Origin: DHVE2 group archaeon | GTDB taxonomy: Archaea > Thermoplasmatota > Thermoplasmata > Thermoplasmatales > Aciduliprofundaceae | NCBI GenBank assembly: GCA_027023265.1 | Contig: JALVVV010000023.1 | Location: 1 to 47,394, forward strand | Reading direction: 5' to 3' | Length of the DNA: 47,394 bases | Part shown: in pieces, positions 1 to 47,394 of the stretch | Layout of the letters: each line of letters opens with the position of its first letter | How positions within the stretch are numbered: position 1 is the stretch's first letter | Position numbers and translations under genes: made by a program | The notes under the pieces: model-generated | The model's database searches: none | What the model was told of the DNA's origin: nothing | Seen by the model: the letters and a program-made list of their open reading frames with translations, nothing else

Positions 1-76
1 AAAGCGGAATTCTCGTTCTCTTTAGCACTTTCAACCCTATCTTCACAATCTTTATCAAATCAAATTTCCTGCTCAT
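1..76 (-). CDS. IS transposase, N-terminal 25 codons (partial, runs off left edge)
   Basis: Reading leftward from ATG at 76, the frame stays open to the window edge. It encodes a basic N-terminus beginning MSRKFDLIKIVKIG and ending at IPL. Sixteen of its 25 residues match the dead copy at 3209-3352, whose longer frame continues with YWSKFSKKKFTIHQH. From memory, that N-terminal pattern resembles archaeal DDE transposases of the IS4/IS5 type; the exact family is inference. The catalytic domain lies outside the window. Confidence 0.6.
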   Translation of the reverse strand, partial: MSRKFDLIKIVKIGLKVLKRTRIPL

Positions 77-126
77 CCTTTATTAATCTCTCCTATTTTA
101 TTTTTGTGCAGGGTTTCAACCTGCCC
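1..126 (-). mobile_element. Left-edge insertion sequence, 5' end only
   Basis: This is the upstream end of an insertion sequence that runs off the left side of the window. It contains the transposase start and its upstream region, ending near a GGGTTTCAAC..CCC motif at about 111-126. The same layout (coding start, AT-rich leader, then GGGTTTCAAC..CCC) recurs at 3209-3402, which marks this as a repeated element rather than unique sequence. The two copies are clearly diverged, so they are related elements and not a recent duplication. Whether the element is intact cannot be told from this window. Confidence 0.7.
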
Positions 127-302
127 CCAACAACACCCGTGCTAAACTACGTTACACATTAAAATTAAACACCAAATACTGTTTAGAAATCTTAGAAAAA
201 TTGGTTTCGTGATACTGTTTAAATGTATCGTATTTATCGTGTAATATATGATCATAAAAAACACCTGTGCGTGTAACATTCACACTCATAAAATTTAGGA
301 AA

Positions 303-311
303 AGTTAAAGT
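303..311 (+). promoter_or_regulatory. TATA-like box of the pncA-pncB-pcp operon
   Basis: An AAGTTAAAG element is centred about 27 nt before the nicotinamidase ATG, the spacing expected if the transcript starts at or next to the start codon. No clear ribosome binding site lies in between. Confidence 0.4.
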
Positions 312-333
312 AAGTTCAGAGGGATACACAGAT

Positions 334-855
334 ATGATTGCCCTGATAATCGTGGATATGATACACGATTTCGTTGATGGAAAATTCGGGAACAAGAAAG
401 CAAAAAAAATCTCTGAAAAAATGGCAGAAATTTCTGATAGGTTTAGAAAGAGAGGGGATCTTGTGGTGTATCTAAAAGATTCTCATTCAAGCAGCGATGC
501 CGAGCTAAAGGTATGGGGCCAGCATGCCATGCGGGGCACATGGGGCTCGGAGATCGTAGAAGAATTAGCTCCAAAAGAGGAAGACATTGTGATTGAAAAA
601 AGTACTTACGACGGATTTCTTTTCACTGGCTTGCGGGACATCCTGAAGAACAAAAACGTGGAAGAAGTGTTTATTGTAGGTGTAGCAACAGACATCTGCG
701 TAATGCACACGGCCTTCGGGGCATTCGCCAGAGGATTTAAAGTTAATATAATAGAAGATTTATGCGCAGGAACGAGCGAAGAGGCGCACAACTGGGCTCT
801 GAATTACATGAAAAATATTTACGGTGCGAGAATTCTCAGGAGTGATGAGCTATGA
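334..855 (+). CDS. pncA: Nicotinamidase (isochorismatase-like cysteine hydrolase)
   Basis: Cytosolic enzyme of 173 aa that deamidates nicotinamide to nicotinate, the first step of NAD salvage. Isochorismatase-fold features are visible. The catalytic Asp is D8 (IIVDMIHDF), Lys is K89 (IEKSTYDGF) and Cys is C122 (GVATDICVMH). The metal site D49-x-H51 with H64 is that of nicotinamidases rather than of generic isochorismatases. It is first in its operon and overlaps the nicotinate phosphoribosyltransferase gene by an ATGA junction. That coupling strongly supports nicotinamide as substrate. Length is normal for archaeal PncA. Confidence 0.88.
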   Translation: MIALIIVDMIHDFVDGKFGNKKAKKISEKMAEISDRFRKRGDLVVYLKDSHSSSDAELKVWGQHAMRGTWGSEIVEELAPKEEDIVIEKSTYDGFLFTGLRDILKNKNVEEVFIVGVATDICVMHTAFGAFARGFKVNIIEDLCAGTSEEAHNWALNYMKNIYGARILRSDEL

Positions 856-2018
856 GATTCCACATGGCAAACGAGGAAGAGATAAAAAACGGGCTTACCA
901 CCGACATCTATTTCCAGAGAACAAAGGAAATCCTGGAAAAAATAGGAAAAGAAATTAGAGTTTACGCGGAGTTCACGGTGATGAATCCCCCATACGATTG
1001 GACCGTTTTTGCGGGATTAGAAGAAGTTCTGCACCTCATGGAAGGAAAGAACGTGAACATATACGCGCTCCCTGAAGGCACTGTATTTCCACGGAGAGAT
1101 TATCGCGGATACCCAATTCCGGTGATGGCAATAGAGGGTGATTACAAAGAATTCGCAGTGTTTGAAACTCCCATACTGGGGTTCATATGCCAGGCCTCAG
1201 GGATTGCAACAAAGACTGCGAGGATAAGAATCGCCGCAGGCCAGAAGACCCTTCTCTCTTTTGGCGTTAGGAGAATGCACCCGGCAATAGCGCCCCTAAT
1301 CGACAGGGCATCCTACATAGGAGGTTGCGATGGAGTCTCGAGCATTCTTGGCGCGGAGCATATAGGCAAAGAGCCAAGCGGCACAATGCCACACGCTCTT
1401 ATCTTAACGCTGGGCGAGGAGAAGGCGTGGGAGTACTTCGACGAGTTCATCTCGGAGAATGTACCCCGAATTGCTCTAATAGACACATTCGGAGACGAGA
1501 AATTCGAAGCAATAAAGGCGGCGGAGATAATAAAAGACTTGAAAGCAATTCGTCTGGATACACCGTCGTCACGCAGAGGTAGATTCGAAGATATAATAAG
1601 AGAGGTTCGCTGGGAACTGGATATTAGGGGACATAAGGATATTGGCATTATTGTATCTGGAGGGCTTGACGAGGACTCCGTGAAAAATCTAAAAGATATA
1701 GTGGACGGATTCGGAGTTGGAACCTCGATAAGCAACGCTAAAACGATAGATTACGCAATGGACATCGTGGAAGTGGATGGCAAACCATTAGCCAAGAAGG
1801 GCAAGTTCAGCGGGAGAAAAAAAGTGTATCGCTGCAAGGGCTGCGGAGAATTCATAGTGAGTTATGAAGAAGTGGATAAATGCAAGGTCTGTGGAGGAGA
1901 AGTAGAAGAGGTGTTAAAGCCCGTGATGAAAGACGGAAAAATAGTGGGAGAATATCCGAAGGAGGATGAGATAAGAAACTACGTGATGGAGCAGCTGAAG
2001 CGCTATGATAGTGATTAG
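852..2018 (+). CDS. pncB: Nicotinate phosphoribosyltransferase with C-terminal zinc ribbon
   Basis: Protein of 388 aa that joins nicotinate to PRPP to give nicotinate mononucleotide, using the product of the preceding nicotinamidase. The core resembles the archaeal Thermoplasma-type nicotinate phosphoribosyltransferase: an N-terminal sandwich domain, then a TIM-like barrel including VSGGLDEDSVKNL and GFGVGTSIS. A short C-terminal zinc ribbon carries two CxxC pairs at about residues 327-330 and 345-348. The start overlaps the stop of pncA (ATGA). A second in-frame ATG four codons on (MANEEE) is possible. The gene overlaps the next one by 14 nt, so all three are probably co-transcribed. Confidence 0.88.
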   Translation: MRFHMANEEEIKNGLTTDIYFQRTKEILEKIGKEIRVYAEFTVMNPPYDWTVFAGLEEVLHLMEGKNVNIYALPEGTVFPRRDYRGYPIPVMAIEGDYKEFAVFETPILGFICQASGIATKTARIRIAAGQKTLLSFGVRRMHPAIAPLIDRASYIGGCDGVSSILGAEHIGKEPSGTMPHALILTLGEEKAWEYFDEFISENVPRIALIDTFGDEKFEAIKAAEIIKDLKAIRLDTPSSRRGRFEDIIREVRWELDIRGHKDIGIIVSGGLDEDSVKNLKDIVDGFGVGTSISNAKTIDYAMDIVEVDGKPLAKKGKFSGRKKVYRCKGCGEFIVSYEEVDKCKVCGGEVEEVLKPVMKDGKIVGEYPKEDEIRNYVMEQLKRYDSD

Positions 2019-2580
2019 CGGATTTGGACCGTTTGGGAGATTCGATGTCAATCCATCATGGGAAGCTGCTAAAAATATAGATTCAGCAAAGAAATTTTTG
2101 GTTCCTGTAACCTACAGAGAGGCAAAAGAATACGCCGAGAAGATTATTGATTTAAGACCTGATGCAGTTATTGCCCTTGGACTTAGCGCATCATCTAAAG
2201 AATTCAGAGTTGAAAAAGTTGCAATAAATGTAATGTATGCTAAAATACCCGATAACGAAGGGGTTATTGCAAAAGGCGAGAAAATTTTTAATGATGGAGA
2301 GAACTGCTATTTTTCAAATGTACCTGTGTTTGAGCTTGTTACTTATTTGAATTCTGAAGGAGTACCTGCAATTCCCTCATTTTCCGCGGGTGCTTACATT
2401 TGCAATGCATTTTATTACTCTCTCCTTTACTTCCGCGAAAAAAAGAATTGTAACGCAAAAATAGTATTTGTACACGTACCCCCCTCGAAAGAAATAAGCG
2501 ACAAAGGATGGAAAATGAAAGATATATACTCCGGCGTTAAAAAGATAGTTGAGTTTACTTCCCGCCTCTCCTCTCTTTAG
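2005..2580 (+). CDS. pcp: Pyrrolidone-carboxylate peptidase (pyroglutamyl peptidase I)
   Basis: Cysteine peptidase of 191 aa (family C15) that removes N-terminal pyroglutamate from peptides in the cytosol. The N-terminal signature [16 protein letters not shown] is clear. The catalytic Cys is C133 in [10 protein letters not shown] and the His is H157 in FVHVPPSK. The Glu is probably in the [11 protein letters not shown] segment, aligned by position. The length is slightly short of the usual 200-215 aa but complete. It overlaps the end of pncB by 14 nt. Its own 3' end overlaps, tail to tail, the L40e gene on the other strand. Confidence 0.85.
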
Positions 2581-2704
2581 CCTTAGGACGAAGTCCCTTA
2601 TATCCACATCTCCTACACCGAGTTGCATTTGGGGGATTGCGGGCATGGCATTTCATACATATCTTCTTGTTAAGCAACCTATCAACAGCTTCTTGGAATG
2701 TCAT
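2555..2704 (-). CDS. rpl40e: Ribosomal protein eL40 (L40e)
   Basis: A 49-aa basic zinc-ribbon protein of the large ribosomal subunit, found by translating the minus strand directly. The protein reads [14 protein letters not shown], then a ribbon with CMKC and CRRC pairs at residues 16-19 and 29-32, and ends KAKERRGGK, as in archaeal L40e. A TTAAATAA box 25 nt before the ATG suggests a leaderless mRNA. The last 26 nt overlap the end of the convergent pcp gene. It is easily missed by length-filtered gene callers. Confidence 0.92.
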
Positions 2705-2725
2705 AAGGATGAGATATCCGTCGAT

Positions 2726-2733
2726 TATTTAAG
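2726..2733 (-). promoter_or_regulatory. TATA box of the L40e gene
   Basis: TTAAATAA on the minus strand is centred about 25 nt before the L40e ATG, a leaderless-type spacing. Confidence 0.5.
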
Positions 2734-3179
2734 TGTTGCGGCATTTATGATTCCCGGTGATATTAGATAAAAAAGATGTGTGTAATAGGTATTCAAATAT
2801 TTTCCGTATTACTTGCGTCCATGGTTAAATATATCAGATGAATTTAGAGTAATCTCCAGAGAAAAACAGAGAGATTAAATATAAAGATGGCAAGAGTGCA
2901 GATTAGGCATTAGTGATTTAGGATATATTGAAAAATAATAAAAGATGTAATCCTTCAACCACTCTTTCGAAGTCACCACCACTATCTCTTTTTAAGAATT
3001 ATTATAATATGAAAACCGCTCAATTACATCTCTGGTGAAAACACTGTCATCACTAATGAACCCATACCCAAACCAATCAACACCTTTCTGCTTTTCATTT
3101 TTTCACCCCTATAATTTTACTCAGCAATCCATTCTTCCCCATAAAGTAGTACTGCGTGCCACTTATTAACCATTACAAT
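2734..3179. other. AT-rich intergenic stretch without a convincing gene
   Basis: About 450 nt between the L40e promoter and an IS remnant. No long frame, tRNA or clear structured RNA was seen. The only notable item is a 24-codon signal-peptide-like frame on the minus strand at 3024-3098, listed separately. The neighbouring IS fragment suggests the stretch is decayed sequence. Confidence 0.5.
3024..3098 (-). pseudogene. Possible remnant: 24-codon signal-peptide-like frame
   Basis: The minus strand carries a strong ribosome binding site (GGGGTGA) five to six nt before ATG. A short frame of lysine/arginine-rich start and hydrophobic core follows (MKSRKVLIGLGMGSLVMTVF), then a stop after SPEM. 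This looks like the first codons of an exported or membrane protein whose remainder is lost. It could also be a genuine tiny peptide or chance. Confidence 0.25.
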
Positions 3180-3402
3180 GGTAATGCACCACCCCTATTT
3201 TCAACATACTACTCAAGCACTATCAGCATGATGTGCTGGTGTATCGTGAATTTCTTTTTCGAAAATTTACTCCAGTAAAGTGGAATATTCGCTCTCTTCA
3301 TCACTTTTTGCCCTATCTTTACAACATTGTATATGTCTAACTTCCTGCTCATCTTTTATTAATCACCACTATTTTATTTTTATGTGGGGTTTCAACTTAC
3401 CC
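3180..3402 (-). mobile_element. Degenerate insertion-sequence fragment
   Basis: The fragment is related to the element at 1-126. It keeps the GGGTTTCAAC..CCC end (about 3387-3402), the AT-rich leader and about 50 codons of transposase, then decays. Its outer end lies about 15 nt from the TATA box of the RNase P RNA gene, so the insertion stopped just short of an essential promoter. No matching right end is visible. Confidence 0.6.
3209..3352 (-). pseudogene. Transposase N-terminal fragment, interrupted by a stop
   Basis: ATG at 3352 opens a 47-codon frame (MSRKLDIYNVVKIGQKVM ... YWSKFSKKKF ... HHIML-like end IVLE) that stops at TAG. After the stop the same frame continues briefly as YVENRGGALPL before another stop. 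This suggests a glutamine codon (CAG) mutated to TAG, as expected for a dead gene. All catalytic residues of a DDE transposase are missing. The N-terminus shares 16 of its first 25 residues with the frame at the left edge. Confidence 0.6.
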
Positions 3403-3416
3403 AGAATTCCAAAATA

Positions 3417-3426
3417 TTTAAATATA
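3417..3426 (+). promoter_or_regulatory. TATA box of the RNase P RNA gene
   Basis: TTTAAATATA is centred about 25 nt before the first paired base of the RNA, the usual archaeal spacing to a transcription start. Confidence 0.6.
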
Positions 3427-3445
3427 TGTAAAAATCACAAGTGAG

Positions 3446-3745
3446 GGGTCAAGAGCCAGAAAGCGGCCACGGACCCATCGCGGTCTGAGGAAAGTCCCCC
3501 CTCCTTCGGGCAGCCGGCCCCGCGCAAGCGGGGGTCCCGAGAGGGACGGCAACGGAGCAGAAACGACACAGCCCGCGGGGCAGGATGATTCCCTGAGGAT
3601 GACGTTCCCGCAGGATTTGGTGAAACGGCCGACCCCGGCGGAGCAAGCCCGAGCAGCGCCAGTGAGTTGCCCGACGAGGCGCAGGTAGGGTGCATAGTCA
3701 GATGCCGCTTGAAACAGAAGGGGGCTTACTCCTGGCACTTGGCCC
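3446..3745 (+). ncRNA. rnpB: RNase P RNA (archaeal type A)
   Basis: Catalytic RNA of ribonuclease P, which removes 5' leaders from pre-tRNAs. The universal 5' motif GAGGAAAGTCCCCCC (from about 3487) and the 3' motif ACAGAAGGGGGCTTACTCC (from about 3713) are both present. They would form helix P4. The two ends pair as P1: the 14 nt from 3446 are complementary to the last 14 nt, with one A-A mismatch and one U-G pair. GC content is far above the surroundings, as expected for a thermophile's structured RNA. Frames read through it are spurious. A protein subunit, Rnp1, is encoded at 44275-44559. Confidence 0.95.
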
Positions 3746-3758
3746 AAAAATAAAAAAA
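3746..3758 (-). terminator. Oligo-T terminator of the NCS2 permease gene
   Basis: On the minus strand the permease stop is followed at once by T7, one A, then T5. Such a tract ends archaeal transcripts. It would stop leftward transcription before it runs antisense into the RNase P RNA. Confidence 0.5.
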
Positions 3759-5120
3759 TTAAAGACTTAACCAGATAAAATACGCTGCAAAAACTATGGC
3801 CAAGATGTACATTATCCAGCTTATATCTCTGTACTTCTTAGTTGCAAGTTTTACCACCACGTACGTTATTATACCCGCACCTATGCCATCCGATATGCTG
3901 TACGTGAAGGGCATAGTTATCAGAGTAAAGAATGCAGGTATGAATTCAGAGTAATCTTTGAAGTCAATATTAGATAGGTTACCCATCATGAATAAACCAA
4001 CTAAAATAAGCGCTGGAGCAGTGGCTGCGGCAGGTACCAGAGCCACGATAGGAGTTATGAAAAGGCCTATCATGAACAAAGATGCCACCACCAGGCTCGT
4101 GAACCCGGTTCTTCCTCCTTCCTCCACTCCAGAAGCGCTTTCTATGTATGTGGTGACCGTCGAGGTTCCCATTAGCGCACCGAAAGTCGTGCCCAGTGCA
4201 TCCGTAAGAAGCATTCTCGTTAGTGATTTTTTTGGAATATTGCCCTTTTTATCCAAATCACCCACCTTCGCAGATAAACCGGTGACCGTCCCGAGGGTAT
4301 CGAAGAAATCAACCATGAAAAACGCAAAAATCACGCCCAAAGCGCCGGCGTTTATCAAACCCTGAAAGTCCATATGCAGTGCTATTGGTGCCGGGGACGC
4401 TGGAAGAGACACTAAAGTAGAAGGCAAAGAAAAACCTGAGGGATACAGCACCTTCGCAGCAGAGGGGTCGTAATAGCTCCACACCACAGCAATAAGCGTG
4501 CTTGAGAGAATGCCCCAGAGGAGAGCACCTTTAACACGATTAACAAAGAATACTATCGTTATGAACAGCCCCGCGAGGGCAACAAGGGCATCAGGAGCAA
4601 GAAGATTACCCATGGCTATCAACGTGGCTGGATTACCCACAACGATATGCGCATTTTCCAGGCCAATTATGGACAGAAACAGCCCGATGCCAGCACCTAT
4701 TGAGTACTTCAAGTTCCGCGGAAAAGAATTGGCAATTAAAGTTCTAACATTCGTGACAGAGAGCAATATGAAAATTAAACCTTCAACAAACACTGCTGCA
4801 AGGGCAACCTGCCATGAATAACCCATGGTGAGCACAACGCTGTATGCAAAGTAAGCATTGAGACCCATGCCTGGTGCCAGTGCGTAGGGCTTGTTCGCGT
4901 AAAGCCCCATAATTATAGTGGCAAATGCCGTTGCGATAACAGTGGTAGTAACGAGGGGTGCAAAGGGCATTCCCGTGTTACTCAAAATAGCAGGATTTAC
5001 GAAGATTATGTAGGCCATGGTCATAAACGTTGTTATTCCCGCCATCGCTTCAACTTTGATAGAAGAGCCTCTCTCAGTTATCCCGAAAAACCGGTCTATC
5101 TTATCGGCTATAGCACTCAT
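3759..5120 (-). CDS. NCS2-family purine permease (AzgA-like)
   Basis: Membrane transporter of 453 aa with about 12-14 hydrophobic segments, probably importing adenine, guanine or hypoxanthine with protons. The N-terminus (FFGITERGSSIKVEAMAGITTFMTMAYIIFVNP) and the LAPGMGLNAYFAY and GTSTVTTYIES motifs are those of the AzgA branch. Uracil/xanthine carriers look different. The exact substrate cannot be read from sequence. A TTTAAT box lies about 25 nt before the ATG. It is a single-gene unit, tail to tail with rnpB. Confidence 0.82.
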   Translation of the reverse strand: MSAIADKIDRFFGITERGSSIKVEAMAGITTFMTMAYIIFVNPAILSNTGMPFAPLVTTTVIATAFATIIMGLYANKPYALAPGMGLNAYFAYSVVLTMGYSWQVALAAVFVEGLIFILLSVTNVRTLIANSFPRNLKYSIGAGIGLFLSIIGLENAHIVVGNPATLIAMGNLLAPDALVALAGLFITIVFFVNRVKGALLWGILSSTLIAVVWSYYDPSAAKVLYPSGFSLPSTLVSLPASPAPIALHMDFQGLINAGALGVIFAFFMVDFFDTLGTVTGLSAKVGDLDKKGNIPKKSLTRMLLTDALGTTFGALMGTSTVTTYIESASGVEEGGRTGFTSLVVASLFMIGLFITPIVALVPAAATAPALILVGLFMMGNLSNIDFKDYSEFIPAFFTLITMPFTYSISDGIGAGIITYVVVKLATKKYRDISWIMYILAIVFAAYFIWLSL

Positions 5121-5154
5121 CGCGGGATTATGAAAAGGGGATATTAAATAATTA

Positions 5155-6897
5155 TCATAAACCCCAGTAAGACTTCTCCCTTCTCTTTATCCGGGCAATT
5201 TCTTCCAGAACCTCCCGGTCCTCATAACTAAGCTCCATCCTGAAAAGCTTACGAGCATCCTCTTCTGGAATATCAATGTAGTATATTTCATCAGCCTTCA
5301 TTTGCCTTCCTATGGTTACACCCTCAATTGCCACCGCCACTTCCTCGCCCATTATTGCTTCAGTAACGTTATTCTCACCGTTTCTTATGCTCTTTATGCG
5401 CCCAACCACGCGGCCGTCCTCTCGTAATATTCTTTGCCCAATACGTATGCGACCCCCCAAAACTCTCACGCCAACAATGGCTGGCTTACTGAGGCGAAAT
5501 ATGTACTCCGGGAGAACGCGGAACTTGCCCGGGAATGTTATTTCCATTCTCTTTTCTCGTTCCATCTCCCTTTTCTTATCATCCTGCCACTTTTTATAGT
5601 CCTCTACAATCTGATAAATAACACGGTCAATGAAAATGTTTATTTTTTCAGACTCCTGCTGTGCGTCCGGAAGAACGCGTACATTGAAGCCAAGTATGAC
5701 ACGATAAAGGGGATTCTGTATGGTCGCAGCCTCCACTATATCCCTCTTGGAAATGTCCCCTATATCTGCCTTTTTAATGGGTATTCCCTCCTGCTCAAGT
5801 TCGTAAGCAAGTGCTTCCAGAGAGCCAAGGGCATCTGCCTTGATTATCACCCCTTCCTCGCTCGTCTTTATATTTATGTTTGTCTCCTGACGCACTCTCC
5901 TGATAACCTCATCTACATTCTGATTAGCAACAATTACAGGAGAACCGGCAAGAGCACTTTCCAGATTTGGTGCCGCAATTTTTATTCCCGCAGCTGCATG
6001 AACCTCATTCACGCTCAAGAATCTATCGCGAGGGTCCCGCATCTCATCCAGGGGCTTGGGTTTTAATATGGCCTTTATCTTTGTAACAATTGGTTCCGTG
6101 GAACTGCCAACCACGATGGTATCGCCCTTTCTGAAAGTACCGGAATAGACAATCACATCAATAGTTTTACCAAGCCCACGTTCTTCCTTTACTTCCAGCA
6201 CGGTGCCCTCTCCTGGACCATCCTCAGTTTTTAGATTCTGCTCTAAAAATCTCTGGGCAAGCCCCACTAATATGAGAAGAAGATCCGCAACGCCAACTCC
6301 CATCTTGGCACTCATGGGCACTATTGCTATATTCTGCGTAAAATCGGATATGCGATCGTATCGCTCAGATGAAAATCCAAACTCATAAAGTTTTTCAACA
6401 ATCTTGTATATCTTCTCATCAACTGCCTCCTTTACCCTGTCCTTCTGCTTCTGATACGCTATTATAAATGCCTCGTCTTCCCCGCTTTTCCAGCCGCTTA
6501 TCCTATCTATTTTGTTGGCTGCAATCACGAAAGGGGTCTTGTAGCGCCTGAGTATGTTTATTGACTCTACAGTCTGAGGCATAATACCCTCATTTATATC
6601 TATAACCAAAACGGCCAGGTCTGCAAGGGCTCCTCCCCTCGCCCGCAGGGTAGTAAATGCCTCGTGACCCGGCGTGTCTATGAATAGCAATCCCGGTACC
6701 CTGAATTTCTTTCCTTTCATAAGCGGACCGCATATACGGTAAATATCGTCTATGGGTACCTCAGTGGCCCCAATATGCTGAGTGATTGCTCCCGCCTCTC
6801 TCTTAACAACCGCCGTGCCGCGTATTCTATCTAAAAGAGTGGTCTTACCGTGATCAACATGACCTAAAACGCTAACTATGGGCTGCCGAATATTCAT
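5155..6897 (-). CDS. infB: Translation initiation factor aIF5B (IF2-like GTPase)
   Basis: GTPase of about 580 aa that promotes ribosomal subunit joining at initiation. G-motifs in order: G1 GHVDHGKT, switch region GAITQHIGATEV, G3 DTPGHEAF, G4 AANKID and G5 SAK. Beta-barrel domains and the C-terminal a/eIF5B domain follow. The start is placed at MNIRQPIVSVLGHVDHGKTT because family members begin there and a TTTTAATTA box lies 27 nt upstream. The frame could also begin 19 codons earlier at 6954, where ATG overlaps the stop of the upstream gene. No intein is present. Confidence 0.92.
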   Translation of the reverse strand: MNIRQPIVSVLGHVDHGKTTLLDRIRGTAVVKREAGAITQHIGATEVPIDDIYRICGPLMKGKKFRVPGLLFIDTPGHEAFTTLRARGGALADLAVLVIDINEGIMPQTVESINILRRYKTPFVIAANKIDRISGWKSGEDEAFIIAYQKQKDRVKEAVDEKIYKIVEKLYEFGFSSERYDRISDFTQNIAIVPMSAKMGVGVADLLLILVGLAQRFLEQNLKTEDGPGEGTVLEVKEERGLGKTIDVIVYSGTFRKGDTIVVGSSTEPIVTKIKAILKPKPLDEMRDPRDRFLSVNEVHAAAGIKIAAPNLESALAGSPVIVANQNVDEVIRRVRQETNINIKTSEEGVIIKADALGSLEALAYELEQEGIPIKKADIGDISKRDIVEAATIQNPLYRVILGFNVRVLPDAQQESEKINIFIDRVIYQIVEDYKKWQDDKKREMEREKRMEITFPGKFRVLPEYIFRLSKPAIVGVRVLGGRIRIGQRILREDGRVVGRIKSIRNGENNVTEAIMGEEVAVAIEGVTIGRQMKADEIYYIDIPEEDARKLFRMELSYEDREVLEEIARIKRREKSYWGL

Positions 6898-6953
6898 ACT
6901 AACCCGCATGATACGTGCATAATTAAAACTTCTCATAAGTTTATGACGGGGCA

Positions 6954-7148
6954 TTAATACTTGCTCAAATAATAAATTAAGAACGCCGCGGAGCCGGCAA
7001 CAAGAAGAAGAGATAGCAATTGAAAACGCCTTTTCCGGACAGATTCGTCACTCCCCCTAATTTCGTTGAGCAAAAGCAGAATTGCAACTATGAAGAAATA
7101 CACGGCGAATATAAGGTCAAACAACCCGTACCATCGAGAATACAACAT
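6954..7148 (-). CDS. Small membrane protein, two predicted TM helices
   Basis: A 64-aa protein of unknown function. It has hydrophobic segments at about residues 9-27 (LIFAVYFFIVAILLLLNEI) and 44-61 (LLSLLLVAGSAAFLIYYL), joined by a charged loop (RGSDESVRKRRF). Positive charge there suggests the loop faces the cytosol. A TTTTATC element 27 nt before the ATG supports a real leaderless gene. The stop overlaps the first possible infB start (TAATG). Confidence 0.6.
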   Translation of the reverse strand: MLYSRWYGLFDLIFAVYFFIVAILLLLNEIRGSDESVRKRRFQLLSLLLVAGSAAFLIYYLSKY

Positions 7149-7195
7149 AAATACATATAGGCATCATACAGATAAAATTATCGAAAATTGAAAAA

Positions 7196-8458
7196 TTACA
7201 ACGATTTCATCTTGTTAGGCATGCTCTTCCAGCGCCATTTTCCGTTGATTATGTCGTCATCGCTGTATCCCTGCTCTCTGAGATACCTGACCCATTTCCA
7301 GTAAAGACGCGGGTGAGTGCGCCTGACATTGTGAAACTCTGAATTGAGCATGGCTGGACACATGAAACAGCCAATTCTCTCGTAACCCATGTCGTAAAGG
7401 GGATTGTAAGGCAAACCCTTCATATGAAGGTAAAGCCATACCTCAAGGGCGAGCCAGTCAAGAATGGGATACACCACCCGCATATTTCCAATTTTAGCCT
7501 CCCGATACTTGTTCATCCTGGCCATGGACTCGTACTTGCGGGAGCCATCCACCATGGTACCCTTGAATTTTTTGAGCTGCTGTAACTTTAAGTACTGGGT
7601 GCACCACCTGCTGTCCTTGGTGGGCACTCCTTTATCGTCCACTACATCCCAAAAAGACCTTTTCGGCTTGACTTCTATGAGTTCGACACCCAGAAAATCT
7701 GCAAAATTGTAAACAAAACGCTCGGTTTCCGGAAACTCCATGCCGGTATTGGCAAACACGGCCCTGTTCACTCCGGCCATGTGCGCAAGATACAGTGCCA
7801 CTTCGCTGTCCTTTCCACCTGAAAAGGCAACGTAATCGGCTTTTTTATTTCGTATAAAATGAACTGCGGAGCGCTCTAACATGGCAAGATGAGATATATT
7901 CGCACGAGTGGCGTCCTTTATATTGCTTCTCTTTCTTGGCTTAACGCTCCTGCAAAAAACATCTCGTACCTTCGTGCCTTTGGAGACGTGAACGGCAACT
8001 CCCGTACATTCCCCAGACCTGAAAATTGCCCAATCCCCATCAAATCTTGCGTTTATGCGTTTCCCCTTCAGGTGCCCTGCAGCATTAACCTCAAAATCAT
8101 AGTGCCCGGAAAGTGCATAAAACAGCGATGCACCTTTACCTGTGGGCAAAAACCTGTAACGCCATCGGCCCGCGTCATTCACATACTCTAAAATACCAAA
8201 CTTGAACCCGTCAACGAACAAATCGCGCCGGTAATCCAGCCCCGGCTGCCTGGCAACCAAAATAAGGCGAAACCTCAGGTAGTCTCTAACCTGCTTGATG
8301 GGCACCAACTTCAGCAAAATTTCGCGTTCATATCGGGATATTGGTCTTATATCGCCCATGTCATGAAAGCGAAGCTTCGCGGATGCTCGCGTTCTGCACA
8401 AATCGCAGGAATCACCAAGCACAGGTACATTGCACTTTGCACAGTAATTTATTTCCAC
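7196..8458 (-). CDS. PAPS-reductase-family ATP pyrophosphatase with zinc finger and PUA-like region
   Basis: Protein of about 420 aa. Near the N-terminus is a zinc-ribbon-like CxxC-x8-CxxC (CAKCNVPVLGDSCDLC). A middle part around GTKVRDVFCRSVKP resembles PUA-type RNA-binding modules. The C-terminal half is an alpha-hydrolase domain with the PP-loop SGGKDS (YVAFSGGKDSEVA), a Cys in SRWCTQYLK and a CxxC in GCFMCPAM. Archaeal relatives are annotated as PAPS reductases, but the RNA-binding module suggests a sulfur-transfer or RNA-modification role; this is inference. GTG at 8458 is chosen because a TTTAAATATTT box lies 27 nt upstream. A TTG seven codons earlier is possible. Confidence 0.72.
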   Translation of the reverse strand: MEINYCAKCNVPVLGDSCDLCRTRASAKLRFHDMGDIRPISRYEREILLKLVPIKQVRDYLRFRLILVARQPGLDYRRDLFVDGFKFGILEYVNDAGRWRYRFLPTGKGASLFYALSGHYDFEVNAAGHLKGKRINARFDGDWAIFRSGECTGVAVHVSKGTKVRDVFCRSVKPRKRSNIKDATRANISHLAMLERSAVHFIRNKKADYVAFSGGKDSEVALYLAHMAGVNRAVFANTGMEFPETERFVYNFADFLGVELIEVKPKRSFWDVVDDKGVPTKDSRWCTQYLKLQQLKKFKGTMVDGSRKYESMARMNKYREAKIGNMRVVYPILDWLALEVWLYLHMKGLPYNPLYDMGYERIGCFMCPAMLNSEFHNVRRTHPRLYWKWVRYLREQGYSDDDIINGKWRWKSMPNKMKSL

Positions 8459-8479
8459 AAGGGTGCATGGATTGGGCAA

Positions 8480-8490
8480 TTTAAATATTT
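8480..8490 (-). promoter_or_regulatory. TATA box deciding the GTG start of the PAPS-reductase-like gene
   Basis: TTTAAATATTT on the minus strand is centred 27 nt before GTG at 8458 but only about 6 nt before the upstream TTG. The GTG is therefore the likely leaderless start. Confidence 0.5.
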
Positions 8491-8540
8491 GGCAGCAGAA
8501 ATCAAAGAAATAGCAGAATGCAAATTATAGGGTGAGAATG

Positions 8541-8549
8541 CTTATATAT
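8541..8549 (+). promoter_or_regulatory. TATA box of the 8570-nadE operon
   Basis: CTTATATAT is centred 25 nt before the ATG at 8570, giving a leaderless first gene. It lies back to back with the promoter of the divergent PAPS-reductase-like gene. Confidence 0.6.
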
Positions 8550-8569
8550 CTCCCCACAAATTACCCTTT

Positions 8570-8815
8570 ATGAGCTACGAAGACGTGTTCAATCAGGTAG
8601 AAGAAACTTTGCTGGACATTCTGGCAAGAATAGACGACGGGGATGAAGAGGCGGTAAAAGAGTTGATTAAGATTAAAAAGTACATCGCCGAATTAAACGA
8701 TATGCTCAGCATGGTTGATGAAAGCGATAATCTGGAGAGCATCAAAGCTAAATTTGACGATATGAGCAAGAAGTTTGACGAGTTTCTCATGGCAGTGGTG
8801 AAGGTGGTAGGATGA
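8570..8815 (+). CDS. Conserved-looking small acidic helical protein, unknown function
   Basis: An 81-aa acidic protein predicted to be almost wholly alpha-helical, with heptad-like spacing of hydrophobic residues (VFNQVEETLLDILARI ... LIKIKKYIAELNDML). It is first in an operon with a second small protein and NAD synthetase, overlapping the next gene by ATGA. I do not recognise the family. A good TATA box and tight coupling argue that it is real. Confidence 0.65.
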   Translation: MSYEDVFNQVEETLLDILARIDDGDEEAVKELIKIKKYIAELNDMLSMVDESDNLESIKAKFDDMSKKFDEFLMAVVKVVG

Positions 8816-9066
8816 CCACGATAAGAGATTCCGTAAAAATGGGAGAGATACTCTCCATAGTAAGGTCTCCCGATGATAAGGATATTGAAATATACTACGA
8901 CAATGCCGAAAACATGTGGTACATTGCCACATCTGACAGAGAGGAGTACGTGCTAATAGGTACGGACGAAGACCTTGATAACCTGTACGACCTGATGAAG
9001 CACATCGTGGAAAACATACCTTGGGAGGAGGATTGGGAGCCTGAAGATAATGAGACTGAAAGTTGA
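8812..9066 (+). CDS. Small acidic protein, unknown function
   Basis: An 84-aa acidic protein whose sequence suggests a small beta-rich start (GEILSIVRSPDDKDIEIYYD, MWYIATSDREEYVLIG) followed by a helix and a tryptophan-rich acidic tail (IPWEEDWEPED). It is translationally coupled to the gene before it and overlaps nadE by 17 nt. No known domain is recognised. A role linked to NadE is possible only by position. Confidence 0.62.
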   Translation: MTTIRDSVKMGEILSIVRSPDDKDIEIYYDNAENMWYIATSDREEYVLIGTDEDLDNLYDLMKHIVENIPWEEDWEPEDNETES

Positions 9067-9841
9067 GTTACCAGGCTTTGCCCACGAAACTATTGTTAGG
9101 TTCATCAAGGATTTTGTGGGAGATAGAAGAATGGTTATTGGGCTAAGCGGGGGATTGGATTCTTCCGTGGCTCTCGCATTAGCTGTAGAAGCTCTGGGAA
9201 AGGAAAAAGTGCTTGCCGTGCACATGCCAGATGCAATTACGCCAAAAACTGAAACAGATGACGCTGAAACGGTGGCAGGAAAATACGGAGTAGCCCTGAG
9301 AGAAATAAGGATAGATAGCATCCTTGAGAAATTATTAGAAAAAACAGGCGTGGCTTCTAAAATAGCAGTGGCAAATGCCAAGGCTAGAATAAGGATGATG
9401 ATACTCTACTCGTTTTCTAACGAATTAAACGGACTTGTATTGGGAACAAGCAACAAAAGCGAACTTCTCACGGGATACTTTACCAAGTACGGAGATGGTG
9501 CAAGCGATTTGGCACCCATTGGAGACCTTTACAAAACACAGGTCAGGAAACTGGCTAAGGAAATTGGAATCCCCGAAAAAATAATAAAAAAGAAGCCGAG
9601 TGCAAACCTTATCCCGGGACAGGTGGATGAGGAGGAATTGGGAGTTGATTACGAAACTCTGGACAGGGTACTTTACGGCATAGAACTGGGATTGAAAAAG
9701 GAGGAAATAGCAAGGGAAATAGAAAACGAGAGAGTTGTGAATCGCGTGTTTGAGCTTTATCACAGGTCACGACACAAAAGGGTGCTAATATACATACCAA
9801 AGATAGGAATAAGGAGCATAAACACCGATTGGAGAGAGTAG
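9050..9841 (+). CDS. nadE: NH3-dependent NAD+ synthetase
   Basis: Enzyme of 263 aa that amidates nicotinate adenine dinucleotide to NAD using ATP and ammonia. The PP-loop SGGLDSS lies near residue 34. LVLGTSNKSELLTGYFTKYGD and ASDLAPIGDLYKTQVR are the family signatures. No glutaminase domain is present, so it is the short, ammonia-dependent type usual in archaea. It completes the NAD route with pncA and pncB at the left end and nadM at 26.1 kb. Its stop codon abuts the stop of the convergent DUF424 gene with no spacer. Confidence 0.93.
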   Translation: MRLKVELPGFAHETIVRFIKDFVGDRRMVIGLSGGLDSSVALALAVEALGKEKVLAVHMPDAITPKTETDDAETVAGKYGVALREIRIDSILEKLLEKTGVASKIAVANAKARIRMMILYSFSNELNGLVLGTSNKSELLTGYFTKYGDGASDLAPIGDLYKTQVRKLAKEIGIPEKIIKKKPSANLIPGQVDEEELGVDYETLDRVLYGIELGLKKEEIAREIENERVVNRVFELYHRSRHKRVLIYIPKIGIRSINTDWRE

Positions 9842-10129
9842 CTACTGCATTATGACCATTTGAGCGTGAGGTATCCCCGCTATACGAATAACCGAATCTG
9901 CATCTATGTACCCCGCTTTTATTGCTATCTCGATTACTCTCTCTCCCGTTAAATTTGCGATTGTGGCAATCTTCATAGAATTTAAAAAAGTCTGCTCTGA
10001 AACGTAGGATTCGTAGTAAAAGCTCTTAGAGACGCGTAGCTGCATATCTCCATCTTCAAATTCCTGTCCTAAAAGCTCCCTGTCGCACGCTGCAAGCACC
10101 ACTTCCCCGCGCCTGCGATAAATGCGCAT
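9842..10129 (-). CDS. DUF424 family protein
   Basis: A 95-aa archaeal protein of unknown biochemical role. The pattern MRIYRRRGEVVLAACDRELLG at the start and IATIANLTGERVIEIAIKAGYID near the end is that of DUF424. ATG at 10129 is preferred because family members start there. A TTG seven codons earlier, overlapping the MCM stop, is the alternative. It lies directly downstream of MCM, 10 nt from its stop, and is probably in the same transcript. Archaeal DUF424 genes often lie near translation or replication genes. Confidence 0.75.
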   Translation of the reverse strand: MRIYRRRGEVVLAACDRELLGQEFEDGDMQLRVSKSFYYESYVSEQTFLNSMKIATIANLTGERVIEIAIKAGYIDADSVIRIAGIPHAQMVIMQ

Positions 10130-10139
10130 GGATATGTCA

Positions 10140-12200
10140 TTACTTGACAATTTTATAACCCCCGCGTTTATCCAAAAACAGCTCTCCCGAATTGTGCATC
10201 TTATCCAGCAGCCTGAGAACCTCGTCTTTATCTTTCAATCCGTACTCTTCAGCACGTTTCAGAATGGCACTCTCAGTTGCAATATCCTCTTCCTCCAACT
10301 CTCTTATAATCTCCTTCAAGATGTGCAGCTTGTCCCTCTTGGTCTTGGATATCCCTGAGTAGATTGTGTCTATGTCCATTGTACCGTCCTCGCTAGCCAC
10401 TTCCTTTAAATACGCCCTGACAATTCTCACCGCTCTCTGAGCATCTTCTTCTGTAACTATATCACTCAACCTGGCACGAGCGGAGGCTTCCGCAAGTCTT
10501 ACCATTGCCTCTAACTGCCTCGGAGTAATGGATACCCTGTAATTTTCCTTGAACTTTCCACGAATTCTAAGAAACTCGCCTTCAATTATGCGCATTGCAT
10601 CATCACTTAGCTTCGGAACTATGTAGGATTTGGCATATTTAACATATTTTTTAATCATATCCGGGGGAATCTTCTGAGTATGCTGCTCAACAAGTATGTC
10701 CTCTTCCCCCAGCATAATTTTTTCACCAACCAGGTGAACATTGAGTATGTAATCGGCCATATCCCGGTCCTGAGTCTCATCGGGAATGTCCATAATCTTG
10801 AATATCACGTCAAACCTGGACAATAGAGGTATTGGCAAGTCAATCTGCTCAGGTAGAGAATCACGAGGGTCAAACCTGCCGTACTTTGGATTGGCTGCGC
10901 CTAAAACAGAGCAGCGAGACATCAGCGTAGCGTAAATACCCGCTTTCGTGACCGATATTATCTGCTGCTCCATAGCCTGATAAATGGAATCGCGGTCAGT
11001 GGCGCTCATCTTGTCTATCTCGTCTATCGCTGCGAGACCCTGGTCAGCGAGCACAAGCGCTCCAGCTTCAAGGCTCCAGCGCCCAGTATCATCACGAACG
11101 GCAGTGGCAGTCAAACCTGCAGCGGATGAGCCTTTACCTGAAGTATATATTCCATGCGGCACTAACTGGGACATTCTCTGCAGCAACTGGGACTTCGCAG
11201 TTCCCGGGTCACCAACCAGCAAGATGTGTATGTCCCCGCGTATCTTGGTACCGTCAGGCATCTTCTTGGATACTCCTCCGAACATCTGGAGCACGAGGGC
11301 TTCTTTTATCATTTTTATTGGTCCCGTATCAAAAATCGCGGGGGCTATTGACTGCCTTAGCTTTTCAACAACATCTCCACTACGTGCAAGCTCTTTTATC
11401 TCCTCTATATCCTCCTCAGTCAAATCTTCAAGAGATTCAAGGTCGTTCTCTTCCTTATCCACGCTATTCACGTACAGGTACATCACAAACTCGGTACTTT
11501 TCACATTTTGAATTCGGGTAACCCTCGCTTTGAGTATGCCATTGAGTATCACCCGGTCACCGGGAACCACCGCACCTGCAAGGTCGTCTTCAAGAATTGC
11601 CTCAATTCTCTGGGGCTGCTCACCACCACGCAGATCCTCTGGCATGTCCTGTATCTCTATGCTCTGAAAATCTTCCAAATGGGATTCTTTTAGCAATAAC
11701 TTGAACTTTACCTTGCCCTTTGGCTTGCCGCAAACACCGCACTTGTCTGGCTCGGTAAGACGAGAACCGTCCTGCACCACTTCCGTCGTGCCACCGCAGT
11801 CGCTGCACTTGAACACGCCCACCTTCAGCTTTGGCCGTATCTCCGTGGCCCTTCTTATTATGCCCCTTATGCTTACAAATTTCTCAAGATGAGCGGTTCT
11901 GAGCTTTCTTATCTCTTTGATGCGGTCGTGCTCGGGTATCTGAAAAACACGCAGGTGCACGGGAATATTGCTCTCAGAGTACACCTTCATGGCCTTTTCT
12001 CCTATCGCAATGTACTCTTCGGGATTATCGAGAAAATCCTCAGCAAAATCCGCGTTGTAAGACACGATATCGTCGAATTTCACGTACAAAGACTTCAACT
12101 CTGGATATTGCTCCTGCACGTCAAGCAGAGTTCTCCCATAATCCGTTTGAGAGAAAAAGTCAGTCCACATGGCCATGATTTCATCGGAGGTGTACCGCAT
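10140..12200 (-). CDS. mcm: Replicative helicase MCM
   Basis: DNA helicase of about 686 aa, normally a hexamer unwinding DNA at the fork. In order: an N-terminal domain with a CxxC..CxxC zinc finger (CSDCGG ... CGVCG); an OB/beta-hairpin region; Walker A GDPGTAKSQL; Walker B LAAIDEIDKM; sensor 1 AANPKYG; arginine finger LSRFDVIF; and a C-terminal winged helix. The 5' end has ATGs at 12212, 12203 and 12200. A TATAAAAG-complement box centred at 12226 favours 12200 or 12203 as a leaderless start. No intein is visible. Confidence 0.93.
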   Translation of the reverse strand: MRYTSDEIMAMWTDFFSQTDYGRTLLDVQEQYPELKSLYVKFDDIVSYNADFAEDFLDNPEEYIAIGEKAMKVYSESNIPVHLRVFQIPEHDRIKEIRKLRTAHLEKFVSIRGIIRRATEIRPKLKVGVFKCSDCGGTTEVVQDGSRLTEPDKCGVCGKPKGKVKFKLLLKESHLEDFQSIEIQDMPEDLRGGEQPQRIEAILEDDLAGAVVPGDRVILNGILKARVTRIQNVKSTEFVMYLYVNSVDKEENDLESLEDLTEEDIEEIKELARSGDVVEKLRQSIAPAIFDTGPIKMIKEALVLQMFGGVSKKMPDGTKIRGDIHILLVGDPGTAKSQLLQRMSQLVPHGIYTSGKGSSAAGLTATAVRDDTGRWSLEAGALVLADQGLAAIDEIDKMSATDRDSIYQAMEQQIISVTKAGIYATLMSRCSVLGAANPKYGRFDPRDSLPEQIDLPIPLLSRFDVIFKIMDIPDETQDRDMADYILNVHLVGEKIMLGEEDILVEQHTQKIPPDMIKKYVKYAKSYIVPKLSDDAMRIIEGEFLRIRGKFKENYRVSITPRQLEAMVRLAEASARARLSDIVTEEDAQRAVRIVRAYLKEVASEDGTMDIDTIYSGISKTKRDKLHILKEIIRELEEEDIATESAILKRAEEYGLKDKDEVLRLLDKMHNSGELFLDKRGGYKIVK

Positions 12201-12222
12201 CATGCGTTGCATACAGGTGTGG

Positions 12223-12230
12223 TATAAAAG
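12223..12230 (-). promoter_or_regulatory. TATA box of the mcm gene
   Basis: CTTTTATA on the minus strand lies 23-26 nt before the ATG pair at 12203/12200 and only 14 nt before the ATG at 12212. Confidence 0.5.
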
Positions 12231-12287
12231 GGTTTTTGAGGATTGAGATATATGGCAAATTCAAACAAATAGATAGAACATTTCAAT

Positions 12288-12410
12288 TCACCTGCGCCCA
12301 AAAATCTTTCTGATAATCCCAATTTCAAATCTGGACATTTGCAGGGCACCCCATATCACAAACAGAATAAAGAGCACTATGCAAATACCACTCACTATTT
12401 CACTTAGCAT
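12288..12410 (-). CDS. Putative 40-aa single-pass membrane peptide beside the CRISPR array
   Basis: The frame was found by reading the minus strand between mcm and the array. It encodes MLSEIVSGICIVLFILFVIW, then GALQMSRFEI and a basic end (IIRKIFGRR). That gives one hydrophobic helix at about residues 5-22 with a positive, amphipathic C-terminus. A GGTGAT ribosome binding site sits four to six nt before the ATG. It lies 27 nt beyond the leader-distal repeat, on the strand from which the array is probably transcribed. No homolog is known to me. It could be a real small protein or a chance frame with a good ribosome binding site. Confidence 0.45.
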   Translation of the reverse strand: MLSEIVSGICIVLFILFVIWGALQMSRFEIGIIRKIFGRR

Positions 12411-12436
12411 TTTACATCACCCCAGTATACATTCCA

Positions 12437-13261
12437 ATTTCCATACTACTAAGTTCTCCTGAAACGGTATAAAAATATCGCAATTACAAATATATAAATC
12501 TTATTTCCATACTACTAAGTTCTCCTGAAACTGGGTTCTTTTACGATGGAAAAAATTACCGATGGTAATTTCCATACTACTAAGTTCTCCTGAAACAGTT
12601 TGAAAGTGAGGAGGAGCTAAAAAAATTCATAGATTTCCATACTACTAAGTTCTCCTGAAACTTCTGGGATTGGCTGTACGACTATGCAGTCAACGCTATT
12701 TCCATACTACTAAGTTCTCCTGAAACGGAGTATGCTCACGGGACAGATAGCAACAATACAGCAAGAATTTCCATACTACTAAGTTCTCCTGAAACCGGGT
12801 TCATATGGGTGGCCATTTTTTACTTTTTCACGGCATTTCCATACTACTAAGTTCTCCTGAAACACTATATATGGGGATGAGGAACAGGATACAGATGAAG
12901 AATTTCCATACTACTAAGTTCTCCTGAAACCGCTTCCACGCTTTCGCCTCTGCGTCGAGAAGCATATTATTTCCATACTACTAAGTTCTCCTGAAACGGG
13001 AAAATCAAGCTAACGGAGAGGGATGCAAACTCCCTGAATTTCCATACTACTAAGTTCTCCTGAAACTTGTATTTATCCCATCTCTTTTTTGCGAGTTTAC
13101 TAATTTCCATACTACTAAGTTCTCCTGAAACTATGATACCATATTCAACTGAATATAATTATCATGATTTCCATACTACTAAGTTCTCCTGAAACCTGAT
13201 GAGATAAACTCCTATATAACAGGTGATAACTAATTTCCATACTACTAAGTTCTCCTGAAAC
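12437..13261 (-). CRISPR. CRISPR array, 13 repeats of 29 nt, 12 spacers
   Basis: Thirteen identical repeats (plus strand begins ATTTCCATAC and ends CTCCTGAAAC) start at 12437, 12503, 12568, 12633, 12698, 12767, 12835, 12902, 12969, 13038, 13103, 13167 and 13233. The twelve spacers are 35-40 nt long, within type I-B range. Read on the minus strand, the repeat starts GTTTC and ends TATGGAAAT, like many type I repeats whose crRNA 5' handle comes from that end. With the AT-rich leader on the right, this implies leftward transcription. No repeat is degenerate, even at the ends, so orientation rests on leader and repeat form. The cas operon lies 4.5 kb to the right. Confidence 0.98.
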
Positions 13262-13500
13262 CCGATTTACAGAATAGGTATATGACTTATCCTTAAAAAA
13301 ATTTTGCACTTGAAATAATGAGTCACCCTCCAATTCTGCAATTCATTTATAAACCCTTACCGACCAAAGCCATTATTTATTAATAAAATCAAATTAAATG
13401 GAACGGTTAACAGGAATAGCACAAGCTAATTAACCATAAAATTTAGGTTTTTAATAAATATGTTCAAAAGAGATATATGCAATTTTTACATATGAGAGGC
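13262..13500 (-). promoter_or_regulatory. CRISPR leader (probable), shared with the promoter of the 13502 gene
   Basis: AT-rich, non-coding sequence of about 240 nt abuts the last repeat, as leaders do. It holds a TATA-like box for leftward transcription at 13346-13353. It also holds, for the divergent gene at 13502, a TATATG element (13474-13479) 26 nt before its ATG. The opposite flank of the array instead holds a small frame, supporting the leader assignment here. Confidence 0.65.
13346..13353 (-). promoter_or_regulatory. TATA box for pre-crRNA transcription
   Basis: TTTATAAA lies about 85 nt outside the first (leader-side) repeat. A start about 25 nt downstream would give a pre-crRNA leader of about 60 nt. 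Confidence 0.45.
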
Positions 13501-13501
13501 C

Positions 13502-14119
13502 ATGAGACAAATACTGTTAAAAAAACTAAGGGAGATCTGCGAGGATATAAATTCCATTGCAGGGGAGTGGCCGGTTGTTGTGGGCTCGTTTGGATACGTA
13601 CTGTTGGGCCATCTTGACTGGAAGCACATTTACGTGACAAAAGACATTGATATTTTCGCCCCGGACATAGATTCCTTTGAAGTTGCTGACAAGCTTATGG
13701 AGAAGGGGTGGAACATCGTGCACTACTCTTTTACTAACGCGGTTTACATAGACAATATACCCGTGGAAATTCTGTCAAATACCATGGCAAATACTTACAT
13801 TCCTGCACCTCTTTACAAACACTGGAAAGAAGTGAGCGATATTAGAGTAATGGAAGCGCCAGGAATATTGATATCGCAGGCAATATACCGCGATGTAACT
13901 AACCTGACAGAATATCTAAAAAGGGCAATACCTGTGGATAAAACAAAAGAATATCTAAAAGAATGCGAAGAAGACATCAAAAACATGTTCGGGTCCGAAA
14001 AATTAAAAGTCATAAAGGAGAGAATTGACAGTTTCGCAATGGCACAGGAGGTGAAATTTAGTGGAGATAGAGCTGGGAAAGATAATTCCAGTCCTGAGCA
14101 ACGTGAAGATATTGATTAA
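13502..14119 (+). CDS. Nucleotidyltransferase-fold protein (possible toxin-like NTase)
   Basis: A 205-aa protein. Residues 24-60 carry the pol-beta-type nucleotidyltransferase pattern: VVVGSFGYVLLGH (GS motif) followed by KDIDIFAPD (DxD metal motif). This resembles proteins of the AbiEii/DUF6036 kind, some of which are toxins or antiphage proteins that add nucleotides to tRNA. The similarity is by motif only. It begins right beside the CRISPR leader, has a leaderless-type TATA, and overlaps the next gene by 59 nt. Substrate and role are unknown. Confidence 0.6.
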   Translation: MRQILLKKLREICEDINSIAGEWPVVVGSFGYVLLGHLDWKHIYVTKDIDIFAPDIDSFEVADKLMEKGWNIVHYSFTNAVYIDNIPVEILSNTMANTYIPAPLYKHWKEVSDIRVMEAPGILISQAIYRDVTNLTEYLKRAIPVDKTKEYLKECEEDIKNMFGSEKLKVIKERIDSFAMAQEVKFSGDRAGKDNSSPEQREDID

Positions 14120-14642
14120 TACTGACAATTCCGAATTTCCCACGGGGGAATATTTAGCCATTTTCAACGTACCAAATGAGCTTACAAATAAATATGGAGA
14201 GAAAATCATCGTGGAGGCGGTTCTTTATGTAACCGCAAAAGAGGCAGGAGATTACAAGCTCTTCTCCTCTTGGATTATTTTCAAGGAGAGAAACAAACTC
14301 AATGGCTCAGAAGAAATTTACTCAGAGGTCTCAAAGTATCCCCATTATATTAAGATTAAAAAGAATCCTGGCGAGTGGGAACTGGAAAAGTGTAAAGGGT
14401 TGCTTTACGCGGAGCAGTTCAGGGAAAAGATAGTGGTTATAGAACCCCCATCTGAGCCAAAGCAGAGAGAGAAGCTGAGGGTTGAATTAGAAGGCGTGAG
14501 GGGAAAAAACAAAAGCCACAGTGGACTTGTAAACAAGATAGGGGCGAGAAAAATAAGGCCCTGGGTTTATTACGTGCAAGGGTTTAAGATACCCCATATT
14601 GAGAGAACAGTCAAGAAATACGGTGGAAAAATAATTTATTAG
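14061..14642 (+). CDS. Unknown protein, probable partner of the nucleotidyltransferase-like gene
   Basis: A 193-aa protein starting at GTG, supported by a strong GGAGGTGA site 6 nt upstream, inside the preceding gene. The N-terminal part looks beta-rich (VKILINTDNSEFPTGEYLAIFNVP ... IIVEAVLYVTAKE). The last third is strongly basic (GVRGKNKSHSGLVNKIGARKIRPW), which could bind nucleic acid. No family is recognised. The 59-nt overlap and shared promoter make it a two-gene unit with the nucleotidyltransferase. A toxin-antitoxin or antiphage pair is possible but is inference from layout. Confidence 0.6.
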   Translation: MEIELGKIIPVLSNVKILINTDNSEFPTGEYLAIFNVPNELTNKYGEKIIVEAVLYVTAKEAGDYKLFSSWIIFKERNKLNGSEEIYSEVSKYPHYIKIKKNPGEWELEKCKGLLYAEQFREKIVVIEPPSEPKQREKLRVELEGVRGKNKSHSGLVNKIGARKIRPWVYYVQGFKIPHIERTVKKYGGKIIY

Positions 14643-14737
14643 ATTTTTTAGAAGAGTATTTTAGATATACCATGTGGTGTGGAAACGTGGAGAAAGTTAA
14701 ATATCCGATTCCCCGATTCAGTCTCGGAGATGGCAGA

Positions 14738-15265
14738 ATGAAGGAAGAAAAAGTGTGTGGCGGGGAATTTCTAAAATTAAAAAAGGTAAGGAACTCTAAA
14801 GGGGCTTGGGAATGGGTACAGGTGAAAAATTACAAAAAGAGCGTGGTTGTGCTTCCGCTAACTAAAGATGGAAAGGTAGTGGTTGAGAAGCAATACAGGT
14901 ATCCTGTACGGGACTACATACTCGGGCTTCCCTCTGGCCTGGTTGAAGATGGCGAAATTCCTGAGCAAAGCGCAAGGCGGGAGCTTGAAGAAGAAACAGG
15001 GTACGTTGCCAAAGAATTGAAATTTCTGTTCACGGGATACGTTTGCCCGGGGCTAACAGACATGGTTACCTATTACTACTACGCCCCGAACGTTGTCAAA
15101 GGCGGAAAAAGAGATTTAGAGCCTTTAGAAGATATAGAAGTTTTGGAGATACCCTCCGAGAACCTGCTCAATTTCCTTATGAACAGCAAGCTGAAATTTG
15201 AAGTGAACATACTTTCACTTCTCCAGGCGGTTAAGGCAGTGGAAGGAAAAATGTCATGTTTTTAA
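14738..15265 (+). CDS. Nudix hydrolase, ADP-ribose pyrophosphatase type
   Basis: Hydrolase of about 175 aa, probably cleaving ADP-ribose or another nucleoside diphosphate derivative. The Nudix box G-x5-E-x7-REL-x-EE-x-G is complete (GLVEDGEIPEQSARRELEEE). The preceding YRYPVRDYILGLPSG and following CPGLTDMVTYYYYA fit the ADP-ribose subfamily. The start is placed at ATG 14738, which has GGAGAT 5 nt upstream and a TTAAATAT box at about 14697. The frame is open to an ATG at 14672, so 22 more residues are possible. It is monocistronic. Confidence 0.82.
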   Translation: MKEEKVCGGEFLKLKKVRNSKGAWEWVQVKNYKKSVVVLPLTKDGKVVVEKQYRYPVRDYILGLPSGLVEDGEIPEQSARRELEEETGYVAKELKFLFTGYVCPGLTDMVTYYYYAPNVVKGGKRDLEPLEDIEVLEIPSENLLNFLMNSKLKFEVNILSLLQAVKAVEGKMSCF

Positions 15266-15385
15266 ACGTGGTATTTTGTGGAAAATAATCAAAATCACGT
15301 CTAATAACGCACACTAAGAAACAAAATCAAAAAAATACAAGAATATGATTTGCCAGGGCATTGTGCATTTTTAACCTTGTGATTT

Positions 15386-16822
15386 TCAATTTCTCCTGCG
15401 TATTTTCAAAACCCACAACACAAGCATCAGGGCAATTACCGGCAACATGAACACCTGTAGCTCTGGCACTTCCCCGCCTGGAGTCGCGCTTACTTCGTTG
15501 CTCTTATCGCTTTCTCCTGCTGAGCTAACCGCGGTTACATAGTACATGTAAGTTTGCCCCCCAACCACGTCGGTATCATTGTAATAGAGCTGGGACACGG
15601 AGACTGAGGCAAGTAAAACACCGTTGCGATATACACGATAGTAAGTTATCGGTGAAGTGCCGTTTCCACGGGGAGCTTTCCATGTTAAATACACATAGCC
15701 ATTTCCCACGGTAAAATTTAAGTCTCTTGGCGCCAGAGGGGGTAATTTGACCGTTGTGTTTTTCAGGGGATAGTAATCCTCCGCACCTGCAGAACCAGAT
15801 GTCCTGTACGGCCACTTCACAACGTCCCCGTGATAATTCGTATCGTTGTTGTTTGCCCAGTCACGCCAGTAATTGCCGATTCCACCGGTTGTATTCCATG
15901 AATTGTTTGAACCGTCATCATCCGCTTGAATGTACGCGCTATTGAACTTGTCACCAGTGCCGTTGTTGTAAAAGAAAGCGTTTTTGTAGATGAGATTTTT
16001 TGAACCAGATACTATATGTACCCCATAGCCGGTGTTGTTTACGAATACATTGCTGTAAACTTCATTCATGCTTGAAGAATATATGTATAAGCCCACATTG
16101 TTATAACTGCACGTATTGTTATGCAGGGTACTGTTACCCGAAAAATCCAGGAATATTCCATTGTAACCGTTGTGCAGGCATGTGTTGCTGGATAAAACAT
16201 CATCACTTGAGGACTCCAGTATTATCCCGTTGAGACTGTTGTTATTGCACGTGTTGTTTGTTACGGTATTGTTGTTAGAGCTTGAATAAAACTCCATTCC
16301 CGCCATGTTTTTGTAACAAGAGTTATTAGATATGGTGCTGTTGCTTGATTCATCAAATAATATTCCAATTAAATTCTCACTGCATGTATTGTTCTCGATA
16401 ACACCATTTGTCACATTATAAAGTTCTATACCCAATCCACCGAAATAGGGATTTGACACGGGAGAAGTGTTGTGCATGTAAGAATTTTTTATGATGAAAT
16501 ATACCGTGGTATTTCCAATGTATATTGCGTCTCCCGCCCCGTGCGCATCTATATCGTACCCGGAAATTATGTACGGATTTCCCTGCGTGCCGTCTCCCGG
16601 CCAGCCATTTACGGAAGCTTGTTTTGCAAAATCGGTATCATTGTTTATTCTTATAACATCGTGTGCATTGTATCTCACGCCGTCAATATCCACAACCTGT
16701 CCAAAAGTACCCGCATTTCTTTCATACAAATTCTCGTGTGCATTTATCCCGTGTATTCCCACACTCATAGAGCTGAACAGCATAAACACCAATATACCTA
16801 CTGCAAGCCACCTCCATTTCAT
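15386..16822 (-). CDS. Exported beta-helix and fibronectin-III surface protein with C-terminal anchor
   Basis: A 478-aa protein. Residues 1-25 form a signal peptide (MKWRWLAVGILVFMLFSSMS). About residues 60-330 hold Asn-rich right-handed beta-helix repeats of the NosD/PbH1 kind (VIENNTCSENLIG, TISNNSCYKNMAG, TLHNNTCSYNNVG). About 360-450 is a fibronectin type III domain (PRDLNFTVGNGYVYLTW). A hydrophobic helix and basic end follow (MLPVIALMLVLWVLKIRRRN). It is probably anchored outside the cell; many NxS/T sites suggest N-glycosylation. The ligand is unknown. It is single-gene, with TTAATATT 26 nt before the ATG. Confidence 0.75.
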   Translation of the reverse strand: MKWRWLAVGILVFMLFSSMSVGIHGINAHENLYERNAGTFGQVVDIDGVRYNAHDVIRINNDTDFAKQASVNGWPGDGTQGNPYIISGYDIDAHGAGDAIYIGNTTVYFIIKNSYMHNTSPVSNPYFGGLGIELYNVTNGVIENNTCSENLIGILFDESSNSTISNNSCYKNMAGMEFYSSSNNNTVTNNTCNNNSLNGIILESSSDDVLSSNTCLHNGYNGIFLDFSGNSTLHNNTCSYNNVGLYIYSSSMNEVYSNVFVNNTGYGVHIVSGSKNLIYKNAFFYNNGTGDKFNSAYIQADDDGSNNSWNTTGGIGNYWRDWANNNDTNYHGDVVKWPYRTSGSAGAEDYYPLKNTTVKLPPLAPRDLNFTVGNGYVYLTWKAPRGNGTSPITYYRVYRNGVLLASVSVSQLYYNDTDVVGGQTYMYYVTAVSSAGESDKSNEVSATPGGEVPELQVFMLPVIALMLVLWVLKIRRRN

Positions 16823-16953
16823 GAATATTGTATATATTTGGAGAATATTAATTTTTCCACCATTGGAAAGAGAAAGTGTTCAATACCCTACAGCCACATC
16901 ATGGTAAAACAGAGAGTATAAAATATATAACAGCAACCCCTATGGGTGAAAAT

Positions 16954-17691
16954 ATGAATGAGATAATACTTAAAGTGGCAGAGGCGCCACCTATGGATAT
17001 TGGGCTTGGCAGGGCACGTTTGGACTCAAAAAGCCGTGAAAAACTGAACATGGAAATAGGAGATGTAATTGAGATCACTGGAAAGAGAACCACCGCAGCA
17101 CGTGTGTTTAAAGCAAAGCAGGAAGATGAAGATAGGGGCATAATCAGAATAGATGCGTATATCAGAAAAAATGCAAAGGTCGCAGTAGGTGATGAAGTAA
17201 AGGTAAAGAAGGCAAATCCAGAAGAGGCAATGAAAATTGTTTTGGCTCCCCTTATAGGAAAGAATCAGAGGTTGATGTTTAGCGAGGACATTGGTGAATT
17301 TGTAAAGAAAAGTATGTTGAAGAGGCCTCTTATAGAAGGTAATGAAATAGTCGTTCCGAACCTTACCATTAGTGGCAGAGAGAGCATGCTTTTCAAAGTT
17401 GTTAAGACTGTGCCGGCAAAAAAAGTACTTCAAATAGGGGCAAATACCGAGATTGAGGTCAGAGAAGAGCCACCAAACGAACTAATCAAAGAAGATGTTG
17501 GCAAGGAAGGAAAAATCAACAGCGTGGATGTAGTGCTGTACGATGCACACTATCAAAAAATAATAGCCAAAGACGGAAGCATGGATTTGCTCACCTTCAT
17601 GAACAATGTCAGAGACAAGGCGGACACGGTGGTTTTTGATTTCAAAAGAGGTGTGTGCATCGTGTTTTGGAAAACTTCTAATATAAAATAG
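16954..17691 (+). CDS. Stand-alone Cdc48/VAT N-domain protein without AAA modules
   Basis: A 245-aa protein. Residues 1-90 match the double-psi beta-barrel of Cdc48/VAT (VAEAPPMDIGLGRARLDSKS, GDVIEITGKRTTAARV, EDRGIIRIDAYIRKNA), and about 95-175 match the Cdc48 domain-2 barrel. No P-loop or AAA domain follows. Instead there are about 60 residues (SVDVVLYDAHYQKIIAKDGS ... VVFDFKRGVCIVFW) that I do not recognise. In Cdc48 this N-domain binds adaptors and substrates, so a free copy may act as an adaptor or competitor; this is inference. ATG at 16954 has GGGTGA upstream. Confidence 0.78.
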   Translation: MNEIILKVAEAPPMDIGLGRARLDSKSREKLNMEIGDVIEITGKRTTAARVFKAKQEDEDRGIIRIDAYIRKNAKVAVGDEVKVKKANPEEAMKIVLAPLIGKNQRLMFSEDIGEFVKKSMLKRPLIEGNEIVVPNLTISGRESMLFKVVKTVPAKKVLQIGANTEIEVREEPPNELIKEDVGKEGKINSVDVVLYDAHYQKIIAKDGSMDLLTFMNNVRDKADTVVFDFKRGVCIVFWKTSNIK

Positions 17692-17694
17692 GCA

Positions 17695-17709
17695 TTTTTT
17701 CACATTTTT
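17695..17709 (+). terminator. Oligo-T terminator after the Cdc48-N gene
   Basis: T6 and T5 tracts occur within 20 nt after the stop codon. They separate this gene from the convergent cas operon. Confidence 0.45.
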
Positions 17710-17774
17710 CAGCATATATTGGAGAAGAACTTGAAGGAGTCAAAGCAAAAGCACATACACGTCGCGCATATATT

Positions 17775-18038
17775 CTATATTATCATCTCAGTCCTGTTCT
17801 TCTCCACCCCTATCGTTATTCTTTTTATTGCTTTTTCACTCGAGCAACGATATATTATTATAGAATCTTCTTCCTCTTCAATTATCTCCTTTAAATCATC
17901 AACCATTATAGAATACTGACTGTTGGTAAGCTCGCCTTCAAAAACGGAATTTTGAATCCAGTGCAAATATCTTTTCAGGAACTTGTTTACTTTGTTTACC
18001 CTGCTTTCGTCTATGTCGTAAACAAGTACGACGTACAT
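17775..18038 (-). CDS. cas2: CRISPR adaptation endonuclease Cas2
   Basis: An 87-aa ferredoxin-like protein that with Cas1 forms the spacer-integration complex. MYVVLVYDIDESRVNKVNKF holds the conserved Asp at the end of strand 1. YLHWIQNSVFEGELT is the typical RNase-like core. ATG at 18038 overlaps the cas1 stop (TGATG), so translation is coupled. It is the last gene of the cas operon. Confidence 0.93.
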   Translation of the reverse strand: MYVVLVYDIDESRVNKVNKFLKRYLHWIQNSVFEGELTNSQYSIMVDDLKEIIEEEEDSIIIYRCSSEKAIKRITIGVEKNRTEMII

Positions 18039-19012
18039 CACCACCACATCCTGAAACTTCTATATTTTTTATCACCCAGCACATGCTTCACTAATTTGTA
18101 TGCTTCCAATCTCAGCAATCTCCGATAGCTCACCTTCCGATGAAGCTGTTTGTGCATTATTGTGGTCTTCATTTTCTCATCATAGACCTGCAAAAATTTG
18201 CGCTTTGCAGAATCTTTAAGATAGTAGCCCAGATCTTTATTAAAATCACTCTTTTTAATTATGCCGTTGTTTATCACGGTGAATATGACCCGCTCCACTA
18301 TTACTGGCTTGAATATGTCCGCAAGATCGAGTGCGAGTGAGAACCTACGCTCAGATGGCTCGTGAAGATAACTAATAGAAGGGTGCAAGTATGTGTTGTA
18401 TATCTCCGTGAGTGTGGCCGTGTAAAGCAGGGAATTGCCATAAGAAATTAAAGCGTTTAACTCATCTCCTGGTGGGTGATACTCTCTTTTTTCCATTTTA
18501 AACCCGCGAATAAAAGAGTTAAAACTTTTGTAATAATGAGACCAAATCTGTGCTTCCCTGTTCATAATATCCATCACCGATTGACCTTCAACTTCTACAT
18601 CTTCTATTTTTGATATGTATTCATCTACATCTTTCCCTCTTTTTCTGTAATATTTGAGATTTTTGAGCACGTTGTCCTTTATTCCACCAACAATTTCTTT
18701 TGCAATGTACATTCTCTTCTCATTATCAAGGTAATGCTCAACTTGCTTAACTATCACCAGTCCCGAGTTGAGCTGCTCACGAGGATAAAGAGAGCCTGCG
18801 TAATAACCATACTTGTTGAAAAAATGAACAGGTATGCCAAGTTTCATGAGGTAATAGGCGGCCCCAGATCTCACGGTGATTCGCGCCATGCAATTTATTT
18901 CGCTTATGTCTTCCACGGGCATCGCCCTTTTCATCTCCTTGTTCACGAAGTATATCGTATTCCCTTCCTTCTTTACAATTCCCTCTTGCGTTAAATATAA
19001 CGGCTTTTTCAT
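18038..19012 (-). CDS. cas1: CRISPR integrase Cas1 (type I-B)
   Basis: A 324-aa metal-dependent integrase that inserts new spacers at the leader end. The start MKKPLYLTQEGIVKKEGNTIYF is typical of the I-B subgroup. Catalytic residues are recognisable in NREAQIWSHYY (Glu), YLHEPSERRFSLALDLADIFKP (His, Asp/Glu) and the downstream basic helix. The frame extends 35 codons further, into cas4, with low-complexity Arg/Lys sequence. ATG at 19012, preceded by GGTGTGA and only 4 nt past the cas4 stop, is the better start. Confidence 0.94.
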   Translation of the reverse strand: MKKPLYLTQEGIVKKEGNTIYFVNKEMKRAMPVEDISEINCMARITVRSGAAYYLMKLGIPVHFFNKYGYYAGSLYPREQLNSGLVIVKQVEHYLDNEKRMYIAKEIVGGIKDNVLKNLKYYRKRGKDVDEYISKIEDVEVEGQSVMDIMNREAQIWSHYYKSFNSFIRGFKMEKREYHPPGDELNALISYGNSLLYTATLTEIYNTYLHPSISYLHEPSERRFSLALDLADIFKPVIVERVIFTVINNGIIKKSDFNKDLGYYLKDSAKRKFLQVYDEKMKTTIMHKQLHRKVSYRRLLRLEAYKLVKHVLGDKKYRSFRMWW

Positions 19013-19016
19013 GGTA

Positions 19017-19511
19017 TCACACCCAGCAGAGTTCGTAATACGAGCACCTTTTGCAGTATGGTTTTCTCTTCGCCTCCGGTGGTTTTTCCATCTTTGCCAC
19101 CTCTTCAATCCCGCCAATTATATTCTCTATTTCCCCCTCAATTTCTGGAGTTAATTCCAGATCTTCAGTTTTTCTCTCCTTAGGATAAACCAATCGCCCT
19201 TTCGCCTCAATGCCCTTCTCTTTTTTGAGGTAATAGAGATAGTAATATAGCTGATATCTCACAGGCTCCTCTAACTTTGAGGATTTCTTGATTTCAAATA
19301 CTGTAACTCCGTTCTCGTTTTTCACATAATCCAAAGCAATAGTCTCATCGATCAGTATGTTCTTTTTCTCCCTTTTATAGCTCTCTTTGTGTATGTGCCT
19401 TCCCAGAATTATGTTTTCATCTTCGTAATTCATATTAATTTGATTCAAATAGAACCATAGCTCCCGCTTGCACGCCACGTAGTACTGAACCATCACGCCG
19501 GTGATTTTCAT
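19017..19511 (-). CDS. cas4: Cas4 nuclease, RecB-like with Fe-S cysteines
   Basis: A 164-aa protein that trims prespacers and helps choose PAM and orientation with Cas1. The N-terminal Cys lies in VQYYVACKRELWF. The RecB-type core is GRHIHKESYKRE, with ALDYV and TVFEIKKSS (Asp, then E-x-K). Three C-terminal cysteines (YCKRCSYYELC) complete a 4Fe-4S site. ATG at 19511 is chosen because a GGTGA, which includes the cas3 stop codon, lies 5 nt upstream. Start and cas3 stop are within a few bases of each other. Confidence 0.93.
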   Translation of the reverse strand: MKITGVMVQYYVACKRELWFYLNQINMNYEDENIILGRHIHKESYKREKKNILIDETIALDYVKNENGVTVFEIKKSSKLEEPVRYQLYYYLYYLKKEKGIEAKGRLVYPKERKTEDLELTPEIEGEIENIIGGIEEVAKMEKPPEAKRKPYCKRCSYYELCWV

Positions 19512-19515
19512 AAGG

Positions 19516-21966
19516 TCACCACACATTATCCCATAAATTTTTCAAATCTGGATGAAATCCGAACTCGTAATTATAACAATTATCGCATTCAATTATCGGA
19601 TACTTTCCTTCATCGATTTTAACCAAATTGTTATCTTTGAATTTTTTGAATATCCACTTGTATATGTCAACGGAATTCCAGTAATCAATTTCATCTCCTT
19701 TTTCCATTGCAACTTTTGGAATTATCGAGATTTTCACCAGAGATTTGTCTATATCCCTAAGATTTAACATCTCCAAAATCTCGTCATCATCTATTTTTCC
19801 AAATCTTATTTGATAGCAACAGTACTGGTTTGTTATTTTTTCAATCTTCCTGTAGCCTTCTTCTCTAAATTTTTCCTCAAAATCCCTTTTTACTTGGGGG
19901 ATACCCAGCCATTTTTCATAAATCTCAATTAAATTTAAACTTAACTCCTTTAAACTTGGCAATCCTGTTTTCATCTCTTCTTTGGTTATGTCCAAAACGC
20001 TCCTTGGATACGGATACTGCCACTTCTCTTTCTTATGAACATCCAGTTCAGTGTATACTCGTGCAACTGATTCTTTTTTTCTCTTTTTCCTGTTAACCCT
20101 ACCTATCCTTTGAATTAAAGCATCGATGGGTGCGATCTCGGTATATAGCACATCGAAATCTATATCCAAGCTAATCTCCACTACCTGCGTGGCCACTAAA
20201 ATTAATCCTTTGTCTTTCCATTTTTCTTTTTCCAATATTTCTCTTTCCTTTAACTCCCTGTGTCGTTTTATGAATTGAGAGTGATAAAGAATCAGATCTG
20301 CATCAGGATTGTATGTTTCACCATTCTTTAAATATCCTGTGGTTCTTTTGAATATCCCCCTCTTTTTTAATTCATCGTATATTTCTATTGCCTTTTTAAC
20401 AGTGTTTGCCACAACCAAAACCCTCTTATTATTCTTGAAATCTTCTATCATCATACCAATGTCTTCTAAAATACCCTTATCTTCTTTCTTAATCTCTACA
20501 GGAGATTTATCAAATAACGAACTCTCAGTTATTTCTTTAAAATTAAAATCCTTAAGCAGATTCTCCTTCAAATGCTCGGGAACAGTTGCGCTCATTATGC
20601 ACACTTTGTTGTGGTATTCATTTACAAAAATTTCTAAAACTTTTTTTAACATACCTAACATTTTTGGGTCATAGGAATGTATCTCATCTATTATTAATAG
20701 AGAGTTTCTAAAATAAAGATTTGTTAAAGTCCACTTTCTCACGTTTAAGAACGGAAGAAGAAAAGAGTCGAGTGTGGACACGGTTATCGGTTTGGAAAAA
20801 ATACGCATGGTCAATATTTCCTTTGCAAGTTCATTTTTTTCCATATCCCAGTTCTCCTCTAATACCAGAGGAGCAGTGCTGTGCACTAATCCAACGTTCT
20901 CATCTCCAAAATATTTAACGAACCTATTGTAAAGGGCATTGCTGGTGGTTTGAGTTGGCATGGTGTAAATAATCCTTGTATATTCATTTCTAAGATTATT
21001 TAACGCCCATAGCAAAGCGGCCTCCGTCTTGCCTTCTCCTGTCGGGATTAGAATCAGGGCATTATTGTGTGACTCGGAAGCATCTTCCTGAAAATTTTTA
21101 AGAGAGAAATCATCTGGTTTTTTTATTATTCCCTTTTCCAAAGCCCTTTCTTTTAATTTTTCTATAAGGCTCTCTTTGTAAAATTCTTTGCTTTCATTGT
21201 AGAGTTTTTCATCCATTCCACTTGCAATCCAATCCGCCCTTACAAGATTGCCATTTACAAAAGAGAAAATATCCCTCATCATTTTCTTATCTTTAGAATT
21301 TTTAATACCTTTCATAAAATTGAAAAAATCAATTAGCCCATCCTCCATCCCATCTACGTGCAAAAATGTTATTAGTTTCCTATTTTTATTTTTTTCAAAT
21401 AAACCTCTAAAATCTATTTCATACGGGCATTCCCTACCAACTATTTTTTCATAATACATTTTGTACTTATCTAAAAACTCAAAAACCTCCTCAAAAAAAG
21501 TTGGGTTCTCCACTCCTGCAAGTTTACTATATAAATCTTCGTAGAGTAGAGAATGATGGGAAATCACTGCTGCAGCCACTAAATTAATCATTTTGCTTTT
21601 GTATTTTATTCCTATTCCATAATTTTCTAAACCATTTAAAAAATACAACGCATAAAGAGGATGATACGAGCTCTTCCCTCCCATCTGTTTATCTTCGTAA
21701 AACTCCACAGTTGCTTTACCAACATCATGTAGAAATATTGAGAAAAAAATAATATCATCCAACAATTCTGGAGTAATATTCTTATATTTCTCTTTTTTAG
21801 TTGTTACACTCTCATAAAAGCTTTCAAAAATTTCACTGTTTTTATTTCTAAATTCCGCGTACGCGTACAAACATTTGGCAGTATGATCTTCCAGAGACTC
21901 ACCACTTGGCTTGGCGGATATCTCATCTTTTCCATATCTCTCCTTTAAAGACACCAAACCTGCCAT
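19516..21966 (-). CDS. cas3: Cas3 helicase-nuclease (HD and DEAD-like helicase)
   Basis: An 816-aa effector that is recruited by Cascade to unwind and degrade target DNA. The HD nuclease is N-terminal, with H28 and H80-D81 (FLHDVGKA) and further histidines in AVISHHSLLYEDL. The SF2 helicase follows: Walker A LIPTGEGKTEAA (about 300), DEIH box LLIIDEIHSYD (about 425), motif III MSATVP and motif VI QRIGRVNRK (about 635). Both domains are in one chain, the usual type I-B form. It starts 3 nt past the cas5 stop. Confidence 0.94.
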   Translation of the reverse strand: MAGLVSLKERYGKDEISAKPSGESLEDHTAKCLYAYAEFRNKNSEIFESFYESVTTKKEKYKNITPELLDDIIFFSIFLHDVGKATVEFYEDKQMGGKSSYHPLYALYFLNGLENYGIGIKYKSKMINLVAAAVISHHSLLYEDLYSKLAGVENPTFFEEVFEFLDKYKMYYEKIVGRECPYEIDFRGLFEKNKNRKLITFLHVDGMEDGLIDFFNFMKGIKNSKDKKMMRDIFSFVNGNLVRADWIASGMDEKLYNESKEFYKESLIEKLKERALEKGIIKKPDDFSLKNFQEDASESHNNALILIPTGEGKTEAALLWALNNLRNEYTRIIYTMPTQTTSNALYNRFVKYFGDENVGLVHSTAPLVLEENWDMEKNELAKEILTMRIFSKPITVSTLDSFLLPFLNVRKWTLTNLYFRNSLLIIDEIHSYDPKMLGMLKKVLEIFVNEYHNKVCIMSATVPEHLKENLLKDFNFKEITESSLFDKSPVEIKKEDKGILEDIGMMIEDFKNNKRVLVVANTVKKAIEIYDELKKRGIFKRTTGYLKNGETYNPDADLILYHSQFIKRHRELKEREILEKEKWKDKGLILVATQVVEISLDIDFDVLYTEIAPIDALIQRIGRVNRKKRKKESVARVYTELDVHKKEKWQYPYPRSVLDITKEEMKTGLPSLKELSLNLIEIYEKWLGIPQVKRDFEEKFREEGYRKIEKITNQYCCYQIRFGKIDDDEILEMLNLRDIDKSLVKISIIPKVAMEKGDEIDYWNSVDIYKWIFKKFKDNNLVKIDEGKYPIIECDNCYNYEFGFHPDLKNLWDNVW

Positions 21967-21969
21967 ATC

Positions 21970-22662
21970 TTACCACATCACAACGTTCTTATATCCTGTA
22001 GAATATACATTTAAATCATCTTTTGGGGTTACGGAGCAATACCCTCCGAAAAACTCGACGATGCGCAAAACGTGCTTTGCCTTTCTTGGTGGTCCCATTT
22101 CAAATTCCAAATTAGAAACTGACGTTCTTGGTGGAATTATGAGCCCGGTTTTCCCCGGATGAAACGAATAATCCGCCACCCAATCTTCAGGAAATATGCT
22201 ATGCACATTTACTTTTTCTTTATTTAATTCGCTTAATTCTACGTACTTCACTCCACCAATGCTCACCAGTTCATCGTCCATCCCCAGCGAAGGAGGTCTT
22301 TGTGGATATAAGAGAGCAGTATGAACCTCTTCTTTTAATTCATCAGGCACAACAATGTAAATCTCGTATTTTGCCTTGTATAACTTTTCTCTGTTGACTA
22401 CTGCTCTACCATAGTTAGATGACTTCCACTTCTTGTATTGCCACATGTCAACAAAAATATCTTCTATGCTCATGGGCAATACGGCAACTTTGAGTTTGGG
22501 TAAAAAAGAATAATAGAAATTCTCTGTTTTTCCCATTATGTTTGTGAGCAATCCCGCTATGTGCGTCTTTTTCGGAGTCAATTCAGTGTTCTGGAAACTT
22601 GCCGTTTCAATCCTTCTGAATGAGTTTGCCATGCCTTCTGCTGTAAATCGAATCGCTTCCAT
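21970..22662 (-). CDS. cas5: Cascade subunit Cas5 (type I-B)
   Basis: A 230-aa RAMP-fold protein that holds the crRNA 5' handle in Cascade. Recognisable features are AIRFTAEGMANSFRRIETASFQ at the start, the Cas5-typical TELTPKKTHIAGLLTNIMG and the late GLIIPPRTSVSNLEFEMG. It sits in the standard place between cas7 and cas3. AGTGATG lies 6 nt before the ATG. By operon type it fits the Cas5t/h group. Confidence 0.88.
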   Translation of the reverse strand: MEAIRFTAEGMANSFRRIETASFQNTELTPKKTHIAGLLTNIMGKTENFYYSFLPKLKVAVLPMSIEDIFVDMWQYKKWKSSNYGRAVVNREKLYKAKYEIYIVVPDELKEEVHTALLYPQRPPSLGMDDELVSIGGVKYVELSELNKEKVNVHSIFPEDWVADYSFHPGKTGLIIPPRTSVSNLEFEMGPPRKAKHVLRIVEFFGGYCSVTPKDDLNVYSTGYKNVVMW

Positions 22663-22677
22663 GGAGCATCACTTCGC

Positions 22678-23589
22678 TTATAGCCAGCTCTTTGCGGTCT
22701 CTATTGCACCCTTCACTGATTCCACTTTTTCTCCATATGTTTCTCTAATCTCTTGTTCATTGGCGAATACTCCTTCCCTTAGGCCAATCACATAATCCTC
22801 GATTATATCATCATAGTTGGAGAGCGTCTCCCTAATTAGTCCCACGTCTAGCCCATTATCTTCGCTCACATCCAGAGAGTTCAGAAATATCGGCGTGGCT
22901 GCGCTTTGCTTTGCAATTATGATGAATTTAGGTGTCAAGTCATCAAGCAATCTCGCAATTTTTCCGCCACCGTTTAGATTTTTGATTGCATCTAATAATT
23001 TTCCTATTCTCTCTTTCCTCTCCTCCGGGCCGATAACATCTTCAATCTCCCAGTTCAAATCATCTACATAGCTACCAACTTCGTCAACATTTATTATCAT
23101 CGTTCCCCGCATGAAATTGAAGGCATTTACTTCAACCTTCACCATTTCACCACGTCCTTCTTTTTTCTGAGTGAGCAAATCTGTCTCGCCCTTCCATGGA
23201 AATACGCTGATAAGCGGTGACACTTTCACAGGAGACCAGCGCCGAAGTGCCATCTTTTCGCTGCCCTTTTTCGCTTCCATAAAACCGAACAAATCCAAAT
23301 CCATGTGGTTTTGAAGAATATACCTGTATCTTTCTTTCTCTAATTTAGGTGCGCTATCATCTATTATAAACTCTCCTTTGTTATCAAGCTTGGTGAGTTC
23401 CACACCCATCTGCATCAACGTCTGCTTCAGATAATATCTGAACGCCTGCCCCGACACATAGGCAAAGTATTCCCCGTTCATGTTCTGCAACTTCTTCAGC
23501 AATACCAAGTTTCCAGGATTTTCACTGCTGTTCAGGTTGTTTATGTTCACTTTCATTATATATCCAACATCTACAAACATCTTTCCCAT
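22678..23589 (-). CDS. cas7: Cascade backbone subunit Cas7 (Cst2/DevR-like, type I-B)
   Basis: A 303-aa RAMP protein that polymerises along the crRNA spacer. DVGYIMKVNINNLNSSENPG followed by YFAYVSGQAFRYYLKQTL is the Cst2/DevR signature. FVFP-like core motifs and ANEQEIRETYGEKV close it. The frame opens 21 codons earlier, but ATG at 23589 has GGAGGT 8 nt upstream and begins like family members. It sits directly after the cas8b stop. Confidence 0.92.
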   Translation of the reverse strand: MGKMFVDVGYIMKVNINNLNSSENPGNLVLLKKLQNMNGEYFAYVSGQAFRYYLKQTLMQMGVELTKLDNKGEFIIDDSAPKLEKERYRYILQNHMDLDLFGFMEAKKGSEKMALRRWSPVKVSPLISVFPWKGETDLLTQKKEGRGEMVKVEVNAFNFMRGTMIINVDEVGSYVDDLNWEIEDVIGPEERKERIGKLLDAIKNLNGGGKIARLLDDLTPKFIIIAKQSAATPIFLNSLDVSEDNGLDVGLIRETLSNYDDIIEDYVIGLREGVFANEQEIRETYGEKVESVKGAIETAKSWL

Positions 23590-23590
23590 T

Positions 23591-25312
23591 TTAATTACCT
23601 CCTTCCGATTTAGACTTTGCATATTTAGTGGCCATATATTTCTGCACCGCAAAAATACCTAAAAGATCCCTCATCAAAGGTATGGTCTTTCTATCTTCTG
23701 CCAGCCGGAGTATTTCTTCAATAAGCTCTGAATACTTTTTATCCGTCGTTTCATCCACTTTGTTAAGTATGTCGCCCCTGTCATTTTTTAGCACCGAATA
23801 TTCAAATTCTCTGAAAAATTCCACCAACTTATCCAAGTTTCCTATCTCTCGTATCTGGTACACCAAGTTTTTCTCATCCACTTCCGCTGCATAGTATCCT
23901 ATTCTGTCTCCAAGTGCGTAGCACATATCCAAAATCTTTTCATATTCCATACTTTCATCACCTCTCACATTTTTGTATATTTTCAAAAATTTCCTTAGCT
24001 CTTTGTAATTTTTAATATGAGAGCCATTTTCTTTTGTAAAATGAACATATGAGGCCTCAAATATCATATGCTCAATAGGGAAGAGAGCCAATATGTTTTT
24101 TGAGATATCCTCATAAATTGCCTTATGCTCATTTTTATTTTTCACCGCATAGTATGTATATCTCATGAAATTTTCAAAAAAACCATCTGGAACACAGCAA
24201 AGTTTATTTTTTTCTAAATTCTCTAAAAATCTAAACTCTTGAGAAAGTTTGTTATAAAACACAGAGTTATCAATAAAATTAGGATCAACATCAAATTTAA
24301 TCAGTGTGGAATTACCGATATCCCATATCAAATTTCCCTTATCTTTTACTCTTTTGTAAGTGAAATATACAACACCCAAAATCTGAGAGTGCTTCTTATT
24401 CATATATATTTCGGACATGCCGCTCATGTTTGTTTTTATGTTTTCATTTTTAACAGGCACATAATCATTATTAATGCCAAGTTTTTCTTTTATTTTTTTG
24501 AGAACTCTAAGTGAGTAGCTATCAAACATAAACACGGAAGCCCTATAGAAGTAGTTATTCAACATTCCGAGTTTATAAAACAAATCACACATAAAGCACA
24601 ACGGCTGCTTATAATTTAACCTATGATCTCTATTCACAGGTGTGGAATTTCCAAAATCGTATATCATGTTCGTAGAGTCGATGGATATTTGCTCATTTCC
24701 TTTTTCAGTAACTTTAATTGTGTACGAAGAACCACAAATGGTACATTTTTCTTTACCTTCTTTAACATCAGAGACATAGTTAGAAAGCCTTTCTTTTATC
24801 TTTTCTAACGGCAAATCTACTAACACCATTCTTTTATTCTTGTTACCATACCAGAACTGTCCTTTATTAAGATACCCCGTGTTTACCTTTTGTTCATAAA
24901 TTTCTAAAAGCTCGGAGAATTTTGTGTCATTTAATTTCTCAACGGCATATCTTTTTTGTAAATCTTTCATCCTTTCACTTCGCATAGCAAATGGCTTTAA
25001 ATTCACTTTTTTACCTTCTATCACATCACTCAAATCTTCAGAAACATACAACCTCTTGTTTTTAGTTTTTTCCATTATCTCCTCATAATAGTTGCCAATC
25101 AGAAACTTGTAAACCTGAAGTAATTCTTTCTCATCTGCATAAAATGTTAGCCCATCGGCCTCAAGTGACACCTTAATCCCACGCCAAACAATATGGTAGT
25201 CATCAATGTAATCAACCTCTACTTCTTCGTCATTTTCCAAGTACATGAAGGCATTCACGAGCCCGTTGTTGTATATGAAATCCCGCTTTTTGTACATTTT
25301 CATATTTTCCAT
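23591..25312 (-). CDS. cas8b: Cascade large subunit Cas8b (Cst1, CxxC-CxxC type)
   Basis: A 573-aa large subunit that recognises the PAM and recruits Cas3. A zinc-binding pair C190-C193 and C239-C242 (CTICG ... LCFMC), spaced by about 45 residues, is the mark of the Cst1 form. The rest is poorly conserved, rich in Lys, Tyr and Asn, and AT-rich at the DNA level. It starts at TAATG overlapping the cas6 stop, with GGAGGG upstream. Assignment rests on the CxxC pairs and operon position. Confidence 0.88.
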   Translation of the reverse strand: MENMKMYKKRDFIYNNGLVNAFMYLENDEEVEVDYIDDYHIVWRGIKVSLEADGLTFYADEKELLQVYKFLIGNYYEEIMEKTKNKRLYVSEDLSDVIEGKKVNLKPFAMRSERMKDLQKRYAVEKLNDTKFSELLEIYEQKVNTGYLNKGQFWYGNKNKRMVLVDLPLEKIKERLSNYVSDVKEGKEKCTICGSSYTIKVTEKGNEQISIDSTNMIYDFGNSTPVNRDHRLNYKQPLCFMCDLFYKLGMLNNYFYRASVFMFDSYSLRVLKKIKEKLGINNDYVPVKNENIKTNMSGMSEIYMNKKHSQILGVVYFTYKRVKDKGNLIWDIGNSTLIKFDVDPNFIDNSVFYNKLSQEFRFLENLEKNKLCCVPDGFFENFMRYTYYAVKNKNEHKAIYEDISKNILALFPIEHMIFEASYVHFTKENGSHIKNYKELRKFLKIYKNVRGDESMEYEKILDMCYALGDRIGYYAAEVDEKNLVYQIREIGNLDKLVEFFREFEYSVLKNDRGDILNKVDETTDKKYSELIEEILRLAEDRKTIPLMRDLLGIFAVQKYMATKYAKSKSEGGN

Positions 25313-26028
25313 TACTTTCCCTCCTTCTTGGGATTCACAAAACCAAATCCGAGAGAGTTCTTCTCCCCCAAGCCAGTATCCATTAGAAACTTATAAAACT
25401 TTCTATCACCTTTATCAATATATAACTTTTTCATAGATTTCCATATTGAGCCAATTATAGCAAATTCATCTTCATCCTTTTTTAGACTAACCACAACTTC
25501 TTTTCGGAATTGCAGCGCATCGAAGAGCGGCTCTTCCATCTCAAATTCATCATCGTAGAAAGCGTTGTATTTCTTAACAGCATTTTCTCTCAGGCGATTG
25601 AGAAAAAAGCGCAAATCATCGTTTCTCTTGAAAGAAACATATGTACCTCGAGTATTATCTTTGTAAAGAACCACAGGACTGCCAGTCTCGAAAACATTTT
25701 TTAGCGGCAAACTGAATTTTTTCACTTCGTCTATTTTAAATGCCTCATCCGAGAGATACAAATACCTGTTTTTCTTGAATTGGTGATACCAAGTGTTTAT
25801 TAGACCATAGTTCGGCGATGACACTATCAGCGTTTTTCTCTTCCCAGGGTAAAAATCGTTAGCGGGAAAAATGTCGGAAAACGAGAAAAATTTGAATCCT
25901 CTCTTTCTGTGCAACTCCTCGTACTTTGTACCCTTGAGAAATGAGTAAAGCATACCCTGTATGGTGTGCTTGTTTATCTTGCTAAAAGGAACATGCCTCA
26001 CCGATTCAAATCTTAACAGCACCCTCAT
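25312..26028 (-). CDS. cas6: crRNA-processing endoribonuclease Cas6
   Basis: A 238-aa RAMP protein that cuts pre-crRNA inside the repeats. The C-terminal glycine-rich loop GLGEKNSLGFGFVNP is diagnostic. The histidine in INKHTIQGMLYSFL near the N-terminus is a candidate catalytic residue. It is the first gene of the cas operon. ATG at 26028 lies 27 nt after a TTTATATAA box, so the mRNA is probably leaderless. A TTG one codon earlier is less likely. Confidence 0.92.
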   Translation of the reverse strand: MRVLLRFESVRHVPFSKINKHTIQGMLYSFLKGTKYEELHRKRGFKFFSFSDIFPANDFYPGKRKTLIVSSPNYGLINTWYHQFKKNRYLYLSDEAFKIDEVKKFSLPLKNVFETGSPVVLYKDNTRGTYVSFKRNDDLRFFLNRLRENAVKKYNAFYDDEFEMEEPLFDALQFRKEVVVSLKKDEDEFAIIGSIWKSMKKLYIDKGDRKFYKFLMDTGLGEKNSLGFGFVNPKKEGK

Positions 26029-26049
26029 CAAGAAAAGGAGACACTGATA

Positions 26050-26058
26050 TTATATAAA
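26050..26058 (-). promoter_or_regulatory. TATA box of the cas operon
   Basis: TTTATATAA is centred 27 nt before the cas6 ATG. It is the only strong promoter seen for the eight-gene operon, and is back to back with the nadM promoter about 50 nt away. Confidence 0.6.
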
Positions 26059-26103
26059 TCTCACTCCGAACATTCAAAAACAAGCTCTAATTCATTTAGG
26101 GAA

Positions 26104-26113
26104 ACATTTATTT
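26104..26113 (+). promoter_or_regulatory. TATA-like box of nadM
   Basis: ACATTTATTT is centred 27 nt before the nadM ATG, giving a leaderless transcript. Confidence 0.45.
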
Positions 26114-26135
26114 CAAGCACCGCATACACGGGGTT

Positions 26136-26648
26136 ATGAGAGCATTGCTTATAGGTAGGTTCCAGCCATTTCACAACGGGCACATGGAAGTGGTAAAGTA
26201 CATAGTTTCAAAATACCGGGCGCTAATAATAGGAATAGGAAGCGCTCAGTACTCGCACACGATTAACGACCCTTTTACAGCTGGGGAGCGCCATCTCATG
26301 ATTTCCAGGAGCCTGGAAGATGCAGGGATACACAACTACTATTTAGTGCCAATTGAAGACCTGCACCGTAACTCCATATGGGTATCCCACGTGGAGTCAA
26401 TAGCACCTCCATTCGACGTGGTTTTTGCCAACAACCCGCTCACAAAGCGCCTGTTCTACGAGAGGGGATACAAGGTAGAAACCCCGCCTTTTTACGACCG
26501 CTCCAAGTACTCGGGCAAGGAGGTGCGCAGGCGCATAATGTTAGGAGAGAACTGGGAGCATCTGGTACCTGAAAAAGTAGTCGAAACCATAAAAGAAATC
26601 GACGGCATATCAAGATTGAAAGCTCTGGCACAGAGCGATGACGAGTGA
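26136..26648 (+). CDS. nadM: Nicotinamide-nucleotide adenylyltransferase
   Basis: A 170-aa enzyme of the archaeal NadM type that adenylylates NMN or nicotinate mononucleotide. The HxGH-family motif is GRFQPFHNGH (H13, H16). The late SGKEVRRRI replaces ISSxxIR. DRSKYSGKEVRRRI with DPFTAGERHLMI matches archaeal NMNAT. It supplies the step between PncB and NadE, which are encoded elsewhere in the window. Confidence 0.92.
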   Translation: MRALLIGRFQPFHNGHMEVVKYIVSKYRALIIGIGSAQYSHTINDPFTAGERHLMISRSLEDAGIHNYYLVPIEDLHRNSIWVSHVESIAPPFDVVFANNPLTKRLFYERGYKVETPPFYDRSKYSGKEVRRRIMLGENWEHLVPEKVVETIKEIDGISRLKALAQSDDE

Positions 26649-26710
26649 TTGCACATTTGTGTCCAAAAACCTTTTTATCTTGCACAGATATGCGCACTGC
26701 GGTGATTGAT

Positions 26711-27163
26711 ATGAAGATTTGCATTGCATCGGAAACAAATGGCGGACTTGAGGATATGGTAAGCTCCGTGTTCGGAAGGTGCTCAGCATTCACTGTCGTG
26801 GAGGTGGATGGCACAGAGATAAAAAACGTTTACGTGATTACAAATCCCGGAGCGCAAGCGTCTGGGGGCGCGGGAATTCAGGCGGCGCAAACCGTTATAA
26901 ACGAGGGATGCAACGCGGTGATTTCAAGTTCAATCGGGCCAAATTCAGGAGAGGTGTTCCGCATGGGAGGCGTGAGAATGTACGCTGCGCCGGGGATGAG
27001 AATTGGAGACGCAGTACAGAAACTAATACGTGGAGAGCTCCCAGAAATAAACCCTCAGGGCGGCATGGGTGCCGGCCGTGGCATGGGCGGTGGCAGAGGC
27101 ATGGGAGGAGGTCGAGGTATGGGCAGAGGTAGAGGACGTGGTATGGGACGCGGCGGATGGTGA
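26711..27163 (+). CDS. NifX/NifB-C-like (dinitrogenase cofactor domain) protein with Gly-Arg-Met tail
   Basis: A 150-aa protein. Residues 1-115 resemble the NifX/NafY cofactor-binding fold (MKICIASETNGGLEDMVSSVFGRCSAFTVVEV, NPGAQASGGAGIQAAQ, GCNAVISSSIGPNSGEVF). The last 33 residues are almost only Gly, Met and Arg in GRGMGG-type repeats. The domain binds Fe-S or FeMo-type clusters in nitrogen fixers, but no nif gene is near. GGTGAT sits 5 nt before the ATG. It heads an operon with two ferredoxin-containing ATPases, suggesting Fe-S cluster handling (inference). Confidence 0.82.
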   Translation: MKICIASETNGGLEDMVSSVFGRCSAFTVVEVDGTEIKNVYVITNPGAQASGGAGIQAAQTVINEGCNAVISSSIGPNSGEVFRMGGVRMYAAPGMRIGDAVQKLIRGELPEINPQGGMGAGRGMGGGRGMGGGRGMGRGRGRGMGRGGW

Positions 27164-27168
27164 GTACC

Positions 27169-28032
27169 ATGAAGCTCACGGTCACCGGCGGTAAAGGAGG
27201 CACCGGTAAAAGTACGGTAGCTACCAATCTTGCTTGGGCCCTTTCTAAAAAATACCATGTGGTCCTCGTGGACGCCGACGTGGAATGTCCGGATGACCAC
27301 ATTCTTCTCTCCACAAATCTGAGCGAGGAGGAAGATGTGCACCTGTTCAAGCCTAAGTTTGATTACAAAAAATGCACTGCCTGCGGACTCTGCGTGGAGA
27401 ACTGCAGTGAGCACGCTTTGGTAAAATTCAAGGAAGGATACCCTTTCCTCATGCCAACTCTCTGCTCGGGGTGCCGCACCTGCCAGCTGGTTTGCCCAGA
27501 AGAAGGTGCAATACTGGACGATTACCGGTTCGTCGGTAATACTTATCACGTGAAGGTGCACGATAAATTGGAGCTCGTAACAGGATTGCTGGGCGAGGGA
27601 GAAGAGAGGTCATATCCAATAGTTCTGGCAGCGAGGAGACGAGCCATGAGCATCCCAGCAGACATTCATCTTTTCGATACAATGCCAGGCACCGGCAATC
27701 ATGTGGCTGCAGCAATCGAGGACTCAAAGATTGTGATTGCAGTATCCGAACCCACTCCTCTTGGGGAGCACGACCTGGAGATGATTCTCAAGCTGCTTAA
27801 AAAATTGGACCTAAAAGCGTGGCTCGTGATAAACCGCAGCGATTTGGGAAGCACGGAGAAACATAGAGAAATAGCCGAGAAATACGGCGCAGAAATAATC
27901 GCAGAGATCCCCATGAATAAAGAGATCTTGGACAGTTACGTATCTGGAGTTCCCGTAGTTGAAAAATACCCAGACGGGGAAGCTGCAAAGATTTTTGACA
28001 GTATCGTTAAAAGAGTAGAGGAGGTGATGTGA
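27169..28032 (+). CDS. MinD/ParA-type ATPase with two 4Fe-4S motifs (first copy)
   Basis: A 287-aa protein. It has a deviant Walker A GGKGGTGKST (about residues 7-16) and a VVLVDADVECPD switch. An inserted ferredoxin domain at about residues 65-110 carries CTACGLCVENC and CSGCRTCQLVC. The NifH/Mrp-like ATPase core resumes (DTMPGTGNHVAAAIEDS, VSEPTPLGEHDLEM). Such paired ATPases are thought to act in cluster assembly or electron transfer. GGTGAG 7 nt before ATG 27169 decides the start. An ATG four codons earlier overlaps the previous stop. Confidence 0.85.
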   Translation: MKLTVTGGKGGTGKSTVATNLAWALSKKYHVVLVDADVECPDDHILLSTNLSEEEDVHLFKPKFDYKKCTACGLCVENCSEHALVKFKEGYPFLMPTLCSGCRTCQLVCPEEGAILDDYRFVGNTYHVKVHDKLELVTGLLGEGEERSYPIVLAARRRAMSIPADIHLFDTMPGTGNHVAAAIEDSKIVIAVSEPTPLGEHDLEMILKLLKKLDLKAWLVINRSDLGSTEKHREIAEKYGAEIIAEIPMNKEILDSYVSGVPVVEKYPDGEAAKIFDSIVKRVEEVM

Positions 28033-28902
28033 ATGGAAATAGTGATTGCAAGTGGCAAAGGAGGGGTTGGAAAAAGCACAATTACGGGCTCATTAATTTC
28101 ACTTCTCAGCAAAGACTTTAGGCTCGGTGCAGTTGATGCGGACGCCGAGGCGCCAAACCTTCACATAATATTCAATGTTCGCGAGTGGGATTGGGAAGAG
28201 GAATTTTCCGATGCAAAAACCGCCGAGATCAGCGACTCGTGCATAAACTGCGGTCTTTGCGACAATGTATGCGTTTACGAGGCTATTTATGTGGATGGAC
28301 ATCGCAGAATAAAACAATATCTCTGCGAGGGTTGCGGTGCCTGCAAGGCAGTTTGCCCCGTGGATGCAATAACCATAAGCGATGCGATTTCTGGATGGTT
28401 GAGAACAGGAAAAACAAGGTACGGCCCTCTGGTCAGCGCAGAGTTAGATGTTGGGAAGCCCAACAGCGGGAAATTGGTTACCGAAGAGAAAAAGATTGCA
28501 AGGGGATGGAGAGATAAAGGAGAAATTGACCACATTATAGTGGACGCAGCAGCGGGTATAGGGTGCCAGGTAATTTCTTCCGTGAGTGGTGCGAATTTAG
28601 TAATTCTGGTAGGTGAACCGACCCCTTCGAGCTTGAGCGATATGAAGAGAATGCACGGGTTAGCGAAGCATTTTGGTATCGAAACAAAGATGATTATCAA
28701 CAAATACGGGCTCAACGAAGGCTATAATGGATTGGAAGAATTCGCAAAGGAAAACAATATTGAGATCATTGGCCGCGTACCATACGATTCATCGGTGCCC
28801 AAGGCGCTCAATGCCATGATGCCGCTGGTTGAATTTGCTCCCGATTCCAAGGCAAGTAAGGCTATTAAAGAAATTGCAGACGTGGTTAAGGGGTGGTTGT
28901 GA
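28033..28902 (+). CDS. MinD/ParA-type ATPase with two 4Fe-4S motifs (second copy)
   Basis: A 289-aa paralog of the preceding protein with the same layout: GKGGVGKST, DADAEAPN, an inserted ferredoxin domain (CINCGLCDNVC, CEGCGACKAVC), and DAAAGIGCQVISSVSGAN with GEPTPSSLSDMKRM. It begins on the base after the stop of its partner, so the two probably form a heterodimer. The next gene overlaps its stop (TGATG). Confidence 0.86.
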   Translation: MEIVIASGKGGVGKSTITGSLISLLSKDFRLGAVDADAEAPNLHIIFNVREWDWEEEFSDAKTAEISDSCINCGLCDNVCVYEAIYVDGHRRIKQYLCEGCGACKAVCPVDAITISDAISGWLRTGKTRYGPLVSAELDVGKPNSGKLVTEEKKIARGWRDKGEIDHIIVDAAAGIGCQVISSVSGANLVILVGEPTPSSLSDMKRMHGLAKHFGIETKMIINKYGLNEGYNGLEEFAKENNIEIIGRVPYDSSVPKALNAMMPLVEFAPDSKASKAIKEIADVVKGWL

Positions 28903-29279
28903 TGTACGAAAAAGAAATAATCGCGTACATGCTGAAAGAGTGCGGAGGCCTGCATTCTTACTATGTGTCGAGAATTGCGGCACTATTGGACATCGAGTAT
29001 CTGAAAGAAAAAGGAAAAAAATTGACCGACTTTGACTACAAGAAGATGCAGTACGGTTTTTACAGCGAGAAAATACCCGCAACGATAAAGTCATTGGACG
29101 TGGAGAAGGTTGAAGATGAGAACGGAAAATACATGAAACTGAAAAACGAGAACATCGAAATTAATTTACCGGAAGAGATAAAGAGCAAAATCAACAAAAT
29201 ACTGGACGAAATATGCGAGCTAAGCGACGATGATATAAACAGGAAGGTCATCGAATCACCATACTACGAAAAACTGTGA
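28902..29279 (+). CDS. SocA/Panacea-like (DUF4065-type) protein
   Basis: A 125-aa protein resembling the SocA/Panacea fold in the stretch LLDIEYLKEKGKKLTDFDYKKMQYGFYSEKI. In bacteria this fold is often an antitoxin or a substrate-presenting partner for proteases. The likeness is to the central motif only. The first ATG, at 28902, overlaps the stop of the ATPase before it, so it is in the same operon. No toxin-like gene is beside it. Its role with the ATPases is unknown. Confidence 0.55.
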   Translation: MYEKEIIAYMLKECGGLHSYYVSRIAALLDIEYLKEKGKKLTDFDYKKMQYGFYSEKIPATIKSLDVEKVEDENGKYMKLKNENIEINLPEEIKSKINKILDEICELSDDDINRKVIESPYYEKL

Positions 29280-29315
29280 AGGCAAACTATAAATCGCAGG
29301 GATAAATGTACCAAT

Positions 29316-29582
29316 ATGGATGAAAAGAAGATCATGGAAGAGCTTACGCTATTAAAAAGAGAAGTTGAAAATCTAAAAGAGGAAAAAAAGAGCATTACAC
29401 CGCACAAGCACTGCCTCAACTGCGGCATAGCCATTCCACCTGACAAGACGTTTTGCTCTAAGAAATGTGAGGAGCAGTGGAACGCCATGCTAAAAAAGAA
29501 GAAAATTAATCTTTACGTATGGATGGCATTCATGGCAATTCTGATAGTCCTGCTATTTGTGGGCATGGGCGGAGGACTATGA
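29316..29582 (+). CDS. DUF2116-like Zn-ribbon membrane protein with coiled coil
   Basis: An 88-aa protein in three parts: a coiled coil (about residues 1-28, KKIMEELTLLKREVENLKEE); a zinc ribbon with CLNCG and CSKKC (about residues 34-50); and a C-terminal transmembrane helix (YVWMAFMAILIVLLFVGMGGG). This is typical of archaeal DUF2116. A CTATAAATC box 26 nt before the ATG suggests a leaderless mRNA. It overlaps the next gene by ATGA. Confidence 0.72.
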   Translation: MDEKKIMEELTLLKREVENLKEEKKSITPHKHCLNCGIAIPPDKTFCSKKCEEQWNAMLKKKKINLYVWMAFMAILIVLLFVGMGGGL

Positions 29583-30532
29583 AGGTCGTGCTTGGAGGTA
29601 CATTCGAGTTTCTCCACAAGGCACATCGCGCCCTAATAAACAAAGCATTTGAAATAGGTTCAGAGGTAACCATTGGCATAACTGCAGATGGATTCAAAAA
29701 AGGTGTGAGCAGGAGCTACGAAGAAAGAGCCAAAATAGTAGAAAAATACGTGCAGAGATTAGGGAAAAAATACAAGATTGTCAAAATCAAGGACATTTAT
29801 GGGCCAACGCTTGAAGAGGATTTTGATGCAATTGTGGTCTCTTCAGAAACAATGGAAAATGCAGAGAAAATAAATGAAGAGCGAAAAAAAAGAGGCCTGA
29901 AAAAGATGAAAATCGTGCACATACCCATTATTGTGGCAGAAGACCTCATGCCCATATCTTCGAGAAGAATTAGGACAGGAGAGATAGACGAGGAAGGCAA
30001 GAGATTAAAACCAATGAGGGTAGGCATTGGCTCGGAGAACCCGTCAAAAATCAAAGCTGTCCAGATGGTTTTTTCCCGAATTTTCAAGTTTGAAATAGAA
30101 TACATACCGGTAGCGGTGGATTCAGGAGTTCCCCCCCAGCCGTTTGGCGACGAAACAGTACAGGGAGCGATTAACAGGGCAAAAAAAATAAATGGCATGG
30201 ATTACGCGGTGGGCATAGAAGCAGGGCTCTTTTACGAGAAACTAATAGATAATTACTTAGACCGAGCGTACTGTGCAATCATCGACAAGTACGGAAGAAT
30301 GACGCTTGGTCACTCCGGTGGATTCACTTACCCGCCGGAAATAATGGACATGGTCAGAGAGGGCATGGAAGTCGGTGAGGCAATGGAAAAAGTATCGGGA
30401 ATCAAAGAAATAAAGAAAAAGATGGGAGCAATAGGGTTTTTGAGCAAAGGTCTGATAAACCGCGACGAGTTCAACGCACAGGCGGTACTTATGGCAATGC
30501 TTCCAAGGATAAGTTCCGAGCTTTACTTCTGA
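29579..30532 (+). CDS. coaD: Fusion of phosphopantetheine adenylyltransferase and inosine/xanthosine triphosphatase
   Basis: A 317-aa two-domain protein. Residues 1-150 are an archaeal CoaD (GGTFEFLHKAH in the HxGH position, with Ala for Gly; ISSRRIRTGEID). It makes dephospho-CoA from phosphopantetheine. From about 155 onward is a DUF84/YjjX-type NTPase (GIGSENPSKIKAVQMVFSR, VAVDSGVPPQPFGDE, GIEAGLFYE, GHSGGFTYPPE) that removes ITP or XTP. The linker is very short (GKRLKPMR). The start is set by overlap with the gene before. The end overlaps the convergent aminotransferase gene by 10 nt. Confidence 0.85.
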   Translation: MKVVLGGTFEFLHKAHRALINKAFEIGSEVTIGITADGFKKGVSRSYEERAKIVEKYVQRLGKKYKIVKIKDIYGPTLEEDFDAIVVSSETMENAEKINEERKKRGLKKMKIVHIPIIVAEDLMPISSRRIRTGEIDEEGKRLKPMRVGIGSENPSKIKAVQMVFSRIFKFEIEYIPVAVDSGVPPQPFGDETVQGAINRAKKINGMDYAVGIEAGLFYEKLIDNYLDRAYCAIIDKYGRMTLGHSGGFTYPPEIMDMVREGMEVGEAMEKVSGIKEIKKKMGAIGFLSKGLINRDEFNAQAVLMAMLPRISSELYF

Positions 30533-32121
30533 GCTCTTTCTTTCATGTACTCCTTGTGATATCTATCCAGTAATTTTCTTATTGTTTGTCCAATTTTAAG
30601 GTAATCCACCTCGCGCAGGTTTGCAAGAGACACGCGAGCAGAGGGGTGCTTTGCATCAAATCCTTTGCCGGGAAGAAGAACCACGTGTGCGTACTCTGCC
30701 AAATGCACTATGAACTCTCCGGGCGGAATCTTCTCAACAAACCACCTTGCAAAATCACGGCCGTAAAGCTGCTCACCAAGTTTCTCAGCGTCTATGAGCG
30801 TGTAGTAGTATGCGTTATTTTCATCAGTTGGCTGCTCCACACCAAGGCCACGATAAAGCGCTTTGTATCTCCTCCTAATCACACGCTTTGCCGCTCTCTT
30901 GTATTTTTCCTCTTCGTCCATAAGTGCATAAAGAGCAAAGAGCACCATCTGAACCTGCTGAGGCGTGGACAATCCTGCTGTGTGTCTCAAAGCTACGGTA
31001 CGGCTATCAGCCACAATACGGTCTATGAATTTCAGCTTTCTTGGTTCTGGTGTCACGGGAGAGTATCGATCATTCAATTCCTGCTGAATATCATCTGGCA
31101 ATTTTCTTATAAGGCGATCCACAACATTGTGCTCGTGCATCCCAATCACGCCAAGGCGCCAACCCGTGGCGCCGAAGTACTTGGAGAAGGAGTAAACCAA
31201 AATGGTGTTGTGCGGAAGCACAGCATAAACAGATTTGAAATTATCAGCAAAAGTACCATACACATCATCGGTAATGATGATTAAGTCTCTGCGCTTTTTC
31301 TCCACAATTTCTTTTAATTTGCTTAAAGTGCGTGAATTAGCTTTCACAGAAGTGGGATTGCCAGGGTTTACCATGAAAAACGCCTTTATCCCGTGGTCAA
31401 GAAGTTTCTCCAACTCACTTTCGGGTATTTGAAATCCCTGCTCCTCATCGGCGAAAATCTCCACTATTTCAAAGCGATAAGTATCCAGCTTTGGAATTTC
31501 AAGATACGGAGAGAATATTGGCACTGCAAGGGCTATTTTATCACCCTCATTTAGCAGGAAATTGGATTTCAATGATTCAAATAAATATGTCATGGCCGCG
31601 GTACCGCCCTCCACTGCAAAAAGATCAGTTACCCCTACTAAATCGTGTCCTGCACCCATTTCTTTGAGAAGATATCTTTCAACGATTTTCTCACCCAATT
31701 TTAGCATTCTCACTGGCTCTGGATAATTGCAGCCAAGATATCCCTGCACCATCTCGTGCAAGAACTCGCTCCCGGAAAATCCGAGATAATCCTTAACATA
31801 GCTCACCGCAGAGCTCAGAAATTGCATTCCCTTCTCACCCATGTGATTTCTGACAAATATTTCAAATCTTGCCTCTATTCCATCAACATCGCTATGACCA
31901 CCAATCAGACCGTCCATGTATCCAAAATGCCGCTCAGCTTCGCTAAGGGCAAACTCGCCCAGCTGTGAGAATGCATACCTCGGAATGAGAGCGAGAAAAT
32001 TTGGGTTTCCCCGGCCGGCATTGAGCATCATTCGCTCGGATTTTCGGCTCGCTATCTTGATCAGAAGATCCTTTAATTCAAAAGGGCTCAGCTTCTCAAA
32101 CTCTATCTCGCTTATATTCAT
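30523..32121 (-). CDS. asd: Aspartate 4-decarboxylase (aspartate aminotransferase-like, PLP)
   Basis: A 532-aa fold-type I PLP enzyme converting aspartate to alanine and CO2, often with aminotransferase activity. LNAGRGNPNFLALIPRYAF near the start and the unusual length, against about 400 aa in plain aminotransferases, point to this family. The PLP lysine is K314 in SFSKYFGATGWRLG; the NPGNPTS and DDVYGTF motifs precede it. GAGGT 6-7 nt before ATG 32121 decides the start; an ATG six codons earlier overlaps the peptidase stop. It is in an operon with the M20 peptidase. Confidence 0.82.
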   Translation of the reverse strand: MNISEIEFEKLSPFELKDLLIKIASRKSERMMLNAGRGNPNFLALIPRYAFSQLGEFALSEAERHFGYMDGLIGGHSDVDGIEARFEIFVRNHMGEKGMQFLSSAVSYVKDYLGFSGSEFLHEMVQGYLGCNYPEPVRMLKLGEKIVERYLLKEMGAGHDLVGVTDLFAVEGGTAAMTYLFESLKSNFLLNEGDKIALAVPIFSPYLEIPKLDTYRFEIVEIFADEEQGFQIPESELEKLLDHGIKAFFMVNPGNPTSVKANSRTLSKLKEIVEKKRRDLIIITDDVYGTFADNFKSVYAVLPHNTILVYSFSKYFGATGWRLGVIGMHEHNVVDRLIRKLPDDIQQELNDRYSPVTPEPRKLKFIDRIVADSRTVALRHTAGLSTPQQVQMVLFALYALMDEEEKYKRAAKRVIRRRYKALYRGLGVEQPTDENNAYYYTLIDAEKLGEQLYGRDFARWFVEKIPPGEFIVHLAEYAHVVLLPGKGFDAKHPSARVSLANLREVDYLKIGQTIRKLLDRYHKEYMKERAQK

Positions 32122-32135
32122 AATACTACCTCGAT

Positions 32136-33344
32136 TCATGACATCATCGCAATATACGCAAATACCTTTGCATCGTTTATCAAATTGGAAATCCTGCAGT
32201 ACTCGTCCGGCTGGTGCTCCACATCGTCAGCGGTCATCCACACCACTGCTGGAATGCCTAATTTTCTAAATGCTGCCGCAACTGTTCCTCCGCCAATGCC
32301 ACCAATAACTGGCTCAATTCCTCTCACTTCTTTCAGAGCATTAATGAGCATCTTTACAATTTTACTATCCTCTGGGGTGGCTGAAGGCTCCGCACTCTGC
32401 ACAATTTCAACATCTATCTTCGCTCCGGTCTCCTCGCTCATATCTTTTGCAATTCTCCTAACTTCGTTTACCACATCATCAACTTTGTAATCTGGAAGAA
32501 TGCGAAAATCAAAATAGAACACATCGGTTCCGGGAATCGTGTTCACGTTATCCACATTCTTCTCTTTCTTCGTTATTTCAAAAGTGGATTCTGGAGGCTC
32601 AAACAGGTGATTTTTCTTCCCGTAATTATCGTGTAGATAATCATCAACTCTAAGGGCGAACTTCATACCAATGCGATGCGCGTTCAATCCCATGTGCGGC
32701 ATGCTCGCGTGGCTCTGCTTACCGTGAGTTGTTATCTTCAACCAAACGGAACCTTTCTCCGCAATTTCCACGAAAGAGCCATCGGAGTTTCCAGAATCAG
32801 GCACCACAACCAAATCTCCGGGCATGAACAGATTCTTGTCCATGAGAAAATGCACCCCGTACCTGCTTCCAGCTTCTTCGTCAGCCACGAAAACGAGCCC
32901 CAAATTGTAGTGAGGCCTCTTCCCACTTTCCAGTATGGCCTTTGCTGCAAAGTAAGATGAAACTATGCCCTGGCCATCGTCCAGCGTACCTCTTCCGTAT
33001 ATTTTATCACCATCAACAACGGGCTCGTAAGGGCGGTGGGTCCACAGAGTAATATCACCTTCAGGTACGGTATCCATGTGTGAGAGAATCCATAGTGTAT
33101 GCGACCTGTCTTCTCCAAAAATTATGCCTACCAAATTGGGACGCTTCAAACCGTTCTCATCGACGGCATCGTATCTCTTTACTTCATCGCATATTTCCTT
33201 GAGCTTTTTCTCCAGAAAAGCCGCACGGGCCTCTTCTCCTTGCCCTCCAAAAGCTGGGTTCACGGCAGGTATGGAAATCATATCCACTGTGAATTTCACT
33301 ATTTCATCGCGCATACCTTCAATCCTCTCAAGTATCTCGTTCAT
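32136..33344 (-). CDS. M20-family metallohydrolase (ArgE/DapE-like)
   Basis: A 402-aa zinc enzyme that releases amino acids from N-acyl or dipeptide substrates. Metal-site motifs are ILSHMDTVPEGD, GRGTLDDGQG, ADEEAGSRYG and, at the end, the His in TADDVEHQPDEY. The dimerisation domain is in the middle (GKQSHASMPHMGLNAHR). The exact substrate is not readable. A CTTTATC box about 28 nt before the ATG marks it as a promoter-proximal gene, separate from the cbf5 operon. Confidence 0.83.
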   Translation of the reverse strand: MNEILERIEGMRDEIVKFTVDMISIPAVNPAFGGQGEEARAAFLEKKLKEICDEVKRYDAVDENGLKRPNLVGIIFGEDRSHTLWILSHMDTVPEGDITLWTHRPYEPVVDGDKIYGRGTLDDGQGIVSSYFAAKAILESGKRPHYNLGLVFVADEEAGSRYGVHFLMDKNLFMPGDLVVVPDSGNSDGSFVEIAEKGSVWLKITTHGKQSHASMPHMGLNAHRIGMKFALRVDDYLHDNYGKKNHLFEPPESTFEITKKEKNVDNVNTIPGTDVFYFDFRILPDYKVDDVVNEVRRIAKDMSEETGAKIDVEIVQSAEPSATPEDSKIVKMLINALKEVRGIEPVIGGIGGGTVAAAFRKLGIPAVVWMTADDVEHQPDEYCRISNLINDAKVFAYIAMMS

Positions 33345-33375
33345 AATGGTTCATGGAAAACGCCAAGATAAAGAT

Positions 33376-34215
33376 TTAGTCAACAATAACCCTTTCTGGT
33401 ACTGCTATTACATCTTCATCAAGCACCGCACGGGATACAGAAATGAATTTGCCATCTTCCGTGTAAACGGTGCACAGGTCTCCCGGATTTAGCTCCGGCA
33501 TGCTTGCCACGCCGGGTTTGTAAAGAGGTGAGCCGTTCGCAAGGTTTCTAAGCGCGGAGTTATAAACCACTATGCGCGGAAGAAATGAAACTATGGAATC
33601 GCCCGGAAGTATATACTTTTCTAACAGCGAAGAATCGCCGTCTTCTTTCCAGAAAACATACGCGTCTAAAAGGTCGGTAAGGGAAACCGCCTGTTCCTCT
33701 GTAAAATGCGCGGTTGAAATGCGCCTTAAATCCTCCATGTGTGCTCCGAGGCACAGAGCATCGCCCATGTCCCTGCAAAGAGCCCTGATATATGTTCCAG
33801 ACTCCACCTTTGCTCGGAAAAGCACGAGCGTGTCCTGCTTCTCCATGAACTCCAGTTCATACACCAGTCTCTTTCTCAACCTGCGTGCAACTGCGCTTCT
33901 AACAGGAGGTATCTGATATATCTGACCTTCAAAATCTCTGAACACATCCTTCAATTTTTTCTCGCTTGTATCGGAATGAAGGCGCATCACAGCTATGTAC
34001 TCTTTTGGCTGATAATGAAGATAGTTGATGATTTTCGTAGCGCGGTTTAGAGCCACTGGAAGCACACCGGTAACCTTTGGGTCAAGGGTACCCGCATGTC
34101 CCGTGCGATTCACATGGAGAATTTTGCGCACCCACGCGCTAACCTGATGACTCGTGGGACCCCGGGGCTTGTCAACGATAACCACCCCAAAATTAAGAAG
34201 AGAGTCTATGCTCAT
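33376..34215 (-). CDS. cbf5: tRNA/rRNA pseudouridine synthase Cbf5
   Basis: A 279-aa catalytic subunit of H/ACA RNPs, also able to act on tRNA position 55. The catalytic Asp lies in GHAGTLDPKVTGVLPVAL, about residue 46. Other marks are VDKPRGPTSHQV at the start, ESGTYIRALCRDMG, and a C-terminal PUA domain (GSPLYKPGVASMPELNPGDLCTVY). It is somewhat shorter than most archaeal homologs (about 330 aa), mainly from a shorter N-terminus. The start overlaps the cmk stop (ATGA). Confidence 0.92.
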   Translation of the reverse strand: MSIDSLLNFGVVIVDKPRGPTSHQVSAWVRKILHVNRTGHAGTLDPKVTGVLPVALNRATKIINYLHYQPKEYIAVMRLHSDTSEKKLKDVFRDFEGQIYQIPPVRSAVARRLRKRLVYELEFMEKQDTLVLFRAKVESGTYIRALCRDMGDALCLGAHMEDLRRISTAHFTEEQAVSLTDLLDAYVFWKEDGDSSLLEKYILPGDSIVSFLPRIVVYNSALRNLANGSPLYKPGVASMPELNPGDLCTVYTEDGKFISVSRAVLDEDVIAVPERVIVD

Positions 34216-34736
34216 TGCATCACATCCATTATCAAAGAAATTATCTCTTCAGGACTCCGAGTTGAAGAATCAATAACCGCATCGTAAATACTAAGGTCAT
34301 CGAAATTTATGCCATAAAGCTCCCCGTATCTCTTCTTCTCGCTGTTCTCTCTAATCAGCATATCCTCTAATACCTTATCAAAATCCCCACCATCCCTTTT
34401 CTGTATTCTTTTTGCTCGTATTTCAGGAGATGCTGTTATGTATATTTTAAAAGCAGGTATGCCCTTTCTGTGAAGCATCCAGCCACCAAGACGAGAATCA
34501 ATAACAACATCATCCATATTTGCAGCAATGCTTACTATCTCCTCGTCTATAGAGTAATCCACATCAGGATTATTCTCTGCATAGCGGCTGAACTCTATTA
34601 TATCCATACCCATCGCCATCGCCTTCTTGCGAAAAACCTCCCCCGCAGAAACTAAAGGATAATCGAGCTTCCTGGATAGAAGCTTTGCCACTGTGGTCTT
34701 GCCACTGCCAGGTGGGCCACTAATCGTTATTCTCAT
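34212..34736 (-). CDS. cmk: Cytidylate kinase
   Basis: A 174-aa kinase phosphorylating CMP to CDP. The P-loop GPPGSGKTT is at residues 7-15. The archaeal marks VSAGEVFRKKAMAMGMDIIEFSRYAE and VVIDSRLGGWM follow. It overlaps the upstream DUF106 gene by 17 nt and cbf5 by 4 nt. The neighbourhood adk-DUF106-cmk-cbf5 is the conserved archaeal order, but eL34 and eL14, often placed here, are absent. Confidence 0.92.
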   Translation of the reverse strand: MRITISGPPGSGKTTVAKLLSRKLDYPLVSAGEVFRKKAMAMGMDIIEFSRYAENNPDVDYSIDEEIVSIAANMDDVVIDSRLGGWMLHRKGIPAFKIYITASPEIRAKRIQKRDGGDFDKVLEDMLIRENSEKKRYGELYGINFDDLSIYDAVIDSSTRSPEEIISLIMDVMQ

Positions 34737-35409
34737 TTTCCAAGCTCACCTCTGCTCCCTGCATCTCCTTCAACTTTTTGGAGAATTCAAAGTACTTAAA
34801 TATGTACTGCACCACCCACGCCAATGGCATAGTCACTCCTGAATACAGCCAAAGCCACCATGGGAATATGAAAGAATGGTTCATATCAACGGTAAACGAC
34901 CAGGGAACAGCCATATATGTGTACACGGCGATATATTGCATAAACGTCCATAACCACGTGAATATTGCAATTACAATGAGCAAGGTAATCATAGTAGCCT
35001 TCATCATTTGAGACTGGGTTTCCATACTCTCGTTCATGTACTCCATATGTTTTTTCTTGAGTTTCTCTATCTTTGCCAAATCCTGTTTTCTCAGAGCTTC
35101 ACGATATACCTTATTAAAAGCATTCATTTTTGCCTGGCTCTTTGCCATTTTTATCCAGTCTGTATAATGATGCCGAGCCCAGACGTTAATCAATGTGAGA
35201 ACTACACCGGTTGCAAGTATAGTGTAAAGAGGATACTTGCCATCAAAGGAAAACAAAGGATTGAAGAGATATCCAGCTGCCACACCAAGGGCAGTGCGAA
35301 TACCCGGGATAAAAAGAACTATCATCATCAGAAAAAAAACCAGAAAGTACATAGTAGTCATTGAAGACTGCTGCTTCTGTTGGGGAACTGAATTTTCAGC
35401 ATCGGTCAT
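34720..35409 (-). CDS. DUF106 (EMC3/TMCO1, Oxa1-superfamily) membrane protein
   Basis: A 229-aa protein of the Oxa1 superfamily, probably an insertase acting beside SecY. It has hydrophobic segments at about residues 20-45, 60-78, 135-160 and 185-210. The cytosolic coiled coil (KMAKSQAKMNAFNKVYREALRKQDLAKIEKLKKK) between the second and third is typical. Its place between adk and cmk in the ribosomal/secY operon is conserved in Euryarchaeota. ATGA overlap with adk. Confidence 0.87.
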   Translation of the reverse strand: MTDAENSVPQQKQQSSMTTMYFLVFFLMMIVLFIPGIRTALGVAAGYLFNPLFSFDGKYPLYTILATGVVLTLINVWARHHYTDWIKMAKSQAKMNAFNKVYREALRKQDLAKIEKLKKKHMEYMNESMETQSQMMKATMITLLIVIAIFTWLWTFMQYIAVYTYMAVPWSFTVDMNHSFIFPWWLWLYSGVTMPLAWVVQYIFKYFEFSKKLKEMQGAEVSLENENND

Positions 35410-35951
35410 TTAAATGCCTCCATAAATCTCTCTACGGACTCTTCTAACATTCCGTCTCGATTGGTAAGAATCATAACAGGTGCACCGGTTAAAACAGAAC
35501 ATGCAAATGCAGCATACCTGTTGGCATCCATGTGCTCCTTGATATCATCCTGTGTCTCAAAATCACGGTGTCGAGAGGTATCCGTTTTCCTTCTCCTCAT
35601 AATTTCATGAGGTTTTGCCTCTACCACCACTATCAAATCAGGATTTATTTCATTTAGAACCCATATCGGCAACCCTGGTAAGTATCCACTTGGTGTTTTT
35701 ATCGTGAGATGCGTATCCACTATTACATCTTTCATTCTCCCTATTTTATTAGCTGCCTCTTTCTGAAGCTCTTTTTGCACGTTCACCGGTAGCTTGCGCA
35801 TATCATCCCTATGCTCCACGAGCCCACGCAAGCGGGCGATTTCGAACATAACGGAGCCGTAGTTCACAATAGTGTACTTTATTTCCTTCGCCACGGCCTC
35901 CATTATGCTCGTTTTTCCCGCACCTGGAACACCTGCAACCACGACCCTCAT
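35406..35951 (-). CDS. adkA: Adenylate kinase (archaeal AdkA type)
   Basis: A 181-aa kinase keeping ATP, ADP and AMP in balance. The P-loop is VVAGVPGAGKTS. NYGSVMFEIARLRGLVEHRDDMRKL and VIVDTHLTIKTPSGYLPGLP are hallmarks of the trimeric archaeal form. ATG at 35951 is preferred for its 6-nt distance from a GAGTGAT site. ATG at 35957 and GTG at 35960 are alternatives that overlap the secY stop. Confidence 0.92.
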   Translation of the reverse strand: MRVVVAGVPGAGKTSIMEAVAKEIKYTIVNYGSVMFEIARLRGLVEHRDDMRKLPVNVQKELQKEAANKIGRMKDVIVDTHLTIKTPSGYLPGLPIWVLNEINPDLIVVVEAKPHEIMRRRKTDTSRHRDFETQDDIKEHMDANRYAAFACSVLTGAPVMILTNRDGMLEESVERFMEAFK

Positions 35952-35956
35952 ATACA

Positions 35957-37759
35957 TCACTCAAAGAACTGTCTTATCACAGGATGCATCTCCATAAGCT
36001 GTTCCCTACCCATAGCTTCATAGAACTGTATGAATATACCCACAGTAAGCAGCACTCCTGTACCCGATGTATTACCAACTGTTCCTATTAAATCTGCAAA
36101 AGCTGCTAGAGCACCTATGAGAAAACCGCTAAGAATGGTCACCGCTGGAATGTACTTGTTAAGTATCCTCTCAAGTACTGCTGGACTCCTCCTGAAACCA
36201 GGAATTTGCATACCGCTTGATTGTATCTGCTTTGCAATGGCTTTGGCATTCATGTTAGCAGTCTCAATCCAGAACTTTGCAAATAGGATACTCATACCTA
36301 TCATAAAGCTAACAAAGACTATGACATGAGCTACCAGCTGCCAGTACGTTTGATAAGTGAATACCTGGTAATACATCTGCGGGTTCATCAACGGCAAGAG
36401 CCAGTATGCCAGCCCACGAACTCTGTTAAGATAATACGCCAACCCACCAATAGGAGTGGTAGGTTGAATACCCCACTGCTGTGCCTGTTCGGGAGTTGGA
36501 TACTGTCCAATCCACGGATTGTGTCCCAATAGAGGAACTTTGCTAAGCGTGGGATTTGACCAGAAGAGCATGGACCACATGGCAACGTTGGCGAGCAGGG
36601 CAGAAGTCAATATCACAGGGATATTTGAAGAGTACATCAATTTAATAGGATATCTGCCCCTCGCACCTCTTGCGCGCTCGTGGGCAAGCGGAATTTCTAT
36701 CTTGGTACTCTGTGCATAAGCCACGAGGAAGAATATTAATGTCGTTCCCAGCAAAGCGATTATAGGATTTGGAGGCGCAAACAGAATACGCTCAATGCCA
36801 CCCCCAAATAACTGAGCAGCGCTCATATTCTGAAGCATATACACCGCTTTTGGAATGCACCCGCTCGGAGGATTAGACAGGCTCACAGGCATGGTCTCGT
36901 TTGAAGGAATCCAGTTAATTGTACCAGTGAATATTGCCTGAGAAACCCCCGCCGCTATGAAGAGAGATATACCCGAGCCAATACCCCACTTAGATACGAG
37001 CTCGTCCATAAGGAATACCAAATATGAGCCGAAGAACAACTGCAGAACGATTATTAGTTTCGCTAAGAAATCCCCGTAACCCGGAGCAAAGGAGTTTAAA
37101 CCGCTAACAAAAGCATTGGACGGCTGCAGGTATCCAAACACCTGAGGAACTGCCTCCACAAATATCATTATTACCACGAGCAGTTTTTGAGTGCCCTGGT
37201 ATATTGCTTTATCCTCTTCCTTTGTAAGATCTATATTGAATATTTTAGCACCGACAAATAACTGCATAATTATACTTGCAGTAACTATTGGGCCAATACC
37301 AAGGTGCATGAGAGACCCGGAAGCACCTGCCATTATCGCCCTGAAAGATGCAAAAAGATCCACAACTTTCTGCTGGTCAACCCCGTAAATATATATATTT
37401 GTCAATCCGAAGTAAAGGAGCAGCACAGATATTGTCCATATCATTTTTTCCTTGAATTGAACGTGTCCCTTTGGCTTTTTGATTATTGGCAAGTAATCAA
37501 TAACCGGCCTCAACCCGTAAAGCTTGCTTTTATCACCTGCATAAGAGGCCATCAGATAAGTGAGATAGAAAAGAGGTATGCTCCACAGAGAAAATATTAG
37601 AAAGTCAAGCCATCTACCAATCAATATTTTGTTAAAGAAATCCATAAATCCAAGGAGTTTCCACTCAACGATGGAAAAATACAGGTAAGCGAAGATGAAC
37701 CAAGAGATCGCTATAGGGAGCGCCACTCCCTTTTTCCTGGGAATCTCCTCTTCAGGCAT
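35957..37759 (-). CDS. secY: Preprotein translocase subunit SecY (Sec61 alpha), with enlarged loops
   Basis: A 600-aa channel subunit of the Sec translocon with about ten TM helices. Core motifs include GASGSLMHLGIGPIVTASIIMQLFVG, GSGISLFIAAG and the cytosolic RGARGRYPIKLMYSSNIPVI. It is 100-150 residues longer than most archaeal SecY. The extra length is in loops such as NWIPSNETMPVSLSNPPSGC and the Pro/Trp-rich segment around GHNPWIGQYPTPEQAQQWG. It follows uL15 with an 8-nt overlap. Confidence 0.93.
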   Translation of the reverse strand: MPEEEIPRKKGVALPIAISWFIFAYLYFSIVEWKLLGFMDFFNKILIGRWLDFLIFSLWSIPLFYLTYLMASYAGDKSKLYGLRPVIDYLPIIKKPKGHVQFKEKMIWTISVLLLYFGLTNIYIYGVDQQKVVDLFASFRAIMAGASGSLMHLGIGPIVTASIIMQLFVGAKIFNIDLTKEEDKAIYQGTQKLLVVIMIFVEAVPQVFGYLQPSNAFVSGLNSFAPGYGDFLAKLIIVLQLFFGSYLVFLMDELVSKWGIGSGISLFIAAGVSQAIFTGTINWIPSNETMPVSLSNPPSGCIPKAVYMLQNMSAAQLFGGGIERILFAPPNPIIALLGTTLIFFLVAYAQSTKIEIPLAHERARGARGRYPIKLMYSSNIPVILTSALLANVAMWSMLFWSNPTLSKVPLLGHNPWIGQYPTPEQAQQWGIQPTTPIGGLAYYLNRVRGLAYWLLPLMNPQMYYQVFTYQTYWQLVAHVIVFVSFMIGMSILFAKFWIETANMNAKAIAKQIQSSGMQIPGFRRSPAVLERILNKYIPAVTILSGFLIGALAAFADLIGTVGNTSGTGVLLTVGIFIQFYEAMGREQLMEMHPVIRQFFE

Positions 37760-38177
37760 TGATTACTTCACCACCTGCCTCCTGGATTTTCTCTACTGCC
37801 ATCTCACTGGCATATTTAACCTTAACTATCATCTTTCTCTTGGTGGTTCCACTTCCCAGCAACTTGTTCACACCCAGTATACTGAGGTCCACCTCGTACT
37901 TATCCCCATCAAATAAGGCCACTTTATTCTTAACAAGTTCGTCTATTTTCTCATCTAACTGTCCAACATTAATTACATTGATTTCCTCTTTGGGATGATG
38001 CGACGTGAAACCATGGTTTCCCCAGAGATACTCTGGATGCTTCAAAGCATAGCTCCAATGATGCTTGCCAATTCCAGGAAGACCTTTTCCACCTTTCCTA
38101 CCTTTACCCCTGCGACCCTTTATACCATGACCGTGTGTATTTGAACCTCTCATTTTCCTGGACCTTCTCTTTGCCAT
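37752..38177 (-). CDS. rpl15: Ribosomal protein uL15
   Basis: A 141-aa large-subunit protein. The start AKRRSRKMRGSNTHGHGIKGRRGKGRKGGKG is the basic Gly-rich extension of uL15, and GNHGFTSHHPKEE follows. Two ATGs overlap the uL30 stop; the second (38177), 6 nt from GGAGGTGA, is used. The gene overlaps secY by 8 nt. Confidence 0.93.
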   Translation of the reverse strand: MAKRRSRKMRGSNTHGHGIKGRRGKGRKGGKGLPGIGKHHWSYALKHPEYLWGNHGFTSHHPKEEINVINVGQLDEKIDELVKNKVALFDGDKYEVDLSILGVNKLLGSGTTKRKMIVKVKYASEMAVEKIQEAGGEVINA

Positions 38178-38656
38178 CATTCGTCACCTCCTGGACCGAG
38201 CATTCTGAGAATTAGAGAATTTATAGCATCTCCCCTATATCCCAGAGAGCCACCTTCGGTATAATGCCTTTTAGTGGTCTCCCACCCTTTTAAAGGAGGG
38301 TGCAATCTAAACACTGGTTTGACGTTTGGAATATCCTTGTACATAGCCTTGCCCTCAATAAGAGCCTTGACAAAATCATCTATACCCAGATACCCCATCG
38401 TGTCCTTCACGTAATCATCAGTTATGGGCTTGTCACCGTAAAGGCGCCCCCGTTTTGAAATGAGCTTAGTTGCTACCTCTTCGTTTATTTCACCCCACGT
38501 TACATAATCTTTAACTTTCTGGAGCATCCCCCTGTATGCAGGAGTATCCGGAATAAGAACACAGTGGTTTATCCTCGTAAGATTGAGCATTTTTAAAGTA
38601 TCCTCTATGTCCTTTCTAATACCTGTTCTGCCTCTAACTCTGATTACTGCTAACAT
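38177..38656 (-). CDS. rpl30: Ribosomal protein uL30 (archaeal long form)
   Basis: A 159-aa large-subunit protein; the archaeal form has an extra C-terminal part relative to the 60-aa bacterial one. [36 protein letters not shown] is diagnostic. A GGAGGTG site within uS5 precedes the ATG, and the two genes overlap by 23 nt. Confidence 0.93.
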
Positions 38657-39290
38657 CCTCTACACCTCCTTTGTAAATGGGCATTACCATTCTGGAATTT
38701 ATCCTCATTACAGTAGTCTGACGGAGAGCATCAAAAGTGGCCATTGCGTAATTAACGGTGGTCTTGGTATGCCCCTGGGTAAATCCCCAGACATCCTTTA
38801 TACCGGCAAGCCTCAATATGGTCTTTGCCACATCTCCTACAGCCAGACCTACTCCCTTGGGCGCTGGTTTCAAGGTAACCCGCACTGAACCGCAGCTACC
38901 CGTTACTTTGAAAGGAACAGAATGAGGCATTCCACAGCCGCATTCCCAAGAACCGCAGCCTCTCTTTATTTCAATTATATTGAGTTTTGCATTGCTAATT
39001 GCCTTGCGAATTGCCATACCCACTTCCTTGGCCTTGGCAGTTCCAATACCAACAAAACCATCTCCGTTGCCAACTGCCACCATAACTGAGAACTTCACTC
39101 TTCTACCACTATCAGTCATGCGCTGGACCATACGTACATCGATTACCTCATCTTCGAGATTATCCAAAAGAGCATCAACTATTTCTGGCTCCCTCAAGGG
39201 CAGCTTGCTCTCAAGTGCCTGGGACATAGAGGTAATCTTTCCCTCAGCTACCAGCTTGCCCAACCTTGTTTTAGGTTCCCAATCCACCAT
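38634..39290 (-). CDS. rps5: Ribosomal protein uS5
   Basis: A 218-aa small-subunit protein that lines the mRNA entry tunnel. [29 protein letters not shown] is the core motif, and [19 protein letters not shown] is the archaeal/eukaryotic insert. ATG at 39290 has GGAGGT 6 nt upstream; an ATG two codons earlier is only 1 nt from it. Confidence 0.93.
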
Positions 39291-39292
39291 AA

Positions 39293-39790
39293 TCATACCT
39301 CCAGTTTAGCTTTAACTTCGTCAAACAGCTTTTCCACATCATCACCAATATGCTTCCCATGCAACCTGTCTTCGTCCGGATAAACCTCTTCACTGTGTGG
39401 AATTTTCAAACCAGCATCAACCATACCCTTGAGAGCCGCAAATAAACGAGTACCTGAAATCGCAGGATGCCTTCCTATATCGAGAACACCACTACCTATT
39501 TTCCACTCTACAGCTTTCTTGCCAGCAAGATATCCTGTGAGATACGCAGCAGGTATGCTCTTGAAAGAACGATTCCAGCCATAATCTTTCAGCATATCAG
39601 AGGTAACAGTGAGGAGAATACGGTCTCCATCCTCATGATACTCTGCAATTTGAATTATTATCCTTTTGTTTGTCTTCCTTACGATAACCCTTGGCTTACC
39701 GGACTTCAACAATTCAAGGCGCTTCCTGTAATCCGTTTTGCCTTCCCTGCGCCTTCTCATCTTGACCCTATATATTGCATTTTCTGCCAT
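39293..39790 (-). CDS. rpl18: Ribosomal protein uL18
   Basis: A 165-aa large-subunit protein binding 5S rRNA. Marks are [36 protein letters not shown] and [14 protein letters not shown] at 39790 is chosen as it lies 6 nt after GGAGGA; an upstream ATG overlaps the eL19 stop. Confidence 0.92.
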
Positions 39791-39792
39791 CT

Positions 39793-40245
39793 TCATTCCT
39801 CCTTAATGTAACCCTCTGATTTCATGTGCATGAGTAGATGATTTTTATTCTTAAATGTCCCACCTTTCGCGAGCATGTAGAACCTGCGATAGGTATGTCT
39901 ATCTATCTTCCCTGAATCCCTTAAATCCCTAAGGGTTCTCCTTATGGATCGAATATTTTTCATCCAGCGAACCTTGCGGGGATAGCGAGCGTACTTTTTA
40001 CCCTTTCTTGAACCAGGACCCTTGCGTCTTCCTTTCTCTTTCTGATTGCGCAGATAATTGGCCCTAACGCGGGAAGTGCCCTTGACCTGCTTTTTCTTTA
40101 TAAGACCACGCTTAATAAGCATACGAACATCTTCCCGGGTCACAGCCTCCTTAATCTCATCCAATGCGTTGGGATCTAACCACACACGCTCCACCCCGCA
40201 CTTGAGTATCTCCGCAGCAAGCCTTCTCTGGAATTTAACGTCCAT
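39793..40245 (-). CDS. rpl19e: Ribosomal protein eL19
   Basis: A 150-aa basic protein found only in archaea and eukaryotes. QRRLAAEILKCGVERVWLDPNALDEIKEA and the Arg/Lys-rich KGRRKGPGSRKGKKYARYPRK are typical. Its start overlaps the eL32 stop (TAATG), with GGAGGTGA 6 nt upstream. Confidence 0.93.
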   Translation of the reverse strand: MDVKFQRRLAAEILKCGVERVWLDPNALDEIKEAVTREDVRMLIKRGLIKKKQVKGTSRVRANYLRNQKEKGRRKGPGSRKGKKYARYPRKVRWMKNIRSIRRTLRDLRDSGKIDRHTYRRFYMLAKGGTFKNKNHLLMHMKSEGYIKEE

Positions 40246-40667
40246 TACTCCTCACCTCCACGGGACAGATGAGGATTTAGCACGCGAATGCCAAGCTCAT
40301 CAGCTTTCTTTTCAATCTCAAGCCTTTTCTTCATACCGACCCTGCTGGCAATTCTTACTGCTTCACGTTCAGGGTTGACCTTATCAAGCTCAGCAGGATT
40401 ATGCACAAGAACCTCTTTGAAGCCAGACGGATGCAACCCACGGACTTTTTTTGGGCCGCGGTACCCCGAATCCACAACAGGGGGACGGTATCCTTTATGT
40501 TCCCTCATCTTAGAGTGCTTTCCTCTTGGCCTGCGCCATGCGTCTCCAAGTCTCTTGTAACGGAACCATTCCTGGCGCCTGAACTTCGGGCGCTTGCGAT
40601 TTAGCTCATTTCTGATCCTGAGGAGTCGCTTTTCCTCATCTGTAAGCTTGGGTTTTGCCTTTACCAT
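40245..40667 (-). CDS. rpl32e: Ribosomal protein eL32
   Basis: A 140-aa archaeal/eukaryotic large-subunit protein. [40 protein letters not shown] and [17 protein letters not shown] are family motifs. GGGGTGA precedes the ATG by about 6 nt. Confidence 0.93.
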
Positions 40668-40672
40668 TTAAT

Positions 40673-41209
40673 TCACCCCTTTTTAACGATGTAAATGCCA
40701 TCCTGGAACACACGGGGATCTCTATCCTTTATGCGAGTAGCTCTCTCAATATTCGCAGCAGTTTGCCCCGCATGCTCTTTATTAACGCTCTTCACAATTA
40801 CCATATCTCCTTTGACTTCAACTTTAGCATCTCCGAATATCTTTGCATACCTGGGGGACCTTTCCCCAAGGAAGTTCTCTATAACAACCTTATCTCCTTT
40901 AACACTAACCTTCATAGGGAAGTGCGCAAAGAGAATCTTGAGGTGATACTCAAAGCCTTCTGTAACACCCTTGAACATATTTTTCACGTGGGAGTTCCAA
41001 GTACCTGCTACTGCATAATCTTTCTTTTTGGGTAGAGCGCAGTACACAACTACATGACCATCTTCTATCTTCATGGTCACGCGATCATGCATGAACTCCC
41101 TCTTCACTTCTCCTTTAGGCCCTTTGACAGTAAGAACATAATCATCGTAGCTCACGCTCACGCCATCGGGAATTTTTATTGTATACTTAACCTCTGGTGC
41201 AACTGGCAT
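40673..41209 (-). CDS. rpl6: Ribosomal protein uL6
   Basis: A 178-aa large-subunit protein with two similar halves (VLTVKGPKGEVKREF and KVSVKGDKVVIENFLGERSPR). GTWNSHVKNMFKGVTEGFEYHLKI is the conserved centre. It starts after a GAGGTGAT site directly behind the uS8 stop. Confidence 0.93.
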   Translation of the reverse strand: MPVAPEVKYTIKIPDGVSVSYDDYVLTVKGPKGEVKREFMHDRVTMKIEDGHVVVYCALPKKKDYAVAGTWNSHVKNMFKGVTEGFEYHLKILFAHFPMKVSVKGDKVVIENFLGERSPRYAKIFGDAKVEVKGDMVIVKSVNKEHAGQTAANIERATRIKDRDPRVFQDGIYIVKKG

Positions 41210-41220
41210 CTTATATCACC

Positions 41221-41610
41221 TCAATATACATAGGCAAGGAGCTTCCCGCCCATACCCATCTTCTTGGCCTCGCTATGAGTCATCACACCTCTATTCGTAG
41301 TCAGTATCAATATACCAAAGTCCTGCGCTGGAAGATAGCGAGCCTCGTACTTTTCCATCTGGTCTCTCTTGACTGCAAATCTTGGCTTTATGGCACCGCA
41401 CTTGTTTATTGTAGGTGCTATCCTGACCTTAAACATACCGCCACGACCATCTTCCACATACTCAAACTCTTCAACGTATCCATGCTCTTCCATGATTTTC
41501 AGTATACGACCAATCAGCTTTGAGGCAGGTCTTATGTTTATTTCCCTCCTTCCCGCCATAGCGGCGTTGTTTATTTTTGAAAGAGCATCACTTAGAGGAT
41601 CATTCTGCAT
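41221..41610 (-). CDS. rps8: Ribosomal protein uS8
   Basis: A 129-aa small-subunit protein that binds helix 21 of 16S r[24 protein letters not shown] at the start and [25 protein letters not shown] at the end are diagnostic. GAGGTGAT lies 6-7 nt before the ATG. Confidence 0.93.
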
Positions 41611-41621
41611 ATTTCATCACC

Positions 41622-41783
41622 TCACGAATATTTCCTGAACCCCAACTCATAGGCAACTTCTCTAAAGCACTGCCTGCAGAGTCGAAGCCCATATCGTCTA
41701 ATCACACCTCTCTTTCTACCACAGCGAACGCATCCTTCGCTTCTTCCAAACTTCTTCTTTGGTCTAAGTACCACGCGCACCAT
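41622..41783 (-). CDS. rps14: Ribosomal protein uS14 (zinc-binding form)
   Basis: A 53-aa small-subunit protein, found by direct translation of the gap between uS8 and uL5. It reads [20 protein letters not shown], then CxxC pairs at residues 18-21 and 36-39 (CVRC, CRQC), ending [11 protein letters not shown]. The four cysteines mark the zinc-binding form. The ATG overlaps the uL5 stop (TAATG) with GGAGGTGG upstream. It was missed by length-filtered frames but fills the universally expected slot. Confidence 0.95.
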
Positions 41784-42319
41784 TATTCCACCTCCAGTAT
41801 GTTGAGGTTGAAGTTATCCCTCATAAACTGCATTGCCTCTTCTCTGGTAACCCTGTGCCTCATGGGTACCTTCGCCCTCTTTATCCTTCTCCTGGCGACC
41901 CTATAACCCGGCCTCCTGAATACCACACTTATATCCATCCCAAATATACCAATATCCGGATCGTACTTCACACCTTCAAACTCTGTGTAATCGGAGATAC
42001 CAAAATTAAGGTTACCCTGCGCATCAAATGAGTAATTAGGTACTTTGTAATCGCGAACCCATAGCGCACGATTGAGAAAATCCTCGGCCTTTTTACCCCT
42101 CAAGGTAACTTTAAGACCAATTGGAAGCCCTTTCCTAATATTGAAATCTCTTATTGTCTTTTTAGCCTTCATGTGCATTGGCTTCACTCCGCCGGTGAGA
42201 ATGTCAATTACCTTTTCCGCTTTCCTGAGCTTCTCACCACCTTCTCCAACGCCAATGTTTATGACCACCTTGTCAATAACAATACGACGCATGGGATTGT
42301 TCATCTTCTTCTCATTCAT
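41783..42319 (-). CDS. rpl5: Ribosomal protein uL5
   Basis: A 178-aa large-subunit protein that contacts 5S rRNA and the P-site t[26 protein letters not shown] and [26 protein letters not shown] are the signature stretches. It overlaps the eS4 stop by ATGA. Confidence 0.94.
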
Positions 42320-43020
42320 ATGGCGCTCACCTCAGGAATGGTAACTTCAGACTTACCCACACCAACTACGAAAACGTTTCTTTTTGGAGTCTCGAAACCT
42401 TCTTCGAATGTAACTATGTTGTCCGACGCACTCTTTGTAACCTTGTACTCCTTGATATGTGCAATCTGCCCACGATGAGCACCTCCTATTATGAGCGCCA
42501 GGCTCCCTACTTTGAGAGGATAACTATCAATTATCTCCTGAGTGGGTACTTTTATCTTCAACACATCACCAGTAGAGTAACGGTTCTCGTCCAACAGTAT
42601 GTTTCTCCCATCATGCAGATTAAGAGCAATTTTTCCGCCCTTAACTGCAGTTTTGTCTTCAATACGCACCAATTTCCACTGAGCATGATCATTGGGTATT
42701 TCCACCAAACGCAGGTTACCCCTTACATCGTACACCACCCTATAATTCGAATCGCCAATAGTAACAACATCCATCAAACCCACGGGGAAATTGGCATCCG
42801 TGCGAACTTTACCATCTACCTTCACTACTCTCTGATTCAATATTTTTATAGCCTCTCTCCTGCTATCTGCAAAATGAAGCACATCTCTTAGAATTATCAA
42901 CAGCGGCAATGACCTGTCTGCAGGATGTGGGCCGGGACTTGGCTTTGGTGCAAACGGAAACTCTTTCCTGGGTATCTTCCATATACGAGGCACAACAAGC
43001 CTTTTCATATGTTTACTCAT
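42316..43020 (-). CDS. rps4e: Ribosomal protein eS4
   Basis: A 234-aa archaeal/eukaryotic small-subunit protein with S4 and KOW domains. MKRLVVPRIWKIPRKEFPFAPKPSPGPH is the known N-terminus. EAIKILNQRVVKVDGKVRTD is the S4 part and LALIIGGAHRGQIAHIKEY the KOW part. The start overlaps the uL24 end by 8 nt. Confidence 0.94.
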   Translation of the reverse strand: MSKHMKRLVVPRIWKIPRKEFPFAPKPSPGPHPADRSLPLLIILRDVLHFADSRREAIKILNQRVVKVDGKVRTDANFPVGLMDVVTIGDSNYRVVYDVRGNLRLVEIPNDHAQWKLVRIEDKTAVKGGKIALNLHDGRNILLDENRYSTGDVLKIKVPTQEIIDSYPLKVGSLALIIGGAHRGQIAHIKEYKVTKSASDNIVTFEEGFETPKRNVFVVGVGKSEVTIPEVSAI

Positions 43021-43546
43021 TCTCGCTCACCTCTTCATTTACTTCCTCAGAAGCCTCATTATCCTGAACATCTGGCTCGACCTCTGAATTTTCATTATCT
43101 TCACTCATGTTATTATCTGCTCCAGTTTCTTCTTCAACTTCTTCTACTTCCTCAGATTCCTCTTCCTCCTCAATCATACCCCTTCTTTCCTCCGCAATGC
43201 GGTATATCTTCTCCTTGCGTTTGGGGTCACTCAAATCAAGCTTTACAATCTCAACGTTGGAAGGATCCATCCAGTACTGTACGCTCTTGTTATCTGTCCT
43301 TCGTATAGTCACACCCTCAATGGCAATCTTCATATTTTTGAGATTTACTTCCACAACCTTACCCTCATGACCCCTGAACTTACCCCGCATAACTCTGACC
43401 ACATCTCCTTTACGAACGACAAGATTCCGCATTCCGTATTTCTCGTAAAGACTCACACTAAGATGTGATTTCATCATTTTCTGTCGGCGATGCTTTGGAG
43501 CATTATATATCATTTTCCTTTGCTTTCTTGGCTGATGTGAAACCAT
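43013..43546 (-). CDS. rpl24: Ribosomal protein uL24 with a long acidic C-terminal tail
   Basis: A 177-aa large-subunit protein. SHQPRKQRKMIYNAPKHRRQKMM and the KOW motif RKGDVVRVMRGKFRGHEGKVVEV identify it. The family core ends near residue 125. About 50 further residues are nearly all Glu, Asp, Asn and Ser (for example EEEEESEEVEEVEEETGAD), which is unusual for an rRNA-binding protein. ATG at 43546 has GAGGTGAT 5 nt upstream. Confidence 0.92.
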   Translation of the reverse strand: MVSHQPRKQRKMIYNAPKHRRQKMMKSHLSVSLYEKYGMRNLVVRKGDVVRVMRGKFRGHEGKVVEVNLKNMKIAIEGVTIRRTDNKSVQYWMDPSNVEIVKLDLSDPKRKEKIYRIAEERRGMIEEEEESEEVEEVEEETGADNNMSEDNENSEVEPDVQDNEASEEVNEEVSENE

Positions 43547-43556
43547 GCATATCACC

Positions 43557-43958
43557 TCACACAATTATACTGGAAATGGCTGCTATTCTCGGCCAGCGCT
43601 CGGTGGCCTCACGGGCAACCGGCCCCTTGATCTCGCTACCTTTCGTCTCTCCTTTCTCAGTAGTAATAACACATGCATTGTCCTCGAACTGAACCACAGT
43701 ACCATCTGCTCTCTTGAAAGGCATCTTTTGTCTGACAATAACCGCAGGAAAAACTTTTTTCCTCATATCAGGAGAGCCTTTCTTAACACTGACAATCACC
43801 ATATCACCCACACCTGCAACTGGATACTGCCTGTGGGTCGTATGGAAATTCAGAACCTGAATTATTTCCACTACCTTGGCACCCGTGTTGTCAGCACAAA
43901 CCAACTGAGCGCCTGTTGGAAGCCCACGAACCTGACTGCCCGCAATTCCCTTCACCAT
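43557..43958 (-). CDS. rpl14: Ribosomal protein uL14
   Basis: A 133-aa large-subunit protein at the subunit interface. [18 protein letters not shown] and [20 protein letters not shown] are conserved. ATG at 43958 follows GAGGTGA by about 3-4 nt; a GTG two codons earlier is less likely. Confidence 0.93.
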
Positions 43959-43960
43959 TC

Positions 43961-44281
43961 TCACCTCTTTTCAATTATAACAAAGCTTACACTCTTTGCT
44001 ATCGGCCTGCATTCCATAAACCTCACACGGTCACCAACCTTTGCATCTATGCATGGTGGATTGTGAACATGATACCTGCTCCTTCTCTTTTCGTACCTCT
44101 CGTACTTTTTATCATAGCGCAGGTACTCTCTTTCCACCACGACAGTCTTGTCCATTTTATCTGAAATCACAACGCCCTCAATAACCTGCCCCCTGACCTT
44201 GAGGGAGCCATGCCACGGGCAGTTAGGATCATCGCATTCCTTTTCAGGAAACTTGGCATCAACACCAATATCTCTTACCAT
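43961..44281 (-). CDS. rps17: Ribosomal protein uS17
   Basis: A 106-aa small-subunit protein. [24 protein letters not shown] is the archaeal N-terminus, and [21 protein letters not shown] is the core. ATG at 44281 is chosen as it matches family starts and has GGAGG upstream; the frame's first ATG at 44296 has none. It overlaps rnp1 by 7 nt. Confidence 0.92.
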
Positions 44282-44559
44282 TTCCTTCGCCTCCATATTA
44301 GCTTCTTTGTTCTTTCATGCGGTCTGTAATTGATTACATCACCATCAACCAATTTGGTTTTACCATCAATCTCAAACTCGAACTTTACTCCTTTTTTCTG
44401 AATCTTTTTAGGCCCCATGGAACTCATAATGACCAGCATATTTTTGGACTCATCAATAACTTTCCCACATATACCTACCTGAAGTGGATTAGTGGACTTC
44501 ACCACCCGGACGTCCAAGCCGATAAGCTCGTGGAGTTCCATGTTACCAAGATTTCTCAT
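44275..44559 (-). CDS. rnp1: RNase P protein component 1 (Rpp29/Pop4)
   Basis: A 94-aa Sm-like-fold protein of the archaeal RNase P holoenzyme, partner of the RNA encoded at 3.4-3.7 kb. LIGLDVRVVKSTNPLQVGICGKVIDESKNMLVI and the basic end [16 protein letters not shown] are typical. Its place between uL29 and uS17 is the conserved archaeal order. eIF1 (SUI1), often next to it, is absent here. Its ATG overlaps the uL29 stop (TAATG). Confidence 0.92.
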   Translation of the reverse strand: MRNLGNMELHELIGLDVRVVKSTNPLQVGICGKVIDESKNMLVIMSSMGPKKIQKKGVKFEFEIDGKTKLVDGDVINYRPHERTKKLIWRRRKW

Positions 44560-44765
44560 TACTCAGCACCTTCCTCTCCCATCACCGTGAGAATCCTGGC
44601 AATCTGCCTTTTAAGACTTCTTATCTTCCCAGGACTGGTGGGCGCACCCCCCATGGCACTGATTCCCATCTCGTGCATGAGTTCTTCCCGAAGCGCTCCA
44701 AGCTTCTCCATACGCTCTTCATGACTCATTTCCCGTATCTGCTTCGCTTTTAGCTCCTTCGGCAT
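44559..44765 (-). CDS. rpl29: Ribosomal protein uL29
   Basis: A 68-aa protein at the polypeptide exit site. LKAKQIREMSHEERMEKLGALREELMHE is the family pattern. The first 47 nt overlap the end of uS3 in another frame. The start is supported by GAGGTGAA 7 nt upstream and by LKAKQIREM, which must be included. Confidence 0.92.
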   Translation of the reverse strand: MPKELKAKQIREMSHEERMEKLGALREELMHEMGISAMGGAPTSPGKIRSLKRQIARILTVMGEEGAE

Positions 44766-45435
44766 TCTCGTTCACCTCTTCTTTTTCTTCATTACTTTCA
44801 ACAGACTCTTCAACGACAGTGTCAGCCTCATTCCCCGTAATGACACCTTCTGGAATGATATTTATCTCATCAGGTAACTTTGCATCAGGAGGCATTATTT
44901 TTACGGTGACACCAATTATACCGGGCTTAGTTTTAGCCACTGCACGGCCCTTCCTCACAAGCTCAACAGGATGGCCGTTATATTTAACAGTTCCCTTAGT
45001 AAATTTCTCCGTTCTGGAACGGTCGCCCGTAAGCTTTCCAGAAATAATAATTTGAGCACCTTTGGCCCCAGCATCCATTATACGCCTCAAAGTAGAATGA
45101 CCTGCCCTCCTGAAATGCCAGCCTCTTTCAAGCGCAAAAGCCAATTTTTCGGCCATGATTTGAGCATTAAGATATGGGTTCTCACTCTCTTTAACCTCGA
45201 TCATGGGATTTTCAACCCCAAATTTCTCCTGAAGAACATCGGTGAGTTCCTTAATCTTAGCACCTTTTCTTCCAATCACAAGACCGGGACGCTCCACTTC
45301 GAGAACAATTCTAGTACCAAGAGGAGTACGCTGAATTTCAATTCCCCCAAATCCAGCTGACCTGACCTCTTTCATAACGAATTCGCGGATGAGCATCCGT
45401 CTCACATTTTCCTTTACAAATATTCTCTCATCCAT
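44719..45435 (-). CDS. rps3: Ribosomal protein uS3 with acidic tail
   Basis: A 238-aa small-subunit protein at the mRNA entry site. The KH domain is GLVIGRKGAKIKELTDVLQEKFG, and GAKGAQIIISGKLTGDRSRTEKFTKG follows. The last 35 or so residues are acidic (VEESVESNEEKEEVNENAEG). Part of that tail is encoded in the 47-nt overlap with uL29. ATG at 45435 has GGAGGA 6 nt upstream. Confidence 0.93.
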   Translation of the reverse strand: MDERIFVKENVRRMLIREFVMKEVRSAGFGGIEIQRTPLGTRIVLEVERPGLVIGRKGAKIKELTDVLQEKFGVENPMIEVKESENPYLNAQIMAEKLAFALERGWHFRRAGHSTLRRIMDAGAKGAQIIISGKLTGDRSRTEKFTKGTVKYNGHPVELVRKGRAVAKTKPGIIGVTVKIMPPDAKLPDEINIIPEGVITGNEADTVVEESVESNEEKEEVNENAEGAKSEADTGNES

Positions 45436-45437
45436 GA

Positions 45438-45893
45438 TCATTCCTCCTTTTCTTCACGTTCTTCCAATATGACCTCTATATGAACCCTATCTCTCCTTAT
45501 CTCTGTTGAACGACCCATTGCCCTCGGAGTGTATCTCTTGTATACTTCTCCCTTGTGCGCCGCAATATGCATGATGAACAAACTGTCTGTATCAAGCTCC
45601 TTATCCTCCGCATTTGCCTCGGCATTTACCAGAACCTTGAGAATGTATTTAGCCTCTTTTACCGGATATCTACCAGGACCCATACCCTTCCTGTGTGAAA
45701 TAGAATCAAGGTACCGGAAGTAAGGCACAGCCCTCTTCTTCTTGATGACATCCTCCAGATAATCCTTAGCATCTTCTAAGCGCATACCCTTTAAAGCGCG
45801 GCAAATATTGACCGAATCCTTCAGGGAGAGAGGTAAGTTTCTCCCGAAGGCCTTTGCATATTTTTCTCCATCCACTTTTATGCTGTAAGGCAT
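45438..45893 (-). CDS. rpl22: Ribosomal protein uL22
   Basis: A 151-aa large-subunit protein whose loop lines the exit tunnel. YAKAFGRNLPLSLKDSVNICRALKG and the loop PRAMGRSTEIRRDRVHIEVILEE identify it. ATG at 45893 lies 5 nt after GAGGTGAT; the earlier GTG is less likely. Confidence 0.93.
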   Translation of the reverse strand: MPYSIKVDGEKYAKAFGRNLPLSLKDSVNICRALKGMRLEDAKDYLEDVIKKKRAVPYFRYLDSISHRKGMGPGRYPVKEAKYILKVLVNAEANAEDKELDTDSLFIMHIAAHKGEVYKRYTPRAMGRSTEIRRDRVHIEVILEEREEKEE

Positions 45894-45903
45894 GTTTATC
45901 ACC

Positions 45904-46365
45904 TCACTTCAGCGGCACGAACTTGCTGCTGCGGGTTGCACCCACACCAGGCCCGCTATGCTTAACTTCCCTGCGAGTAAGGGCAAACTCACCAAGATAA
46001 TGACCAATCATCTCCGGCTTGATATCCACTTCAACGAATTCCTTGCCATTGTAAACAGCAACTTTTTTACCAACGAACTGAGGTAGAATTATCAGATCGC
46101 GCCTGTGCGTGCGAACTGCCTTATCACCGCTGGATTTCATTATCTTTCTGACCACTTTCATGCGCTCTTCATCCCAGCCGCGCTTGAGGGTCCTGCGGCC
46201 ACGAGCAGGGATTATCTCGGCAAATTCATCGAAAGTCATTTTTTGAAGCTCTTCCAAAGAATAACCCCGGTAAGAGAACTCCTTCATCCTCCCCATTGCT
46301 ACAGTACGCCTCTTCCTCTTCTTCCTCCTTGCAGCCTTTGCATTAGTAATTAGCTTCTTAGCCAT
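45904..46365 (-). CDS. rps19: Ribosomal protein uS19
   Basis: A 153-aa small-subunit protein in the head near the A site. MKVVRKIMKSSGDKAVRTHRRDLIILPQFVGKK and GHYLGEFALTRREVKHSGPG are conserved. The first 25 residues are a strongly basic leader (ITNAKAARRKKRKRR). GAGGTGA precedes the ATG. Confidence 0.94.
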   Translation of the reverse strand: MAKKLITNAKAARRKKRKRRTVAMGRMKEFSYRGYSLEELQKMTFDEFAEIIPARGRRTLKRGWDEERMKVVRKIMKSSGDKAVRTHRRDLIILPQFVGKKVAVYNGKEFVEVDIKPEMIGHYLGEFALTRREVKHSGPGVGATRSSKFVPLK

Positions 46366-46370
46366 CTAAT

Positions 46371-47075
46371 TCACCTCTTCTTCTTTTTCTTCTTGGGAGA
46401 CAATCTTCCTACTTTCCTACCTGGCGGAGCATGCCTGGACACAGTGCTTGGACGACCCACATGCTGGTGATTACCACCACCATGAGGATGATTGACTGCA
46501 TTCATCGCAACTCCGCGAACCTGAACATGCTTGCGGGCCTTTGAGCCCCACGCATGATAGACCTTTCCCGCCTTCAACATGGGCTTATCCTTGCGACCAC
46601 CACCGGCTATTATCCCAATAACTGCCCTACAGCGAGGATCGAAAGACTTGAACTCACCAGATGGCATCTGCACAGTAACCTTCTCACCATGAGTAACTAC
46701 CTGCGCATACGAGCCACCACTTCTGACAAACTTACCCCCATCTCCGTAGTTCTTTTCAATATTGTAAACAGGAACGCCATCAGGAATTTCACCCAAGGGT
46801 AACACATTACCCTGAACCACCTTAGCATTCTGGCCAATTTCTATCTCCTGACCCTCATACATACCAAGATGTGCCAGCATCAAAAACTTCTCGCCGCTAT
46901 CCAGCACAACCTCTGCGAGAGGAGTTGTATGGCCAGGATCATGGAACAAACGTTTAACGTACCCTTTAGCACCATCAGCCAGAGGAATACGAGGCTTGCC
47001 CGCATACCTGTGACTTGGGGCGCGATACCGCAGAGTTCCACGACCTCTACGCTGTGGAATTATCCTCTTACCCAT
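46371..47075 (-). CDS. rpl2: Ribosomal protein uL2
   Basis: A 234-aa core large-subunit protein near the peptidyl transferase centre. HDPGHTTPLAEVVLDSGE, GGGRKDKPMLKAGKVYHAWGSKARKHVQVRGVAMNAVNHPHGGGNHQH and the Lys/Arg tail are diagnostic, including the functional histidine in HPHGGGNHQ. GAGGTGA lies 7 nt before the ATG. Confidence 0.95.
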   Translation of the reverse strand: MGKRIIPQRRGRGTLRYRAPSHRYAGKPRIPLADGAKGYVKRLFHDPGHTTPLAEVVLDSGEKFLMLAHLGMYEGQEIEIGQNAKVVQGNVLPLGEIPDGVPVYNIEKNYGDGGKFVRSGGSYAQVVTHGEKVTVQMPSGEFKSFDPRCRAVIGIIAGGGRKDKPMLKAGKVYHAWGSKARKHVQVRGVAMNAVNHPHGGGNHQHVGRPSTVSRHAPPGRKVGRLSPKKKKKKR

Positions 47076-47089
47076 ATCATCTCACCTCA

Positions 47090-47353
47090 TCAGAATATAC
47101 CCAACCTCATGCCGAGTTCCTCGGCACTGTAGTCTTTCTTCAACTTCACAATTGCCTTCTTACCGTACTTGGTAATGTTCATGTTTATCTTCTCAACCTC
47201 CACGTCAAAAAGGTTCTCCACAGCATGGCGAACCTGAGTCTTGGTTGCATTCTTTGCAACTATGAACGTAAGCTTGTTCTCCTTTTCTATCATAAGCAAT
47301 GTTTTTTCGGTAACATACGGCTTCAGTATAACTTCCGTCGGATGGAATGTCAT
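47090..47353 (-). CDS. rpl23: Ribosomal protein uL23
   Basis: An 87-aa protein at the exit tunnel, docking site for SRP and chaperones. ILKPYVTEKTLLMIEKENKLTFIVAKNATKTQVRHAVENLFDVEVEKINMN is typical. ATG at 47353 overlaps the uL4 stop (ATGA) and has GGGGGTGG upstream; a GTG three codons earlier is the alternative. Confidence 0.94.
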   Translation of the reverse strand: MTFHPTEVILKPYVTEKTLLMIEKENKLTFIVAKNATKTQVRHAVENLFDVEVEKINMNITKYGKKAIVKLKKDYSAEELGMRLGIF

Positions 47354-47394
47354 TCTTTCCACCCCCTAATCTGTTCTATAGCACCTTCTGTGAA
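47350..47394 (-). CDS. rpl4: Ribosomal protein uL4, last 14 codons (partial, runs off right edge)
   Basis: On the minus strand the frame FTEGAIEQIRGWKE ends in TGA overlapping the uL23 ATG. uL4 always precedes uL23 in this operon, and archaeal uL4 ends in a similar AIE..R-rich helix. The rest is outside the window. Confidence 0.8.
   Translation of the reverse strand, partial: FTEGAIEQIRGWKE

Follow-up and report, generated by a model that had tools for sequence, protein, structure and literature searches.

An AAA-less VAT/Cdc48 N-region protein with an orphan C-terminal tail, encoded beside cas2 in a DHVE2 group archaeon

Introduction

Ufd1, a cofactor of eukaryotic Cdc48, carries its UT3 domain at the N-terminus, and its C-terminal part is recruited to Cdc48. 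AMP phosphorylase, an enzyme of nucleotide metabolism, has in archaea an N-terminal domain that is weakly CDC48_N-like and stands without a Cdc48 AAA ring. To our knowledge, no N-domain cofactor of VAT, the archaeal Cdc48, has been established. Removal of the N-domain makes VAT a more active ATPase and unfoldase, and what the domain does physiologically is described as unclear (PMC5423775). In eukaryotes, the N-domain of Cdc48 is the docking site of most cofactors, and the UT3 domain of Ufd1 has the same architecture as Cdc48-N without an AAA ring (PMC4192671). AAA-less Cdc48-N folds (Ufd1 and, weakly, AMP phosphorylase) are thus already known, and so is domain conversion between archaeal paralogs: gene conversion homogenizes the domain shared by the mtrA-1 and mtrA-2 genes of methanogens, which differ in an added domain (PMC4632066). 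A literature search, with most subscription journals outside its scope, turned up no archaeal protein described as consisting of the VAT N-region only.

Here we describe such a gene, referred to below as the N-only gene, in a window of 47,394 nucleotides (the whole stretch of DNA that was analysed; contig JALVVV010000023.1) from a DHVE2 group archaeon. Its product is like VAT of Thermoplasma acidophilum in having both barrels at full length and the same predicted fold, but it has neither AAA D1 and D2 nor the VAT linker, and carries a 66-residue orphan tail instead. In layout the product resembles Ufd1, where a Cdc48-N-type fold also lacks an AAA ring and is succeeded by a C-terminal part of another kind (PMC4192671), whereas the sequence is that of VAT-N itself, and a Pfam scan to E 1, in which CDC48_N and CDC48_2 matched, gave no match to the Ufd1 family in the 245 residues. 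Ufd1 is eukaryotic and the N-only gene is archaeal and known from two genomes only, and the likeness lies in predicted layout. The mtrA paralogs encode an unrelated protein, and their conversion was long-lasting across whole lineages, whereas the N-only gene presents two events in two genomes. The AMP phosphorylase domain reaches only 23–27 bits against CDC48_N, which is below the cut-off.

Domain Composition and Predicted Fold

The open reading frame runs from an ATG to a TAG codon and encodes 245 amino acids (Table 1). Both Pfam matches are above the curated cut-offs, CDC48_N with 97 bits over profile positions 2–84 of 85 and CDC48_2 with 38 bits over positions 2–62 of 64, and the NCBIfam model of Cdc48, TIGR01243, is matched over positions 2–172 of 733 only. 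The closest solved structure in a sequence search is 1cz4, the VAT-N of T. acidophilum (residues 2–180, E 1.3e-52). In an AlphaFold model of the full protein, built with 31 aligned N-regions, the block means of pLDDT over residues 1–170 are mostly 91–97, with 73–79 around residues 101–110 and 131–150, and Foldseek returns 1cz4 as the best match of the N-region model (E 2.3e-17). The initial annotation, made from the letters of the sequence, had recognised both barrels of the Cdc48 N-region in this frame, and the profile matches and the predicted fold bear it out. Neither Pfam nor NCBIfam finds an AAA domain in the protein, and tandem AAA modules with Walker A and B motifs are absent. A frameshift that would join the frame to an AAA domain is excluded, since the convergent cas2 begins 83 bp past the stop codon and no AAA sequence lies downstream. 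It is close to certain that the N-only gene encodes a complete VAT/Cdc48 N-region, with the VAT-N fold predicted and without an AAA domain. The gene also appears to have its own promoter-like signals, which were predicted by eye (Table 1).

Table 1. Features of the N-only gene and its surroundings (positions in the window).
Feature	Position	Strand	Evidence
TATA-box-like element TATAAAATATATAA	16917–16930	+	upstream of start codon; by eye from sequence; also in sister genome
GGTGA, Shine-Dalgarno-like, 4 nt before ATG	16945–16949	+	by eye; also in sister genome
CDS, AAA-less VAT/Cdc48 N-region with orphan tail	16954–17691	+	profile, structure-search and model evidence
CDC48_N barrel (barrel 1), residues 6–88	16969–17217	+	Pfam E 6.8e-28; codon analysis; neutral simulation; tree
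Older conversion tract, 39-nt block	17236–17274	+	identical in both N-only genes and the VAT of the window's genome; 38/39 in the sister VAT
CDC48_2 barrel (barrel 2), residues 109–174	17278–17475	+	Pfam E 1.2e-9
Recent gene-conversion tract from own VAT	17299–17472	+	7 differences in 174 bp; permutations; barrel 2 tree
Orphan C-terminal tail, residues 180–245	17491–17688	+	low-confidence model: strand(s)-helix-strand-strand
T-rich stretch, terminator-like, after stop codon	17695–17710	+	by eye from sequence
cas2, convergent neighbour, last gene of type I-B cas operon	17775–18047	-	PADLOC Cas2b, 1.1e-33

The VAT-like sequence stops at ...EVREEPP and a new segment begins at about residue 177–180, in keeping with the earlier remark that the chain ends about 60 residues past the barrels in sequence unlike AAA modules. 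The tail has no relatives in Pfam, NCBIfam, PHROGs or the PDB, and searches of viral contigs and phages, at the sensitivity applied, yielded no match to it. Both of its models are of low confidence (pLDDT 69 and pTM 0.53 for the tail alone, block means of about 36–59 in the full model), and both predict strand(s), a helix, a strand and a strand. A Foldseek search of the PDB with the tail gives at best the KH1 domain of FMR1 at a non-significant E of 0.18, and a PDB profile search gives E of 0.1 and above at best (galectin-3). A strand-helix-Walker-B likeness noticed by eye had suggested a degenerate remnant of AAA D1, a candidate that was rejected because the tail scores no better than shuffles. 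The same was found with an HMM made from 31 VAT/Cdc48 sequences, and Smith-Waterman comparison with these sequences gives a p of 0.23 against shuffled tails (0.15 with the VAT of the same genome), which, by score, rules out the possibility, raised at the outset, that the tail is a known Cdc48 linker. We also rejected the possibility that the tail lies antisense to a gene following cas2 on the minus strand (ORF 17482–17715): in the sister genome a stop interrupts this frame, which moreover shows more amino-acid changes, 10 against 7. Three tblastn matches of the tail in distant genomes (E 0.03–0.04) were judged to be chance; one crosses a stop, and of the two that were inspected one sits in a membrane protein and the other in a secreted one.

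Relation to the Full-Length VAT

The genome of the window contains two full CDC48-family genes, so that the N-only gene is an extra one. The first is the full VAT (G000:C18), for whose presence elsewhere in the genome the initial annotation had proposed a check; it is a 754-codon open frame, 77% identical in protein to the N-only product over residues 1–186. The second is a paralog with a 731-codon frame (C24).

Codons were compared among the N-only gene of the window, the N-only gene of a sister genome described below, and the VAT genes of both. In barrel 1, the N-only genes differ from each other by dN 0.04 and dS 0.26 and from VAT by dN 0.20–0.22 and dS 1.25–1.77, the latter being near saturation, and a tree places them together (100/99), apart from their own VATs. 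Judged by these distances, the N-only gene is an old VAT paralog, with synonymous sites of barrel 1 near saturation. In barrel 2, the sister copy is far from VAT (dS about 1), whereas the window copy is nearly identical to the VAT of its own genome. The base differences between these two over the recent tract (Table 1) all fall in 6 nonsynonymous codons, with 0 synonymous ones, a pattern that is equally compatible with adaptation and with a relaxation of constraint; the VATs of the two genomes have 11 synonymous codon differences across all of barrel 2. The window copy and its VAT agree over as many as 34 consecutive polymorphic sites, a run length that none of 10,000 permutations attained (p < 1e-4), and the tree of barrel 2 places the window copy with the VATs (93/97). 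It is close to certain that barrel 2 of the window copy was recently converted by its own genome's VAT, in the lineage of the window. The exchange is described as patchy because some sites of the tract (about alignment codons 140–145) retain the N-only state. The 39-nt block of Table 1 marks an older exchange with VAT, common to both genomes; other VATs of the family agree with it at only 25–30 of the 39 positions.

Selection was assessed by simulations of neutral change between the window and the sister species. Purifying selection acts on barrel 1: of the 17 substitutions that separate the two species, 4 change an amino acid, against an expectation of 11.8 (p 5e-5, dN/dS about 0.15); cas2, taken for comparison, has a similar depletion of amino-acid changes (p 6.5e-4). 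The tail has 6 amino-acid changes where 8.6 are expected, and no stop; the resulting p of 0.06 is suggestive only of purifying selection and not significant by itself. As regards a possible pseudogene, an intact window copy with a constrained barrel 1 stands beside this tail value and a sister copy whose start is broken.

Distribution and Genomic Neighbourhood

Searches of 60 relatives and of 300 genomes of the class found the tail in one other genome, the sister DHVE2-group MAG G002 of the same genus (WAOD01000021.1), and the single record with the tail in a contig collection of 84,980 species is again this MAG. The two tails are 90–92% identical, with no stop or indel. Six further genomes of the genus, including two with a completeness of at least 93%, lack the N-only gene. 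A CDC48_N scan covered 201 genomes of the class, and among the matches listed (down to E about 8e-26) the short CDC48_N frames other than the window and sister genes sit at contig ends. Five of them (G012:C116, G105:C200, G111:C68, G111:C20 and G197:C53) were therefore taken to be cut genes and rejected as further N-only genes, and G003:C249 corresponds to the truncated beginning of the VAT encoded by that genome. Weak extra CDC48_N matches were set aside as AMP phosphorylase-like, being, as we presume by eye from their sequence, AMP phosphorylases.

At the start of the sister copy, there is an exact 16-bp tandem duplication, and translation from the ATG would meet a stop after 11 codons; initiation at a GTG would still be possible, at the cost of the first strand. 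The AMP phosphorylase-like gene of the same MAG (1226–2742) is split into frames of 108 and 383 amino acids, which is either a real break or the result of assembly errors. Because the MAG has this other broken frame, the start defect of the sister N-only gene may be an assembly error too.

The neighbouring type I-B operon, cas6-cas8b-cas7-cas5-cas3-cas4-cas1-cas2, runs from 26031 down to 17775. The other flank of the N-only gene is occupied by a gene for a NosD-like beta-helix protein (15386–16822, minus strand), and a CRISPR array with 13 repeats spans about 12436–13263. Gene order in G002 is identical (NUDIX, NosD, N-only gene, cas2, cas1, cas4) at 88–94% nucleotide identity, and the similarity breaks off just inside cas4, in its first codons (window position 19514); past cas4 the sister carries a different cas3-like gene, and its repeats, at the opposite end of the block, are of a different type. 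The N-only gene adjoins cas2 in both of its two occurrences and is part of a conserved block with the adaptation genes, and equally with NosD and NUDIX. It was placed inside the defence island by the initial annotation; it does adjoin the end of the type I-B cas operon, in convergent orientation, but it is not in an operon with cas genes. The link to CRISPR or defence is one of proximity only.

Several further observations concern the surroundings of the gene. The genes cas4-cas1-cas2 are about 94% identical in the two genomes while the genes past cas4 and the CRISPR repeats differ; it looks, from sequence comparison, as if the interference module and the array had been exchanged around a retained adaptation module. 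At window positions 14669–14689 a 21-bp remnant of the sister's CRISPR repeat (ACCATGTGGTGTGGAAACGTG) overlaps the apparent ATG of the NUDIX gene, with no array left, so the true NUDIX start probably lies downstream of the listed one (14672). Between the array and the NUDIX gene (13502–14642) there are two ORFs of 205 and 193 amino acids with no Pfam match. The NosD/beta-helix protein, which also has fn3, belongs to a multi-copy family with 30 matches in its own genome and up to 72 in a relative, and many copies per genome are present throughout this archaeal family.

Possible Functions

It is possible that the N-only protein is an accessory or decoy of VAT, a reading to which we give a little less than an even chance. 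An AAA-less paralog of the VAT N-region would have gained a small orphan C-terminal segment, and its barrels would have stayed VAT-like partly through selection on barrel 1 and partly through repeated conversion from the full VAT, which, having occurred two times, would keep barrel 2 usable as VAT-N. The protein may bind the ligands of the VAT N-domain, either substrates or N-domain modulators, without ATP, and the tail may bring them to VAT or to another partner, or withhold them from VAT. The complete barrels with their predicted VAT-N fold, the constraint on barrel 1, the intact frame, the TATA-like, Shine-Dalgarno-like and T-rich elements and the sister ortholog with the same tail and neighbours speak for this accessory role; the fact that only two close genomes are known to have the gene, the broken start of the sister copy, the exclusively nonsynonymous differences of the recent tract, the non-significant selection on the tail, the lack of tail relatives and the weak tail model count against it. 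The suggestion of the initial annotation that a free copy might act on VAT or alongside it is compatible with the data and with the precedent of Ufd1 UT3. The more specific proposal of a lineage-specific cofactor acting on VAT in trans, which would combine the VAT N-domain with a new small domain and be kept in register by gene conversion, is in our estimate rather unlikely.

The main rival to the accessory role is a decaying duplicate, that is, a former copy of the VAT N-domain which is losing function, whose open tail is unimportant and whose exchange with VAT comes merely from sequence similarity. We regard this as a serious possibility, although clearly short of even. It would account for the presence of the gene in two genomes only, for the 16-bp duplication in the sister, for a recent tract in which every codon difference from VAT is nonsynonymous, and for a tail without relatives whose purifying signal misses significance. 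Against it stand the strong purifying selection that barrel 1 has experienced after the two species diverged, an intact window copy that has expression signals, and the age of barrel 1, the frame of which is still open despite its synonymous distance to VAT; the sister's start, moreover, may be a matter of assembly, given the broken AMP phosphorylase frame in that MAG. An independent chaperone or binding protein, a free N-region that holds unfolded proteins without ATP and has no tie to VAT, seems unlikely to us: the barrels are complete and predicted to be well folded without the AAA ring, and VAT-N alone can reportedly assist refolding (Golbik et al.), but neither the conversion from VAT nor the new tail is needed for such a function. 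Far less probable is a CRISPR accessory acting with the adaptation genes cas4-cas1-cas2; the gene is indeed kept beside cas2 in both genomes despite differing interference genes and repeats around them, but it lies on the opposite strand with its own promoter-like signals, PADLOC assigns the N-only protein to no known family of Cas or defence proteins, no such gene accompanies the further cas1-cas2 loci that were inspected in G000, G002 and G003, and NosD and NUDIX show an equally tight linkage. That the gene is a truncated or chimeric VAT produced by assembly or annotation, as the near-identity of part of it to VAT might suggest, is strongly disfavoured and hardly credible, since a second MAG has the same gene, tail and neighbours, no AAA sequence follows, the converted tract differs from VAT at 7 bases, and the VAT-like and sister sequences have only about 12 bp in common at the tail junction, which is too short for an assembler jump.

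Concluding Remarks

A free N-module existing beside a full VAT would be a ready-made probe of the ligands of the N-domain. Should the accessory role of the N-only protein be true, it would provide an archaeal and independent example of the way in which an N-domain-like cofactor such as Ufd1 could arise from Cdc48 itself. Even if the gene is only a decaying copy, it clearly illustrates gene conversion at the level of domains in an archaeon that has not been cultured.
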